Shown one piece after another: positions 1-64,000 of a stretch of DNA of 64,000 nt. The stretch spans positions 124,001 through 188,000 of the forward strand of contig JACRBZ010000030.1 in NCBI GenBank assembly GCA_016219185.1, in the 5' to 3' direction. Numbering within the stretch: position 1 is the stretch's first letter; each line of letters begins with the position of its first letter. Source of the DNA: Deltaproteobacteria bacterium. Its GTDB lineage: Bacteria; Desulfobacterota; Desulfobacteria; Desulfobacterales; Desulfatirhabdiaceae. The translations under genes and the position numbers were made by a program. The notes beneath the pieces were generated by a model that did no database searches, was not told where the DNA came from, and saw only the letters and a program-made list of their open reading frames with translations.

Positions 1-1
1 T

Positions 2-118
2 ACGCCAGGCAACATCTTTTTTCTTTTTATGGCCAAGTGCCCCGTAATCGCAGCCCATGCCGGGGTGCCGATTGGCGCGCACGTTCTGGTGCGTTCCAAC
101 GCCGGCAACTCGAATTGA
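2..118 (+). CDS. C-terminal fragment of an unrecognised protein, cut by the window edge
   Basis: An open frame enters from the left edge and ends at the TGA at 116-118, giving 38 residues. I do not recognise the family. The tail is moderately hydrophobic, with the phrase CPVIAAHAGVPIGAHVLVRS. It ends 11 bases before the start of the radical SAM pseudogene, so the two probably shared a transcript. Too little is present to assign a function, and the frame could also be chance. Confidence 0.35.
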   Translation, partial: TPGNIFFLFMAKCPVIAAHAGVPIGAHVLVRSNAGNSN

Positions 119-129
119 AGCGGAGAATC

Positions 130-877
130 ATGACAGCAAGCAACGTCCGATACTCGTTTGGGTCCGTTCCCTCGCGGCGCCTGGGAAAGAGCCTGGGCAA
201 GGCAATCATGTTCTTGAAGGCGCTGGATGTCCCTGTCGGAGTGATCACGAACAGTTCGCTTCTATGGCGTGATGACGTGCGAGATGAACTTGCCAAGGCC
301 GATTGGGTTTCGCTGAAAATTGATGCGGTTCAGGAAGACGTCTGGCGGCAGATCAACCGGCCTCACAAAGCCATCAGTCTGTCCCGGATTCTGGATGGGA
401 TGTTATTCATTTGCCAAAGCCTTTTCCGGCAAGCTGGTTACGGAAACAATGCTTATCCGGGGGCTTAATGACAACGATGACTGCATGAAGGAAGTCGCCG
501 GTTTTCTCCATGCGTTGCAGCCATGTCAGGCATATCTGAGTATTCCCACCCGTCCTCCGACGTTAAGACATGTCCGCGGCCCGGATGAAGCGGTCCTCAA
601 CCGGACATATCAACTCCTTGCCGGCAAAGTGGAGCAGGTGGAATATCTGATAGGTTATGAGGGAGATGCCTTTGCCTTTACCGGCGATATCGAAAAGGAT
701 ATTCTGAGCATCACCGCTGTTCACCCGATGCGGGAAGAAGCTGTTCGGACGATGCTGTCTCTGGCCGGGTCTTCATGGGAGGTGGTTGACCGGCTGATGG
801 CCCAGGGGGATCTTGCGGAAACAATATCCGCCGGGCCTTATCACTTGTGGGAAGCCCTCATTTTTGCCAGTGCCTGA
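130..877 (+). pseudogene. Radical SAM protein, pseudogene (internal deletion plus frameshift)
   Basis: The first frame starts at 130 behind an AGCGGAG ribosome site with YSFGSVPSRRLGKSLG, the usual opening of a radical SAM family whose next segment carries the CxxxCxxC cluster motif. Here the sequence jumps straight to KAIMFLKALDVPVGVITNSSLLW, normally some 70-80 residues further on, so the iron-sulfur motif is absent. The frame is then lost near 400-430. Homologous sequence continues in the next frame (GKLVTETMLIRGLNDNDDC, then a long intact tail) to the stop at 877. Both lesions would abolish function. The retained halves are well conserved, so the damage is either recent or an assembly error. 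Confidence 0.75.
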
Positions 878-1615
878 TGGGCTGCATTTACCAGCGGATG
901 AACCGTCGGAGCCGAAGTCAGCATCGGGTGAGTCGCTATTTGCATCATGCCCAGTTCACGCACGGTCACTTTCTTCTGGATTGCCAGCGCGACCGTGTTG
1001 ATCAATTCTCCGGCCGAGGGACTGCCGGATATCTGCCCTCCCAGGAGGATTCCCGACCGGTCCGCAAAAACAAGTTTTACCTTGAGCTTGTGCGCATCGG
1101 GCAGCGTTCCCGGGTGCCGGTCTGGAGCTTCGCAAGTTGCGGAAACATTGCGAAAACCTTCCTTCTGGCACGTTCGAAAGGTCATTCCGGTACTGGCAAA
1201 AGAGACGTTGCCGATCTTCGTGGAAAAAGCGCTGATCGTCCCCTGTATCTGATTCATAACCCGGATACCGTAAAGATTTGTTCCGGCATTGCGGGCTTCC
1301 GCGGTTGCGGTCGATGTCAGCCACACAGGGACTTCTCTTCTCGTAAAAAAATCCCTTTTTAACGCGCAGTCACCCACTGCAAAGATATCGTCGGCACTGG
1401 TCCTCATGTAGTCGTCCACCCAAATGGATCCCTTGTCGGTGATACGCAAACCCGCCGCTTTCGCCAGATCAACGGAAGGTCTTGCCCCAATGCTTACCAA
1501 TACCATGTCAGCGGAAATTGACTTCCCGCCTTCCAGGGTTACGGACTCTGCCTTCTCTTGGCCATCAATGGAGACAACGCGACTGCTCCCTGCATTGCGA
1601 CCCCTATGTCCACGA
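841..1615 (-). pseudogene. FAD/NAD-dependent disulfide oxidoreductase, N-terminally deleted remnant
   Basis: This is the C-terminal part of a CoA-disulfide reductase/NADH oxidase-type flavoprotein. It shows the end of the NAD domain (MVLVSIGARPSVDLAKAAGL), the second FAD motif (DDIFAVGDC) and a full dimerisation domain. Recognisable homology begins near 1580. The N-terminal FAD GxGxxG segment, the redox-active Cys region and the NAD-binding glycine loop, about 200 residues, are missing. The fragment abuts the peroxiredoxin stop on the same strand, so it was probably its reductase partner or operon mate before a deletion. Its 3' end overlaps the end of the radical SAM pseudogene tail to tail. 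A short protein from an internal start cannot be excluded but would lack the FAD site. Confidence 0.7.
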
Positions 1616-2338
1616 TCAATCAAATGCCATGTTTGTTTTCCATACTTTCCAGACATTTCCAACTAGATCCGGTCCGGGATTCAGCACAAGCTTTCCGGGG
1701 CGCCAGCCTGATGGCGTGGCCTGCGTTCCCTTGCTCTCCCTCACCAGTTGGAATGCCTGAATCTGGCGCAGGCTTTCCCCGACGTTTCGCCCAACCGGCG
1801 GCGTCAGGACCTCAAAACCTTGAACGATGCCGTCCGGATCGATGATAAACCGGCCGCGGGTTTCCACCCCGGCGTTATCGTCATATACGCCAAAAGCCGT
1901 CCCCACTTTTCCGCCGGCATCCGACAGCATGGGAAACGGGACGCCGCCATCGACCATTTTGGACAGTTCATGATCATCCCACATTTTGTGCACGAATACG
2001 CTGTCGATGCTCATGGACAATATTTGAACACCCAGTTTTTCAAATTCTGCGTGCTTTTCGGCAACTGCCGAAATTTCCGTGGCTCAGACAAATGTGAAGT
2101 CACCGGGATAGAAACAGAGTACGACCCATTTTCCTATATATTCGGAAAGTTTCACGGAAACGAATTTTCCATTTTGATAGCCTGGCGCCGTAAAATGCGG
2201 GGCTTTTCTTCCGACCTGAATCATGTTACGTTCCTCCTGTTCCGTTGTCTTGGATAAGGGTTCTCGTTTCGGTTTATCGGGGTCACCCACAAGCCCGCCG
2301 GTGGGTCGGGCACAGCCGATTTTGATCTCTTCTGCCAT
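1616..2338 (-). CDS. Selenocysteine-containing peroxiredoxin (AhpC/Prx1 family), UGA at the peroxidatic position
   Basis: A 2-Cys-type peroxiredoxin of about 240 residues that reduces hydrogen peroxide or alkyl hydroperoxides in the cytoplasm. The frame is open from the ATG at 2338 (AAGGAGGGG ribosome site) to 1616 except for one in-frame TGA at 2084-2086, residue 85. That codon sits exactly where the peroxidatic Cys follows [10 protein letters not shown]. Downstream the same frame continues with canonical peroxiredoxin sequence ([18 protein letters not shown], then GRFIIDPDG and PPVGRN). A UGA in place of the catalytic Cys, with perfect conservation on both sides and a stem-loop just after it, means selenocysteine rather than nonsense. 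The C-terminal half lacks an obvious resolving Cys, so a thiol partner may be needed. Sec peroxiredoxins are known in anaerobic Firmicutes and deltaproteobacteria. Confidence 0.9.
2056..2086 (-). promoter_or_regulatory. Bacterial SECIS-like stem-loop after the peroxiredoxin UGA
   Basis: Ten bases after the UGA (2084-2086) lies a perfect 7-bp hairpin. The stem TTTCGGC/GCCGAAA occupies 2073-2067 and 2062-2056, and the loop is AGUU. Bacterial SECIS elements are hairpins inside the coding region just downstream of UGA, with a conserved G, often GU, in the apical loop. Position and loop both fit SelB binding. Confidence 0.7.
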
Positions 2339-2383
2339 CAGCCCCTCCTTTCTTTTACAGCAAACGGTTTTGGTTGTTAGGCA

Positions 2384-2734
2384 TCATCCAATCGTTTTTT
2401 TCACAATTCCCAGCAGTTTGTCCGGGTCAAAGGGTTTTTTGACGAACGCCACGGCGTCTTTCACCGCATGCGAGCCAGCCAGGCCGCTGATCACGATCAC
2501 GGGTATTTTCTTCAGGCTCTCATCTTTGGAAAGCTTTCGATAAAACCGCGATCCCCATTCCTGGGGCATTTCCAGGTCCAGGGTGATCAAATCCGGGATT
2601 GTTGTCTTAACGGTTTCCATGGCCTGAATCCCGTCAGATGCGATGCAGGTTTCATATCCATTGTCAGAAAACAATGTGACCAGGTATTTCACGATGATGG
2701 GATCATCATCGATGATCATGATTTTTTTCGCCAT
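2384..2734 (-). CDS. Single-domain response regulator (CheY-like receiver)
   Basis: The 116-residue protein is one receiver domain without an output domain. It has the acidic pair at residues 9-11 (IIDDDPI), the phospho-acceptor Asp in DLITLDLEMP, the Ser of VIVISG and the Lys of FVKKPF. It lies 57 bp downstream of tmcA on the same strand and is likely co-transcribed with the Tmc genes. Response regulators also sit beside tmc in Desulfovibrio. The cognate kinase is not in the window. A signalling role, perhaps acting by protein contact, is inferred. Confidence 0.85.
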   Translation of the reverse strand: MAKKIMIIDDDPIIVKYLVTLFSDNGYETCIASDGIQAMETVKTTIPDLITLDLEMPQEWGSRFYRKLSKDESLKKIPVIVISGLAGSHAVKDAVAFVKKPFDPDKLLGIVKKTIG

Positions 2735-2791
2735 TGCATCCTCCTCAATCGTCGAGTGCTAAGGTGAGGGTAACAACCTATCACCCATTAC

Positions 2792-3184
2792 CTATCGCCT
2801 ATTTTCTTTAAGATGACACTCCCCGCACATTACCGGCCCCTTGCCGGATTTTTCATGACATCCCCTGCAATTGAAGTGAAATGCCTTTCTGAGCGAAGGC
2901 GTTCTGCCGGAATTTGCAAGACCGTGACAGTCCGAGCATCGCTTGTCCTCTGAAGACGCGTCTTCCAGTTTTTTTCCATCTTTGTAAACATGATGGCATT
3001 CGTTGCAGGCGTCTATTTTGGCTTTTTCATTATGCGACTCATGCCGGAACACGGTCTGGGTCCGCTCGGGTTTTCCAAACACGCTGCTGTCCACGGTTGT
3101 CATATTTTCCTGAGCCCCGGCAGCAACCAGTATGCACAATGGAACCAGTACGGATACAAGCAGGTACGGGAATTGCTTTTTCAT
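2792..3184 (-). CDS. tmcA: Tmc complex tetraheme cytochrome c3 (TmcA)
   Basis: A 130-residue periplasmic type II cytochrome c3. It has an N-terminal signal peptide (KK, then a hydrophobic stretch ending near AAGA) and four heme-binding motifs (CNECH, CSDCH, CRGCH, CGECH) with additional His residues for axial ligation. In sulfate reducers TmcA takes electrons from the periplasmic hydrogenase/formate dehydrogenase cytochrome pool and passes them through TmcBCD across the membrane. The gene follows tmcB by 20 bp, so a shared operon is clear. The family call is firm; the physiological electron donor is inferred from the family. Confidence 0.9.
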
Positions 3185-3204
3185 CTACCTGATTTCTCCT
3201 TTCG

Positions 3205-4542
3205 CTATTCCGGTTTTTCCATGACCTGATACAGAATATCGCCGATGAATTTGAGATTCATACCCAGTCCATAATGATGATTGATATCCTCAAGGCCGCT
3301 ATGGCAGTTGTGGCAGGGTGCAATCAGGGTTTTGGCCCCTTTGGCTTTTACGGCAAAGAGCTGTTCTGCCTTGATGCGATTGCCGTCCATCCGTACCATC
3401 TTGTACGGAGGCCCGCAGTTGATGACCCCGCCGCCGGCGCAGCAGCAGTAATTGTGTTCGCGGTTCGGGTGCATTTCAATCAGGGTTTCACAAATCGCGC
3501 CGACCACAAACCTGGCCTTTTCATGAAGCCCTCCGCCGCGCACCACATTGCAGGGATCGTGCAGGGTGACCGGTTCGGTATATTTTTTGGTAATCTTGAT
3601 CCGGCCTTCCTTGATCAGATCATAATAGAATTCGATGGCGTGAATGATCGGAATGGGCGGATTTTTCCATCCCAGCCACCGGTTTCCCGTATCATACACC
3701 GATCTGAAGGCATGGCCGCATTCGCCCATCACGATTTTCTTCACTTTCAGGCGGGCTGCCGTTTCGTAATGCAGGCGCTTGATCCGGCCCATGAGTTCAT
3801 TGTCGCCGGTAAACATGGCCATGTCGCTGTTATCCCAGCCGGGCGTTGCGGGCATGGTCCAGTTAAGGCCCGCGACATCCATCAGCACGGCCGTCTGATA
3901 AATGAGCTGAGCCTGAAACTTGGGTTCGGGGCCGATTACCGAATACATGATATCGGCCCCTTCCTTTTCAAGGGGAATGCGAAGTTTCGGAATTTCGCTC
4001 CTGGCCTCTTCCTCCTGCCACTGAAGCGTGTCCGGCCATTCGTCCTCCTTGACCCACATCTGGTTCATGCTGACGGCATGGCTGTGCGCGGTGGCCTGGA
4101 TATTCTGGGGCGTTATGCCCAGAAGATGGGTGATGCGCCGGACCACGCTCATCAGATAGGCCACATCGATGCCAAAAGGACAGTACATGGCGCATCGCTT
4201 GCATAAATTGCACTGGGTGGCTGCGATGACGGCCGCCTGTCTCATGAACTCCTTGTCGACCCTGCCTTTTTTTCGGATCATCTCCCACAGGGTCTGCTTG
4301 ACCTTGCCGGCAGGCGAAAAGCGCGGATCGTTGTCATGGGACAGATAATAATGACAGCCTTCCGAGCACAGCCCGCAATGGACGCAGGTTTCCACATAAA
4401 CTTTCAGGCGGGCCCCGGCTTCAACATTTAAAACCCGGAGAATGGTCTTTTCGATCCTATCCTCCGTAAGCCTGGCCAGCCCCTTATCAATGCCTTCATC
4501 CGGAATAATTTGATCGACTTTATTTGCCGGTTCATTCATCAT
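3205..4542 (-). CDS. tmcB: Tmc complex iron-sulfur subunit, HdrD-like (TmcB)
   Basis: The 445-residue cytoplasmic-face subunit carries two [4Fe-4S] motifs, at residues 53-63 (CVHCGLCSEGC) and 111-121 (CNLCKRCAMYC). Two CCG-type cysteine-rich regions follow in the C-terminal half, including HDPCNVV, NYCCCAGGG and CHNCHSGLED. This is the layout of heterodisulfide reductase subunit D and of DsrK, HmcF and TmcB. Its place between a NarI-like membrane gene and a tetraheme cytochrome gene identifies the Tmc complex. It probably carries electrons to a thiol/disulfide or sulfur-carrying partner linked to sulfate reduction. The start ATG-ATG follows GGGAGG. Confidence 0.88.
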   Translation of the reverse strand: MMNEPANKVDQIIPDEGIDKGLARLTEDRIEKTILRVLNVEAGARLKVYVETCVHCGLCSEGCHYYLSHDNDPRFSPAGKVKQTLWEMIRKKGRVDKEFMRQAAVIAATQCNLCKRCAMYCPFGIDVAYLMSVVRRITHLLGITPQNIQATAHSHAVSMNQMWVKEDEWPDTLQWQEEEARSEIPKLRIPLEKEGADIMYSVIGPEPKFQAQLIYQTAVLMDVAGLNWTMPATPGWDNSDMAMFTGDNELMGRIKRLHYETAARLKVKKIVMGECGHAFRSVYDTGNRWLGWKNPPIPIIHAIEFYYDLIKEGRIKITKKYTEPVTLHDPCNVVRGGGLHEKARFVVGAICETLIEMHPNREHNYCCCAGGGVINCGPPYKMVRMDGNRIKAEQLFAVKAKGAKTLIAPCHNCHSGLEDINHHYGLGMNLKFIGDILYQVMEKPE

Positions 4543-4575
4543 CAGAGAACCTCCCTTTCTTTAAACATGCCTGTA

Positions 4576-5235
4576 TCACCAGTCCTTTGCGTGCCGTACG
4601 TTTCCAAATTCCGAACCCATGTAGGCTCTGGTAAACGGAGAAAACAGCATGTGGCTCAGCCGGGTAAAGGGGATGGCCATCAGCAGGATTTCACCCGAGA
4701 GGATATGAAGAACCAGAAAAAGCGGGTAATCGATCCATTGATGATAGGCGATAAAACCGGTCACAAACGGAGTCGCAACCATCCCCAGAATCACATGGTC
4801 CGATGCGGAGGTCAGATACCGGACTTCCGGCAGTTTGGTCCGGCGCAACCAGAAAAACAAGCAGCAGCCGATAACCACCAGCGTCATGATGTCTGAGACC
4901 GGATTCGGGAGCGTCCACAACCGAATATTCCAGGATTCATCCCAGAGCACCGCGTGAGACAGGAGAAAAACAGGCGTCAATAGCAAACAGATATGAAACA
5001 AAAAGGTTACCACCGTCATGACCGGATGCTTTTGCATGTTTACCGATCCAAATGGGATGATCCAGTGAAAAATGGAGCGCAGGCTGTATTTCCAGCTCAT
5101 GAATGAAAAAATGAATTTTTCTTTCCGATGAATGAGAATAAACATGTGAAGCAGCCGGTACAGACTGCCAACGATAAATACCGTAAAAGCCAGCCATGCC
5201 AGAGGGCCGCTCACGAATTGATAGATGTCATGCAT
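4576..5235 (-). CDS. tmcC: Tmc complex membrane cytochrome b subunit (TmcC, NarI-like)
   Basis: An integral membrane protein of 219 residues with about five hydrophobic helices and several helix-embedded His residues (for example in YRLLHMFILIHRK and LLSHAVLW) that could ligate b hemes. It resembles the NarI/DsrM/HmcE group, which links periplasmic cytochrome to the cytoplasmic iron-sulfur subunit. I chose the ATG at 5235 because an AAGGAG site lies 6 bases upstream; an in-frame start at 5265 would overlap tmcD. Spacing to tmcD is 16 bp and to tmcB 33 bp. Confidence 0.85.
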   Translation of the reverse strand: MHDIYQFVSGPLAWLAFTVFIVGSLYRLLHMFILIHRKEKFIFSFMSWKYSLRSIFHWIIPFGSVNMQKHPVMTVVTFLFHICLLLTPVFLLSHAVLWDESWNIRLWTLPNPVSDIMTLVVIGCCLFFWLRRTKLPEVRYLTSASDHVILGMVATPFVTGFIAYHQWIDYPLFLVLHILSGEILLMAIPFTRLSHMLFSPFTRAYMGSEFGNVRHAKDW

Positions 5236-5251
5236 GTTTTTTCTCCTTTTA

Positions 5252-6520
5252 TCACCCGAATTCACTGACGGGGATTACCCTGCGACAGTACACGCCGTCT
5301 TCGATGGTTCTAAAAAGTAGGCGGGTTCCATCCGAGCTGAACGCCGGATCCCATGCTGCATCACAGTCATGCGGCCACAGTCTGTCGTTCAGTGCAATCG
5401 TGTATTTGCCGCCGCGCTCTACTTTTGCGGCCACATGCGCGCCGTCCGGGCTGAAAACCGGTTTCCAGACCATATCAAAGGTGTTTTTCCAGGCCGATCC
5501 CTGAACTGCCATGCCCCAGCGCTCATTGTCCTTGACCACCGCGGCGATTTTTTGGCTGTCGGGACTGAATGTCAACTCCGTCACAAAATCACTGAAAAGA
5601 AGATTCCAGGCTTTGCCGTCCACGGCTACGGTCCATTTGCCAAACCCGGTGGAGACAATGGCGGCAAGGCGCTTTCCATCCGGGCTGAACAACGTATGCC
5701 AGAGCTGATCGAACGGGGTGGTCCACATCAATTGGCCATCTTCAGCCAGGTGCCATTTCCCTTTCACCCGGACCGGTGCGATCACCTTGCCGCTGATCGG
5801 AGAAAAGATCGGCTCCCATACCCCACCAAAGGTTTTCGCCCAGGGAACCCCATTGACGGCAATCGTATAATCATAAAGGGTCAGCCGTACTTCGGCAGCC
5901 AGGTCGCCATTCAGGCTGATGGCCTTGTTCCAGACATTCACGAAGGGACGCTCCCAGACCACACCGTCCATTGCAGCCGAAATCGTCCCTTCCTGAAATT
6001 TATGAATTTCAACTTCCCCTGAAGAAATCACCTGAACGGATGCTGCCGTATGGTTTCCATCCGGGCTCAGGGCCGGATCGGTCAGATTTGCGTAAGTTTT
6101 TTCCCAGGGAACGTCATTTAATACCATGCCATATCTGCTATCCTGCTGAAAGGACGCGGCGATGCTGTTCCCGTCCTTGCTGAACAGGGGGTTCCACACG
6201 TAAGCGAACCGGTTTTCCCAGGGAACACCATCCACGGCAACGGTCCACTCCCCCATCTCCGAAATCAGGGCCGTCAGCCTGCCATCGGTCGTAAAGCGCA
6301 GATGCCAGATTTTCTCAAAGGGATTTTCCCAGGTTTCGCCGTTCACACAAACATTGCCATTGATATGATTGGCACCTTCCGCCGAGTTGATAATCGCCGC
6401 AACCCGTTCCCCGTCAGGACTGGCATAGGGCTCCTCAACCCATTCAAACCGGCTGTTCCAATCCCCGACGGGAATGCGTTTTTCTCTGGTTTCCCAGTCC
6501 CATACAACGGTGTCCGTCAT
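5252..6520 (-). CDS. tmcD: Tmc complex tryptophan-rich beta-propeller-like subunit (TmcD)
   Basis: The 422-residue protein is built from about eight repeats of roughly 45 residues. Each has a phrase such as W-x-NxF-x-x-VW-xPxFSPDGxxxAA, in the style of TolB/WD40-like propeller blades, and it is strikingly rich in Trp. No signal peptide is visible, so it is probably cytoplasmic. The fourth Tmc gene in Desulfovibrio is also described as a tryptophan-rich protein, and position next to tmcC supports the same identity. Here it is the first gene of the operon (GGGAGG ribosome site), the reverse of the order I recall for D. vulgaris. Confidence 0.78.
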   Translation of the reverse strand: MTDTVVWDWETREKRIPVGDWNSRFEWVEEPYASPDGERVAAIINSAEGANHINGNVCVNGETWENPFEKIWHLRFTTDGRLTALISEMGEWTVAVDGVPWENRFAYVWNPLFSKDGNSIAASFQQDSRYGMVLNDVPWEKTYANLTDPALSPDGNHTAASVQVISSGEVEIHKFQEGTISAAMDGVVWERPFVNVWNKAISLNGDLAAEVRLTLYDYTIAVNGVPWAKTFGGVWEPIFSPISGKVIAPVRVKGKWHLAEDGQLMWTTPFDQLWHTLFSPDGKRLAAIVSTGFGKWTVAVDGKAWNLLFSDFVTELTFSPDSQKIAAVVKDNERWGMAVQGSAWKNTFDMVWKPVFSPDGAHVAAKVERGGKYTIALNDRLWPHDCDAAWDPAFSSDGTRLLFRTIEDGVYCRRVIPVSEFG

Positions 6521-6682
6521 GCAACCTCCCTATAAAAAGGCTTTAAAGATGATCATTTGCGTCAATGGCAGTGGAATAAACGAAAATATAAGAAACGACA
6601 AGGGGTAAATTGGATCAAAATCGGATAACCTGAATAAAAATGCTTTCCTGTCACCACGATCTACAAATTGAGAAACATGGCG

Positions 6683-7048
6683 TCACGACAAGGCCATCAA
6701 TGCATTCAGCAACCGTTCGGCGTCCTTTTCATCGGGATGGGGTGGTAGCTTGGCCAATACTCCCAGGCCTTCGGCGGCTTCATGAAATTCTTCCGGCGAA
6801 AGCTCGCTTACCAAGGCAAGCTGGGCCAGCGCGTTGACGCGAATCATGTCTTTGGCGATACTCAGGCCCGAGCGCCCTTCCAGGTTTTCATCGATAATGA
6901 TCAGATCCAGGAGACTGAATGCGGCGGAACGCGCTGCTGCCACGGAATTCACCCAGATAATGTCATTTGCTTTTTCAGCGCTCAGGCCCATAGCCAGTTT
7001 GGAAAAGTTATCGGCGTGTTGGGTAACAATCAAAATTCTTTTCATCAT
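6683..7048 (-). CDS. Receiver-domain-like protein, last gene of the leftward ORP operon
   Basis: A 121-residue protein with the alternating beta/alpha pattern of a response regulator receiver: RILIVTQHADN at the start and LLDLIIIDENLEG at the phospho-site strand. The N-terminal acidic pocket is degenerate, because the usual paired Asp residues are replaced. Phosphorylation may therefore be altered or lost. It lies 45 bp after the FmdB-like gene on the same strand and 162 bp before tmcD. A regulatory or scaffolding role is inferred only from the fold. Confidence 0.65.
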   Translation of the reverse strand: MMKRILIVTQHADNFSKLAMGLSAEKANDIIWVNSVAAARSAAFSLLDLIIIDENLEGRSGLSIAKDMIRVNALAQLALVSELSPEEFHEAAEGLGVLAKLPPHPDEKDAERLLNALMALS

Positions 7049-7093
7049 TTCTCCTTGGGATGGTCGTTTGATGGATTTCTGCCGGACCTTTGA

Positions 7094-7345
7094 TCATCCC
7101 ATTTTGCCGCAGCAGGAACCTGGTCCGGCGCAATGCGCCTGAGAGGGGGTGCTCCCGCAGCAGGCCGTATCTTTTGGCCCCGGTACATCTTTAGCGTTCC
7201 TGCCGGTCAGAGAACTCGTGGTGGACATCAGTCGGTTTGTCAGAGTGCTTCCGCAACCCGGGCAGGTCAAAGGATCATTGCTGCTGATTGCCAGCACTTC
7301 ACTGTTCTTGCCGCATGAGCGGCATACAATATCATAAATCGGCAT
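7094..7345 (-). CDS. FmdB-family zinc-ribbon protein with Cys-rich tail
   Basis: An 83-residue protein that opens with MPIYDIVCRSCGK and has a second CPGCGS knuckle, the FmdB/CxxC_CXXC regulatory-type zinc ribbon. The last 25 residues add a Cys-rich tail (ACCGS, GPGSCCGKMG) that could bind metal. I chose the ATG at 7345 because AGGAGATATACC precedes it; the longer upstream frame has no ribosome site. Similar small zinc-ribbon genes often accompany NifX/MinD clusters in sulfate reducers. The function is unknown. Confidence 0.75.
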   Translation of the reverse strand: MPIYDIVCRSCGKNSEVLAISSNDPLTCPGCGSTLTNRLMSTTSSLTGRNAKDVPGPKDTACCGSTPSQAHCAGPGSCCGKMG

Positions 7346-7420
7346 CGGTATATCTCCTGAATAAAGGCGGAAAATCGGAGGATTCCGACTTCCCGCCCGC
7401 AATCGGCATTCGAACACCGA

Positions 7421-7864
7421 TCATCGCTTATTTTTTTCTGAATTTCCCCATTCTTTTCGGTAATAATCGTCGATGGCTTCACCCAGTGTGTTTACCGCCA
7501 GGGATGCGCAATGCATGTGGTCTTCGGGCAAACCGCCCAGTTCCGTTGCCACAGCTTCGGGAGTCACGCCCAAAGCATCTTCCAGGCTTTTGCCGCTGAC
7601 CAGTTGACTCACGGCGCTGCCGCAGGCCACTGTATAGATACAGCCATGGGGAATCTGACCGATATTTACGATCTCCTGATTTAGAATCGACAGAGAAATT
7701 TCAATGGAATCACCGCAGACGCCCACTCCGGTTGCCTTTCCCTCTGCTTTCGGTATGGCCCCCATATTCCGGGGCTTATTGGCATGCACATAAAACCGTT
7801 CATCAAGCAGATGGGGCGGATGGTCAGGCCTCTTTTCAGGAAGCTCGCTCTCTCTTGCCATCAT
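7421..7864 (-). CDS. IscU/NifU-like iron-sulfur scaffold protein
   Basis: The 147-residue protein shows the three cysteines of the IscU/NifU N-terminal scaffold: GVCGDSIEISL, ACGSAVSQL and HMHCASLA. These normally hold a transient [2Fe-2S] or [4Fe-4S] cluster. An N-terminal extension of about 40 residues precedes the domain. It begins 12 bp after the NifX-like gene and is clearly in the same operon. With NifX-like neighbours it may build or carry the metal-sulfur cofactor of the ORP-like complex rather than serve general cluster assembly. No cysteine desulfurase is adjacent. Confidence 0.82.
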   Translation of the reverse strand: MMARESELPEKRPDHPPHLLDERFYVHANKPRNMGAIPKAEGKATGVGVCGDSIEISLSILNQEIVNIGQIPHGCIYTVACGSAVSQLVSGKSLEDALGVTPEAVATELGGLPEDHMHCASLAVNTLGEAIDDYYRKEWGNSEKNKR

Positions 7865-7876
7865 AGGACCTCGCAG

Positions 7877-8254
7877 TTAATGCGCACCGCCGCCGCAGGT
7901 GTGTTCCTGAGAAAATTGCTGAAGCTTGCCCTCAAGCAGCGCCTGCACGGCATTTCCAACGGTCAGGAAGTTTCCGCCGAAATAAACCTGAATTCCCACC
8001 TGGTTAAATCCCATGAGCGGGCGAAACCCCATGCCGCCGGCGATCAGTTTGGCAGCGCCTTTATCGGCCAGATACTGGACAGGTGCCATGCACCCACCCT
8101 GTTGATGCGGAACATTGGGGATTACATCCACTTTCTTGACGGTGTTGTCTTCCACGGTAACCAGCGTATAAAGATCACAGTGACCAAAATGGGCGCCCAG
8201 TGGCGCGTCAAGCCCACCCGGTGCCGAGGAAGGGATAGCGATTAAAGTATTCAC
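7877..8254 (-). CDS. NifX/NafY-like dinitrogenase Fe-Mo cofactor domain protein
   Basis: A 125-residue single-domain protein of the NifB/NifX/NafY C-terminal family (MTH1175-like). It has the LGAHFGHCDLYTLV strand and a PHQQGGC segment, followed by the glycine-rich GGMGFRPL turn. The C-terminus HTCGGGAH could bind metal. Members bind FeMo-type clusters or, in the orange protein ORP, a molybdenum-copper sulfide. It is the second gene of the leftward operon. No nitrogenase genes are visible, so an ORP-type role is more likely than FeMo-co delivery. Confidence 0.82.
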   Translation of the reverse strand: MNTLIAIPSSAPGGLDAPLGAHFGHCDLYTLVTVEDNTVKKVDVIPNVPHQQGGCMAPVQYLADKGAAKLIAGGMGFRPLMGFNQVGIQVYFGGNFLTVGNAVQALLEGKLQQFSQEHTCGGGAH

Positions 8255-8375
8255 AATTCATTCTCCTTTATGATGCGTTTCGGTTGTCTTTGTTTTCAGG
8301 CCCGATCTGCCTGCATGAAATAATAAACGTATTTTCTTAAAAACTTGACCTCGTTCGATTCAGGCAAAACGCTTT

Positions 8376-9218
8376 TTACGCGCCATGACCCTTGCTGTTG
8401 GGCTTTGAGGCCATATCAACCCCGCCTGCCTTGAATTTGTCAATGGCCTGGCGGACCGTCATGTTCTCCAGATTCTGGCCGACTTGAATGCCTGCGGCGG
8501 ACAGCGCCCTGAATGCCTTGGGTCCGACAGATCCGGTCAGAACCACGTTGGCTCCGGATCGACAAACTGTCTCAGCCGCCTGAATGCCGGCTCCCTGGGC
8601 CATGGCCTGTGAAGATCCGTTATCGACAAACTTGAATTCAAGGGTGTCCGGATCGACGATACAAAATCCGGCGGCACGGCCAAACCGGGGATCGACCTGC
8701 GAATCCAGGCCGGGTTCTTCGCAACTAACTGCAATTTTTACCATAATATGCTCCTTTTTGAGTTCGAAAGCGGTGCTCGCCGCGCGACTGACGCCTCGGC
8801 CGCCACGCGGATTCATGCAACCGTCATGTCTGTTTACACGATGTTCCTTCTTTTCCAATGGACCCATTCCGGACAACCGTCCTCCGCAGCATCCCGGCAT
8901 GGTAAATGCCTCTTTTCTAAAATCGCCGGAGAGCCATGCCCGAATGATTTCGCAAAGGTCTCCAGCGACAAAAGAGACCACGCGAATATCATAAGCCGCA
9001 ATCTGGGACAGCATGAGCCGGGAAATGGCCCCACAAATCAGCGTGTCAACACCGAGCTCAATCAGGTAGCGACCTGTTTCAGGACCCGAATTCGCAGGCA
9101 GTTTTTCATCCGTTTCACGGACGATATGCCCGGATTCGGCCTCAATCAGCCGGATATCTCTGGCCACATCAAATACCGGGGCGATTCGTTTGTTCCAGAC
9201 TGCAAAAGCCGCTTTCAT
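8376..9218 (-). CDS. Tandem NifX-like (ORP-type) protein, apparently fused from two genes
   Basis: One uninterrupted frame of 280 residues contains two NifX/NafY-type domains. Residues 1-95 are the first (MKAAFAVWNKRIAPVFDVA), then comes a Gly/Arg-rich linker with GCCGG. The second starts near residue 157 (MVKIAVSCEEPGLDSQVDPRFGRAAGF). In relatives these are usually separate genes. An AAAGGAG site lies just before the second ATG (about 8743), so the second domain may also be made alone. A sigma-54 promoter lies 39 bp upstream of the start. It heads the leftward operon and is the best candidate for the ORP cofactor-binding protein. Confidence 0.8.
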   Translation of the reverse strand: MKAAFAVWNKRIAPVFDVARDIRLIEAESGHIVRETDEKLPANSGPETGRYLIELGVDTLICGAISRLMLSQIAAYDIRVVSFVAGDLCEIIRAWLSGDFRKEAFTMPGCCGGRLSGMGPLEKKEHRVNRHDGCMNPRGGRGVSRAASTAFELKKEHIMVKIAVSCEEPGLDSQVDPRFGRAAGFCIVDPDTLEFKFVDNGSSQAMAQGAGIQAAETVCRSGANVVLTGSVGPKAFRALSAAGIQVGQNLENMTVRQAIDKFKAGGVDMASKPNSKGHGA

Positions 9219-9256
9219 CTGTATCCACCTGAGTTTAAGAATCTAAGAAATGGCCA

Positions 9257-9273
9257 AAGCAAATATAGTGCCA
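9257..9273 (-). promoter_or_regulatory. Sigma-54 promoter for the leftward ORP operon
   Basis: On the minus strand the sequence reads TGGCACTATATTTGCTT. GG (9272-9271) and GC (9260-9259) are 12 bases apart, matching the -24/-12 consensus TGGCAC-N5-TTGCW. Transcription should begin near 9247, about 28 bases before the start codon at 9218. Confidence 0.88.
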
Positions 9274-9359
9274 AATAACAATTTAACTGAAATAAAAACA
9301 TAACAATATGATATTAATTGATATAAAGTGATAGTGCCACCGGGGGGAAATGAAATTCA

Positions 9360-9408
9360 GTCGCAATATTGCTACTATTGCAGGTTGAACAAGTTGCATT
9401 ATTGCGAC
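9360..9408. promoter_or_regulatory. Paired activator sites for the leftward promoter
   Basis: Two 16-bp near-palindromes, GTCGCAATATTGCTAC (9360-9375) and GTTGCATTATTGCGAC (9393-9408), have starts exactly 33 bp apart. They match the same dyad, GTCGCAATATTGCGAC. They lie about 90-135 bp upstream of the minus-strand sigma-54 promoter, the usual distance for enhancer-binding proteins. The probable binder is the sigma-54 activator at 11813-13234. Confidence 0.75.
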
Positions 9409-9495
9409 TGGTGTTTTATCGGCACGTCAGCTCATGCAAGCAGTTTATCGGGTAAAGATCGGCGGGACGATGCGCGGCTTTTCTGATCGTTTTGA

Positions 9496-9544
9496 GTCGC
9501 AATATCCAAACACGGCTGTTCATGCGTAGTTGCAAATTTGCGAC
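9496..9544. promoter_or_regulatory. Paired activator sites for the rightward promoter
   Basis: A half-conserved copy, GTCGCAATATCCAAAC (9496-9511), and a good dyad, GTTGCAAATTTGCGAC (9529-9544), again have starts 33 bp apart. They lie about 75-120 bp upstream of the plus-strand sigma-54 promoter. Two pairs with identical spacing in one intergenic region argue against chance. The remaining sequence from 9274 to 9617 is AT-rich and shows nothing else I can name. Confidence 0.7.
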
Positions 9545-9617
9545 GATATAATAACCGACAATTCGCCATATGTCTTATTAAACATAAAATTCAGAATATT
9601 ATAAATATATTCGATGC

Positions 9618-9634
9618 TGGCATGATAAATGCTT
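9618..9634 (+). promoter_or_regulatory. Sigma-54 promoter for the rightward ATPase operon
   Basis: TGGCATGATAAATGCTT has GG at 9619-9620 and GC at 9631-9632, the correct 12-base offset. The -12 element (ATGCTT) is slightly weaker than on the leftward promoter. Transcription should start near 9644, leaving a leader of about 150 bases before the first clear start codon at 9792. Confidence 0.78.
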
Positions 9635-9791
9635 GATGTCAAGAATCAGGAGGCGCCCAGCGTTTGAGCCTGTCATTGCCGAACGGGTATCTTTCCGGGG
9701 ACTCAATTTTCTCCGGGCCGATATAAAGGACAGAGTCCGATCCTGCCAATCGGGCGCAAACGTCGTCCATGAACAAAAGGAGGGTCATATC

Positions 9792-9992
9792 ATGCCAAAT
9801 AGAGACGGAACCGGCCCAAGGAATCAGGGGTCACAATCAGGGCAGGGAGGCGGAAAAGGGCAAAAACAAAGAGGCCCTGGTTGTCGAAGAGGACCTAAAG
9901 ACGGCATCGGTCCAGGCTCCGGGGGTGGGCGGGGCCGCGGCCAGGGGACTGATAAAGAAGATGCCACGGATAAATCAAGCAAGGAGTCATGA
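9792..9992 (+). CDS. Small glycine-rich basic protein
   Basis: A 66-residue protein that opens MPNRDGTGPRNQG and is otherwise mostly Gly, Lys, Arg and Gln. The opening resembles the small DUF5320-type proteins found beside NifX and MinD-like genes, but I cannot prove the match. The start is set by AAAAGGAGGGTC six bases upstream. Its stop overlaps the start of the first ATPase gene (ATGA), so translation is probably coupled. The function is unknown. Confidence 0.65.
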   Translation: MPNRDGTGPRNQGSQSGQGGGKGQKQRGPGCRRGPKDGIGPGSGGGRGRGQGTDKEDATDKSSKES

Positions 9993-10840
9993 TGATTATC
10001 AGCATAGCGAGCGGAAAGGGCGGTACGGGCAAGACAACGATCGCCACGAACCTGGCCGTTTCTCTTGGGGGCGATGTCCAGCTTTTGGACTGCGATGTGG
10101 AGGAGCCCAATGCTTACCTCTTCATCCGGCCCAAAATTCATGAAACCAGGATCATTAACACTCCGGTACCCGAAGTGGATATGGAAAAGTGTACCCTTTG
10201 CGGCAAGTGCCAGGATATCTGCCAGTTCAAGGCGATTGTCGTCATGAGCAAAACCGTGCTGCCTTTCCCCGAGCTTTGTCACAGTTGTGGCGGCTGCATG
10301 CGCGTTTGTCCGGAAAAGGCCATCACGGAGACGGGCCGCGAAATCGGCGTCATCGAACGGGGCAGCCGAAACGGGTTGGAATTTGTTCATGGGAAACTGC
10401 GGGTCGGCGAGGCCATGTCCCCCCCGCTGATCCGGAAAGTGCGAGAATACGCAAGGCCCGATGTGCTGACGCTTATCGACGCCCCACCCGGAACTTCTTG
10501 CCCCGTCATCGCCGCCATGAAAGGGGCGGACTTTGTCTTGCTGGTGACCGAGCCCACGCCTTTTGGACTTCACGATCTCAAACTTGCCGCGGGAGCCGTG
10601 GAAATCCTCGATATTCCCTGCGGTTTGGTCATCAACCGCTCGGACATGGGTGATGATCGCGTCAGGGAGTATGCTGAGGGTCAGGGAATGCCCATTTTGA
10701 TGGAGATCCCTTTTGATCGAAAAATCGCGGAAGCCTACTCGCGGGGCGAAATGCTCGTGGAGGGGATGCCCGAATGGAAAGAAAGATTTCTGAACCTGCA
10801 CCATCGGATTGAAGCAATCATCTCTCAAACACCCAAGTAA
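9989..10840 (+). CDS. Ferredoxin-MinD-type ATPase, first of a pair
   Basis: A 283-residue deviant Walker-A P-loop ATPase of the MinD/Mrp class (SGKGGTGKTT at residues 9-18; IDAPPGT as the later Walker motif). Two [4Fe-4S] ferredoxin motifs are inserted near residues 68-110 (CTLCGKCQDIC and CHSCGGCMRVC). In D. vulgaris homologous ATPases belong to the ORP complex and are reported to influence cell division. Possible roles are metal-cluster handling or positioning of the ORP protein. It is followed after 30 bp by a paralogue. Confidence 0.88.
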   Translation: MMIISIASGKGGTGKTTIATNLAVSLGGDVQLLDCDVEEPNAYLFIRPKIHETRIINTPVPEVDMEKCTLCGKCQDICQFKAIVVMSKTVLPFPELCHSCGGCMRVCPEKAITETGREIGVIERGSRNGLEFVHGKLRVGEAMSPPLIRKVREYARPDVLTLIDAPPGTSCPVIAAMKGADFVLLVTEPTPFGLHDLKLAAGAVEILDIPCGLVINRSDMGDDRVREYAEGQGMPILMEIPFDRKIAEAYSRGEMLVEGMPEWKERFLNLHHRIEAIISQTPK

Positions 10841-10870
10841 CCCCCAAGAATCAAGGAAAAGAGACGTCTT

Positions 10871-11734
10871 ATGAAAGAACTGATCGTTATCAGCGGAAAA
10901 GGCGGAACCGGGAAAACAAGCCTGCTTGCCGCCTTTGCTTCCCTGGCAAAGGGGATGGTGCTTTGTGACGCTGATGTGGACGCGGCAGACCTTCATCTCA
11001 TTATGGATCCCCGGATTGTTGAGCGCCATGATTTTGAGTCCGGACATTCAGCCGTAATCAACCCGGACCCGTGTACCGAGTGCGGCCTGTGCCGGGAATT
11101 GTGCAAATGGAACGCCATCAGCGAAGAATTTGTCGTGGATCCCATTGCATGCGAAGGGTGTGGTGTCTGCTATTATTTTTGCCCTGAAAAGGCCATCACG
11201 TTTCCTTTGGACACGTGCGGCGAGTGGTTTCTATCCGATACGCGATTCGGGCCCATGGCACATGCAAGATTGGGTATCGCCGAGGAAAATTCGGGGAAAC
11301 TTGTCAGCCTGATCCGGCAGCAGGGCAAATTGCTTGCCGGAAAGAAAAATCTGGATCTGCTGTTAACGGACGGTCCTCCGGGTATCGGTTGTCCGGTAAT
11401 CGCCTCACTTGGCGGGGCCACGGCAGCGCTCATCGTGACCGAGCCCACGGTTTCAGGCAGACACGACATGGAGCGGGTGGCGGAGCTTGCCGCCTTCTTC
11501 AAGGTTCCGGCCATGGTCTGCGTCAACAAATATGACCTCAATCCCGATATGGGACGGGCCATTGAGAGTTATGCGCAAGAAAAAAACATGATCGTCATGG
11601 ACCGGATCCCTTTTGATCCGGTCTTTACAAAGGCAATGGTTCAGGGTAAGACGATTATTGAATTTGACCGCCATTCTGAAGGCGCAGTTGCGGTCAAAAA
11701 AATATGGGAAGATCTGACCCGGCTCTGGGGATAG
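10871..11734 (+). CDS. Ferredoxin-MinD-type ATPase, second of a pair
   Basis: The 287-residue paralogue of the preceding gene has Walker A SGKGGTGKTS, an inserted ferredoxin domain (CTECGLCRELC and CEGCGVCYYFC) and DGPPGIGCPV. The two may form a heterodimer, as the conserved pairing in sulfate reducers suggests. The ribosome site is AAGGAAAAGAGACG. It is the last gene of the rightward operon and faces the sigma-54 activator gene across 78 bp. Confidence 0.88.
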   Translation: MKELIVISGKGGTGKTSLLAAFASLAKGMVLCDADVDAADLHLIMDPRIVERHDFESGHSAVINPDPCTECGLCRELCKWNAISEEFVVDPIACEGCGVCYYFCPEKAITFPLDTCGEWFLSDTRFGPMAHARLGIAEENSGKLVSLIRQQGKLLAGKKNLDLLLTDGPPGIGCPVIASLGGATAALIVTEPTVSGRHDMERVAELAAFFKVPAMVCVNKYDLNPDMGRAIESYAQEKNMIVMDRIPFDPVFTKAMVQGKTIIEFDRHSEGAVAVKKIWEDLTRLWG

Positions 11735-11812
11735 TGGTATTTCTCTTGAACCAACTGAATGTACTCATGGTAATTCCGCGGGTCTTTTCATGTTCTGCCG
11801 ATTGTCGGCACT

Positions 11813-13234
11813 TCACTGTTCATGTCGGATTCGGGTACGCCCATCCCCTGGCGGCAGGGAAAGACCCAAGCGCTTCATTTTTCGGAACAGGGTACTCTTA
11901 TGAATACCGAGTGATCGGGCCGCGGCCAGACGGTTAAAATCCGTTTGCTCCAGGGCATTTCGAATGGCCTGGGCCTCCATCAGCTCCCGGGATGTCTGCA
12001 TATCGGCATGACATACCCGCGTCGTGTAACGGGCCGACAGCTCTTCCGGCAGATGTTCGATGGCAATGACACCCTGGTTGCACAGAATAAAGGCGCGTTC
12101 AATTGCATTTTCCAGCTCCCGGATGTTTCCCGGCCAGTCATGGGCCATCAGCAGGGAAAGCGCTTCCGGTGCGATCCCCTGGGTGGTTTTTTGCTGAAGC
12201 CGGTTGAACCGGGCGATAAATTGCTCCACCAGAAGCGGGATGTCTTCTTTTCGCCGGCGAAGCGGCGGCAGTTCGACGCGGATGACATTCACGCGATAAT
12301 ACAAGTCCTCGCGGAATACATGCTGGTGCACCCGTTCGGCCAGGTCCTTGTTGGTTGCAACGATGATCCTTGCGTTGGTGGTTTCGGATCGGGTCGCACC
12401 CAGGGGTTCGTAGGTCCGATCCTGGAGCACCCGCAGGAGCCGCACCTGAAACGCCGGGCTCACTTCACCGATTTCATCCAGAAAAAGGGTTCCGCCTTTG
12501 GCCATCGCAAAACGTCCCGGCTTGTCCTTTCCCGCGCCGGTGAATGCTCCGGCCTTATATCCGAAGAGTTCGGATTCCAGAAGGGTATCCGGCAAAGCGC
12601 CGCAATTGACTGCAATAAAGGGTTTTTTGCTTTGGGGACTCAGTGCGTGAATCGTTTTTGCCACCAGTTCCTTGCCGGTTCCGGTTTCCCCGAGAATCAG
12701 CACCGTACTGGGGCTGGCAGCGATGGCCGGAAGGACATCGAATACTTTCTGCATCAGGGGACTGCGACTTGCCAGATCACCGATGTGAAAGCGTCCCTCC
12801 AACTCCTGGCGCAGGGCCTCGACTTCACTCAGGTCCCGGAAAGTCTCTGCTCCGCCGATGATCTGCCCCTGCCCGTCCCGAAGGACCGCGGTGGAAACGC
12901 TGACCGGAATGCGGGTTCCATCCGCGTCAATGATGTAACCGGTCTGGCCGATGATCGCCTTGCGGTTTTTCAGGGTTCGCCGCAGTGCGCATTCGATTTC
13001 GCACATGCTGGAGCGGAACACTTCCGAGCAGAACCGGCCGATGGCCTCGCTGCGTGAAGTTTTGGTAATCTTCTCGGCCGCACGGTTAAACGAGGTGATG
13101 CGCCATTCCCGGTCTACCGTGAAAACACCATCTGAAATGCTTTCAAGGATGGCTTCGGTCGGTGTAAGCGGGGTGGATATTTTTATCTTTTTATGAACGC
13201 TCATCCGATTGTATGAAGACTCCTGTTGCACCAA
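11813..13234 (-). CDS. Sigma-54-dependent transcriptional activator (PAS-AAA+-Fis), likely ORP regulator
   Basis: 473 residues in three parts. A PAS sensor spans about 25-140, including ISDGVFTVDREWRITSFNRA. The AAA+ domain spans about 155-390, with GETGTGKE, the sigma-54-contacting GAFTGA loop and LFLDEIGEV. A Fis-type helix-turn-helix lies at the end (LAAARSLGIHKSTLFRKMKR). No receiver domain is present, so it senses a ligand or redox state through PAS. It is convergent with the ATPase operon and is the only activator beside the divergent sigma-54 promoters and their palindromes. In D. vulgaris the orp operons are controlled by such a neighbour. Confidence 0.9.
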   Translation of the reverse strand: MVQQESSYNRMSVHKKIKISTPLTPTEAILESISDGVFTVDREWRITSFNRAAEKITKTSRSEAIGRFCSEVFRSSMCEIECALRRTLKNRKAIIGQTGYIIDADGTRIPVSVSTAVLRDGQGQIIGGAETFRDLSEVEALRQELEGRFHIGDLASRSPLMQKVFDVLPAIAASPSTVLILGETGTGKELVAKTIHALSPQSKKPFIAVNCGALPDTLLESELFGYKAGAFTGAGKDKPGRFAMAKGGTLFLDEIGEVSPAFQVRLLRVLQDRTYEPLGATRSETTNARIIVATNKDLAERVHQHVFREDLYYRVNVIRVELPPLRRRKEDIPLLVEQFIARFNRLQQKTTQGIAPEALSLLMAHDWPGNIRELENAIERAFILCNQGVIAIEHLPEELSARYTTRVCHADMQTSRELMEAQAIRNALEQTDFNRLAAARSLGIHKSTLFRKMKRLGLSLPPGDGRTRIRHEQ

Positions 13235-13523
13235 AAATCAAAAATCGCATTTAAAATATAATTTTAAGGAATATTCACCCATTGTCAAATTAAAAAAACC
13301 TCTGCTGCCCAATTGCCGTGGTTTTTGGGTCATGCTGTTTTTTTCTGGGATTATAAACGGTCGGGGGGCGAAACACCTTGAATGTGACTCCTGCGGGCCG
13401 GGGAAAATACATCTTTCTGAGAGGGGATATCAACAAGGAAGTTAGAAATGAAGCCAGGAAAAGAAAATGAAGAAGGACTTGCGGTGAATCAGGCTGATCT
13501 TATGCGAGCGATGGATATGAAAT
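13235..13523. other. Intergenic region upstream of the activator gene
   Basis: About 290 bases between the divergently placed activator start and the end region of the acyl-CoA ligase gene. It is AT-rich near 13240-13300 and should contain the activator promoter, but I see no convincing -35/-10 pair. A short frame at 13447-13616 runs into the ligase gene antisense and is not supported. Confidence 0.4.
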
Positions 13524-13554
13524 CCCTTCTGAATCCAGTTCGGATTCAGAAGGG
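13524..13554 (-). terminator. Strong hairpin after the acyl-CoA ligase gene
   Basis: A perfect 13-bp inverted repeat, CCCTTCTGAATCC/GGATTCAGAAGGG with a 5-base loop, lies 11 bp beyond the ligase stop. Read leftward it is followed by only a weak ATTTC tract, so termination may need help or the hairpin may protect the mRNA end. Confidence 0.6.
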
Positions 13555-13565
13555 AAAAACAATCT

Positions 13566-15176
13566 TCAGTTTACCCGCTTTTCCCGGCCCTGCCATTCTT
13601 TTTCCCGAAGTTTGAACTTTTGAATCTTTCCGGTGGCGGTCTTGGGTAACTGTCCGAATTCCACGGTCTTGGGTGCTTTGAATTTAGCCAGTCTTTCCTT
13701 GCAGAAAGCGATGATATCCTCGGCCTTGGGATGGGCTCCGGCTCTGGGAACCACGAACGCCTTGGCGACTTCGCCCCATTTTTCATCCGGGACGGCAATC
13801 ACCGCAACTTCCAGAACATCCGGGTGACGGTAGAGCACGTTTTCCACTTCAACGGTGGAGATGTTTTCACCGCCGCTGATGATGATGTCTTTTTTCCGGT
13901 CCATGATCTGGATGTAATTGTCCGGATGCATGACCGCCAAATCGCCGCTGTGAAACCATCCGCCCTCAAATGCCGTGGCAGTGGCCTGCGGGTCCTTGTA
14001 ATAGCCCATCATCACGTTGTTGCCGCGCATCACGATCTCTCCGATGGTTTTGCCGTCGCGCGGTACCGGCTGCATGGTGCCGGGATCAACGACATCCACA
14101 TACATGGCCACCACATACGCAACGCCCTGACGGGATTTGAGCTTGGCTTTTTCTTCAAGCGAAAGCCCGGCCCATTCTTCCTGCCAGGCGCATACGGTGT
14201 GCGGACCATATACTTCGGTCAATCCGTAAACATGCGTGATATTGGCGCCGATGGTTTCCATGTTCTGAATAATGGTTGGCGCCGGCGGAGCGCCCGCGGT
14301 GACGATCTGCAAAGCGCTTTTGAGCTTGATGGCATTGGTCGTGGCATAAGTGGACATGCCGATCAGGATGGTCGGGGCCGCGCAAAGATGCGTGACTTTT
14401 TCCGTGTCGATCATCTTGTAGATTTCATCCGGCATCACTTTTCGCAGACAGACATGGGTGCCGCTTACGGCGGTGACTCCCCAAGTAAAACACCAGCCAT
14501 TGCAATGAAACATGGGAAGGGTCCACAAATAAACCGATGTGGAATCGAAGCCGGTTTCCATCATTTCACCCAGGGCATTCAGATAAGCGCCCCGGTGATG
14601 GTACATGACGCCTTTGGGAAGTCCGGTGGTGCCGCTCGTGTAATTGATGGTGATATTCTGATATTCATCGTCGATATCCGGTATTATCGGATCCGGCGAA
14701 CCCGTGGCCAAGAATTCCTCATATTCCATGCCTGCCAGCGGCTTGTCGCTACTGATGTCGCAGATGTTTACAAGAGTTTTGGCCTGAGTCAGTTCGCTTA
14801 TGATCGGCTTTACAATTCCGGCAAATTCATTGTCCACAAATACGACTTTGGAGTCTGAATGGTTGATAATGTAGCTGATCTCCTGGGACGCAAGGCGGAT
14901 GTTGACGCTTACCAACACCGCGCCGATCATGGGAACGGCAAAGTGCGCTTCCAGCATGGGCGGGATATTGGGGCAGATGAAGGCGACCTTGTCTCCTTTT
15001 TGAATGCCGATGTTTTTCAATGCGCTGGCCAGTTGATTGACTCTTGCATAGAATTCTTTATAGGTATAGCGTTTTTCGTTATAGACAACGGCTGTTTTAT
15101 TCGGATAAATCAAAGCAGACCGGCTGATGAAATGCACCGGCGTTAAAACATCAAAAAAGACGTTTTTGTTTTCCAT
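13566..15176 (-). CDS. Acyl-CoA synthetase (AMP-forming, medium/long-chain fatty acid type)
   Basis: A 536-residue adenylate-forming enzyme that activates carboxylic acids with ATP and CoA. It shows the AMP-binding P-loop YTSGTTGLPKG, the A5 motif VYGLTEVYGP, the A7 Asp in FHSGDLAV, the hinge DRKKDIIISGGENIS and the C-terminal Lys in PKTATGKIQKFKLR. The sequence type is close to the medium-chain acyl-CoA ligases abundant in sulfate reducers. A small gene lies just upstream (14 bp), and a TetR-type dyad lies 340 bp upstream of the start. The exact acyl substrate cannot be read from sequence. Confidence 0.88.
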   Translation of the reverse strand: MENKNVFFDVLTPVHFISRSALIYPNKTAVVYNEKRYTYKEFYARVNQLASALKNIGIQKGDKVAFICPNIPPMLEAHFAVPMIGAVLVSVNIRLASQEISYIINHSDSKVVFVDNEFAGIVKPIISELTQAKTLVNICDISSDKPLAGMEYEEFLATGSPDPIIPDIDDEYQNITINYTSGTTGLPKGVMYHHRGAYLNALGEMMETGFDSTSVYLWTLPMFHCNGWCFTWGVTAVSGTHVCLRKVMPDEIYKMIDTEKVTHLCAAPTILIGMSTYATTNAIKLKSALQIVTAGAPPAPTIIQNMETIGANITHVYGLTEVYGPHTVCAWQEEWAGLSLEEKAKLKSRQGVAYVVAMYVDVVDPGTMQPVPRDGKTIGEIVMRGNNVMMGYYKDPQATATAFEGGWFHSGDLAVMHPDNYIQIMDRKKDIIISGGENISTVEVENVLYRHPDVLEVAVIAVPDEKWGEVAKAFVVPRAGAHPKAEDIIAFCKERLAKFKAPKTVEFGQLPKTATGKIQKFKLREKEWQGREKRVN

Positions 15177-15190
15177 GTTGTCGTTGTCTC

Positions 15191-15382
15191 CTAAATTCCG
15201 TCCATGTGCTGTTCGCGGTAGCCTTTTATCGTTTCCTCATCTACCAGCTCTCGCATTTTCGCAAGGCAAGACGCATCAGTACAGGCTTTTTGCCAGATTT
15301 GTGGAATCACTTCCGTTATCAGGCGTTTTTGATCTTCGCTGCCAAGATTCAGGATTGCTGTTTTGATCTCTTCAAAGGTCAT
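15191..15382 (-). CDS. Small conserved-looking protein upstream of acyl-CoA ligase
   Basis: A 63-residue soluble, mostly helical and charged protein starting MTFEEIKTAILNLG, with two Cys (CTDASCLAK). The ATG at 15382 has a strong AAGGAGGAG site 4 bases upstream. It is 14 bp before the ligase gene on the same strand and so is co-transcribed. I do not recognise the family. A role as accessory factor for the ligase is only a guess from position. Confidence 0.65.
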   Translation of the reverse strand: MTFEEIKTAILNLGSEDQKRLITEVIPQIWQKACTDASCLAKMRELVDEETIKGYREQHMDGI

Positions 15383-15515
15383 AACTCCTCCTTGCTTCAT
15401 AAAAAAGACGTTGATAATAAAGGAAATAAGTTCTTTCCACGAATGGAAGGTGAAAAAGCATCCAATGAACGAACTGTCATCGCGTGCGTGAGGTCGGATG
15501 ACAGACTCTAAATTA

Positions 15516-15529
15516 TGAACGAGCGCTCA
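15516..15529. promoter_or_regulatory. TetR-type operator upstream of the acyl-CoA ligase operon
   Basis: TGAACGAGCGCTCA fits the dyad TGAnCGnnCGnTCA used by TetR-family regulators of fatty and branched-chain acid degradation. It lies about 135 bp upstream of the small gene and 100 bp from the patatin gene end. The regulator is presumably encoded elsewhere, or is the TetR at 27982. Confidence 0.5.
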
Positions 15530-15626
15530 ATCAACAACTAAATTGTTCTATCGCAAATCCCTGGATTTTGTCAATCAATTTTTTCAGGCTCAACAAACTG
15601 AACAAGAATCGGAAATAAAACTAAAT

Positions 15627-16706
15627 TTACTCAAAATCCCAGGATCGAACCCTGTTTCGGATATTCCCGCTCAGTACGGCTTCCATAAACTCATCGGCCA
15701 GGACTTGACTGGCCCTGGCTACAGTGCTCCAGTAAGCAAAACGCTGTGAATCCTTGCCTTCAAATCTGTAGAAGTCGTTCCGATCCGGAATCTTGTGATA
15801 GGGGAGCCGGTCGATAAAGTGCCTGGAGGGTGCCATCATCAGTACATTGGCCATATTCCGGGCACCGGGTTTTCGCCAGCTCAGTTTTTTGTCCAGCCAT
15901 CCGGGAATGATCCGCTCCATGTAGTGGGGAAACAGCGTCAGCCCTTCCGATTCACTCGAAAACGGAATGTCCATATGATAATCGATCACTCCGCCATCCC
16001 GGTAGATGCCGGAAGGGGATTCGGGGATGTCCCTGACCCCGGACATCACCAGCGGAATGGAACCCGAGGCCAGCAGCGCCAGGGGCAGATTCTCGGGGGT
16101 GAGTGGTACCTGGTGAATGGGAAATCCGGTGATATGAAAAAAAGGGGGAACGCTCCGCGAATCATAGAAGAGCGTCCGTTCAAAAAATACTTTTAAAAAC
16201 GAGCGGCTGATCAGATTGCCCAGGGCTGCTATCAACAAGGCAGTGGCAAGCAAAAACCGCCTGTCGCTGGCAGCCGGTCCTTTGCTGCGGACCGCCATGA
16301 AATTAAGCCTTAAATAAGGGTGATCCAGAATTTCCCTCGGACCCCTGTTTTTCAGAAACGCCTGCTGAATCCTGGCACTTTCCCGCGACACGGCTTCCGG
16401 AGACGGCTTTCCCGCATATGCCTGATGAATGTATGCGGATTCAAAATCCGAAAGGGAGGCTTTGGGGTCTGCCATGCACTGGCCGGCAAAACGCCAGGCC
16501 CCAATTGACGAGCCGATCAGAAACAAGGGTAATTCCCTGCCCTTGAACCAGTCGGAAAAAATAACCCGGTCCAGATGCCGCAGGACCAGCCATTTCGGAC
16601 CTCCTGCAGCCCCGGCAACCACCGATATCCTGTCCGGCCTGAGCCCTTCTTCGCGGATGATTTCAAAGGCTTTTCTGCCTGCGTAAAATACCAGATTTTC
16701 CGTCAT
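15627..16706 (-). CDS. Patatin-like phospholipase family protein
   Basis: A 359-residue protein with the patatin Ser-Asp dyad. The nucleophile elbow is GSSIGAW (about residue 65, preceded by the oxyanion glycines AGAAGGPKW), and the Asp is in YRDGGVIDYH. Hydrolysis of membrane or storage acyl esters in the cytoplasm is the family activity. Its ATG overlaps the stop of the upstream 3-hydroxyacyl-CoA dehydrogenase gene by 4 bases, so translation is coupled. That link suggests release or handling of fatty acids destined for beta-oxidation. No signal peptide is seen. Confidence 0.83.
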   Translation of the reverse strand: MTENLVFYAGRKAFEIIREEGLRPDRISVVAGAAGGPKWLVLRHLDRVIFSDWFKGRELPLFLIGSSIGAWRFAGQCMADPKASLSDFESAYIHQAYAGKPSPEAVSRESARIQQAFLKNRGPREILDHPYLRLNFMAVRSKGPAASDRRFLLATALLIAALGNLISRSFLKVFFERTLFYDSRSVPPFFHITGFPIHQVPLTPENLPLALLASGSIPLVMSGVRDIPESPSGIYRDGGVIDYHMDIPFSSESEGLTLFPHYMERIIPGWLDKKLSWRKPGARNMANVLMMAPSRHFIDRLPYHKIPDRNDFYRFEGKDSQRFAYWSTVARASQVLADEFMEAVLSGNIRNRVRSWDFE

Positions 16707-17650
16707 GTTGTCTGCTTTTTGATGCCAGAAGCGATTTCCGGTTCCGTGCTTCCCGTTAAAAATTGCGGGGCTGAATAGGCCGGACCCGGATATTGATAGA
16801 ATCCCTGACCGCTTTTTGTGCCCAGTCTTCCTTTATCCACATACTCTTTCATGAATGCGGCGTTTGCAAGGGTCTGGGGATCTTTGCCCTTCCTGGCCCA
16901 GTAATCGGTGACTTTCCAGACCGTATCCAGGCCGATGCTGTCCATCATGCCGAATGGCCCGACCGGGGTGTGCATGATGCCCATCCATGCCCGATCGATA
17001 TCCTCCACCTCAGCCACATTGCCGGCGGCAAGTGTCTGCGCTGCCTTGAAAACCTCAGTGAGCATGGCGTTAAACACATACCCGTAATTTTCTTTTTTCA
17101 GCAGGATCGCAATCTGCCCGATCCGCGCTGCAAAGGCCTGGATCAGTGAAAGGGTTTCCGCTGAAGTGCCGGAGTGGGGCATGATGTCAACGATGTTGGT
17201 CACCCGGATATCATGGAAATGAAAAGCGGCGAATTTGTCGGGCCTGCCCGTGGCCTCGGCAATCATGGAGGGAATCAGGGTCGATGTATTGGTTGTAAAA
17301 ATGGTATGCGCCGGGCAAAGCCGGTTGAACTGTGAAAAGACCCTGGCTTTCAGTGCCGGATCCTCAGGGACCGACTCGCTGACAAAATCGATATCCTTTG
17401 CCGCTTCCTCCGGTTGGCTTGAACAGTGAATGCGCTTCAGGGAAGCCTCGGCCTCCTCCGGCGTCAATCTGCCGGAATTCCGGAATGAACCAGCCAGCTT
17501 GGCGATCCGTTTCAGGCTGCTTTCAAATATCGCGGGCCCCACATCGTAGAGAACCACTTCATAACCGCTGATGGCGCACTGGAAAGCAATCTGCTGTCCC
17601 ATTGTTCCGGCGCCGATGATCAGAATTTTTCGAATATCATCAATCTTCAT
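16703..17650 (-). CDS. 3-hydroxyacyl-CoA dehydrogenase
   Basis: A 315-residue NAD-dependent enzyme that oxidises 3-hydroxyacyl-CoA to 3-oxoacyl-CoA. It has the Rossmann motif ILIIGAGTMGQQIA at residue 8, SEDPA-like ESVPEDPALK, NTSTLIPS, and the catalytic His region FAAFHFHDIRVTNIVDIMP. The usual His-Phe-Phe-Asn-Pro signature is modified to FHFHDIR, so substrate or rate may differ from the classic enzyme. I chose the ATG at 17650 (GAGAGGAACT before it), because the longer frame upstream is not conserved in type. The gene is first in an operon with the patatin gene. Confidence 0.82.
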   Translation of the reverse strand: MKIDDIRKILIIGAGTMGQQIAFQCAISGYEVVLYDVGPAIFESSLKRIAKLAGSFRNSGRLTPEEAEASLKRIHCSSQPEEAAKDIDFVSESVPEDPALKARVFSQFNRLCPAHTIFTTNTSTLIPSMIAEATGRPDKFAAFHFHDIRVTNIVDIMPHSGTSAETLSLIQAFAARIGQIAILLKKENYGYVFNAMLTEVFKAAQTLAAGNVAEVEDIDRAWMGIMHTPVGPFGMMDSIGLDTVWKVTDYWARKGKDPQTLANAAFMKEYVDKGRLGTKSGQGFYQYPGPAYSAPQFLTGSTEPEIASGIKKQTT

Positions 17651-18015
17651 AGTTCCTCTCTTCCGGCAGAAAACATCCTGCCGTTTCACGTGGTGAATTT
17701 CTGAAAAAGGGTTGAATAAAGCAATTTTTTTCATTGGGCATTCAAGAAAAACAATTGAGAGCGTGGAAAAATCACCGCCAGATCTCATCACAAAAATATC
17801 CGAACTTGTCACCATTATCAATGAAATTCAGTTCAAATGCTCTCTTCCCCCCTTTCTTTTCCGGTAAGGGCGGCAGCGCATACTGGCGTCATACTGAAAA
17901 AAGCTTGCATCATTATGATGTATTTGACATTGGTTGGGCCGATAAGGATTTCAATTCGCATGATGAAAATTCAGGATACCCCTTCCGGCATCGGGCGTTG
18001 TTACCTCGAAATCGT
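17651..18015. other. Intergenic region, no intact gene
   Basis: This stretch between the dehydrogenase start and the GntR remnant holds open frames on both strands, but none with a ribosome site or recognisable family. It probably contains the dehydrogenase promoter and the eroded front of the GntR remnant. Confidence 0.4.
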
Positions 18016-18144
18016 GGCCTGGCCCATATCCGCATTATCGACGCCATGGAACGGGGAAGCGGGACTGAGGCCCGGCAGTTGATGATTGTCCATCTGAACG
18101 AGGCGGATGCGGCTGTTTTTTTGTTAGGTCACTGCAAGTGGTAA
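18016..18144 (+). pseudogene. Possible remnant of a GntR (FCD) regulator C-terminus
   Basis: The frame ending at 18144 carries HIRIIDAMERGSGTEARQL followed by MIVHLNEADAAVF. This matches the last two helices of the FCD ligand domain of FadR-type regulators (H..I..A...GD...A......HL). Nothing upstream in any frame looks like the winged-helix DNA-binding domain or the rest of the FCD domain. It therefore looks like the eroded 3' end of a regulator once divergent from the beta-oxidation genes. The match is short. Confidence 0.4.
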
Positions 18145-18203
18145 AGATCCGGACAAAATCGATTGCGGATCATCACATCCATAAGAGTACAAAGGAATGA
18201 AGC

Positions 18204-19001
18204 ATGGCCTCAATTTTGGCGATGTATGCGGTTGTAGGGGCTGCTGCAGGCGTTTTGGCCGGCCTTCTGGGCATTGGCGGGGGGGTGGTGATCGTTCCGA
18301 TGCTGGTGTTCTCTTTCGCCCGCCAGGGGATACCGGACCAGGCGATCATGCATCTGGCTCTGGGCACTTCCATGGCCAGTATCATGTTCACGGCTGTTTC
18401 CAGTTTCTGGTTTCACCATCGACGGGACGCCGTGAGATGGCTGGTGGTCCGGCGCCTTGTTGCCGGTATTTTCCTGGGCACATTTCTGGGCTCATGCGTG
18501 GCCGCCAGTCTTTCAACACGCTTTCTGAAAGGTTTTTTTGTGATATTTCTCTATTACGTGGCGGTTCAGATGCTGTTTGGCCGAAAACCGAAACCCGGCA
18601 GGCAACTCCCCGGGGTCGCGGGTATGTTCGGGGTGGGTAACGTGATCGGCGGTGTGTCCAGTCTGGTGGGTATTGGCGGCGGCACACTCTCCGTACCCTT
18701 TATGGTGTGGTGCAACATCCCCCTGCGCGAGGCTATCGGCACATCGGCGGCCATTGGCTTTCCGATCGCTGTGGCCGGCGCTATCGGATACTTTTATAAT
18801 GGCCTGTCAGCAACCGGACTGCCCGGCTATTCTCTGGGCTACGTCTATCTGCCGGCCCTGGTCGGGATTGTCGGTGCAAGCATGCTGACCGCTCCGCTCG
18901 GTGTTCGCCTGGCCCACAGTCTTCCCGTGGATAAGCTCACGCGGCTGTTCGCCGCCCTGCTTCTGGCGGTGGCCACCCGCATGCTGATCAGCCTTTTTTG
19001 A
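18204..19001 (+). CDS. Sulfite exporter TauE/SafE (TSUP) family permease
   Basis: A 265-residue integral membrane protein with about eight hydrophobic helices and the duplicated glycine-rich signature of the family (GLLGIGGGVVIVPML near residue 20, SSLVGIGGGTLSVPFM near residue 150). Family members move small organic or inorganic sulfur anions, often sulfite, sulfonates or sulfoacetate. The substrate here is not determinable. AAAGGAATG precedes the start. It is convergent with the selenoprotein gene. Confidence 0.85.
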   Translation: MASILAMYAVVGAAAGVLAGLLGIGGGVVIVPMLVFSFARQGIPDQAIMHLALGTSMASIMFTAVSSFWFHHRRDAVRWLVVRRLVAGIFLGTFLGSCVAASLSTRFLKGFFVIFLYYVAVQMLFGRKPKPGRQLPGVAGMFGVGNVIGGVSSLVGIGGGTLSVPFMVWCNIPLREAIGTSAAIGFPIAVAGAIGYFYNGLSATGLPGYSLGYVYLPALVGIVGASMLTAPLGVRLAHSLPVDKLTRLFAALLLAVATRMLISLF

Positions 19002-19021
19002 ACCTTTGGCAGCAATTAAAA

Positions 19022-19065
19022 AGGGCAAACCCGTATATGATAAAATCATAAAACCGATCTGCCCT
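19022..19065. terminator. Hairpin between convergent genes
   Basis: AGGGCA (19022-19027) pairs with TGCCCT (19060-19065), and an inner TATGAT/ATCATA stem lies between them. The position between two convergent stops fits a bidirectional terminator, although the stem is broken. Confidence 0.35.
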
Positions 19066-19091
19066 GGTATTAAGTCGACGGGAATGTTGAT

Positions 19092-19409
19092 TTAAGTTGA
19101 ACAGCAGGAACCGGTGGTTCCGCAACTGGAACAGCCCGAGGTAAAATCAATTCCGCAATCCACTTTGAAACCGCTTACCAGAAAATCCACTTTGATAGGC
19201 TTGGCTTTTTCCATGAATTCTTTATCCACAACATATTTAAAGCCATCAATTTCAAAAACATCATCTGTTTCTTTTGACTCATCCAGAGCCATTGCCATAC
19301 TTGGCCCGCCTCATCCGCCTTCGTTTAAAAAAATACGGATGGGAGAGACTTCCTTGCCTTTAAAGTATTCAGCTATCTGTTCCGTAGCTGATGGGGTAAC
19401 CTCGATCAT
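19092..19409 (-). CDS. HesB/IscA-like selenoprotein, UGA-encoded Sec at residue 33
   Basis: A 105-residue protein. From the ATG at 19409 (GGAGGGTGTC before it) the frame reads an IscA/HesB-like opening (MIEVTPSATEQIAEYFKG), reaches EGG, then an in-frame TGA at 19311-19313, then GGPSMAMALDES and a complete C-terminal half ending CSSCGTTGSCC. In cysteine homologues the TGA position is the Cys of EGGCGGPS. HesB-like selenoproteins of this length are known from deltaproteobacteria. The natural role is uncertain; IscA relatives bind iron or [2Fe-2S] clusters. Gene callers are likely to report only the downstream 68 residues. It is monocistronic. Confidence 0.9.
19286..19313 (-). promoter_or_regulatory. 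Bacterial SECIS-like stem-loop after the HesB-like UGA
   Basis: Downstream of the UGA the mRNA can fold GGGCCA (19307-19302) with UGGCUC (19291-19286). Alternatively it forms the tighter GCCA-AGUA-UGGC hairpin (19305-19294), with GU in the loop. The second form resembles the peroxiredoxin SECIS loop. The choice between the two folds is uncertain. Confidence 0.55.
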
Positions 19410-19651
19410 GACACCCTCCTCATAGTGATGATAATTGAAATCCGCTCATAAAAGCAGATCGGACATACTGTTTACACAGTACGAATGAATGAAACTAACC
19501 ATAGGGAAGATGTTTGTCAATGATTATCAGAGGGCCATGATTCAGGATTCAGGGGTCGGAACCAGTCGATTTAATTTGTCTCTGATCAGCAAAAAATAAC
19601 ACCGGTCATTTCCTCCGTTAGCCCATTCGCCGGGAGATCTTTTGATTTGGC

Positions 19652-20584
19652 TCATTCCAGCTCTTCCGGAATAAATGCGACTACATCATCAATTGAATTC
19701 GCGTCAGTCAAAAGAAGAATGATGCGATCCATTCCAAGCGCATTTCCGGAGGATGCCGGCATATCGTTCAAGGCGCTTAGAAAGCTTTCCGGCATGGGGT
19801 AGTCCATTTTTCCGGCATGTCTGCGAAGCCGCCGCTCTTCTTCAAAACGCTTTCGCTGCTCAACCGGGTCTGTCAGTTCGGTAAATGCATTGCACAGCTC
19901 AAGCCCGGCGATATAAAGCTCAAAACGCTCGGCAACCAAAGGATCGTCCGGTTTCAGCCTGGCAAGGGCGCTGCAGGAAGCCGGATAATCATAGAGAAAA
20001 ACCGGGCGGTCGTTTCCGAGGCGGGGTTCAATTTCAATTGCCATGATTTCATCAAAGCGATGCTGGGTCAGTGCATCTTTCATCGAAGTTTGCGCGTATC
20101 GATCAAATGCTTCGCATACCGTTATGCGGTCCCAGGGGGATGACAGAAATATCCGCCGTTCCCGATAGCCGATGGAATCGGGCTGGCCGGCAGCCCCGGC
20201 AACAAACTGAATCAGTTTTTCGCACTGGAGCATCATTTCCAGGTAGGTATGGCCGGCAGTGTACCATTCCAGAAGGGTGAATTCCGGCAGATGCATCCGG
20301 CCCCTTTCCTGACTGCGGAAACACCGGCAGATTTGAAATATTCGCGGGTGTCCGGCGCTAAGGAGCCGTTTCATACAGAGTTCCGGGGAGGTGTGCAGGA
20401 ACCACTCCCCGGCTTCCTGAGCATCAATGTGGGTTTCAGGTGCCGGGGCCGGAATCCGAACCGGGGTCTCGACCTCAAGATAATCGTTTTGGATAAAAAA
20501 GATGCGAACGGCTTGAAGAATTTTGGCTCTCAGAATCAGATTCCGTCGAATGAAATGTTGTCGGTAATGCTTCATGGGCTCCAT
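19652..20584 (-). CDS. epmA: EF-P lysyltransferase-like protein (EpmA/PoxA/GenX, class II LysRS paralogue)
   Basis: A 310-residue class II synthetase catalytic core without an anticodon-binding domain, the hallmark of EpmA, which attaches beta-lysine to elongation factor P. Motif 2 is FRSQERGRMHLPEFTLLEWY and motif 3 includes SGNALGMDRIILLL. The ATG at 20584 follows GGAAAG; the upstream extension of about 37 residues has no family resemblance. No efp or epmB is nearby, so the target is inferred. It is divergent from the gene at 20769. Confidence 0.85.
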   Translation of the reverse strand: MEPMKHYRQHFIRRNLILRAKILQAVRIFFIQNDYLEVETPVRIPAPAPETHIDAQEAGEWFLHTSPELCMKRLLSAGHPRIFQICRCFRSQERGRMHLPEFTLLEWYTAGHTYLEMMLQCEKLIQFVAGAAGQPDSIGYRERRIFLSSPWDRITVCEAFDRYAQTSMKDALTQHRFDEIMAIEIEPRLGNDRPVFLYDYPASCSALARLKPDDPLVAERFELYIAGLELCNAFTELTDPVEQRKRFEEERRLRRHAGKMDYPMPESFLSALNDMPASSGNALGMDRIILLLTDANSIDDVVAFIPEELE

Positions 20585-20768
20585 TAAAAGAATTCTTTCC
20601 GGGTTGGAAGTTATTGAAAAAGTCTTGTTTCGGAAAACATTCCATGTTATCAGAATTAAATACTGAAGCAGAACAGTATGAGGATAATCAATCAATATAT
20701 ATTTTCAAAACTTTAGTTGCATTTGTCAATTCAATTATTTTTTGAATCATCTGGCGGAGGAACGATTC

Positions 20769-21263
20769 ATGGCTCGGGACAACAAACGCTCGGCATTCAC
20801 AACGGTATTTTTTCTCGCATTCTTTTTCCAGATCATTTTTGTTTTTGCGGACATGCGAGATACGCCCAGCAAGGCAGCGGTTGAGTTTGCGCGAATGTAT
20901 TATCAGCTTGATCCGGCAATGGCGACCCGACTCTGCGACGAACTCGCGCTGGATGAAGAAAACAATGTGGTGGCCGCCTACATTCAAAACACGGCAAAGC
21001 AGGCCAATGAACGGGGATATGACGTCAGTTATATGAAAAACAGTCTTTTTAACGTTAAAACCCATACACTAAAAATGGGTTCCAGCAGTGCTGAAATTCG
21101 AATTACCGGGGACATGAAAAAAGGAATCAATCCGCTGTTTGCCTATGTGGGAAAACTGTTTTTTCTCGGAAAAACCACTCCGCTGGACCAGACCGTCAAT
21201 GTCATTAAGGAAGGTGGAAAGTGGAAGGTCTGCGAAGGTTTTTTTTCAGTATCTGAAGTCTGA
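20769..21263 (+). CDS. Membrane-anchored or secreted protein of unknown function
   Basis: A 164-residue protein with a basic start, one long hydrophobic segment (residues 10-29) that is a signal anchor or signal peptide, and a soluble domain with mixed alpha/beta character ending GGKWKVCEGFFSV. The end resembles NTF2-like/DUF4878 lipoprotein-type domains, but no lipobox Cys follows the hydrophobic segment. GGCGGAGG lies six bases before the ATG at 20769. I do not recognise a specific family. It is divergent from epmA and 138 bp upstream of the HD gene. Confidence 0.75.
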   Translation: MARDNKRSAFTTVFFLAFFFQIIFVFADMRDTPSKAAVEFARMYYQLDPAMATRLCDELALDEENNVVAAYIQNTAKQANERGYDVSYMKNSLFNVKTHTLKMGSSSAEIRITGDMKKGINPLFAYVGKLFFLGKTTPLDQTVNVIKEGGKWKVCEGFFSVSEV

Positions 21264-21401
21264 TGATTTATGAAAGGAATCAGGGAAGGCATCGGTCAGG
21301 GACCGGCGTCCCCTGACAGCGGGCATCCTCGCAATCGGATCTAACACCTTATCATTTTTGGGCGAGACAGCTTTCATGCCTGGTTCTAACCCCCATCTGC
21401 C

Positions 21402-22190
21402 ATGATTCTGATTGAAAAATCTCCAAAAGCCATGTCCCCCGTTTATGCCCGAATGCGCCAGCGGGCCCGCCAGATTGTGTCACGGTTTCCACAGCCTGCT
21501 TTTTACAGAGACTTTTCTCATCTCCTTGATATATCGAGAAGTTTTTTTCGTACAAACCCGGTTTTGAGAAGCCTGTACGCGTTTGTCGCCGAGCACCTGG
21601 AAGATGATTTCGGGCATGGGCTTGACCATGCCGTTAAGGTAACCATTGATGCCGGTGCATTGATGATGATTGAAGGCAACCGCTGCGGGTATTCGAGTGC
21701 TTATACGGATCAGCGCGTCATCATTGTGCAAAGTGCGGGGCTCCTTCATGATATCAAACGTAAAATGAAGGAACATGCCGTTGAAGGGGCGGAATATGCC
21801 AGGAAAACCCTTCGAGCCTATCCGTATGCTCCGGATGAAATTGAAGACATCTGTCAGGCCATTCGCAATCATGAAGCGTTTCAGCCTCCTGTCAGCATCA
21901 ACACGCTTGAGGGTGCCCTGGTAGCCGATTGCCTCTATGATGCCGATAAATTCCGCTGGGGGCCGGATAATTTTTCGCATACCGTGTGGGACATGGTGTC
22001 TTTTTTTAACCCGCCGTTGTCGGAATTTCTGAGCCGCTATCCCAAGGCAATGGACGGGCTTTTAAAAATCAAGCAGACCTTTCACACTCAGACCGGAAAG
22101 GCTTATGGCCCTGAATTTATCGACATGGGCATTGCAATTGGAGAAGAACTGCTGGATGTGATTCAATCAGAGTTTGTATCTGTTGAATAA
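21402..22190 (+). CDS. HD-domain phosphohydrolase
   Basis: A 262-residue cytoplasmic protein with the HD metal site: HGLDHAVKV at about residue 71, the HD pair in LLHDIKRKM, a following conserved His (KEHAVEGAEYA) and a later Asp in VADCLYDADKFRWG. This is the YfbR/metal-dependent phosphohydrolase type rather than the HD-GYP type. The substrate, a nucleotide or second messenger, cannot be inferred. A response regulator gene follows 39 bp downstream. Confidence 0.8.
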   Translation: MILIEKSPKAMSPVYARMRQRARQIVSRFPQPAFYRDFSHLLDISRSFFRTNPVLRSLYAFVAEHLEDDFGHGLDHAVKVTIDAGALMMIEGNRCGYSSAYTDQRVIIVQSAGLLHDIKRKMKEHAVEGAEYARKTLRAYPYAPDEIEDICQAIRNHEAFQPPVSINTLEGALVADCLYDADKFRWGPDNFSHTVWDMVSFFNPPLSEFLSRYPKAMDGLLKIKQTFHTQTGKAYGPEFIDMGIAIGEELLDVIQSEFVSVE

Positions 22191-22229
22191 TTCTTATTAA
22201 CCACCACCTCGGTCCGTAATAGAGTTGCC

Positions 22230-23549
22230 ATGAAAAGAATTTTACCCGTAGATGATGAAGTCATTATTGCCACCCGGTTGCAGGAGCTTCTGGTTTCCAT
22301 TGGATATGATGTGCCCGATATCGCCGGTTCCGGAGAAGAAGCGATTGACCTGGCAAAAACGCTGAAACCGGATTTAATCATAATGGATATCGTGATGCCC
22401 GGTCCGATGGATGGTATTGCCGCCGCGGAAAAAATCCGGGCTGATCTGGATATTCCGGTAATTTTTCTAACAGCTTATTCAGATGAAACCCTCATTGCCC
22501 GGGCCAAGCTATCCGATCCTCTCGGGTACATTCTGAAGCCTTTTGATGAAAATCAAATGAAATCCGCCATTGAACTGGCGTTGCATAAAAATGATGTGGA
22601 TAAACTCCTTAAAGAAGCCAATCAAATGCTGGAGCATCGCGTCCGTCTGCGGACCGCCGAGCTTACCGAATCCAATTATAAGCTTTTTGAGGAAATCCAG
22701 GAACATAAAAAGACCGAAGCGGCGCTGGTTGAGCAGACCCAGCGAAATGAAATGATTCTTCAAACCGCAATGGAAGGATTCTGGATTACCGATACCAGCG
22801 GCATGATTCAGGAAGTAAATTCGTCCGCGGCTTCAATTCTGGGGTATCTGCCCGAAGAGCTTCAGCGAAAGTCGATCTATGATTTCGAGCCTGAAGACCA
22901 TCGCCAGCTTGCTCTCCATATTCGAAAGGCTGTTCGAAGAGGGGTAAACCAGTATGAAGCCCAGCTTCTGCATAAGGAAGGAAATGTCGTATTGCTGGAA
23001 TTCAGCACGAATTTTCTAAACATTGGGGAGAAAAAATTTCTTTTTTCTTTTTTCAGTGATGTTACAAAAAAGAATCAACTGGTTACGTCCTTAAAAGACC
23101 GGGAAATCGAATTAAAAATCAAGACTCAGAATCTTAAGGAAGTGAACACCGCGCTGAAATCCCTTCTGAAAAAGCGAGACTCGGACAGGATGGAACTGGA
23201 AGAAAAAGTGCTGTTCAATGTAAAAGAAATGATCTCTCCATATATCAAGAAACTCAGAGAATCAGAACTGAGTGAAAAACAGGGGATCTATCTGACGATT
23301 CTTGAAGCCAATGTCAAGGATATTCTCTCGCCGTTTTCCCCGAAATTGACATCCCGTCATTTTAAGTTGACCAAGTCCGAACTGCAGATTGCCAAGTTGG
23401 TTCGGATGGGGATTACATCCAAGGAAATCGCGGAATTAATGGGGCTTTCCCGTAGAACGATCGAATCTCACCGGGATCGGATTCGAAAAAAAATCGGTTT
23501 GGACAGCCGCAAGCGGAACCTGAGGACATTTCTGATGTCCATTGACTAA
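22230..23549 (+). CDS. Response regulator with PAS sensor and LuxR-type DNA-binding domain
   Basis: 439 residues: a receiver domain (1-120, phospho-Asp in LIIMDIVMPGPMDG, Lys in ILKPFDE), a coiled coil (about 125-175), a PAS domain (about 175-300), a second helical linker and a C-terminal LuxR/GerE helix-turn-helix (SELQIAKLVRMGITSKEIA). The N-terminus has PVDDE where DDE is usual, so the acidic pocket keeps both Asp residues. The output indicates DNA binding. The cognate kinase and targets are not visible. Confidence 0.85.
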   Translation: MKRILPVDDEVIIATRLQELLVSIGYDVPDIAGSGEEAIDLAKTLKPDLIIMDIVMPGPMDGIAAAEKIRADLDIPVIFLTAYSDETLIARAKLSDPLGYILKPFDENQMKSAIELALHKNDVDKLLKEANQMLEHRVRLRTAELTESNYKLFEEIQEHKKTEAALVEQTQRNEMILQTAMEGFWITDTSGMIQEVNSSAASILGYLPEELQRKSIYDFEPEDHRQLALHIRKAVRRGVNQYEAQLLHKEGNVVLLEFSTNFLNIGEKKFLFSFFSDVTKKNQLVTSLKDREIELKIKTQNLKEVNTALKSLLKKRDSDRMELEEKVLFNVKEMISPYIKKLRESELSEKQGIYLTILEANVKDILSPFSPKLTSRHFKLTKSELQIAKLVRMGITSKEIAELMGLSRRTIESHRDRIRKKIGLDSRKRNLRTFLMSID

Positions 23550-23772
23550 TCGTTCGAAAGGTGTCGGGGGGATAAACGTGATGCCCGGCACCATGCTCTC
23601 CTATATATCGTACTTTCAAAAAGATGATTAAAGCCTGCCTTCATGGTCACTGCACCGCATTGCTTTCGCAGATGCAATAAACTTTACTTTTGAGGGGTTT
23701 TCTTGACAGGATGCTTTTTCGCGAAAACATGCGTCCGTGAATCGCTTTGGAATCCGTGTCGTGATTTACATT
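23550..23772. other. Intergenic region after the LuxR-type regulator
   Basis: About 220 bases without a supported gene. It has no clear terminator hairpin and ends at the promoter of the queA operon. Confidence 0.4.
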
Positions 23773-23802
23773 TTGACAAATTGCATGGTTTAAAATTATA
23801 TT
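23773..23802 (+). promoter_or_regulatory. Sigma-70-type promoter for the queA operon
   Basis: TTGACA (23773-23778) and TATATT (23797-23802) are separated by 18 bases within an AT-rich stretch, about 80 bases before the DUF2065 start codon. Confidence 0.6.
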
Positions 23803-23881
23803 AATAACTTTAACATTTTGAAGGAAAACGATAAGTTCCGGATTGATTCCGCTTCGGGAACTGAAATGGATTGATGAATCG

Positions 23882-24067
23882 ATGGATTTTTTTCTCTGCG
23901 TGTTGGGTATGGTCATGATCATCGAAGGGCTTCCGTATTTTGCCGTTCCGGAGCGAATGAAATTCTGGGTATCCAAAATCCTGGAAATGCCGGATGGGTG
24001 GCTCAGGCGTTTTGGCCTGGTGCTCATGATCACGGGCCTGTGGCTGGTGTATCTGGGAAAGAGGTAA
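23882..24067 (+). CDS. DUF2065 family small membrane protein (YjeT-like)
   Basis: A 61-residue protein with two hydrophobic helices joined by a polar loop containing a Trp-Lys/Trp-Leu-Arg pattern: FLCVLGMVMIIEGLPYFAVP, then WLRRFGLVLMITGLWLVYL. This is the DUF2065 architecture, for which no function is established. I prefer the ATG at 23882; a TTG at 23843 would add 13 unrelated residues. It precedes queA by 4 bp in the same operon. Confidence 0.75.
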   Translation: MDFFLCVLGMVMIIEGLPYFAVPERMKFWVSKILEMPDGWLRRFGLVLMITGLWLVYLGKR

Positions 24068-24071
24068 TCCG

Positions 24072-26496
<2,425 letters not shown>

Positions 26497-26513
26497 AAAT
26501 AAGGAAACCGATC

Positions 26514-27698
26514 ATGACGATAGCCAAGCATATTGAAGGCATTTTGACAAAATCCTCATGGATTCGCAAAATGTTTGAAGAAGGTGGCCGCCTGAAGGCG
26601 ATTCACGGGGCGGAGAATGTATATGATTTCAGTCTGGGAAATCCCAACCTGGATCCGCCCGAGGCATTCAAAACCATCCTGAAAACCCTTTTGGACCAGG
26701 AAACGCCGGGATGTCACGGTTATATGTCCAATACCGGTTATCCGGAAGTCCGAAAATCCGTTGCGGATTATTTGTGTTCGGAGCAGGGCGTTTCGATTTC
26801 GGCGGCCGAGATTGTCATGACCTGCGGGGCCGCAGGCGGGCTGAATGTCATTCTGAAAGCCATCACCGATTCCGGGGACGAGATTCTGACGCCAACACCC
26901 CATTTTGTGGAATATGGGTTCTATGTCGGCAATCATGGCGGCATATTGAAAACGGTTCCGACGCACCCGGATTTTACCCTGAATATCGAGGCCATTTCGG
27001 ATGCCATTACGCCAAGGACCAAGGCGGTTCTGATCAATTCTCCCAACAACCCGACCGGACAGATCTATTCCGAAGACAGCCTGACGGCACTGGGAGAGGC
27101 GCTGACCCAAAAGGGAAAAGCGTTTGGAAGAACCATTTACCTGATAGCGGATGAGCCTTATCGAAAGGTCATTTATGATGGGGTGAGGGTCCCGAGTGTT
27201 TTCGGCTGTTATGCCGAAAGCATCATGACCACTTCCTATTCAAAGGATATCTCGATTCCGGGAGAGCGGATCGGATTTATCGCCGTAAATCCCGCGGCAA
27301 CTCACAGGGAGCAGCTTTTGGGCGCCATGGCGCTGACCAACCGAATCCTGGGCTTTGTCAATGCGCCGGCCCTCATGCAGCGCGTGATTGCCAGGATGCA
27401 GGGAGCAAGCGTGGATATTTCCGTTTATGCCAGAAAACGGGAACTTCTTTGTAACGGTCTTTCGGAAAGCGGATATGATTTTGTAAAACCCCCCGGGACA
27501 TTTTATCTTTTTCCGCGAACGCCCATTGCCGATGATGTTGAATTCGTAAGAGCGCTGCAAAAGGAACTGATCCTCGTGGTTCCCGGAAGCGGTTTCGGCG
27601 GGCCCGGGCATTTCAGAATTGCATTCTGCGTATCGGATGAAACCATCATCAAATCATTGCCCGGCTTTAAGCGGGTGATGGATCATTTCAAGCCCTGA
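26514..27698 (+). CDS. PLP-dependent class I/II aminotransferase
   Basis: A 394-residue fold-type I aminotransferase of the aspartate aminotransferase family. Landmarks are SLGNPNLDPP, the substrate-binding NSPNNPTGQIY, the ADEPYRK segment and the Schiff-base Lys in TSYSKDISIPGERIG. The C-terminal Arg that holds the substrate carboxylate is in HFRIAFCV. The amino donor is not determinable from sequence. It is 17 bp after the nfu-type gene and ends the operon at a terminator. Confidence 0.88.
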   Translation: MTIAKHIEGILTKSSWIRKMFEEGGRLKAIHGAENVYDFSLGNPNLDPPEAFKTILKTLLDQETPGCHGYMSNTGYPEVRKSVADYLCSEQGVSISAAEIVMTCGAAGGLNVILKAITDSGDEILTPTPHFVEYGFYVGNHGGILKTVPTHPDFTLNIEAISDAITPRTKAVLINSPNNPTGQIYSEDSLTALGEALTQKGKAFGRTIYLIADEPYRKVIYDGVRVPSVFGCYAESIMTTSYSKDISIPGERIGFIAVNPAATHREQLLGAMALTNRILGFVNAPALMQRVIARMQGASVDISVYARKRELLCNGLSESGYDFVKPPGTFYLFPRTPIADDVEFVRALQKELILVVPGSGFGGPGHFRIAFCVSDETIIKSLPGFKRVMDHFKP

Positions 27699-27707
27699 AT
27701 AGAAAAT

Positions 27708-27770
27708 CAGGCTGAACTCAGGATGGCATTGATGAATTAATGGCATGCTTCAGACTTCAGCCTGTTTTTT
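27708..27770 (+). terminator. Terminator after the queA-tgt operon
   Basis: CAGGCTGAA (27708-27716) pairs with TTCAGCCTG (27756-27764), followed by TTTTTT. The arms share the AGGCTGAA core with hairpins at 34378 and 38656. Confidence 0.75.
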
Positions 27771-27981
27771 CTTCTTGACAGAATAAATCCATTCATATAT
27801 CAAAATAGTAACAATGTTTCGTTTTTAATATATTTTTATTTGAATTGTTGCTGCTACTATCTATATATCAATAAGTTATAAAATATATTTCAACAGAACA
27901 TTATTTTTTATCATTGTGATTAGAGTGTTCAAATCGCAATACAAATCATTTATTTATCATTATTTCAATTTGTTGAATGGG

Positions 27982-28602
27982 ATGATTTTGGCAAACGATG
28001 GCAAGAGTGCTTTAGACGGTAACAAGGTTTTTAAGCCTGAAATCCAGAAACGGCTTGAAACAGCGGTTCTGGAGATATTTTCCGAATCGGATTTTCATCA
28101 AGCCAATATCCGCACGGTTGCTAAAAGAGCCGGGGTGAGTTTCAGCACCATTTACGGCTATTACGGCAGCAAGGAAGGGCTTGTATTCGCGGTTGTGGAT
28201 GTGTGGCTGGGAAAGCTGACGGACCGGATAATCGACCACCTTCAGGGCATCGAAGATTTAAAGGAAAAACTCAGGAAGGTTTTCTGGCTTCAACTTGATT
28301 ATTATGAAAAAAATCAAGGCCTGGCTAAAATATTGTTTATGACCCTCCCCATGAAAACATGGATGGCGGATAAAACCTTTCGACAAAAGAAAATGATGAA
28401 TTTGTTTCTTGAAGTCCTGAGCCAGGGACAGAAAGAAGGGATTTTGAATCCCAATGTCCGTGCCGGCGTATTGCTGGATTTTATGATGGGCTTTGTACAG
28501 CGAACCTTTTTTATGTGGGTTTCGCGTGGCCAAAAAGAAAGTTTGATTGCCCAGGCCAATGTGTTGTTTGAAATGGTATGGCGGGCGATTACCGCTCCTT
28601 GA
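27982..28602 (+). CDS. TetR/AcrR family transcriptional regulator
   Basis: About 206 residues. An N-terminal helix-turn-helix (IRTVAKRAGVSFSTIYGYYGSKEGLVFAVV) is followed by a helical ligand domain. The ATG at 27982 is chosen for length; a GTG at 27916 would add 22 residues and neither has a strong ribosome site. It lies just upstream of the methylmalonyl-CoA genes on the same strand and may control them or the fatty acid genes in response to an acyl-CoA. The upstream 210 bases are very AT-rich and hold no gene. Confidence 0.82.
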   Translation: MILANDGKSALDGNKVFKPEIQKRLETAVLEIFSESDFHQANIRTVAKRAGVSFSTIYGYYGSKEGLVFAVVDVWLGKLTDRIIDHLQGIEDLKEKLRKVFWLQLDYYEKNQGLAKILFMTLPMKTWMADKTFRQKKMMNLFLEVLSQGQKEGILNPNVRAGVLLDFMMGFVQRTFFMWVSRGQKESLIAQANVLFEMVWRAITAP

Positions 28603-28731
28603 TGCGGAATTGCCCTTTTTAATTTTTCCTTTATTCAATCGCAACGATTTGTCGGTTTTTATGATCAGGTAGGGCATCGGATGCCGTGCATAACAAAAAC
28701 CAAGAACCTTTGGACTGCCAGGGAGTAACTC

Positions 28732-29139
28732 ATGAAAATTCTTAAAATTGACCACCTCGGAATTGCCGTCAGCAGTATCGATGAACGAAAAAATTTCTGG
28801 ACCGAAATACTGGGTCTTTCCTTTGCCGGATCTGAAACGGTTCAGGAACAGAAAGTGACCACAGCGTTTTTTCCGGTGGGAGAAAGCGAGGTTGAACTTC
28901 TGGAATCCACATCGGCCGACGGCCCCATTGCCAAATACCTTGAAAAACGCGGAGAGGGAATTCAGCATGTTGCCTTCCGTGTTGAAAATATCGAAGCAGC
29001 GCTGGAAGAATTAAAAGCCAAGGGCATCAAGCTCATTGATGAAAAGCCCAGAATCGGCGCTGGCGGAGCAAAGATCGCCTTTCTTCACCCCAAGGCCACC
29101 AATGGCATTCTGGTCGAGCTGTGTCAAAGAGATCATTAA
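28732..29139 (+). CDS. mce: Methylmalonyl-CoA epimerase
   Basis: A 135-residue vicinal-oxygen-chelate fold enzyme that interconverts (S)- and (R)-methylmalonyl-CoA. Metal ligands lie in KIDHLGIAV (His), the [13 protein letters not shown] segment (His) and the C-terminal GILVELCQ (Glu). The length is typical. The ribosome site is GGGAGTAACTC. Its position before the mutase and GTPase genes confirms the pathway. A terminator-like hairpin follows, so mutase may also have its own promoter. Confidence 0.94.
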
Positions 29140-29156
29140 TAAGTTCAGAAAACAGG

Positions 29157-29196
29157 AATTCTGGAAGCGAGGAATTCGGGCGCTTCCAGAATTTTT
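29157..29196 (+). terminator. Terminator or attenuator between mce and the mutase gene
   Basis: A perfect 13-bp stem, AATTCTGGAAGCG/CGCTTCCAGAATT with an 11-base loop, is followed by TTT. The U-tract is short, so partial read-through into the mutase gene is possible. Confidence 0.7.
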
Positions 29197-29263
29197 AACC
29201 GTCACCGTTTCTCGATAAAAAAACTGCAAGCGAATTTTTTTTCATCATTATAAGGAGCGCACC

Positions 29264-31390
29264 ATGCCGGATCATCCACAAAAACAAAAATGGACAGACC
29301 TTGCCACAAAACTGCTTAAAGGGAAATCGCCGGATACACTGAACTGGACGACCCCAGAGGGGATTCGGGTCAAACCGCTTTACACGGCTGAAGACCTTGA
29401 AGGAATGGAACACGTCAATACCCTTCCGGGGCTGGCCCCGTTTGTCCGGGGTCCCATGGCCACCATGTACGCGGGAAGGCCCTGGACCATCCGTCAGTAT
29501 GCCGGATTTTCAACAGCCAGGGAATCCAATGAATTTTACCGGAAAAACCTGGCAGCCGGACAAAAAGGGCTTTCCGTTGCATTTGATCTGGCCACGCACA
29601 GAGGGTACGATTCGGACCACCCCAGGGTTGTCGGCGATATCGGAAAAGCCGGGGTTGCCGTGGATTCCGTCGAAGATATGAAAATTCTCTTTGACCAGAT
29701 TCCCCTGGACCAGATGTCCGTATCCATGACCATGAACGGTGCGGTTCTGCCGATTCTGGCAGGCTATATCGTGGCTGCCGAAGAACAGGGCGTTCCCCAG
29801 GAAAAACTGACCGGTACCATCCAGAACGATATTCTGAAAGAGTATTTAACCCGTAACACGTATATCTATCCGCCCACGCCTTCCATGCGGATCGTATCGG
29901 ATATTATCGGGTACTGCTCCAAACATATGCCCAAGTACAATACCGTCAGCATCAGCGGATATCACATGATGGAAGCGGGCGCCAACTCGGTGCTTCAGAC
30001 CGCCTTTACCCTGGCGGACGGCCTGGAATATGTCAAGGCGGCGCTGGCAACCGGTATGGATATCGATACCTTTGCCCCGAGATTGTCCTTTTTCTTTGGA
30101 ATCGGCATGAATTTTTTCATGGATATCGCCATGCTGAGGGCTGCCAGGTTTTTGTGGCATGAGCTGATCAAACCGTTCAATCCCAAAAATGTCCAGTCGC
30201 TCATGCTGAGAACCCATTGCCAGACCTCGGGATGGAGCCTGACGCAGCAGGATCCTTACAACAACGTCATTCGCACCACCCTGGAATGTATGTCCGCGGC
30301 CCTTGGCGGGACCCAGTCCCTGCACACCAATTCCTTTGACGAGGCCGTGGGGTTGCCCACTGAATTTTCCGCCCGGATCGCCCGAAACACCCAGATCATT
30401 GTCCAGGAAGAATCCCAGGTCTGCCATGTTGTGGACCCGCTGGGCGGATCCTATTACGTGGAAGCCTTGACAGATGGCATTATCTGCGAAGCCCGCAAGA
30501 TCATCTCTGAAATTCAAGCACTGGGCGGAATGGCCAAGGCCATCGAAACCGGAATGCCCAAGCTTCGGATTGAAGAATCGGCCGCCAGAAAACAGGCCCG
30601 GATCGATCAGGGCCTGGATGTGATCGTTGGCGTGAATAAATACAAAATCGAGGAAAAACCCCTTGAAGGTATCCGGGAAGTTACGGATGCGGTTCGCGTG
30701 GAACAGGTGGAGCGACTTAAGGAGCTTAAAGCCAAACGAAACGCGGATGCGGTTCAAAAAGCTCTGGATCACATCACCCGCTGCGCCGAAGGTGACGGCA
30801 ATCTTCTGGAAGCCGGTATCGCTGCTATCCGTGTCAGAGCCACGGTCGGAGAGATATCTGATGCCATGGAAAAAGTATTCGGCCGATTTGTTGCGACCAC
30901 CCAGTGTATTTCCGGCGTTTATTCCTCGGAATATGGGGATAACAGCATTATCGATACCCTGCGGAAACGCTGCCAGGATTTTGCCGAAAAAGAAGGACGA
31001 AGGCCGCGAATCCTCCTGACCAAAATGGGTCAGGATGGTCATGACCGGGGAGTCAAGGTGGTGGCCACGGCCTATGCGGACATCGGATTTGATGTGGATA
31101 TCAGCCCCATGTTTCAGACGCCTGAAGAAGCTGCAAAAATGGCCATTGAAAACGATGTCCACATGGTGGGCGTCTCCAGCCTGGCTGCCGGGCATAAGAC
31201 CCTGGTTCCCCAACTCATTGCCGCTTTGAAAGCAGGTGGCGGAGATGATATCAAGGTCGTGGTCGGAGGGGTCATTCCGCCCGGAGATTATGAATTTTTG
31301 TTCGCGGCGGGCGCGGTCGGCGTGTTCGGGCCGGGCACATCCATCACGGATTCAGCCAATCAGACCCTGAATGTTCTGGAGAAAAAGTAG
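29264..31390 (+). CDS. mcm: Methylmalonyl-CoA mutase, full-length (catalytic plus B12 domain)
   Basis: A 708-residue adenosylcobalamin enzyme that converts (R)-methylmalonyl-CoA to succinyl-CoA. The TIM-barrel catalytic domain covers about 1-560 (for example [34 protein letters not shown] [12 protein letters not shown]). A linker follows, and the C-terminal B12-binding domain starts near residue 575 with the DxHxxG base-off motif GQDGHDRG. A single-chain homodimeric form is thus expected. The next gene, meaB, begins 2 bp later. Confidence 0.96.
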
Positions 31391-31392
31391 GG

Positions 31393-32373
31393 ATGACTTT
31401 TGAGATTGAAACCAGCGTTAGCGGCCTTCTGGATGGAAACCGCCGGATCCTGGCCAAAACCATCACCTTGATCGAAAGCTCGCTTTCGAGTCATCAGGTC
31501 ATGGCCCAGTCCATTCTGGACCGGCTTCTGCCTCATACCGGAAAAGCGGTGCGCCTGGGGATAACCGGTGTTCCGGGTGTTGGGAAAAGCTCTTTTATTG
31601 AAAGTCTGGGAATGCTGCTGGTGAATAAAGGTCATCGCGTGGCGGTTCTGGCCGTGGATCCCAGCAGCACCCGCAGCGGTGGGAGTATTCTGGCGGATAA
31701 AACCCGGATGGAGCGGCTTTCCGCGGACAACCGCGCGTTTATCCGGCCGTCGCCTTCCGGCGGAACCCTTGGCGGAGTCGCCCGAAAAACCCGGGAAACC
31801 ATGCTGGTTTGCGAGGCAGCCGGTTTTGATGTGATTATCGTCGAAACCGTTGGGGTCGGCCAGTCTGAAATTACCGTGTCCTCGATGGTGGATTTTTTTC
31901 TGGTCCTGATGCTGGCCGGTGCCGGCGACGAACTTCAGGGAATTAAAAAAGGGGTTCTGGAACTTGCGGACGCCATTGCCATCAATAAGGCGGATGGGGA
32001 TAATATCGAAAAGGCCGGAAGAGCTCAAAAAGACTATGAAACCGCGCTTCATTTCCTGAGGCCCGCCTCTCCCAACTGGTCGCCGCCGGTCCTGACTTGC
32101 AGCGCCAGGCAGATGACCGGTATCGAAGACATCTGGGCGACCGTCCTGAAACACCGGGATATCATGATGCAAAGCTGCGAGTTGGGCCAGAACCGCAGAC
32201 GTCAGGCCCTGGCCTGGATGTGGACTCTGGTGGAGGAAGGCCTGAAAGACCGCTTTAACCGTCATCCTGAAGTTCAGCGGCGCCTGCCGCAACTGGCGCT
32301 GCAGGTGGAAAACGGAACGTTGTCGTCAACGGTTGCAGCCAGTCAATTACTTTTTTTCCTTGACAATTCGTAA
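31393..32373 (+). CDS. meaB: Methylmalonyl-CoA mutase-associated GTPase MeaB
   Basis: A 326-residue G3E-type P-loop GTPase with Walker A GVPGVGKSSFIE, VDPSSTRSGGSILADKTRM, the ETVGVGQSE switch and NKADGDN for guanine. MeaB chaperones delivery of adenosylcobalamin to the mutase and protects it from inactivation. The 2-bp gap to the mutase gene implies joint production. The following 185 bases hold a TGGCCGA/TCGGCCA hairpin but no gene. Confidence 0.95.
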   Translation: MTFEIETSVSGLLDGNRRILAKTITLIESSLSSHQVMAQSILDRLLPHTGKAVRLGITGVPGVGKSSFIESLGMLLVNKGHRVAVLAVDPSSTRSGGSILADKTRMERLSADNRAFIRPSPSGGTLGGVARKTRETMLVCEAAGFDVIIVETVGVGQSEITVSSMVDFFLVLMLAGAGDELQGIKKGVLELADAIAINKADGDNIEKAGRAQKDYETALHFLRPASPNWSPPVLTCSARQMTGIEDIWATVLKHRDIMMQSCELGQNRRRQALAWMWTLVEEGLKDRFNRHPEVQRRLPQLALQVENGTLSSTVAASQLLFFLDNS

Positions 32374-32558
32374 GTTAACTGGCTACATCGTAGCTATGAG
32401 ATGGCCTTGCTGATGACTTTTATGGCTATCGTTGTCATCCTTACGTTGCGTCCGACAGCCTGGCCGACTGTTCGGCCAACAGTCCGGATTGATAAGTTCG
32501 TCAAAGATGATGGACTTTTTACCAAGCCATCAAATATGAGATAAGAAAGGATATAGCA

Positions 32559-34112
32559 ATGGGTATTGTGGAAGACAAAATCAAGGATCTGAAGAAACGT
32601 GAAAATAAGATCCTGAAAATGGGTGGTGAAAAAGCCATCGCCAAAGAGCGGGAAAAAGGCAAACTGACCGCCAGGGAGAGACTGGATTTGCTGTTTGATT
32701 CCGGCACGTTCCGGGAAATTGACATGTTCGTATCGCACCGGTGCACCAATTTCGGCATGGAAAAGATAGACGTTCCCAGTGACGGCGTGATTACGGGTCA
32801 CGGCCTGGTGGAAGGTCGTCCGGTTTTTGCATTTTCTCAGGATTTTACCTCCCGCGGCGGAAGTCTCGGGGAAATGCACGCCAAAAAAATCTGTAAGGTT
32901 ATGGATCTGGCCATGAAAGCCGGCGTGCCCTTTGTCGGCATGAATGATTCAGGCGGCGCCAGAATCCAGGAAGGCGTGGATGCGCTTTCGGGTTTTGGTC
33001 AGATTTTTTACCGCAATGCCCTGGCCTCAGGTGTTATTCCCCAGATATCGGCAATCATGGGGACAACCGCGGGCGGCGCCGTTTATTCACCGGCCATGAC
33101 CGACTGGATTTTCATGGTTAAAAATTACAGCTACATGTTTATTACCGGCCCGGAAGTCATCAAATCCGTTACCGGTGAAGAAATCAGCTTCGAAGACCTT
33201 GGCGGCGCCATGGCGCATAACGAAAAAAGCGGGGTTTCCCACTTTGCCTGTGAAAGCGATCAGGATGCCATTATCAAAATGAAGACCCTGCTCTCTTATC
33301 TGCCGTCCAACAACATGGAAGATCCGCCCATCGTGAATACGGGCGATGATCCCCGCCGCGTGGATCCGGCCCTGGATACCATCATTCCGGACAGTCCCAA
33401 CCAGTCTTACGACATGAAGGCGGTAATCGCATCCATCGTTGATAATGGTGTGTTTTTTGAACCCCATGAATTTTTTGCGCCCAATATCCTCATCGGATTT
33501 GCCAGGCTGAACGGCAGAAGCCTCGGGATCATTGCCAATCAGCCCAATGTCATGGCCGGCTGCCTTGACATCAATGCCTCGGACAAAGCCACCCGTTTTA
33601 TCCGTTTCTGCGATGCCTTTAATATTCCGATTCTGACCATTGCCGATGTGCCGGGGTATCTGCCCGGAAGCCATCAGGAATGGGGCGGAATTATCCGTCA
33701 CGGAGCAAAGCTGCTCTGGTGCTATTCAGAAGCCACCGTGCCCAAGCTGCTTCTGGTTACCCGCAAGGACTACGGCGGGTCTTATCTGGCCATGTGTTCC
33801 AAGGATCTGGGGGCCGATATGGCATTTGCATGGCCGACCGCTCAGATTGCGGTCATGGGCGCGGCCGGCGCCGCCAATATCATTCATCGCAAGGAAATCA
33901 CCACGGCAACGGATCCGAAAGCCAAGCGCATGGAGAAAATTCAGGAATATGACGATCTGTTTTCCAATCCTTACTGCGCTGCCGCCAGAGGCTATATCGA
34001 TGCGGTGATTGTCCCCAGCGAAACCCGGCCCCGGCTGATTGACGCGCTTGAGGTCATGTGCAGCAAGCGGGAAACCCGGCCGCCGAAAAAACATGGCAAT
34101 ATACCCGTGTAA
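32559..34112 (+). CDS. Methylmalonyl-CoA carboxyltransferase 12S-type subunit
   Basis: A 517-residue biotin-dependent acyl-CoA carboxyltransferase (PCC-beta/MmdA/12S family). It carries the two crotonase-like halves, with GARIQEGVDALSGFGQIF and TTAGGAVYSPAMTD in the first and DVPGYLPGSHQEW and KDYGGSYLAMCSKDLGAD in the second. Next to a 5S-plus-biotin carrier gene it most likely forms a soluble transcarboxylase moving CO2 between methylmalonyl-CoA and pyruvate. A propionyl-CoA carboxylase role is less likely because no biotin carboxylase is present. The start follows AGAAAGG. Confidence 0.92.
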   Translation: MGIVEDKIKDLKKRENKILKMGGEKAIAKEREKGKLTARERLDLLFDSGTFREIDMFVSHRCTNFGMEKIDVPSDGVITGHGLVEGRPVFAFSQDFTSRGGSLGEMHAKKICKVMDLAMKAGVPFVGMNDSGGARIQEGVDALSGFGQIFYRNALASGVIPQISAIMGTTAGGAVYSPAMTDWIFMVKNYSYMFITGPEVIKSVTGEEISFEDLGGAMAHNEKSGVSHFACESDQDAIIKMKTLLSYLPSNNMEDPPIVNTGDDPRRVDPALDTIIPDSPNQSYDMKAVIASIVDNGVFFEPHEFFAPNILIGFARLNGRSLGIIANQPNVMAGCLDINASDKATRFIRFCDAFNIPILTIADVPGYLPGSHQEWGGIIRHGAKLLWCYSEATVPKLLLVTRKDYGGSYLAMCSKDLGADMAFAWPTAQIAVMGAAGAANIIHRKEITTATDPKAKRMEKIQEYDDLFSNPYCAAARGYIDAVIVPSETRPRLIDALEVMCSKRETRPPKKHGNIPV

Positions 34113-34119
34113 GGGGGGA

Positions 34120-34374
34120 ATGATGAAACCAGATAACAAACAGTCCCAAAAAATGGCAGCAGCCATTTCAGCGGTTTTCGGCTATATCCGTTCGGAGGAA
34201 GATGCTGCCGCTGCTCTGGCCATGTCCATGGCCGAACCGGTTGCCGAATCCGCAATTGAGCCGTCCAAACCCGTTGCACCGGTAAAATTGTGGGGTATCA
34301 GCGGCAGGCAGGATATGATGAGCATGCGGAACCTGATGCAGCTCCGGACGTTTCAGGGATCGAAGCTGCGCTAA
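34120..34374 (+). CDS. Small carboxyltransferase-associated subunit (epsilon/OadG-tail-like)
   Basis: An 84-residue protein starting at ATG-ATG behind AAGGGGGG. It has an N-terminal helical part with an Ala-rich stretch, and a C-terminal part (VKLWGISGRQDMMSMRN) resembling the tail found on small subunits of biotin-dependent decarboxylases and carboxylases. Unlike OadG/MmdD it has no membrane helix. Lying between the 12S and 5S genes, it probably helps complex assembly. The exact family is uncertain. Confidence 0.7.
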   Translation: MMKPDNKQSQKMAAAISAVFGYIRSEEDAAAALAMSMAEPVAESAIEPSKPVAPVKLWGISGRQDMMSMRNLMQLRTFQGSKLR

Positions 34375-34377
34375 ATA

Positions 34378-34406
34378 AGGCTGAAGGTTGTTAAATCCTT
34401 CAGCCT
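34378..34406 (+). repeat. AGGCTGAAGG hairpin between carboxyltransferase genes
   Basis: A perfect 10-bp stem, AGGCTGAAGG (34378-34387) with CCTTCAGCCT (34397-34406), has no U-tract. It sits 4 bp after the small-subunit stop and may stabilise or partly terminate the transcript. The core matches terminators at 27708 and 38656. Confidence 0.55.
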
Positions 34407-34468
34407 GACTACCTTGAACTTTCCGAACCGACTTTAATAATTTGATTGATGATGAGGAGACCCTTAAC

Positions 34469-36460
34469 ATGAGTGACCATGATCAAGTAAAACTGACGAA
34501 TATGAATTACGCCAAGGACAGACCCAAAGCCCAGAATCCGGTTAAAATAATGGATCTGACATTGCGCGATGGCCACCAGTCGTTGTTTGCCACGCGGGGC
34601 AGAACAGAGGACATGATTCCCGTGGCCGAGATGATGGATGAGATCGGCTTCTGGGCACTGGAAACCTGGGGCGGAGCAACATTTGATACCATGCACCGGT
34701 TTTTAAATGAAGATCCATGGGAACGGCTCAGGACATTGAAACGCTATATCAAGAAAACCCCGTTTTCCATGCTTTTAAGAGCTCAGAACCTCGTCGGATA
34801 CCGAAATTATGCGGACGATGTGGCCCGTGCATTTGTGGAAAGAGCCGCAGCAAACGGCATGGATGTTTTCCGAACATTTGACGCATTGAACGATTACCGG
34901 AATTTTGAAACCGTTGTTCCGGTCATTAAATCCTGCGGCAAGCATTTTCAGGGCTGCATCTGCTATACCATGACAGAACCCCGGCTTGGCGGCGAGGTTT
35001 ATAACCTGGACTATTATGTGAAAAAGGGAAAAGCCCTTGAGGCCATGGGTGCGGACAGCATCTGCCTGAAAGACATGGCAGGCCTTATTGCGCCTTATGA
35101 CGCATACGCGATTATCAAGGCCCTGAAAAAAGCCGTGAAGATCCCGATCAACCTTCACAGCCACTTCACGTCCGGCATGTCGTCCATGTCGCATTTAAAG
35201 GCCATTGAAGCGGGCGCGGATATCATTGATACCTGTATGTCGCCTTATGCCTACCGAACATCCCACCCGGCCATCGAGCCGCTGGTCATGACGCTTCTGG
35301 GAACCAACAGGGACACGGGATTTGATATCAAAGCCCTTGCCGCCGTCAATGAAATTCTCGAAAAAGAAATCTGTCCCAAATACCGTCAGCTTCTGGATGA
35401 CACCAAGCTTTCAATCATCGACATCAACGTGCTCCTGCATCAGACCCCGGGCGGCATGCTCTCCAACCTGGTGAATCAGCTTCGGGAAATGGATGCGCTG
35501 GACAAGATCGATCAGGTCTATGCCGAACTTCCCAGGGTTCGAAAAGATCTGGGACAGATTCCGCTGGTAACGCCTACCAGTCAGATCGTGGGGATTCAGA
35601 CCGTGAACAACGTGCTCTTCGACGATGAAAATGAGCGCTACAAAATGATCACCGGTCAGGTCAAGGATCTTTGTTACGGGCTTTACGGAAAAACCGCGGT
35701 TCCCATTAATGCGGAAGTTCAGAAAAAAGCGCTGAAAGGATATGCCAGAGGCGAAGAGCCCATTACCTGCAGGCCGGCTGAAGTGATCGAGCCGGAACTG
35801 AAAAAAGCCCAGGAAGACGTCAAGGGCCTGGCCATGGATCTGGATGATGAGTTGATTTACGCCCTGTATCCGGTAACCGGCAAACGATTCCTGCAATGGA
35901 AATACGGCAAGGAACCAGTACCCGATGATGTCAAACCCATCACGCTTGAGCAGGCCAAGGCCAGGCAGGAACTGATCCAGAAGGCGATTGCCGGAAAACT
36001 GGTTGAAAAAATCGAGAAAGAAGCACCTGCCAAGGGCGATGGGCTGCGCAAATTCAATGTGTTTGTGGAAGACACGTATTTTGAGGTTGGGGTTGAAGAA
36101 ATTGGCGGGGCCCCGGCTGTCAGCTACATTCAGCCTGCAAAACCGGTAGCTGCCGCTGCACCCGCACCGGCGCCCGCAGCCGCCAAGCCTGCCGCACCCG
36201 CGCCTGCCAAGCCCGCGGCAGCCGCACCTGCCGCAGCTCCGGTGGATGGCACTGCCATCAATGCGCCCATGCCGGGAATGATCGTAAGATTTGATAAAAA
36301 TGTCGGCGATGCGGTCAGCAAAGGGGAAACCGTGGTGATACTGGAAGCCATGAAGATGGAAAACGCCCTTGCAGCTCCCGTGGATGGCACCATCAAATCC
36401 ATCAATTTTAAAAGCAGCGACTCTGTTCCCAAAGGCGCCGTGCTGTGTGTGATTGGATAG
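34469..36460 (+). CDS. Transcarboxylase 5S-type subunit with C-terminal biotin carrier domain
   Basis: 663 residues. The TIM-barrel carboxyltransferase domain comes first (metal site LTLRDGHQSLFATR near residue 30, carbamylated-Lys region CLKDMAGLIAPYD, INLHSHFTSGM). A conserved helical domain follows, then a long Ala/Pro-rich linker (about 553-590) and a biotinyl domain with EAMKM, Lys629 being the biotin site. It accepts the carboxyl group from biotin onto pyruvate to give oxaloacetate, or runs in reverse. It joins the 5S and 1.3S parts of propionibacterial transcarboxylase in one chain. Oxaloacetate decarboxylase alpha and pyruvate carboxylase B have the same domains; context favours transcarboxylase. 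The start is set by GAGGAG. Confidence 0.92.
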   Translation: MSDHDQVKLTNMNYAKDRPKAQNPVKIMDLTLRDGHQSLFATRGRTEDMIPVAEMMDEIGFWALETWGGATFDTMHRFLNEDPWERLRTLKRYIKKTPFSMLLRAQNLVGYRNYADDVARAFVERAAANGMDVFRTFDALNDYRNFETVVPVIKSCGKHFQGCICYTMTEPRLGGEVYNLDYYVKKGKALEAMGADSICLKDMAGLIAPYDAYAIIKALKKAVKIPINLHSHFTSGMSSMSHLKAIEAGADIIDTCMSPYAYRTSHPAIEPLVMTLLGTNRDTGFDIKALAAVNEILEKEICPKYRQLLDDTKLSIIDINVLLHQTPGGMLSNLVNQLREMDALDKIDQVYAELPRVRKDLGQIPLVTPTSQIVGIQTVNNVLFDDENERYKMITGQVKDLCYGLYGKTAVPINAEVQKKALKGYARGEEPITCRPAEVIEPELKKAQEDVKGLAMDLDDELIYALYPVTGKRFLQWKYGKEPVPDDVKPITLEQAKARQELIQKAIAGKLVEKIEKEAPAKGDGLRKFNVFVEDTYFEVGVEEIGGAPAVSYIQPAKPVAAAAPAPAPAAAKPAAPAPAKPAAAAPAAAPVDGTAINAPMPGMIVRFDKNVGDAVSKGETVVILEAMKMENALAAPVDGTIKSINFKSSDSVPKGAVLCVIG

Positions 36461-36540
36461 ATATGGACAGATAGGTTATAGGCAGGCTGTCGGATTTTAT
36501 CCATCGCCTGTTACCTGCTGCCATTTATTGATACAACCAG

Positions 36541-36570
36541 GGGCCGGGTCTTATTCCGGCCCTGTTTTTT
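36541..36570 (+). terminator. Terminator after the transcarboxylase gene
   Basis: GGGCCGG (36541-36547) and CCGGCCC (36556-36562) form a 7-bp GC stem followed by TGTTTTTT, just before the sucC ribosome site. sucCD may therefore have partly separate expression. Confidence 0.72.
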
Positions 36571-36587
36571 AAGAGGAGGCAGAGCTG

Positions 36588-37751
36588 ATGAAGATCCATG
36601 AGTATCAGGCCAAGGAGCTTTTTAAAAAATACAACATTCCCATACCCGAGGGCAGTGTGGCATTCAATGTCCAGGAAGCCCAGGCTGTTGCCGAAAAACT
36701 CGGCGGATATCCGGTTGTGGTCAAAGCTCAGATTCATGCCGGCGGCAGGGGCAAAGGCGGCGGGGTCAAACTGGCCGGCTCCAAAGCGGATGTGGCGGTT
36801 ATCGCCGGCCAGATTCTCGGCATGAACCTGATCACCCACCAGACCGGTCCTGAAGGCAGGCTGGTGAAAAAGGTCCTGGTCGAACAGGGTCTGAATATCC
36901 AAAAAGAGCTGTATCTAAGCATCATTCCGGACCGGGCCACCGCAACGGTCGTCATTATCGCCAGTGAAGCCGGCGGCATGGACATTGAAGCGGTTGCGGA
37001 AAAAACGCCGGAGAAGATCATCAAGGTCTATATCAATCCGCTGGTCGGCATTCAGGCCTACCATTGCCGGGAAGTCGCCTATGGACTCAACCTGGCGCCG
37101 GAGACCATCAAGCCTTTTACGGCGCTGTTAAGCCGCCTGTATGCCTTGTTTGTGGGCTATGACTGTTCGCTGGTCGAAATCAATCCCCTGATCATCACCG
37201 CGGATCAGGCCGTGATCGCACTGGATGGAAAAGTCAATTTTGACGACAGCGCCCTGTTCCGTCACAAGGACATTCTGGCATATCGCGATCTGGACGAGGA
37301 AAATCCGCTCGAGGTAGATGCCTCCAAATATAATCTCAATTATATCGCTCTGGATGGAAACGTCGGCAATATGGTCAACGGAGCGGGTCTTGCCATGGCA
37401 ACGATGGATATCATTAAGCAGGCAGGGGCCAGCCCGGCCAATTTCCTGGATGTCGGGGGCGGAGCCAATGCCGAGATGGTTGAAAACGGGTTTCGCATCA
37501 TCCTGAGCGATAAAAATGTAAAGGGCATTCTCATCAATATTTTCGGCGGAATCCTTCGCTGCGATATTCTGGCCGAAGGCGTGGTTCAGGCTGCGAAAAA
37601 AACCGGCATTACGGTTCCGGTTGTCGTCCGCATGGAAGGCACCAACGTCGAGGAAGGCCGGCGCATATTGAGCGAATCGGGTCTGAATTTGACGACCGCA
37701 GTGGATCTAAAAGATGCAGCCCAAAAAGTGGCCGCCATTGTTAAGGGTTAG
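36588..37751 (+). CDS. sucC: Succinyl-CoA synthetase beta subunit
   Basis: The 387-residue ATP-grasp subunit starts [18 protein letters not shown]. It has the nucleotide-binding [28 protein letters not shown] and the [18 protein letters not shown] phosphohistidine-contact region near residue 255. With SucD it converts succinyl-CoA plus ADP or GDP and phosphate to succinate and a nucleoside triphosphate, the substrate-level phosphorylation step after methylmalonyl-CoA mutase. AAGAGGAGG precedes the start. Confidence 0.96.
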
Positions 37752-37762
37752 GAGGAAACACC

Positions 37763-38638
37763 GTGAGCATATTTGTCAATAAAAATACCCGGCTTCTGGT
37801 TCAGGGAATTACCGGCAAGGAAGGGCAGTTCCACACCCGTCAGTGCGTGGCTTATGGCACAAAGGTCGTGGCAGGGGTGACACCTGGAAAAGCCGGGCAG
37901 AAAATGGATGATGTCCCCGTGTTTCATACGGTCAAGGACGCTGTCAAGGCAACCGGCGCCAACTGCAGCATGATCTTCGTTCCGCCCCCTTTTGCGGCGG
38001 ATGCCATCATGGAAGCCGCCGATGCGGGCGTGGAGATGATTGTTGCCATCACCGAGGGCATTCCGGTCATGGATATGATGCGGGTCAAAAACTTTCTCTC
38101 CGGCAAATCCTGCCGCCTGATCGGTCCCAACTGTCCGGGAATTATAACTCCTGGCGAGTGCAAAATCGGTATCATGCCAGGGGTGATTCATCAGCCGGGA
38201 GGACCGATCGGCGTGGTTTCCCGTTCCGGGACCCTGACCTATGAAGTGGTCCATCAACTGACCCAGCAAGGAATCGGACAGACCACCTGTATCGGCATCG
38301 GCGGTGATCCGGTCAACGGCACCAATTTCATCGATTGCCTGGATGCTTTCCAGAAAGATTCAGATACTGCCGGAATCGTCATGGTCGGGGAGATCGGCGG
38401 AACCGCAGAAGAAGAGGCGGCCACATTTATTAAGCAGCATGTCACCAAACCGGTAATCGGTTTTATTGCCGGACTCACCGCGCCTCCGGGCCGGAGAATG
38501 GGCCATGCCGGCGCCATCATCAGCGGCAGCAGCGGCACGGGTCAGGGAAAAATCGCCGCCATGAAAGCCTGCGGCATTACCGTGTGTGAAAATCTGGGGA
38601 CTCTGGGAGAACTCTGCGCCAGCGTTTTCGGCAAATAG
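37763..38638 (+). CDS. sucD: Succinyl-CoA synthetase alpha subunit
   Basis: 291 residues. A CoA-binding Rossmann domain ([33 protein letters not shown]) is followed by the ligase domain with the active-site phosphohistidine in [18 protein letters not shown] (near residue 245). It is 11 bp after sucC. The two complete the route from propionyl-CoA to succinate. Confidence 0.96.
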
Positions 38639-38660
38639 TACGAGCCAGGCGTATACAGGC

Positions 38661-38714
38661 TGAAGACTGAAGTTTGAGGGCAAAACGGCGTTGCCCTGAG
38701 TTTTTCAGTCTTCA
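38661..38714 (+). terminator. Terminator after sucD
   Basis: An inner stem GAGGGCAA/TTGCCCT (38676-38697) followed by GAGTTTTT lies inside an outer stem TGAAGACTGAA/TTCAGTCTTCA. Confidence 0.7.
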
Positions 38715-38745
38715 ACTTAACAATGTTTGATTATAAAAAATAATG

Positions 38746-38797
38746 AAGGCAAGGGGTAAGGGGAGGGTAGTATCCTTCTTGCTTCTTGCCTTTTTTT
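38746..38797 (+). terminator. Second terminator-like hairpin before hypA
   Basis: AAGGCAAG (38746-38753) pairs with CTTGCCTT (38785-38792), followed by TTTTT. Together with the preceding hairpin it separates the sucCD and hyp transcription units. Confidence 0.55.
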
Positions 38798-38898
38798 GTG
38801 AAAGCGCAATTTTCCCCATTTACAAAGAAAGATAACAGCGGTATGATATTACATTTTTGTTAAAGCTGTGAGTCGTTTAAACAAAAGGATCAATATCC

Positions 38899-39279
38899 AT
38901 GCATGAAATGGGCATTGCCATGCAGATCGTCGAGATCGCCGCTGCTTCCATTCCCGAACATCTGAAAAACAGCCGGGTGCAGGGTGTCCATCTGAAGATC
39001 GGCAAACTGTCTTCCGTGGTTCCGGACAGTCTGCGGTTCTGTTTTGATATTGTCTCAAAAGACTCTGCGATTGCCGGGGCCGTGCTTTATATTGAAGAGA
39101 TTCCCGTGACAGCCCGGTGCAAGTCCTGCGATAATCACTGGACCATTGACGGGCCGGCGTTTTCCTGCCCCCGGTGTGGCAGCGGCACGATTGAACTGAC
39201 CTCCGGCCAGGAGCTGGATATTTCATCCATCGAGCTTGAAGAAGACGCAAACGGCGAGCAGGAGTCAGAGATCGCATAA
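38899..39279 (+). CDS. hypA: Hydrogenase nickel chaperone HypA
   Basis: A 126-residue protein that delivers Ni to [NiFe] hydrogenase. The N-terminal Met-His-Glu (MHEMGIAMQI) contributes the nickel ligand His2. A zinc site with two CxxC pairs follows (CKSCDNHW and CPRCGSG). The acidic C-terminal tail is a little longer than usual. hypB follows 46 bp later. No hydrogenase structural genes are in view. Confidence 0.94.
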   Translation: MHEMGIAMQIVEIAAASIPEHLKNSRVQGVHLKIGKLSSVVPDSLRFCFDIVSKDSAIAGAVLYIEEIPVTARCKSCDNHWTIDGPAFSCPRCGSGTIELTSGQELDISSIELEEDANGEQESEIA

Positions 39280-39325
39280 TTTCCGCAGGCTGCTGCTGTT
39301 ACTGCTTTTAAAAAGGAAATTTGTT

Positions 39326-39994
39326 ATGGAAATAAAAGTTGTTCGAAAGGTTCTGGATGTGAATAACACCATAGCCGAGCAGAACCGGAAACTTTTTGCA
39401 AACAAAAAAGTGTTTGTATTGAATGTCATGAGTTCCCCGGGGTCCGGAAAAACCACGACGCTGGGGAAAACCATCAGCAGATTGATGCCGGATGTCCGTA
39501 CCGCCGTCATTGTCGGAGATGTCAGCACGACCAATGATGCCGACCGGCTGGCCAAAACCGGAGCCCCGGTGGTTCAGGTCAATACCGATGCTTTTGGCGG
39601 GGACTGCCATCTGGCTGCCCATGTGATTGCCAAGGCCGCGGAAAGCTTTACGCTGGAGGATGTGGATCTTCTCATTGTGGAAAATGTGGGAAATCTGGTC
39701 TGTCCGGCGGAATTTGACATCGGAGAAGATGCCAAGGTCGTGGTTCTCAGCGTCACCGAGGGAGAAGACAAACCCCTTAAATACCCCTTGATGTTCAGGG
39801 TGTGCGATGCCGCCATTCTAAACAAAATTGACCTTCTCCCTTATTTGGAATATGATAAGGATGAAGCGGTTCGCAATATCGTTCAGATTCATCCGGATAT
39901 TCCGGTATTTGAAATTTCCGCTCGAACCGAGGACGGCATGGAATCCTGGGTGGCTTGGCTTAAGGAAAAGGTGAAAGAAAAACTCAAACCCTGA
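39326..39994 (+). CDS. hypB: Hydrogenase nickel incorporation GTPase HypB
   Basis: A 222-residue G3E GTPase with P-loop SSPGSGKTTTL, the nickel/zinc site at the dimer interface in NTDAFGGDCHLAAHV, ENVGNLVCPAEFD and NKIDLLPYLEYD. The N-terminus lacks the His-rich storage stretch and the CxxCGC motif of E. coli HypB, so it is the minimal form. I chose the ATG at 39326 behind AAAAGGAAAT; a longer frame reaching back into hypA is not supported. Confidence 0.94.
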   Translation: MEIKVVRKVLDVNNTIAEQNRKLFANKKVFVLNVMSSPGSGKTTTLGKTISRLMPDVRTAVIVGDVSTTNDADRLAKTGAPVVQVNTDAFGGDCHLAAHVIAKAAESFTLEDVDLLIVENVGNLVCPAEFDIGEDAKVVVLSVTEGEDKPLKYPLMFRVCDAAILNKIDLLPYLEYDKDEAVRNIVQIHPDIPVFEISARTEDGMESWVAWLKEKVKEKLKP

Positions 39995-40007
39995 TGCGGG
40001 ATGACGG

Positions 40008-40589
40008 ATGAGAATCATTGCAGGTGAACTCAGGGGCCGAAGGCTTCATCGTCTGGAGGGGAAGCAGACCCGGCCCACGTCAGACCGTCTGAGAGAGACG
40101 ATTTTTAATATTCTGTCATTTCGAACCCGGCAGGCCGTTGTTCTCGATCTTTTCGCCGGAACCGGTGCGATGGCTATCGAGGCATTGAGCCGTGGGGCGG
40201 AATCCGCGGTTCTTGTTGACGACTCTGCTCAGGCAATCTCGCTGATTATACAGAATATCCGTGCTTTTTCCCTGGAGAAAAAAACCCGTGTTCAGAAATG
40301 GGATATTGCTCAAAACCTGAATTTTTTGCGACATGATCGGCCGCTGTTTAATCTGGTTTTCATGGATCCGCCCTACAACCGGAACATGATCGGCCCCACC
40401 CTGCATCACCTTCTGCAAAGCGCGTCCCTGGCTGCGCAGGCCTGTATCGTTGTCGAGCATTCTGTTTTGGAGCCCATCTGTTTCGATCATCCGGAATTCG
40501 AACTTTATGATCAAAGGACATATGGAAAAACCAAGGTCTCCTTTCTATCCTTTAACCCGTCATGGCCTCTCGGCCATGATCAGGCATGA
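40008..40589 (+). CDS. rsmD: 16S rRNA (guanine966-N2)-methyltransferase RsmD
   Basis: A 193-residue Rossmann-type methyltransferase with the typical start MRIIAGELRGRRL, RPTSDRLRETIFNIL, the SAM loop VLDLFAGTGAMAIEALSRG and the catalytic VFMDPPYNR. It acts on 16S rRNA in 30S particles. It begins 13 bp after hypB. A regulator follows rather than the usual coaD. Confidence 0.93.
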   Translation: MRIIAGELRGRRLHRLEGKQTRPTSDRLRETIFNILSFRTRQAVVLDLFAGTGAMAIEALSRGAESAVLVDDSAQAISLIIQNIRAFSLEKKTRVQKWDIAQNLNFLRHDRPLFNLVFMDPPYNRNMIGPTLHHLLQSASLAAQACIVVEHSVLEPICFDHPEFELYDQRTYGKTKVSFLSFNPSWPLGHDQA

Positions 40590-40637
40590 AATAAAAATGT
40601 TGTTCCAGAACCTATCGCCCATCAACAAGCGGAACCC

Positions 40638-42161
40638 ATGAAACGAATCGAAGACGTCACCCTGTTGTATGAGATCAGCAAAACGCTGAATGAACATCTG
40701 GACCTGAAAAAATCCCTCTACAAGGTTCTGGATACGCTGTCCATCTCCATCAACATGATTCGCGGCACGATCACGCTGTTAAACCCCCTGACCAATGAAA
40801 TCACCATTGAAGTGGCGCATGGTATCTCCCGGACAGCCGTTGAACGGGTAAAGTATAAACTCGGGGAAGGGATTACCGGAAGGGTGATTCAGACAGGTCA
40901 CGCCGTAACCATTCCCAAAGTCAGCCAGGAGCCGCATTTTCTGGATCGCACCGAAGCCAGGCGGGGAAAACTGAATCATGAGGTCTCCTTTATCTGTGTT
41001 CCGATAAAAAAAGGCAGCCAGGTGATTGGCGCGCTCAGTGTCGACCACCAGTACGATGAAACCTATTCGCTGAAAAACGGAGAAAAGCTGCTCTCGGTGA
41101 TCGCAATCATGATCGCCCGGCATGTCATCAATCTGGAAACCATTCATCTGGAGAAAGAACAGCTTCGGGAAGAAAATCGCAGGCTTCGTAGCGAGCTGGA
41201 GACCAAATACAGTTTTACCAATATTATCGGTAGCAGTAGCCGGATGCGGGAAGTCTTTCAGATGATTTCCCAGGTTTCCAAAAGCAATGCCACGGTGCTG
41301 ATCCGGGGGGAGAGCGGAACCGGTAAAGAGCTGGTGGCCAGCTCGGTTCACTACAACAGCCTGAGGGCAAAAAACCCGTTTGTCAAAGTCAATTGCGCGG
41401 CGCTGCCTGCCAACCTGATTGAAAGCGAGCTTTTCGGGCATGAAAAAGGAGCCTTTACCGGCGCGATCAAACAGAAGCTGGGTAAGTTTGAAATGGCCAA
41501 CAAAGGCACCATATTTCTGGATGAAATCGGTGCGGTGGGGCTGGATGTCCAGGTCCGGCTGCTTCGAATTCTTCAGGAAAGAGAGTTCGAACGGGTCGGC
41601 GGACACCAGACCATCAAGGTGGATGTTCGGGTGATTACGGCGACCAACAAGAATCTGGAGATGGCCATTGAAGAGGAGACCTTTCGCGGAGACCTGTATT
41701 ACCGCCTGAATGTGTTTCCCATCTATCTTCCCCCGCTCCGGGAACGTAAGACCGATATTTTACTTCTGGCAAACTATTTCCTTGAAAAATACACCAAGGA
41801 AAACGCCAAGGATATTCGCAGGTTCTCAACGCCGGCCATCGACATGCTGATGAATTATCATTGGCCAGGCAATGTCCGGGAGCTTGAAAACTGCATAGAG
41901 CGGGCGGTTTTGCTTTGTGATGCGGGGGTCATTCACAGTTATCATTTGCCGCCGACGCTTCAGACCGGCTCCGAATCCGGAACGCTTCCTGCTATGTCCC
42001 TCGAGGAGGCCGTTGCCAACCTTGAAAAAGAGATGATCATCGACGCGTTAAAAAATACACGGGGCAATGTCACTTTGGCAGCTCAACTGGTCAAAATAAC
42101 CGTTCGCAAATTTGCCTATAAATCCCAGCAATATGGCATTGATTATCGGAATTATCGCTAA
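40638..42161 (+). CDS. Sigma-54-dependent activator with GAF sensor (NifA-like)
   Basis: 507 residues: GAF domain (about 5-175), AAA+ domain (about 195-430, with [19 protein letters not shown] and FLDEIGAVG) and a C-terminal Fis-like helix-turn-helix ([25 protein letters not shown]). The domain order equals NifA, AnfA and FhlA-type regulators, so it likely answers a small ligand or redox state. No nif genes or sigma-54 promoters are seen beside it, so its target is unknown. It is 48 bp after rsmD. Confidence 0.88.
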
Positions 42162-42318
42162 TGATTACGCTTGGTTCATGTCAGGGACCGAAGGCTCTCT
42201 GCAGGGAATTCAATCATCAAAAGCCTTCAGAGCCTTATCAACAGGCTGTTCCAGGAACGTTTTGCGGTAAGCTGCGGGCAATTCCCGCGGCTTTACTTTA
42301 GAATAAGGAGATCAGTGC

Positions 42319-43668
42319 ATGAATTCGGAAATGTTCAGAGAATATGACATTCGCGGGATCGCGGGAAAAGATATGACCGAAGCGGATGTGGTATTGATCG
42401 GGAAAGGCATCGGAACGTTTTTGAATCAGAACAACTGTTCGCGGATTACCGTTGGAAGAGATTGCCGGATTTCCTCGGATCGTTACGTCAGCAGGCTCAT
42501 TGAAGGGCTGATGTCCACCGGCTGCCGGATTACCGACATCGGTATCTGCCCGACACCGGTTCTATATTTTTCCATTCACCACTTGGAGCAGGAAGGTGGC
42601 GTCATGGTTACCGCCAGCCACAATCCGGCCGAGTACAACGGGTTTAAAATGTGCCTGGGCTCCGGATCCATTCATGGCGAAGATATCCAGAAGATTCGAA
42701 GCATCATTGAAACCAAGGCATTTGTGAAAGCCGGCGGCAGCCTTGCTGCGGCGGATGTGCTTCCGGCGTATCGGGCATTTGTGCAAAAGAACATTACCAT
42801 TGAAAAAAGGCTTCGAATCGCCGTGGATGCCGGAAATGGAACTGCAGGTGTCGTGGCAGTTCCCATCATGAAAACAATGAATCTTGAAGTTCACGATATT
42901 TTCTGCGAGATGGACGGCACATTCCCCAACCACGAAGCAGACCCGACGGTACTCAAGAATATGAAGGACCTCATTGCTCTGGTTCAGGAAAAAAAACTGG
43001 ATGTGGGGATCGGCTATGACGGAGACGGGGACCGCATCGGGGTGGTGGATGAAAAAGGCGATATCGTCTATGGGGATAAGCTGATGATTCTCTTCTCACG
43101 GGAAATTCTTTCCCGAAAACCCGGTGCCACCTTTATCGCCGAAGTCAAATGCTCCCAGACCCTGTATGATGATATTGAGAAAAACGGGGGACGGCCCATC
43201 ATGTGGAAAACAGGTCATTCCCTGATCAAAAAGAAAATGAAGGAAGAAGGCGCCGAACTGGCCGGAGAGATGAGCGGACACATGTTTTTTGCCGATCGGT
43301 ATCTGGGGTATGATGACGCTACATACGCCTCCTGCAGACTTCTGGAAATATTATCCAGAACCGACAAACCCCTTTCAGCGCTCTTGTCGGATATTCCCCA
43401 AACCTTTACCACACCGGAAATTCGGGTGGAATGCCCGGATGACCGGAAATTTGCGGTGGTCAAAAAAATTACGGCGTATTTCAAGGACCGTTATGATGTG
43501 ATTGATATTGATGGGGTCCGGGTTCTCTTCGGCGATGGGTGGGGCCTGGTTCGCGCCTCAAATACCCAGCCGGCTCTGGTGCTTCGGTTTGAGGCTGCGT
43601 CCCGGGCCAGACTTACGGAAATTCAAGAGATGGTGGAATCCGTTCTTGCGAATATTCAAGAAAACTGA
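42319..43668 (+). CDS. Phosphomannomutase/phosphoglucomutase
   Basis: A 449-residue alpha-D-phosphohexomutase (AlgC type). It has the phospho-Ser loop TASHNPAEYNGFK (Ser about 96), the metal-binding GYDGDGDRIGVVD, the sugar loop GEMSGHMFF and the C-terminal phosphate-binding RASNTQPALVLRFEA. It supplies mannose-1-phosphate or glucose-1-phosphate for cell-surface polysaccharide. The ribosome site is AAGGAG. It stands alone. Confidence 0.92.
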   Translation: MNSEMFREYDIRGIAGKDMTEADVVLIGKGIGTFLNQNNCSRITVGRDCRISSDRYVSRLIEGLMSTGCRITDIGICPTPVLYFSIHHLEQEGGVMVTASHNPAEYNGFKMCLGSGSIHGEDIQKIRSIIETKAFVKAGGSLAAADVLPAYRAFVQKNITIEKRLRIAVDAGNGTAGVVAVPIMKTMNLEVHDIFCEMDGTFPNHEADPTVLKNMKDLIALVQEKKLDVGIGYDGDGDRIGVVDEKGDIVYGDKLMILFSREILSRKPGATFIAEVKCSQTLYDDIEKNGGRPIMWKTGHSLIKKKMKEEGAELAGEMSGHMFFADRYLGYDDATYASCRLLEILSRTDKPLSALLSDIPQTFTTPEIRVECPDDRKFAVVKKITAYFKDRYDVIDIDGVRVLFGDGWGLVRASNTQPALVLRFEAASRARLTEIQEMVESVLANIQEN

Positions 43669-43852
43669 CGCCGGATACAGCAGGTTGATAAAAATCATTT
43701 CCGTCTTGTTCTCTTCCACAGGACCAGATTGATGTTGCAATAACCCAAAAACTTGACAAATGGTTAAAGGGACATCATTTTTTACCTTATATCAAAAAAT
43801 AAATTTCACAGGAAGTCATTTACTACCCCAATCCAAGAAGGAGAATAATTGA

Positions 43853-44893
43853 ATGAAACGATGTAAACATGTATTAACCCTTGCGGCTGTCGCGCTGATG
43901 ATACAGGCGGGGATGGCTTTCCCGGTAATGTCCGCGGAAAAGAAAACAGAGGCGAAGCCGGCTGCCACAGATAAAAAAGCCGCAAAACCGGCAGATGAAT
44001 CTTCGAAAAAAGTTGCGATCGTGAATGGAACAGCGATTGTGCAGTCAGATCTGGACCGGGGAATGGAAGGGGTTATCCAGCGCAGGGCCCGATCTGGAGC
44101 GCCCATGGATGAAGCACAATTAAAGACCATTCGAATGGATGTCCTGAACAATCTTATTAACCGGGAACTGCTCAACCAGGAAAGCAAAAAACAAAAAATT
44201 ACCATCACCGATAATCAGGTGAATGACAAACTCTCCAGTATCAAGCAACGATTCAAGGGTGATGCCGAGTTCAAGGAAATGCTTGCCAAGATGAAACTTA
44301 CCGAGGCGCAGATAAAGACTCAGCTCAAGGAAGATCTGGCGATTCAGACCCTCATCGACAAGCAGGTGGTTGAAAAAATCAATGTGACTGAACAGGATGC
44401 GCAGGCTTATTATGATACCCATCCCGAAGCATTTAAACAGCCGGAACAGATTAAGGCCAGTCATATCCTTGTAAAGGTCGACCCCAAGGACGATCCTGCC
44501 AAAAAAGCCGAAGCACTCAAGAAAATAGAATCCATTCAGGAAAAACTCAAAGCCGGTGGGGATTTTGCAGCTCTGGCCAAGGAACAGTCAGACTGCCCCA
44601 GCAAAGAAAAAGGGGGCGATCTGGGATTTTTTGCAAAAGGGCAGATGGTCAAGCCATTTGAAGATGCGGCTCTGGCGTTAAAGCCCGGTGAAACCAGCGG
44701 TATCGTGGAAACCCAGTTCGGATATCATATCATTAAACTGGCCGAGATAAAACCCGAAGGTGTTATGCAGTTTGCTGAAGTCAAGGACCAGTTGTCCCAG
44801 TATCTGAAACAGGAAAAAGTCAAAGCAGAATTGGATTCATACCTTGCCGGCCTGGAAAAATTGTCAAAAATAGAAAAATTGATAACGCAATAG
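43853..44893 (+). CDS. SurA/PrsA-type periplasmic peptidyl-prolyl isomerase
   Basis: A 346-residue exported protein with a signal peptide ending near MSAEKKT, an acidic/Lys-rich spacer, a SurA N-terminal-like helical domain (about 45-185) and one parvulin domain (about 195-290, with [26 protein letters not shown] and [10 protein letters not shown]). It probably folds outer-membrane or periplasmic proteins. AAGAAGGAG precedes the ATG. Confidence 0.9.
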
Positions 44894-44901
44894 TTTTTTT
44901 C

Positions 44902-44931
44902 TTGACCGCCAATAAATGGTTAAGTTATACT
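44902..44931 (+). promoter_or_regulatory. Promoter of the cold-shock gene
   Basis: TTGACC (44902-44907) and TATACT (44926-44931) are 18 bases apart. Transcription from about 44938 gives a leader near 128 bases, typical of cold-shock mRNAs that fold thermosensitively. Confidence 0.65.
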
Positions 44932-45065
44932 ATCGACATATTTTCCCGGCTTTTATTTCGGTTCAGGGGATCCCTTGAAATGGGTTCCTGCCCAAGAGCA
45001 CTGTTCTGAAACCCGATCTGAAATCCAGGGACCCGAATAAACATTTTTTTAAGGGAGGTCGTGTT

Positions 45066-45266
45066 TTGGCAAAAGGAATAGTGAAATGGTTCAGTGATAA
45101 GAAGGGGTTTGGATTCATTGAGCAGGAAGAGGGCGGAGACGTATTTGTCCATCACTCAGCCATCAAGATGGAAGGGTTTAAAACCTTAGCCGAGGGTGAT
45201 CGGGTCACGTTTGATGTGGAAAAAGGAAGCCGGGGACCTGCTGCAAAGAACGTTGTTAAGATTTAG
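45066..45266 (+). CDS. Cold-shock protein (CspA family)
   Basis: A 66-residue single OB-fold protein with both RNA-binding motifs, KGFGFIE and DVFVHHSAI. It melts RNA secondary structure. The start is TTG at 45066, placed by AAGGGAGG, and it encodes the conserved MAKGIVKWF opening. A strong terminator follows, so it is monocistronic. Confidence 0.94.
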
Positions 45267-45287
45267 TTTAACAAATTAACCGTTATG

Positions 45288-45330
45288 AAAGGGCATTTCT
45301 CTCGCATTTCGAGGGAAATGCCCTTTTTTT
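45288..45330 (+). terminator. Terminator after the cold-shock gene
   Basis: AAAGGGCATTTC and GAAATGCCCTTT form a long stem with an inner TCG/CGA extension, followed by TTTT. Confidence 0.9.
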
Positions 45331-45462
45331 ATATATGGCAGGGCCTTTCACTGATGATGAAATAAAAACTGCCGCTATTTAAATTTCCCGAAATGTGGTA
45401 GTAACACCAATATTTGAAATGATTCCCTCATACAGCGATACATTCAGGATGAAAATAACGCT

Positions 45463-46092
45463 ATGTTTTCTTTACAAAGATTACTCGGAAAAGATGAAAA
45501 ATTTTTTGATTTCCTGGAAGACAGCGCGCAGCAGGTCTGCAACAATGTCCATGCATTGATCATGCTGATAAAGGACCCGGATTCGGCCAATGCCCTTGCC
45601 GATTTCAAGGAAGCCCGGCGCAAGGGCAGGCGCATTACAGAGGATATTGACGAGCATCTGTGCAAAACTTTTGTAACGCCGATAGAACGCGAGGATATCG
45701 AGTCATTATCGGATGCGCTCTATAAGATTCCGAAAATGCTTGAAAAATTCAGTGAGCGGTTTATCCTTTTTTATGAACCGCTTCAAGGTCAGGATTTCTC
45801 CCGGCAGATATCCATCCTCAATCAGGCAGCCGAAACGCTTTTGCAGATGGTCAGATCGCTTCGACAGAATCCCAAGCTGGATAAAATCAAAGATCAGAGA
45901 GATCGGCTGCATGAACTGGAAGGCGATGCGGACCGGTTGATGCTTGATCTGTTGTGCTCGCTTTATAATTGTAAACACGAAATGCTGGAACTGATCATTT
46001 TGCGTGATCTTTATGAACTGCTGGAAAAAGCCATTGACCGCTGCCGGGACGCCGGTAAAGTGGTATTTCATATTGTATTGAAAAATTCGTAA
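45463..46092 (+). CDS. DUF47 (PhoU-like) phosphate transport accessory protein
   Basis: A 209-residue all-helical protein of the DUF47/TIGR00153 group, related to PhoU, with characteristic DYL-type helices (LRDLYELLEKAIDRCRDAG near the end). Such genes almost always precede a Pit transporter, as here (68 bp gap), and are thought to control it. Confidence 0.86.
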   Translation: MFSLQRLLGKDEKFFDFLEDSAQQVCNNVHALIMLIKDPDSANALADFKEARRKGRRITEDIDEHLCKTFVTPIEREDIESLSDALYKIPKMLEKFSERFILFYEPLQGQDFSRQISILNQAAETLLQMVRSLRQNPKLDKIKDQRDRLHELEGDADRLMLDLLCSLYNCKHEMLELIILRDLYELLEKAIDRCRDAGKVVFHIVLKNS

Positions 46093-46160
46093 ATCGCAGC
46101 CAGCGGCCAGCCGGTATATCGTAATCGGTAAAACTATCCCTGGCTGCCCGAGAGGAGTTT

Positions 46161-47234
46161 ATGATTCTGGTCTTCTGTGTGGTTCTCGTGGCGCTGATAT
46201 TTGAATATATCAATGGATTTCACGATACGGCAAATTCCATTGCCACTGTTGTTTCCACAAAAGTATTGAAGCCCCGGGAGGCTATTCTTCTGGCGGCGGT
46301 CAGCAATTTAATAGGGGCGCTGTGGGGTACGGCAGTGGCCACGACCATCGGCAAGGGGCTTGTGGATACTCAGTTTGTCACGCTCCAGACGATAATCTGC
46401 GCTTTGGTGGGTGCCATCATCTGGGGACTGCTCACCTGGTGGTTCGGGCTGCCATCCAGCTCCAGTCATGCGCTGATCGGTGGTTTGAGCGGCGCAACGC
46501 TGGCATCGGCCCATGAGAACTGGTCTGTTATCCGGTGGTCATATTTCAATCCGATAACGCATAACATGGAAGGTCTCTGGCCTAAGGTGATTGTTCCCAT
46601 GGTCATATCTCCGATCGTGGGAATGATCGGAGGCTTTTTGTTAATGGGGTTGTTGTTGTTATTGTTAAGAAGACAGACCCCGCGTCATGTGAATGCGGTT
46701 TTTAATAAATTGCAACTGGCGAGCGCTTCGCTGATGGCAATCAGTCATGGTACAAACGATGCCCAGAAAACAATGGGGATTATCGCGCTGTCATTGTATA
46801 CCGCAACCCAGGCGGGGATGTTCCGGGAGTTGCCCGACTGGATGAGTTTTCTGGTATCCACGAAATTTGAGGTTCATATCTGGATCAAAGTCGTGTGCGC
46901 CATGACAATGGCTGCAGGAACAGCCGCCGGAGGCTGGCGGATTATCAGAACCCTTGGGCATAAAATGGTCAAATTGCAGCCCATTCACGGCTTTGCAGCG
47001 GAAACCGTTGCCGCTCTCGTGATTCAAATCGCCTCGCATTGGGGGATTCCCCTGTCCACAACCCACATCATTTCAACGTCCATCATGGGCGTTGGGGCAA
47101 CCAAACGATTCAGCGCCGTGAAATGGGGGATTGTCGAGCGCATGATCTGGGCATGGGTGCTGACGCTGCCGATAACCGCATTGATGGGCTACTGGTGCCT
47201 GAAGTTTCTTCATCTCATTCAGCTTGCTCCCTGA
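46161..47234 (+). CDS. Low-affinity inorganic phosphate transporter (PiT family)
   Basis: A 357-residue membrane protein with about ten helices and the duplicated PiT signature: FEYINGFHDTANSIATVVST near the N-terminus and MAISHGTNDAQKTMGIIAL in the second half, both with the ND/HD pair that binds phosphate and the cation. It imports phosphate or metal phosphate in symport. It shares an operon with the DUF47 gene. Confidence 0.93.
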   Translation: MILVFCVVLVALIFEYINGFHDTANSIATVVSTKVLKPREAILLAAVSNLIGALWGTAVATTIGKGLVDTQFVTLQTIICALVGAIIWGLLTWWFGLPSSSSHALIGGLSGATLASAHENWSVIRWSYFNPITHNMEGLWPKVIVPMVISPIVGMIGGFLLMGLLLLLLRRQTPRHVNAVFNKLQLASASLMAISHGTNDAQKTMGIIALSLYTATQAGMFRELPDWMSFLVSTKFEVHIWIKVVCAMTMAAGTAAGGWRIIRTLGHKMVKLQPIHGFAAETVAALVIQIASHWGIPLSTTHIISTSIMGVGATKRFSAVKWGIVERMIWAWVLTLPITALMGYWCLKFLHLIQLAP

Positions 47235-47284
47235 AAACCGCGCTTCTTGTTTTGTTCTTGACTGGAGGAGGTTTTTGGGGTTAT

Positions 47285-47301
47285 TAATGGTCCAACCATT
47301 A
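47285..47301. promoter_or_regulatory. GntR/FadR-type operator before the putA operon
   Basis: The perfect dyad TAATGGTCCAACCATTA contains TGGTnnnACCA, the recognition core of FCD-family GntR regulators such as PdhR and LldR. It lies 16 bases before the regulator start, where binding would block transcription and give autorepression. Confidence 0.75.
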
Positions 47302-47316
47302 TAATGATGCTAATCA

Positions 47317-48081
47317 ATGCAAGCGGAAAAACCTCGACCCATGTTTCAAAAAGCCCGAAAAAACCGTATTTACCAGGATGTTGTGGACCAGATTGAAGAA
47401 GCCATTCTGAATGGAAAACTGAATGTCGGAGATACCCTGCCGCCTGAAAGGGATCTGATGGAAAGATTCGAAACCAGCCGGGGAACGCTTCGGGAAGCCC
47501 TGAGGGTTCTGGAACAAAAAGGGCTCGTTGAAGTCCGGCTGGGGAAAAACGGCGGGACTGTGATCAAGGGCCTGACCACAGAGAAAATCAGCGAGAATCT
47601 GGCCCTGTTGATCCGTTTTCAGCGGGTTTCCCTGGAGCACCTTGCGGAATTCAGGGAAGGTGTGGAAGGCAATGTGGTTGCCCTGGCAGCTAAACGGGCA
47701 ACCCCTTCTGATATCCGGCAGCTCCGGTTGCTGCTGGAGGAAGCCCGCCAGTACAAGGATAACGGCATCAGCCATCAAGATGATTTTATCCGGGTGGATG
47801 AGCATCTGCATCAGGCCCTGGCACGGATATCGCAAAACCCCATGTATATATCCATTCTTCAGACCCTGCATGAAAATATTCACCCGTATTTTGAAAATTT
47901 TCTTCCCCGTGAACCCCATGTGATCGAAGAAAATTTCAGTGATCTTTGCGATATCGTTCAGGCGGTCGAAAACGCAGATGCGCAAAAGGCCCGCAGGCTG
48001 GCCCAGCTCCATGTCCGGCGGTTCAATCAATACATGATTCAGAAAAAACAGCAGCAAATCAGCAGCGGAGGTACCTTCTGA
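47317..48081 (+). CDS. GntR-family (FadR/FCD) transcriptional regulator
   Basis: 254 residues. The winged helix occupies about 15-85 (YQDVVDQIEEAILNG, LPPERDLMERFETSRGTLRE), and the FCD helical ligand domain about 100-235, with metal-binding His in DEHLHQALA and the final HVRRF. Its stop overlaps the putA start (TGATG), so it very likely regulates the downstream proline catabolic gene in response to a carboxylate such as proline, P5C or glutamate. Confidence 0.9.
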   Translation: MQAEKPRPMFQKARKNRIYQDVVDQIEEAILNGKLNVGDTLPPERDLMERFETSRGTLREALRVLEQKGLVEVRLGKNGGTVIKGLTTEKISENLALLIRFQRVSLEHLAEFREGVEGNVVALAAKRATPSDIRQLRLLLEEARQYKDNGISHQDDFIRVDEHLHQALARISQNPMYISILQTLHENIHPYFENFLPREPHVIEENFSDLCDIVQAVENADAQKARRLAQLHVRRFNQYMIQKKQQQISSGGTF

Positions 48082-51000
48082 TGAAACCCAGTATTTCCGA
48101 TACCCTCTCACAGGAAGCCATTGCCCTGGCCGAACGCTGGCAAAAACGGGCCAATGAGCTCCTGAGTCCGGAAGAACGCGCCATCCAGGAAATGATGATG
48201 CGCCTGTTAAGCAGCCCGATGGATAAGGTGATCCTGACCAAAATGATGGATCAGGGATTTCGCTCCGGCAGTTATGGCCGTGTGGCGGACCAGATCAACG
48301 ATCTGATGCGGACCCATGGTATTCCCGAATTCTTCAAGGTTTCGGAAAAACTTCTCATGCGTCTCTTCCTTGCCATGGGAAGGCATGTTCCGTCCATATC
48401 GGTTCCCAGGATCATCGAAAAAATGCGCTCGGACAGCAGCCGTTCCATCATTGCCGGGGAAGCCGAAGCGCTTCATCGTCACCTTCAGATGCGCAGAGCC
48501 GAAGGCGTTCGTATGAACCTCAATCACCTCGGGGAAGCTGTCCTGGGTGAGGAAGAGGCTGCCGACCGCCTGCAAACGTATCTGGAAGATCTCCGGAATC
48601 CGGAAATCGAATATATCTCGGTCAAGATCTCAACCATTTATTCCCAGATTTCTTCCCTGGCTTTTGAACACACGGTAAAAATTTTAAAGGAACGTCTGTC
48701 CAGGCTTTACCGCACGGCCCAGAGCCACTGTTTCATCCGCCAAAACGGCGTCCGGGCACTCAAATTCGTGAACCTGGATATGGAAGAATATCGGGATCTG
48801 GACATCACGCATGCGGCGTTTACGCAAACTCTTGATGAACCGGAGTTTAAGATGCATTCTGCCGGAATTGTCCTTCAGGCATATCTGCCGGATTCCTGCG
48901 ATATCCAAATTGAGCTGACCGAATGGGCCAAAAAGCGGGTTGCTGACGGGGGTGCTCCGATCAAGATCCGGATCGTTAAAGGCGCCAACATGGAAATGGA
49001 ACTGGTTGAATCGAGCCTGCACAACTGGCCCCTGGCTCCTTATGATAACAAGCTGGATGTGGATGCCAATTACAAGCGTATGGTGGACTATGGCATGATC
49101 CCGGAAAACATTCAGGCCGTTCATCTGGGAATTGCTTCCCACAACCTGTTTGAGCTGGCCTATGCCGCTAACCTGGCCAAACACCTGGGGGTGAGCGCGA
49201 ACATGAGCTTTGAGATGCTCGAAGGCATGGCTGACCATGTCAGGCGTGCCATTCAGGAGTCCACGGGTGATATGCTGTTGTATGCGCCGGTTGCAACCCG
49301 GGACCAGTTCATCAATGCCATTGCCTATCTGATTCGAAGGCTCGATGAGAATACTGCGGAAGAAAATTTTCTCCGCCACTCGTTTAACCTGAAAACCGAT
49401 TCAAAAGCCTGGGATTTCTTAAAAGACCAGTTTGTCAATTCCTATCACCACCGCAAAATAGTTCCCAAAGCCCCCAGGCGTTCCCAGAACCGCATGACGG
49501 AAACATTTTCTGCCAAAAGATCTCTGGATGCGGGCTCATTTTATTCGGACGAATTCACCAATGAAGCCGACACGGACTGGTCCCTTGAACCCAGCCGGAT
49601 CTGGGCCAATGCCATTCGGGGCAAGTGGAAAATGGCTCCGGACAGCAGTCCGCTCATCATTCCCGTTGTTGCCGGCGGAGTCGAGATCCTGGAAGGCAGA
49701 CCTTGCGGGGAATGCCTGGATATTTCACGGATCGGAGAATCCGTTGATAAGCCCCTGATCGCCCGTTATGTCTTGGCGGATGAAAAAGACATTGAGCTTG
49801 CGGTTTCGGTTGCCAAAGCAGATCCCGACGGCTGGCGCGAAAAGTCCCTGGCCGGGCGGCACGAAATCCTGTCGCGCGTGGCTGAAGAGCTTCGCATGGC
49901 AAGGGCGGATTTGATCGGCGCAGCCGCCGCCAATACCGGAAAGGTGTTTTCAGAGGGGGATGTCGAGGTTTCCGAAGCCATCGATTTTGCAGAGTATTAC
50001 CCGCACTCGGCCAGGGCTTTTACCGACATGCATCATGTCCGCTGTTCGGGCAAAGGCGTGGGGCTGGTGATTTCTCCCTGGAATTTTCCCATTGCCATTC
50101 CCAGCGGCGGAATTCTGGCCGCTCTGTCAGCGGGCAACACCGTCATTTTCAAGCCGGCTTCAGCCGCTGTTCTGGTGGCATGGGAGCTTTGCCAATGCTT
50201 CTGGAGAGCCGGGGTCTCCAAAAATGTTCTCCAGTTTCTACCCTGTGCGGGATCGACCATTGGCGCAAAACTAACGCATCACCCGGATGTGGACTTTATC
50301 ATTCTGACCGGCGGCACCGATACCGGGATGCGGATTCTGAAAGAGCGACCCGCTGTCTTTCTGGCTGCCGAGACCGGCGGGAAAAACGCTACGATCGTCA
50401 CCGCCATGAGTGATCGGGATCAGGCCATCAAAAACGTCATTCAGTCGGCATTTGGCCACTGTGGCCAGAAATGCTCGGCAACCTCTCTTCTTATTCTCGA
50501 AAAAGAGGTTTATGAAGATGCGGTTTTCAAAAAACAACTCGTGGATGCGGCCGGAAGTTTTTCCGTGGGCACTGCATGGGCCTTTGAAAACCGGATGGGC
50601 CCTTTGATCCAGCCTCCTTCCGGAGACCTGAAATCCGCCCTCACCAAACTGGAGCCCGGCGAATCCTGGGCTCTGAAACCCGAAAATATCAGCCCCAATC
50701 CGCATATGTGGACTCCCGGAATCAAATGGGGCGTCAAGCCCGGAAGCCATACCCATCTGACGGAGTTTTTCGGGCCGGTTCTGGGGGTCATGTGCGCACA
50801 GAATCTGGAAGAAGCCATTGATCTGGTCAATCAGACCGGTTATGGCCTGACGTCCGGAATTGAAAGCCTCGATAAACGGGAGCAGGTGCTTTGGAAAAGC
50901 CGGATCAAGGCGGGCAACCTTTATATCAACCGGGGAACCACCGGTGCCATTGTGCTGCGGCAGCCCTTCGGCGGCATGAGAAAATCCGCGCTGGGATCGG

Positions 51001-51713
51001 GAATCAAGGCAGGTGGTCCCAATTATGTGAGTCAGTTCATGAATTTTGAAGAAACCGGCCTGCCCCCGATTGGCGCGATTCAGAAAGACTCGGAGATCCT
51101 GCGGCTTTCCCGGAGATGGCGGATCAAACTGGACGGAAATCATTTTCCCGGTATTGAAGCCGATGTTTCAAAAACCATCCGGGCAATTCAGAGCTATGTT
51201 TATCGGGCGGAACAGGATTTCCAGGTTGAAAAGGATTATTTTCACTTAAGGGGGCAGGACAACATCGTCCGGTTTCTTCCGGCGGGGACCGTTGCGGTCC
51301 GTCTTCATGGCGATGACTCGCTTTTTGAAACCCTGGCCAGGATCGCTGCGGTCCGGATTTCGAGGTGCTCGCTGCTCATCAGCATTCCGCCAGGTCTTGC
51401 CAACACCACCACGGCGTTTCTGGGCTCAAAGGAAGGCCGGGCCCTTCTCAAAGACGCTCCAGTGGTTCATCAGACCGATCGGGATCTGATTCAGATGCTT
51501 TCAAAGATCCAGCGGATCCGTTATAGCCATCCGGACCGGGTGCCGTCGGTGGTTCTGGCTGCAGCGGCTGAAAAAGGATTTTATATCTCCCGCATGCCGG
51601 TCCTGATGGAAGGTCGGATCGAGCTACTGCACTATTTCCAGGAGCAGAGCATCTGCGATAATTATCACCGGTATGGAAATCTTGGGGAGCGGGCCATGGT
51701 TTCTCCGGTATAG
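48081..51713 (+). CDS. putA: Bifunctional proline dehydrogenase / delta-1-pyrroline-5-carboxylate dehydrogenase (PutA-like)
   Basis: 1210 residues. The N-terminal FAD-binding proline dehydrogenase barrel (about 1-470) includes GAYWDYE-like RIVKGANMEMELVE and the RxxR-type region ending LIRRL. The P5C dehydrogenase domain (about 520-1030) has the NAD segment SPWNFPIAIPSGG, Glu764 in AETGGKN and catalytic Cys798 in GQKCSAT. A C-terminal domain of about 170 residues follows. It lacks the N-terminal ribbon-helix-helix of E. coli PutA, consistent with control by the GntR neighbour. Proline is oxidised to glutamate by channelling. The start follows GGAGGTACC. Confidence 0.93.
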   Translation: MKPSISDTLSQEAIALAERWQKRANELLSPEERAIQEMMMRLLSSPMDKVILTKMMDQGFRSGSYGRVADQINDLMRTHGIPEFFKVSEKLLMRLFLAMGRHVPSISVPRIIEKMRSDSSRSIIAGEAEALHRHLQMRRAEGVRMNLNHLGEAVLGEEEAADRLQTYLEDLRNPEIEYISVKISTIYSQISSLAFEHTVKILKERLSRLYRTAQSHCFIRQNGVRALKFVNLDMEEYRDLDITHAAFTQTLDEPEFKMHSAGIVLQAYLPDSCDIQIELTEWAKKRVADGGAPIKIRIVKGANMEMELVESSLHNWPLAPYDNKLDVDANYKRMVDYGMIPENIQAVHLGIASHNLFELAYAANLAKHLGVSANMSFEMLEGMADHVRRAIQESTGDMLLYAPVATRDQFINAIAYLIRRLDENTAEENFLRHSFNLKTDSKAWDFLKDQFVNSYHHRKIVPKAPRRSQNRMTETFSAKRSLDAGSFYSDEFTNEADTDWSLEPSRIWANAIRGKWKMAPDSSPLIIPVVAGGVEILEGRPCGECLDISRIGESVDKPLIARYVLADEKDIELAVSVAKADPDGWREKSLAGRHEILSRVAEELRMARADLIGAAAANTGKVFSEGDVEVSEAIDFAEYYPHSARAFTDMHHVRCSGKGVGLVISPWNFPIAIPSGGILAALSAGNTVIFKPASAAVLVAWELCQCFWRAGVSKNVLQFLPCAGSTIGAKLTHHPDVDFIILTGGTDTGMRILKERPAVFLAAETGGKNATIVTAMSDRDQAIKNVIQSAFGHCGQKCSATSLLILEKEVYEDAVFKKQLVDAAGSFSVGTAWAFENRMGPLIQPPSGDLKSALTKLEPGESWALKPENISPNPHMWTPGIKWGVKPGSHTHLTEFFGPVLGVMCAQNLEEAIDLVNQTGYGLTSGIESLDKREQVLWKSRIKAGNLYINRGTTGAIVLRQPFGGMRKSALGSGIKAGGPNYVSQFMNFEETGLPPIGAIQKDSEILRLSRRWRIKLDGNHFPGIEADVSKTIRAIQSYVYRAEQDFQVEKDYFHLRGQDNIVRFLPAGTVAVRLHGDDSLFETLARIAAVRISRCSLLISIPPGLANTTTAFLGSKEGRALLKDAPVVHQTDRDLIQMLSKIQRIRYSHPDRVPSVVLAAAAEKGFYISRMPVLMEGRIELLHYFQEQSICDNYHRYGNLGERAMVSPV

Positions 51714-51857
51714 TGCTGTAATAGCAGAAAACCGAGATCAGATCGGGGCTTTACTGAGCTTTTTGAGTCAAAGGCCCGCCAAATGCTCGACAAAAATAAA
51801 CAACGGAAGGGTCGATTCTTTTGCCCTGCACCGTCTTCAGATGGTCTTAAGGTGCGC

Positions 51858-52298
51858 TCAATAATGGATATTCATCGTATTTCCGGTGATTGTAACCTCA
51901 TTGCCTACAAGAAACTTGAATTTCGGGGAGGCGGCGTAGATGATCCCCTTATCCGATCCGCTTCCAGTCGTTATATGGGTCGTTCTTATCGATACAAAAT
52001 CACCTATGGGCTCCCCTCCTGTGGGGATGATAATTTCATAGTTCATTGACCACCCGTTGCTTCCCGTGTACGTTGTTTTTGTGACACTGGCTGTATAGTC
52101 TCCGATCTTGTTTCCCTGGTAATTAACATCTCCGGCCCAGATCATTGTGAATGCGGTATATGTTCCTGATCCAAAGTCCTGCCGTAATAAATCGGTTTTT
52201 TGGGCCAGATCCAAATTTATTTCGGCTGCAAAAGCCGGACAGAGGACAAAGAGCAGAAAACTCAGCGTTATAAAATACGAAAACATCATTTTTTTCAT
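51858..52298 (-). CDS. Secreted protein of unknown function
   Basis: A 146-residue exported protein. Its classic signal peptide (MKKMMFSYFITLSFLLFVL to the AFAA cleavage site) is followed by a beta-rich domain with many Thr, Gly and Asn residues, which suggests a small beta-sandwich or barrel. I do not recognise the family. The ATG at 52298 follows GGAGGAG; a GTG two codons earlier is possible. It is convergent with putA and has no operon partner. Confidence 0.7.
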   Translation of the reverse strand: MKKMMFSYFITLSFLLFVLCPAFAAEINLDLAQKTDLLRQDFGSGTYTAFTMIWAGDVNYQGNKIGDYTASVTKTTYTGSNGWSMNYEIIIPTGGEPIGDFVSIRTTHITTGSGSDKGIIYAASPKFKFLVGNEVTITGNTMNIHY

Positions 52299-52707
52299 AT
52301 TCACTCCTCCCTGTTTTTGTGTGAATGGAAATGGAATGCTACTGATTCGAATTCACCCACCTCCTTTCCGGTTTTTGCCGTTGCTGCCTCATTGAATCCC
52401 CGCGTGGCAGCGATCTGATATTAATTAATAAGGACTTCCATATTTATGGCTGCAAGTATAGGAAGAAGGATATTATGTGTCAAGAAGGATCTCGGCCACA
52501 AAATATAGAGTGCCTCGAAAATCTGGATCTATATTTTCATGGGAATTGCAGTTTTTCAGAGTTAAGCAAGAGGCTCAAGCGCTTGATGTTTGACTGAAAA
52601 ATGTTTTTGCAAAGACGGTGAGAAAGATTTAGTATGTTACATGATAACCGACTTGTTAACACTTTAACCGGGCAACCCGATAGATCGAAAGTTCAACAGA
52701 CCCCATT
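52299..52707. other. Gene-free AT-rich interval
   Basis: About 410 bases between two divergently oriented small genes. It should hold both promoters. I see scattered short inverted repeats (for example AAAATATAGA with TCTATATTTT near 52499-52536) but no gene or RNA I can name. Confidence 0.4.
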
Positions 52708-52965
52708 ATGAAAGACGAAAACGGCTTATATTATTATCCATTTCCGGATAATAAACGTGTGCGGATGTATGTACAGGACGATGACGGCGTCATCTGCTTC
52801 AGGTTGTGGAGCGCTGATGATGCCGAGCTTTGGAAAGCCCATGGCTGGATGCCTTACAGAGCCATTATGGAGGCATCCCGGATGAGCACCCAAAAACATT
52901 TTGACCCGAAGCAGGCTTATGATATTCGGGTGGCGCGGGAGCTAATAGAAGATAACCGGAAATAA
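52708..52965 (+). CDS. Small hypothetical protein
   Basis: An 85-residue soluble, charged protein starting MKDENGLYYYPFPDNKRVRMYV, rich in Asp, Trp and Met. It looks like a compact alpha/beta domain with a C-terminal helix. No family is recognised and the ribosome site is poor. It ends 76 bp from the convergent ahcY stop. A GGGTCGT/ACGACCC stem (52976-53027) between them may be a weak terminator. Confidence 0.6.
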   Translation: MKDENGLYYYPFPDNKRVRMYVQDDDGVICFRLWSADDAELWKAHGWMPYRAIMEASRMSTQKHFDPKQAYDIRVARELIEDNRK

Positions 52966-53041
52966 ATCCGGTAAAGGGTCGTCGGTCAAGGGTAAGAATA
53001 AAAGCTTGTAGCCCATGCCTACGACCCATTGCCAGTTTGGA

Positions 53042-54460
53042 TCAATACCGGTAATGGTCCGGCTTAAACGGCCCTTCAGCCGGTACGCCCAAATAATCGG
53101 CCTGAAAAGGCGTCAGGCGGGTGAGTTTTGCGCCGAGTTTTCCCAAATGAAGTCTGGCGACTTCTTCATCCAGGAGCTTGGGCAGGGTATAGACCTTGCA
53201 TTCATGTTTCTGGGTGGCCAGGGCGATCTGGGCCATGCACTGATTGGTAAAGCTGTTACTCATGACAAAACTGGGGTGGCCCGTGGCGCATCCCAGGTTG
53301 ACCAGCCTGCCTTCAGCCAGAATCAGGATGGATCTGCCGGACTCCAGGGTCCATTTGTCCACCTGGGGCTTGATATTCTCTTTGACGCATTTGGGATTGC
53401 CTTCCAGATGGGTCATCTGGATCTCATTGTCGAAATGGCCGATGTTGCAGATGATGGCCTCATTTTTCATCTTTTCCATGTGGCTTCCGGTAATGACATG
53501 GTAGCAGCCCGTAGCCGTGACAAAGATATCGCCAAGCGGCGCAGCCTCTTCCATGGTCATGACCTGATAGCCTTCCATGGCTGCCTGAAGCGCGCAGATC
53601 GGGTCGATTTCCGTGATGATGACTCTGGCGCCGAATCCCCGCATGGACTGGGCGCAGCCTTTTCCCACATCGCCGTATCCGCAGATCACCGCCACTTTTC
53701 CGGCAATCATGATGTCGGTTGCCCGCTTGATGCCGTCCGCCAGGGATTCCCGGCACCCGTAGAGGTTGTCGAACTTGGATTTGGTGACAGAATCATTGAC
53801 GTTAAATGCCGGAAAGAGCAGCTCGCCTTTTCTGGCAAGGTGATAGAGCCGGTGAACGCCGGTTGTGGTCTCCTCGGAAACCCCGCGGATATTTGCCGCG
53901 ATTTTTGTCCACAGTTTGGGGTCTTTCCGGAAACTGGCCTTCATTCTGGCCATTAAGCACTGCATGTCCACGCTGTCGTAAGCCTGATCCAGAAGAGACG
54001 GATTCTTTTCGATTGCCACGCCCTGGTGGACATAGAGCGTGGCATCTCCGCCGTCATCCACAATCAGGTCCGGGCCGGTTCCGTCCGGCCAGATCAGGGC
54101 CTGTTCCGTGCACCACCAGAACTCTTCGAGGGATTCACCTTTCCAGGCGAATACGGCTGCCGAGCCATTTTTTGCGATGGCTGCCGCGGCATGGTCCTGG
54201 GTTGAAAAAATATTGCAGGTGGCCCAGCGAAGATCGGCGCCCAGAATCTTCAGGGTTTCAATGAGCATGGCGGTTTGAATGGTCATGTGAAGGCTGCCCA
54301 TGATCTTAAGCCCCTTGAGGGGTTTTGAAGGGCCGTATTTTTCCCGCACAGACATTAGGCCGGGCATTTCATTTTCAGCCAGCTTCATTTCCTTATTCCC
54401 AAAATCAGCCAGCGACATATCGGCAACCTTGTATGGAAGCGAAAGGTCAATATCTAACAC
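53042..54460 (-). CDS. ahcY: S-adenosylhomocysteine hydrolase (AhcY)
   Basis: The 472-residue NAD-dependent enzyme splits S-adenosylhomocysteine to adenosine and homocysteine. It shows [28 protein letters not shown], the NAD Rossmann motif [17 protein letters not shown], and the C-terminal KPDHYRY. The long form with the 40-residue insertion is present. I chose the GTG at 54460 behind AAAGGAG, which gives the natural start [17 protein letters not shown]. It is 22 bp after metK, so the methyl-cycle genes share a transcript. Confidence 0.96.
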
Positions 54461-54482
54461 GACGTTATTCTCCTTTGATTGA

Positions 54483-55649
54483 TCAAATCCCTGCTTTTTC
54501 CCTGAGGACGCTGGATATCTGAGTGTTTTCCCAGGTAAATTCGGGCTCGGTTCTGCCAAAATGGCCGTAAGCGGCGGTTTTCCTGTAGATGGGACGCAGC
54601 AGGTCCAGGTGCTCGATGATGGCCGCCGGCCTCAGGTCAAATACTTCAAGGACGATTTCCTTGACTCTTTCCTTGGGAATCAGGCCGGTTCCCATCATGT
54701 CGATCATGATGGATACGGGTTCGGCAACGCCAATGGCGTAAGCAATCTGAATCTCGCATTTTTTGGCGATTCCGGCGGCGACGATATTCTTGGCCACGTG
54801 CCTTGCCATATAGGATGCGCTGCGATCTACCTTGGAGGGGTCCTTACCTGAAAAACAGCCGCCGCCGTGGCTTCCCTGTCCGCCGTAGGTATCGACGATG
54901 ATTTTTCGTCCGGTCAGGCCGCAGTCTCCCATGGGGCCGCCGATGACGAATTTTCCCGTGGCATTGATATAATAACGGGTGTCGCCATCCATCATGTGTC
55001 TGGGGATGACTTTTCGGATGACTTCCTCGATGATGGCTTCTTTCAGATCTTCATACGTGACATCTGCCTTGTGCTGGGCTGCAATCACAATGGTATCCAC
55101 CCGTCTGGGAATGCCGTCTTCGTATTCAATGGTGACCTGAGACTTGCCGTCCGGACGGAGAAAATCGAGACTCCCGTTTTTGCGGACCGTTGACAGGCGA
55201 TGGCAGAGTTTGTGGGCATACATCAGGGGCATGGGCATGAGCTCCGGCGTCTCATCCGTGGCAAAACCGAACATGAGTCCCTGGTCGCCCGCACCCTGTT
55301 CCTTGAACAGGCCTTCACCGGTATTGACGCCCTGTGCAATATCCGGAGACTGGTGGTCGATGCTGGTGAGTACCGAACAAGTCCTCCAGTCAAATCCCAT
55401 CTGAGAAGAATGATAGCCGATATCCTTGATCGTGTTTCGGGCGATTTCAGGCATTTCCACGTAACAGGCCGTGGAAATTTCTCCGGCAATGAAAACCAGA
55501 CCGGTGGTGACCAGTGTTTCGCATGCCACCCGGCAGTTTTTATCCTGTGCTATAATGGCATCCAGAATGGAATCCGATACCGCGTCCGCAACCTTATCGG
55601 GATGTCCTTCGGTTACGGATTCAGAAGTAAAAAAGAATTTTTCGCTCAT
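54483..55649 (-). CDS. metK: S-adenosylmethionine synthetase (MetK)
   Basis: 388 residues. It makes S-adenosylmethionine from methionine and ATP. Signature parts are [20 protein letters not shown], the [12 protein letters not shown] hexapeptide region, the P-loop-like [21 protein letters not shown] and the C-terminal GHFGR. I chose the ATG at 55649 (AAGGAGAACTC). The product feeds QueA and the radical and methyltransferase enzymes of the cell. ahcY follows directly. Confidence 0.97.
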
Positions 55650-55713
55650 GAGTTCTCCTTGTTCCATATCAATTGGGTTCCCGTTCGGTGACCGTCAGGG
55701 AAAAAAATGGTTA

Positions 55714-56568
55714 TCATTTTGGCGATAGCATCATGTTGTCAATCAGGCGGGTTTTCCCCACTTTTACGGCGAGTGCCATGACCGCGGGTCTGTCGATGGT
55801 TCCGATGTCCTCCAGCGTATCCGGATCGCAGATGGCAATGTAGTCAATGGCGGTTTCAGGAAAAGACAGGATCAGACCGGCAGCCGATTGGATCAGGGTT
55901 TTGGCGTCTGTCAATCCGTTCTCAAGATGGCCCCGGGTCTGGCAAAGCGCCTGATACAGGGACAGTGCGGACGGCCTTTGGGATGCGCTCAGGTAGGCGT
56001 TGCGGGAGCTCATGGCAAGTCCGTCGGATTCCCGGACAGTGGGGCCGCTGGTGATCTGAATGTCCATATCCAGATCCTGAACCAGTTGCCGAATGACCCT
56101 GACCTGCTGATAATCCTTTTGGCCGAATATGGCTGTGTGGGGTTTGACGATATTGAACAGCTTGGTCACGATGGTTGCAACCCCTCTGAAATGGACCGGC
56201 CTCGAGATGCCGCAGAGGTGAAGTGGAAGCTGATCAAGGGTAATAAATGTCTGAAATCGGGGGCCGTACATCTGTGCCGCGGTCGGGAAAAAAAGGATGT
56301 CCACGCCTTCTTTCCGGCAAAGAGACTGATCGCGTTCGAAATCCCTGGGGTAGGCGCCAAGGTCTTCGCCGGGCCCGAACTGAGTGGGATTTACAAAAAT
56401 ACTGACCACCACCGTATCGGCCATGCTCCTGGCCAGTCTCATCAAGGACAGATGGCCTTCGTGAAGATAGCCCATCGTGGGAACAAATGCGATGGTTTTT
56501 CCCTGATTTCTCAGGTGGTTTGACCTATCCTGCATCTCGGTTTTTAACGGTATGATGTCGATGGGCAC
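55714..56568 (-). CDS. panC: Pantothenate synthetase (PanC)
   Basis: 284 residues. It condenses pantoate and beta-alanine with ATP hydrolysis to AMP. Present are the HIGH-type motif PTMGYLHEGHLSLM, FVNPTQFGPGEDL, GQKDYQQ and the KMSKS-like SSRNAYLS. The start is GTG at 56568 beneath an AAGGGGG run that lies very close to the start. It is 64 bp before metK and could be co-transcribed. Confidence 0.95.
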   Translation of the reverse strand: MPIDIIPLKTEMQDRSNHLRNQGKTIAFVPTMGYLHEGHLSLMRLARSMADTVVVSIFVNPTQFGPGEDLGAYPRDFERDQSLCRKEGVDILFFPTAAQMYGPRFQTFITLDQLPLHLCGISRPVHFRGVATIVTKLFNIVKPHTAIFGQKDYQQVRVIRQLVQDLDMDIQITSGPTVRESDGLAMSSRNAYLSASQRPSALSLYQALCQTRGHLENGLTDAKTLIQSAAGLILSFPETAIDYIAICDPDTLEDIGTIDRPAVMALAVKVGKTRLIDNMMLSPK

Positions 56569-56789
56569 CCCCTTGCAAGTGATGACTTCGTCAATTTCGT
56601 GGAAGTCTTTCTAATAATCAGATCGGCTTCATTTATCAAGATATTTGTCCTGAATAAACAATTACTTTATCATAAAGCCATGAAATTTACAATTGTGCTT
56701 TTGCGGCGCCCGAGAATGATTGCATTGACTTTAAATCGCCGTTTCGATATATTTTCAAAAAAAATGAGGTTGTTGAAAGGAAATGAAAT

Positions 56790-57572
56790 ATGAATTTTGA
56801 TCATCATGACGGACAGGCTCGCATTGCACCGGTTAGGCTGGGCCTGGAGAGTCAATTCAAGTTTCGATGTCATAAAGACGTCAGTTGTTTTACCCGGTGC
56901 TGCAGAGGCATCAGTATCATTTTGACGCCGTATGATATCATTCTTCTGAAAAAGCGACTGGAGTTGACATCAGGCCAGTTCCTGGCCCTGTATTCGGTAC
57001 CGCAACTGCTTGAAAAAACCGATCTGCCGCTGGTCCTGTTGAAACTTCTGGATGATGAATCCCGATCCTGCCCGTTTGTCCGGGACGACGGATGTCTGGT
57101 CTATTCGGACCGTCCCACCACCTGCCGGTATTATCCGATTGGTGTCGCCTCTCTCAGCCACAAGGAAGGCGCCGACGATGAGGGCTTTTATATCAAGATC
57201 GAAGAGCCGCACTGCAAGGGCTTTGAAGAAGACAAGAACTGGACCGTTCGGGACTGGCGACGGGATCAGGGTGTGGATGTTCATGACGAGATCAATGCGG
57301 GGTGGACGGACCTTGTGGTTCGCAAGCGGTCTTTCCCCATGAATGTTCAACTCACGGAAAAAGCCAAGCAGCTCTTTTTTATGGTCAGTTATGATATCGA
57401 TCGGTTCCGGGATTTTGTTCTGGAAAGCTCATTTCTCAAACGATACCCAATGGACGATCAAGTGCTGGAAAAAATCAAAACCGATGATGTGGCCCTGCTG
57501 GGTTTTGGCATTGATTGGCTGAAAAGCGTACTGTTTAAGGAAACCGATCCGCTGAATGGTGTCCAGTCCTGA
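56790..57572 (+). CDS. YkgJ-family cysteine-cluster protein
   Basis: 260 residues with an N-terminal CxxCC cluster (CHKDVSCFTRCCRG) and a second cysteine set, CPFVRDDGCLVYSDRPTTC, the YkgJ/Fe-S-like metal-binding arrangement (UPF0153). It may bind zinc or an iron-sulfur cluster, and the function is not known. It is followed after about 106 bp by the metallo-hydrolase gene. Confidence 0.82.
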   Translation: MNFDHHDGQARIAPVRLGLESQFKFRCHKDVSCFTRCCRGISIILTPYDIILLKKRLELTSGQFLALYSVPQLLEKTDLPLVLLKLLDDESRSCPFVRDDGCLVYSDRPTTCRYYPIGVASLSHKEGADDEGFYIKIEEPHCKGFEEDKNWTVRDWRRDQGVDVHDEINAGWTDLVVRKRSFPMNVQLTEKAKQLFFMVSYDIDRFRDFVLESSFLKRYPMDDQVLEKIKTDDVALLGFGIDWLKSVLFKETDPLNGVQS

Positions 57573-57678
57573 TGTTTGCACAAATGTTCGGGGTGATTTG
57601 TAAACCTCTTGAACATTCATGCTTTGATTCATGGCCATGGATATTCAGGAATTTTAAGATGATCCACAGGATGTTGTC

Positions 57679-58674
57679 ATGCCCGAGGAAATATGTCGTA
57701 ACCTCTATCGCATCGAGGTTCCCCTTCCCGAAAGTCCGCTGAAATCCCTGAACTCGTATGTCGTAAAAGGAAAAGACCGGAATCTGGTCATTGATACGGG
57801 GTTCAATCAAAAAACCTGTCTGGAGGCCATGCAGACAGGTTTGGGCGCTTTGGGGATCGATCTGTCGCGGACGGATTTTTTCATCACCCACCTTCATGCC
57901 GATCATTTTGGCCTGGTGACCCGCCTGGCGACCGGAACAAGTCAGATTTTTTTCAGCCGGCCGGATGCTGAAATCATGGAATCCTGGGAAGGATTTGAAC
58001 CCATGATCGCCTTTGCAGCTAAAAACGGATTTCCTGAAGATGCGCTTCGTTCGGCGCTTGAGCAGCATCCGGGAAATAAGTACGGGTCGGACTGGATGCC
58101 GGCCTTAAACTTTCTGGCGGATGGGAACCGGATCGATGTGGGGGATTATGGTTTTGAATGCATCGAAACCCCTGGCCATACCCTGGGGCATATCTGCCTG
58201 TATGAACCGGATCAGCGGCTGCTGATAGCCGGCGATCATATCCTGGGAGACATCACGCCCAATATCCAGTGCTGGTCGGACGCCGAAAATCCCCTCAGGC
58301 ATTATCTGGCAAGTCTCGATAAGATTCGGGGCGTTGCCGTGGATCTGGTTCTTCCCGGGCACCGCTCGCTGTTTTCCAACTGCACGCAAAGAATTCAGGA
58401 ACTCGAAACACACCATGAACAGCGACTTGACGAAGTTCTGAAAATTCTGGGGGGTTACCCCCTCACGGCCTATGCGGTTGCTTCCAGAATGACCTGGGAT
58501 ATCCGCGGTTCCTGGGAGGAATTCCCGGTTGCCCAGAAATGGTTTGCAACCGGGGAGGCCATTTCGCATCTGCGGTATCTTGAGGATGAAGGCAGAATCG
58601 GGCGGATCGGCGGCGCTGCGGATGGCGAGGCGAAAAAAGATGCGATCCGGTTTCATCTTAAGAAGGTGCCGTAA
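57679..58674 (+). CDS. MBL-fold metallo-hydrolase
   Basis: 331 residues with the zinc motif HLHADHFG, a later His in ETPGHTLGHICL, Asp in IAGDHILGDI and the final His in VLPGHRS. The C-terminal 80 residues form a winged-helix-like tail, as in the RNase-unrelated LACTB2/beta-lactamase-like hydrolases. The substrate is not known, but an acyl-thioester or hydroperoxide ester is plausible. Confidence 0.85.
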   Translation: MPEEICRNLYRIEVPLPESPLKSLNSYVVKGKDRNLVIDTGFNQKTCLEAMQTGLGALGIDLSRTDFFITHLHADHFGLVTRLATGTSQIFFSRPDAEIMESWEGFEPMIAFAAKNGFPEDALRSALEQHPGNKYGSDWMPALNFLADGNRIDVGDYGFECIETPGHTLGHICLYEPDQRLLIAGDHILGDITPNIQCWSDAENPLRHYLASLDKIRGVAVDLVLPGHRSLFSNCTQRIQELETHHEQRLDEVLKILGGYPLTAYAVASRMTWDIRGSWEEFPVAQKWFATGEAISHLRYLEDEGRIGRIGGAADGEAKKDAIRFHLKKVP

Positions 58675-58708
58675 GATTCCCGCGTCCCATAACCATTGTT
58701 TTTATACA

Positions 58709-59287
58709 TCACGCGGGATCGACCGGATGTGGATTCACCGATGCTTCGAACTGATGGTGCCAGAATAAAAACCGATCTATCTTATCCTGACCGTAGCGGA
58801 AAAGACCCTGAATAATCTGGTCCACCGATTTTTCCACAGCCGGATGCGTGCCGCCATTTTTGGAATAAAATTTGTCGGCATAGCAGATGATTTGCTCTTC
58901 AAGCGTTTGAGGGGTCATGTCGCGAAGGGGGACCGGCAAATTCCGGGTCTCAATTTCTTCCACGGTGAGCCCGACGCCCACGTGCCGCTCGCAGACCAGG
59001 CCATGTCTGGCCAGGCCCGCATGCTCCAGAAGCGCCCTTCCCAGATATCCGTGACAGATATAGGGAAGGTTTCCGGTACAGCCAAGTTCGGGTGTATTGG
59101 TCATGAAAATGCCGATATCGTGCAGCATGGCCGCTTCATGGATAAAGTCCATGTCCGGATTCAGGCTTTCGAGGCTTCGGGCAATGGCAAGGGCTTTTTG
59201 CGCCACCAGCCGGCTGTGAGCGATCAGCATCTCACTGAGCGCTGATCCTGGCTGGTAATGTGCGGTGATGACTTCCACGGGATCCAT
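58709..59287 (-). CDS. HD-domain protein
   Basis: 192 residues with HSRLVAQKALAIA, the HD pair in EAAMLHDIGIFMTN, a following His (ICHGYLGRALLEHAGL) and the RHVGVGLT region. This resembles the small HDIG phosphohydrolases annotated as phosphohydrolase or tRNA 2',3'-cyclic phosphodiesterase-like. It lies 4 bp after prfB on the same strand, so it belongs to the lnt-prfB transcript. Confidence 0.8.
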   Translation of the reverse strand: MDPVEVITAHYQPGSALSEMLIAHSRLVAQKALAIARSLESLNPDMDFIHEAAMLHDIGIFMTNTPELGCTGNLPYICHGYLGRALLEHAGLARHGLVCERHVGVGLTVEEIETRNLPVPLRDMTPQTLEEQIICYADKFYSKNGGTHPAVEKSVDQIIQGLFRYGQDKIDRFLFWHHQFEASVNPHPVDPA

Positions 59288-59291
59288 ATGT

Positions 59292-60402
59292 CTACTTCAG
59301 TCCCCTTGATTTTCCGGCCATCAGCACCCCTTCGATAAACGGATCGAGAGACCCGTCCAGCACGTCCTGGGCATTGCCGATGTCCAGGTCAATCCGGTGA
59401 TCCTTGACCATTTGATAGGGATGAAGGATATAGGAGCGGATCTGTCTTCCCCAGGCAATTTCATCCTTGGTGTCATGCATTTCCTGAAGCTTGTCGTCCT
59501 GCCGCTGTTTTTCAAGCTGATAGAGCTTGGATCGCAGCACTTTCATGGCCAAATCCTTGTTGCGGTGCTGGGACCTTTCCTGCTGGCAGGCGACAACGAT
59601 CCCAGAGGGCAGGTGGGTAATCCGGACCGCGCTGCTGGTTTTATTGACATGCTGGCCGCCGGCCCCGCTTGCCCGAAAAACATCGACGCGGAGATCTTTT
59701 TCATCGATATCCACGACGATTTCGCTGCTCAGCTCCGGATAGACAAAAACCGATGAAAACGATGTCTGACGTTTGCCGTTGGCGTTAAACGGCGAAATGC
59801 GGACCAGGCGATGAATGCCGTTTTCGGATTTCAGATATCCGTACGCATATTCGCCGGCCACTGTAAACGTTGCACCCTTGAGGCCGGCTTCATCACCGGG
59901 CTGGTAATCCACGATTTCCATCTTGAAGTTTTTCCGCTCGATCCACCGGGCATACATGCGAAACAGCATTTCGGACCAGTCCTGGGCTTCGGTTCCGCCG
60001 GCGCCGGCGGTGATGGAAACGATGGCGTTATTAAGGTCGTCTTCGCCATCCAGCATTAAACTTAAGGAGAGATCCTGAATGCGTTTTTCAATCTGGCCGA
60101 GTTGCCGCACGACTTCGCCAAGGGCTTCAGCGTCGGATTCTTCCATGGCCAAGTTCAGCAGGATCTCGCTGTCTTCCAGATCCTGGTAAAGATTTTTCAA
60201 GCCGCTGACCTTTGTGGACAGCAGGGTGCGTTCTTTTAATATGACCGTGGTCTTTTCCGGATTGTCCCAGAAAGACTTGCCGGCGATCATGGCCTCAATT
60301 TCCTTCAGTCGTCTTTCTTTGCCAGCCAGGTCAAAGATACCCCTTGAACGGTTCTAATTTTTGATAGAGTTCCTTGATCGTCTGTTTGATTTCCAAAGAC
60401 AT
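59292..60402 (-). CDS. prfB: Peptide chain release factor 2 (programmed +1 frameshift)
   Basis: The ATG at 60402 (AAGGAGGCCC) opens 23 codons ending GYL, then UGA at 60331-60333. A +1 shift at CUU-UGA continues as DLAGKERRLKEIEAM to the stop at 59292, a total of about 369 residues. The catalytic GGQ is in ASGAGGQHVNKTSSAVR, and SPF (RISPFNANG) is the UGA/UAA recognition tripeptide. The factor ends translation at UAA and UGA. Its own level controls the shift. It overlaps the end of lnt by 49 bases. Confidence 0.95.
60330..60345 (-). promoter_or_regulatory. prfB recoding site
   Basis: AAGGGGTATCTTTGAC on the minus strand has a Shine-Dalgarno-like AGGGG three bases before CUU-UGA-C, the classical stimulator of the +1 shift. 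Confidence 0.95.
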
Positions 60403-61991
60403 AATGGGCCTCCTTTAGTGAAAATATTTTTATTGGTAATGGCGTAGCGTAAAAATAACAGGATGCTGATTGCCATGCAGGTTAAGGCAAAAACATCGCC
60501 GTATCGGGTATAAAAGGATTCCGTTTTTAATACAGGCAGAGAGCGGGTGATCACGGCTTCTTCGAACAGCGGCGTTGATGCGATAATCCTGCCGATTGGA
60601 TCAATAAATCCGCTGATTCCGGTATTGGCGGAGCGTATCAGGGACCTGCGGTTTTCAAGAGCCCTGAAAACGGCCATGGAAAAATGCTGATACGGTGCAC
60701 TAGTTTTACCATACCAGGCGTCGTTTGTCATGTTAATTAAAAATGCCGCCCGGTTTCTGGCCATTTCTCTGGATAGATCCGGGAATATCATTTCATAGCA
60801 GATCTGAATTCCCAGGGGAAATTCCCCCCAGATCAGGGTCTGGCCTTTTTGGCCGGACTTAAAATCGCCCACTTCCTCGACGATTTTTCCAATAAACGGA
60901 AACCATTCCTGTAACGGAACATATTCACCAAAAGGTACGAGATGGACCTTATCGTATTTCCCGGTTACATTCCCGTTCGGATCAATCAGAAAAGCGCTGT
61001 TGAAAAAATCGGCATGGTGGTCATCTTGCCGGATAAAGGACGGGCTGCCGATCAAAAAACTGGTTCCGGTCTCCCTAACCCCTTTAATGACCATTTCCGT
61101 CGGGCCGGCATTGTAGAGAAAATAAAACGGCGCTGCGGTTTCCGGCCAGACAATCAGGTCGGGGCTTGATTGTTTTGCCGATTTAGAAAGAGCGAGGTAT
61201 TTCTCGGTTGTCGAGATTTGGAAAGCCGGATCCCATTTGATGGCCTGATCAATATTGCCCTGAACAATGGCGATCTTCGAAGAAGGCGATTTGGATATTT
61301 GGGCATCGATGGAACTGATGCGCCACTGGCCATATCCCAGCATATAAAGCACCAGAAGGAAGGAAACGGCAATGCCGGCTGCTGCCGAACGGCGTTTTTG
61401 CATGGCGCTTGAAGACTGCCTTTCCGAAAAGTATTGCCAGAGCAGAAATCCCGCCACGTTAATTGAAAGGATCACAAAAGAGATGCCATAAACGCCGGTC
61501 AAGTCGGCTGCCTGAATCAGAGTTAACTGACGGTACTGAGAGTATCCCAGGAATTCCCAGGGAAATCCGGATAAAAAAAAGGATCTGAAATATTCCAGGG
61601 CAACCCATACTGCCGGCATGGCCGATATAAAACAGACGGGCTGGGTATCTGTGGTCCATGCAAAAGCTGCTGCAAAAACCGCCAAATAAAGCGCCATGTA
61701 AGCGACAAGCAGAAAAAGAATCGGCACGCTCAAATAAAAGGGCAGGTGGCCGAAGGTCATCAGGGTATGGATCAGCCAGTACATCAGTGTCAGATAATGT
61801 ACGCCGCCGGTCAATAATCCCAGCCTGAAACCGTTTTTAAGAGACTTTCCCCGTAGCGAAATCATCAGCGGAACCAGGGCAACCCAGGCCAGCCATGACA
61901 GACCGATACTGGGAAATGATACGGTCAGCAGTGCGCCGCTGGATCCAGCAAGGATCAATTGGTGCGTATTAATTTTATTCGAGTTTGTCAT
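60354..61991 (-). CDS. lnt: Apolipoprotein N-acyltransferase (Lnt)
   Basis: 545 residues with about seven N-terminal membrane helices, then a nitrilase-type domain. The catalytic triad is Glu in VWPETAAPF, Lys in KYDKVHLVPFGEYVP and Cys in GIQICYEMIFPDL. It adds the third acyl chain to outer-membrane lipoproteins at the inner membrane. The last 16 codons overlap the prfB start, an unusually long overlap for functionally unrelated genes. Confidence 0.93.
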   Translation of the reverse strand: MTNSNKINTHQLILAGSSGALLTVSFPSIGLSWLAWVALVPLMISLRGKSLKNGFRLGLLTGGVHYLTLMYWLIHTLMTFGHLPFYLSVPILFLLVAYMALYLAVFAAAFAWTTDTQPVCFISAMPAVWVALEYFRSFFLSGFPWEFLGYSQYRQLTLIQAADLTGVYGISFVILSINVAGFLLWQYFSERQSSSAMQKRRSAAAGIAVSFLLVLYMLGYGQWRISSIDAQISKSPSSKIAIVQGNIDQAIKWDPAFQISTTEKYLALSKSAKQSSPDLIVWPETAAPFYFLYNAGPTEMVIKGVRETGTSFLIGSPSFIRQDDHHADFFNSAFLIDPNGNVTGKYDKVHLVPFGEYVPLQEWFPFIGKIVEEVGDFKSGQKGQTLIWGEFPLGIQICYEMIFPDLSREMARNRAAFLINMTNDAWYGKTSAPYQHFSMAVFRALENRRSLIRSANTGISGFIDPIGRIIASTPLFEEAVITRSLPVLKTESFYTRYGDVFALTCMAISILLFLRYAITNKNIFTKGGPLCLWKSNRRSRNSIKN

Positions 61992-62282
61992 TTTTCCTCA
62001 AGATGATCATCTGCGCCTTCGCTTCCTTCATCGGTCTGTATAGACGTGACCTCCGAAGCGTCGAATGCACCATGAAATTTATAACCTTTATTAATACCAC
62101 CAATAGCCGTTTGTCACAACCCGGAAAACAGGAGGGGCTGGCGGATCGAGCAGTTGAAAGGTTTCACGGATTGACAAATATTGCTATTATTGATAAATTA
62201 TTACCCGATATAATGCATGATAAATAAGATAAATTCGGCGGCTTTTCTGAAATCGCGGCCGTCCGGGAAAAGTCGATTGCAG

Positions 62283-62564
62283 ATGACAGAAGATGCTATG
62301 ATTTCAAGGGATATTACGCTCACTAATGCGCTGGGACTTCATGCCAGGCCTGCAGCTCAGATTGCGATGCTTGCCGCAAAGGCCATTTACAGGGTCTGGA
62401 TGATCAGCGACGGGGAACAGGTCGACGCCAAAAGCATTATTGATATCCTTTCCTTGTATTGCCCCAAAGGATCCCCAATTCGGTTTGTTGTTGAAAATGC
62501 TCAGGACATTGAAACATTGAACGCTATTGCAGCCCTGGCTGAAAGCGGTTTCGGAGAGAATTAG
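62283..62564 (+). CDS. HPr-family phosphocarrier protein
   Basis: About 93 residues of HPr type with the phosphorylatable His in [13 protein letters not shown] and the second conserved segment [18 protein letters not shown] (Ser46-equivalent region). I chose the ATG at 62283; one at 62217 or 62298 is also possible, since none has a strong ribosome site. It precedes ptsI by 2 bp. In sulfate reducers such systems often serve regulation or partial PTS (for example mannose-type) uptake. The lnt-HPr gap (61992-62282) shows no other gene. Confidence 0.9.
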
Positions 62565-62566
62565 CC

Positions 62567-64000
62567 ATGACAGATAGTGACTTTGGGGAAATCATTCTTA
62601 CCGGTATTGGCGTTTCTCCGGGTATCTGCATTGGAAAAGCGTACCTGGTCGATGTTGAGGGTATTGATATTGTTGAAAAATATCATATTTCTCAGCTCCA
62701 TGTTCATTCGGAGATCATGCGATTCAAACTGGCGGTTAAAAAGGCTAAAAACGAACTGCGGGCCATCATTGAGAATACTCCCGATGCGATCAAAGAACAT
62801 GCCGATATTCTTGAAACCCATGTAATTCTGCTGAAGGATAAACTGCTTTACGGGAAAATTATAGAAACCATTGAAGCGGATTGTGTCAATGCTGAATGGG
62901 CGCTAAAAAAAGTGGTTTCTTCCTTGAAAGCCATGTTCCTGAATATGTCTGATCCTTATCTGAAGGAACGGGCCATAGACATCGGCCATGTATCGGACAG
63001 AATCCTGAATAATCTCATCGGGTCTGAAAAAATCAATATTGCTTCTATTGATAAGCGGGTGGTACTGGTGGCTGCGGATTTGTCTCCGGCACAGACCAGC
63101 CAGATTCAACTAGAACGCGTCAAGGGTTTTGTCACGGACAAGGGTGGCGGAACATCGCATACCAGTATTATCGCCAGGACACTGGGAATTCCGGCCGTAT
63201 CCGGTCTGGATCATGCGACAAAGACCATTTTGAACGATGATCTGATCATCGTGGATGGCATTTCCGGCAACGTCATCGTTCATCCTTCCGAGCAGACCCT
63301 TGTTGCGTATGAAGAACGCCGGATTCAGTATGAAATGCAAATGGCGGCCCTGGACCGGCAGAGTCATCTGGATGCGGTTACCCTTGATGGTCACCGGTTT
63401 ATGGTAATGGGCAATATCGAGCTTCCGGAAGAAATCGTATCCGTGCTGGATCACGGCGGAGACGGCATCGGCCTTTACCGGACCGAATTCCAATACCTGG
63501 GGCGGCCGGATTTTCCCGGCGAGGCCGAACTCTTTGACAAATACAGAGACGTTGTGGAAGTTGTGGCACCCAGGCCGGTCACCATCCGCACCCTCGATAT
63601 CAACGGAGACAAGGCGCTGGATCGGCCCATGGAAAGCGTCGAGGACAATCCGGCCCTAGGACTTCGAGCCATTCGGTATTGCCTCAGGCACCCGGATATC
63701 TTTAAAACCCAACTCCGGGCCATTTTGAGGGCCGCATCTTATGGGAACGTACGCATTTTATTTCCCATGATATCCTGTTTTGAAGAAATCCAGGAAGCCA
63801 AAGCGATGCTCGATACGGTATCGGATGAGTTGCAACAAGAGGGAATCGCACATAACCGCGATATCGAAATCGGAATCATGATCGAAGTTCCTTCGGCGGT
63901 GATTTTATCCGATATTCTGGCGGATGTTGTTGACTTTTTCAGTATCGGAACCAATGACCTGATTCAGTTTTCACTGGCCATTGATCGGGGAAACCGTCAG
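62567..64000 (+). CDS. ptsI: Phosphoenolpyruvate-protein phosphotransferase (Enzyme I), runs off the edge
   Basis: 478 residues are visible from the ATG at 62567. It shows the active-site His in [13 protein letters not shown], the PEP-binding [12 protein letters not shown] and the TIM-barrel [14 protein letters not shown] and [20 protein letters not shown]. It passes phosphate from PEP to HPr. The last hundred or so residues lie beyond the window. It directly follows the HPr gene. Confidence 0.95.

Follow-up and report, generated by a model that had tools for sequence, protein, structure and literature searches.

It is already known from D. vulgaris that divergent orp operons are under sigma-54 control, exerted through palindromes for an activator. 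In the Hildenborough strain, DVU2106 (OrpR) acts on palindromes at both divergent sigma-54 promoters of orp1 and orp2, with IHF in between, as described in the portion of PMC3897727 on which we draw. The gene content that defines an orp locus, the ORP complex and MrpORP are taken from excerpts of a second paper (PMC6345978). A further system to compare with is the NtrC enhancer of glnA, whose sites are given as about -90 and -140 in the extract of PMC7408454 used here.

We analyzed a 64,000-nucleotide stretch of genomic DNA from a member of the Desulfobacterales, referred to as the window, and its host genome, together with related genomes. D. vulgaris orp1/orp2 has the same logic as the locus described here, which therefore belongs to a known kind of system. 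To this we add an operator grammar, the extent of that grammar across the order and a set of candidate extra targets; the pairing of the operators is not claimed as new to print. Our main reading, to which we assign a probability of roughly 0.85, is that the region is an orp control region with divergent sigma-54 promoters, in which an OrpR-like activator would bind each of two dyad pairs as two dimers, seed a ring and switch on both operons.

Layout of the locus

Two gene sets, the left one on the minus strand and the right one on the plus strand, flank an intergenic stretch (9219-9791). The genes are as follows.

7094..7417, minus strand: FmdB-type zinc-ribbon protein, left operon (predicted)
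7421..7864, minus strand: NifU_N scaffold-type protein, left operon
7877..8254, minus strand: Nitro_FeMo-Co domain protein, left operon
8376..9218, minus strand: Nitro_FeMo-Co protein with two such stretches, left operon
9792..9992, plus strand: small Gly-rich ORF with a weak DUF5320 match below the cut-off, right operon
9989..10840, plus strand: MinD/ParA-type ATPase with 4Fe-4S domains (first ATPase), right operon
10871..11734, plus strand: second MinD/ParA-type ATPase with 4Fe-4S domains, right operon
11813..13234, minus strand: likely cognate activator, OrpR-like, with PAS, sigma-54 AAA+ (GAFTGA) and Fis-type HTH domains

The locus is of the orp type (“orange protein”, Fe-S), with two divergent operons that have a sigma-54 promoter each, two MinD-type 4Fe-4S ATPases (Orp3/Orp4) and a Nitro_FeMo-Co protein (Orp8). 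It shares with D. vulgaris orp the two divergent sigma-54 promoters and one single-component activator, palindromic activator sites (here predicted) upstream of each promoter, and the set of Fe-S/orange-protein genes, two MinD-type ferredoxin ATPases and Nitro_FeMo-Co proteins. Unlike in D. vulgaris orp, no full-length MrpORP (Orp9) was found among the proteins searched, four matching proteins reaching 38.9-55.7 bits with the NCBIfam model NF041136 against a cut-off of 450. The position of the activator gene differs as well: it lies between the operons in D. vulgaris, whereas here it is convergent with the right operon and sits at its far end. No locus titled D. vulgaris was among the best 80 of 322 loci from the contig scan. 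A few genes past the left set, at 3205-5265 on the minus strand, the window carries membrane redox genes that by eye are HdrD/DsrK- and DsrM-like.

The activator has a PAS domain and lacks the N-terminal receiver domain of the two-component regulator NtrC; it would act like NtrC but is not classed as NtrC. As a single-component PAS - sigma-54 AAA+ - Fis HTH protein encoded with orp genes it is of the OrpR/DVU2106 type, a comparison for which we presume a PAS domain in DVU2106. Among solved activators, ZraR (1ojl) and NifA (9qq6) match it over the AAA+ core and C-terminal HTH (residues 156-455 and 135-455, respectively), and none of the 35 best stretches listed starts before residue 135, leaving the PAS domain uncovered. 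Of 25 activator orthologues aligned over the PAS region, 24 show a C-x8-C-x3-C pattern, the exception (L169) being an out-of-frame reading at that point. Judged from the alignment, this pattern is compatible with a redox or Fe-S input to the activator; OrpR of D. vulgaris reportedly carries an Fe-S cluster in its PAS domain. The AAA+ loop of the same 25 proteins reads GAFTGA (10), GAFTDA (8), GAFTNA (4), GAFTHA (2) or GAYTGA (1), and that of DVU2106 is GAFTDA according to the excerpt of PMC4641369 used here.

Divergent promoters and paired dyads

The elements of the intergenic region are listed by position; G005 and G006 are two genomes of the same genus.

9273->9258, minus strand: sigma-54 promoter of the left operon, TGGCACTATATTTGCT, predicted start ~9247
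9301..9313, minus strand: weak IHF-like match, TATCATATTGTTA, 1 mismatch, between left promoter and left pair
9360..9375: dyad 1, left pair, GTCGCAATATTGCTAC, less well kept in G005 and G006
9393..9408: dyad 2, left pair, GTTGCATTATTGCGAC, 33 bp after dyad 1
9496..9511: dyad 3, right pair, GTCGCAATATCCAAAC, degenerate, left half alone intact
9529..9544: dyad 4, right pair, GTTGCAAATTTGCGAC, 33 bp after dyad 3, identical in G005 and G006
9618-9633, plus strand: sigma-54 promoter of the right operon, TGGCATGATAAATGCT, predicted start ~9644

An earlier note on this DNA had described two facing -24/-12 promoters. Both are real, with 0 mismatches to the consensus TGGCAYN5WTGCW, and both are conserved in G005 and G006, but they point outward and diverge. 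A separate sigma-54-like match (1 mismatch) lies at 11102-11117 on the minus strand of the window, antisense inside the second ATPase gene; it recurs in five other loci (L055, L056, L057, L059, L077) and probably reflects coding constraint.

The same note counted four copies of a 16-bp dyad. Three of these (9360, 9393, 9529) are good copies and the fourth (9496) is a half-site, while the step within each pair is exactly 33 bp as claimed (9360 to 9393 and 9496 to 9529). Scanning the window for GTCGCAATATTGCGAC with at most 3 mismatches returned only the three good dyads and missed dyad 3, compared with a mean of 0.28 and a maximum of 2 matches in 100 shuffles. Dyad 3 is identical in G006; G005 shares both promoters and dyad 4 with the window but has a more degenerate version of dyad 3. 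The four-dyad layout is intact in the window and in G006.

We ran the genome-wide search for the 16-mer that had been proposed as a check. With at most 1 mismatch to GTYGCAWWWTTGCGAC, the host genome (6,380,792 bases) contains the sites at 9360, 9393 and 9529 only; a common 16-mer, named in the note as a refuting outcome, was thus not seen at this stringency. Single dyads with at most 3 mismatches are common and not enriched (161 for the forward vs 235 for the reversed pattern). The double dyad at a spacing of 33 bp (at most 3 mismatches in 24 fixed bases) occurs at 2 sites, both at this locus, against 1 for the reversed-pattern control, and the host genome has no double dyad at spacings of 32, 38 or 43 bp.

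The DNA between pair and promoter is rich in A+T on both sides (73% and 75% vs 48% for the locus). IHF sites are proven in D. vulgaris, whereas here they are not detectable above chance: the region holds 2 IHF-like matches with at most 1 mismatch vs 0.9 in shuffles, and one of them overlaps the right promoter. Dyad centres lie at -107.5/-140.5 relative to the predicted start of the right operon and at -120.5/-153.5 relative to that of the left operon; for the NtrC enhancer of glnA we take the centres to be -108 and -140. In both systems a sigma-54 promoter is preceded by activator dimer sites in tandem, some three turns from each other; for the window their role as dimer sites is predicted. 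They differ in that NtrC is a phosphorylated response regulator and the activator here has a PAS domain, and in the sequences of the dyads.

A related arrangement was seen in L078 (genome G049), where three dyads with steps of 32 and 30 bp lie at ~4905-5170 between two divergent sigma-54 promoters. This is a shared-enhancer version of the layout in the window.

Dyad pairs across the order and their link to the activator

We scanned 291 genomes of the order, at the level of DNA only, for the double dyad (at most 3 mismatches in 24 fixed bases) at spacings of 32, 33, 38 and 43 bp. Spacing 33 yielded 21 sites in 20 genomes (reversed-pattern control 4) and spacing 32 yielded 32 sites in 30 genomes (control 1). 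As the motif was derived from the window, divergent operators are under-counted in these numbers. The genomes of the relatives are partly incomplete, and most of the loci named here come from MAGs. We fetched 50 loci that account for 51 of the 53 sites; one of them (L185) holds both pairs of the host, and one site each in G006 and G019 is without a locus. A sigma-54 promoter follows the pair 20-220 bp downstream in 45 of the 50 loci (16/20 at spacing 33; 29/30 at spacing 32); the corresponding share among simulated random loci is 1.15%. In 32 loci (12/20 and 20/30, respectively) we found a homologue, scoring at least 60 bits, of the activator, the ATPases or the Nitro_FeMo-Co protein. Neither orp-type nor Hdr/CGGC genes were found in 11 of the 50, and 4 of these 11 also lack the promoter, which is about the number of the reversed control.

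The presence of a pair could also be compared between loci with and without the activator. Pairs scoring at least 20/24 at 30-34 bp were found in 15 of 25 loci with an activator hit of at least 400 bits vs 5 of 103 loci without, a contrast that is confounded by kinship because many of the 103 come from distant phyla. At 36-40 bp, as at 24-28 bp, 2 of the 25 activator loci and none of the 103 others have a pair of this quality. The 10 activator loci scored as having no such pair include L090, in which no promoter was found. Of the 5 pair-bearing loci without activator, one (L056) is truncated and two others (L070, L097) do have an activator hit, though a weaker one. For 18 of the 25 orthologues, a sigma-54 promoter lies just downstream of the gene (at most 500 bp after it). 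The recognition helix is well conserved (LGIHKSTLFR in 10 and LGMHKSTLFR in 3 of 25). Altered outer bases occur in the operators of L060 and L104, the two members whose helix reads HPTTLWR; L065 has them as well despite the common helix, and co-variation of helix and operator is therefore only a hint.

We considered that the dyads might be read by another regulator, either a paralogous sigma-54 activator or a non-sigma-54 protein, with the neighbouring PAS activator serving other targets. Candidates exist, as the activator has 77 matches of all kinds in the host genome, dozens of AAA+ homologues among them, with the best paralogue at 45% identity. Moreover, the activator gene is away from the dyads at the other end of the right operon, and some pair loci have no activator in the fetched 3 kb; none was found over 7 kb in L203 and 5.5 kb in L205. 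We nevertheless regard this explanation as unlikely: the pairs track the activator orthologue, this orthologue is followed at short distance by a sigma-54 promoter in most of its loci, and the D. vulgaris counterpart DVU2106 is reported, in the part of PMC3897727 cited above, to act on palindromes of the orp promoters.

The gene of the closest paralogue (L202:4990-6919; host genome, G000:C4:95000-105500) immediately precedes a sigma-54 promoter of its own (1 mismatch). After this promoter come a gene that by eye is receiver-like and a large flavoprotein gene that by eye is HdrA-like, and the dyads there are weak. Elsewhere in the genomes of congeners we observed a further double dyad at spacing 32 (L211 in G005, L210 in G006 and L209 in G003). 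The one in L211 adjoins a 51%-identical activator and a Nitro_FeMo-Co-type gene, which suggests a second orp-like system.

A fixed distance of about three helical turns

The other two spacings of the order-wide scan gave little. At 38 bp, half a turn off, there was 1 site (reversed-pattern control 0), and at 43 bp, corresponding to four turns, there were 4 sites (control 1), at or near background. From the near-absence at 43 bp we infer that a distance of about three turns is kept and not merely a shared face of the helix. The proposal of the earlier note that the activator oligomer binds on one helix face is supported by this comparison: the enrichment of 32-33 bp across the order with almost nothing at 38 bp agrees with it, and the background level at 43 bp argues for a fixed distance in addition to a shared face.

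Loci collected by their genes gave a second view of the spacing. The first ATPase was sought in 57 genomes including the host and matched in all 57 at E <= 0.001, in 48 of them below 1e-70. Stretches around this gene were taken and 48 loci (47 plus the window) were scanned for a dyad pair at 28-36 bp, with at most 6 mismatches in 24, no more than 300 bp upstream of a sigma-54 promoter (at most 1 mismatch). Such a pair was present in 21 of the 48, and all printed spacings were 30-33 bp except for 36 bp in L077.

For a spacing profile we picked 18 loci blind to the dyads, the rule being an activator orthologue of at least 400 bits whose gene is followed on its own strand, at a distance of no more than 500 bp, by a sigma-54 promoter. 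The promoter part of this rule excluded 7 of the 25 activator loci (L055, L080, L084, L085, L090, L110 and the window). Among 48 windows of three spacings each, the mean best pair score peaked at 31-33 bp with 19.28 of 24. The next separate peak window reached 17.5 at 23-25 bp, and shuffles gave 13.77 +/- 0.18 with a maximum of 14.33 in 60. A spacing of 22 bp, or two turns, scored 15.22 like most spacings. The best pair was at 30-33 bp in 12 of the 18 loci (one tied with 23 bp) and at other spacings in 6 (L057, L060, L077, L107, L108, L117).

These profiles bear on a simpler account, in which the activator binds each dyad independently and the 33-bp step is a functionless leftover of a local duplication. 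Such an origin would fit the closeness of two pairs with an identical step in the window and the degeneracy of one of their dyads. The step of 32-33 bp recurs, however, in many families with different spacer sequences, and the longer spacings are at or near background; we consider independent binding very improbable. That the dyads are RNA hairpins or terminators rather than operators, as a terminator-like flag on dyad 2 (9392-9409) might suggest, is scarcely credible and was rejected, because the dyads are upstream of both predicted starts and the recurring features are their mutual spacing and the downstream promoter.

Discussion

Taken together, the enrichment of spacings of 32-33 bp, the promoters downstream of the pairs and the linkage to orp-type genes make it likely that two dimers of the activator bind at a set distance of three turns from each other. 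Cooperative binding by an activator oligomer, and the protein encoded at 11813-13234 as that activator, had both been put forward in the earlier note, which did not recognize the locus as an orp system, and the comparative evidence lends them support as predictions. In the mechanism that we propose, two activator dimers on each pair, three helical turns apart, would favour or seed the active ATPase ring. The ring could then reach the closed sigma-54 RNA polymerase complex by looping out the A+T-rich DNA between pair and promoter, possibly helped by IHF or by intrinsic bending. Both operons would be switched on together, so that the scaffold and Nitro_FeMo-Co proteins are expressed jointly with their ATPase partners. 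The predicted input is redox or Fe-S status, which may be sensed by the cysteine-bearing PAS domain.

In 7 of the 50 pair loci (L187, L190, L195, L212, L213, L214, L230) the pair precedes CGGC-domain, HdrC-like or HdrB-like genes, an assignment based on Pfam for L187 and L195 and on ORFs judged by eye for the other five and for the names HdrC and HdrB. In several genomes of the order a sigma-54 promoter accompanies the double dyad ahead of such genes. Hdr-like and CGGC-domain operons are possible further targets of a wider regulon. Longer stretches were taken for loci of this kind (L203, L204, L205). In L204 an Hdr-like operon that has a 33-bp pair and a promoter to itself ends ~1.3 kb before an activator orthologue (56% identity), and downstream of this orthologue come another promoter and a Nitro_FeMo-Co-type gene. 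A bolder proposal, which we advance tentatively and hold to be somewhat less probable than its negation, is that OrpR-type activators use the double dyad as a rigid ruler, on which two dimers placed three helical turns (32-33 bp) apart, and not simply on one face, nucleate the active ring. It might mark an order-wide anaerobic redox regulon made up of orp and CGGC/HdrC/HdrB-like operons, and might have been doubled in the genus of the window, with one ruler per divergent promoter.

The orp operons of D. vulgaris are a studied case of sigma-54 control in strict anaerobes, and this case is now extended to many families of one order. The double dyad provides a DNA signature that is good enough to find target operons by sequence alone. 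In addition, the fixed three-turn spacing makes it testable whether a pair of dimer sites sets the assembly of a sigma-54 activator ring.
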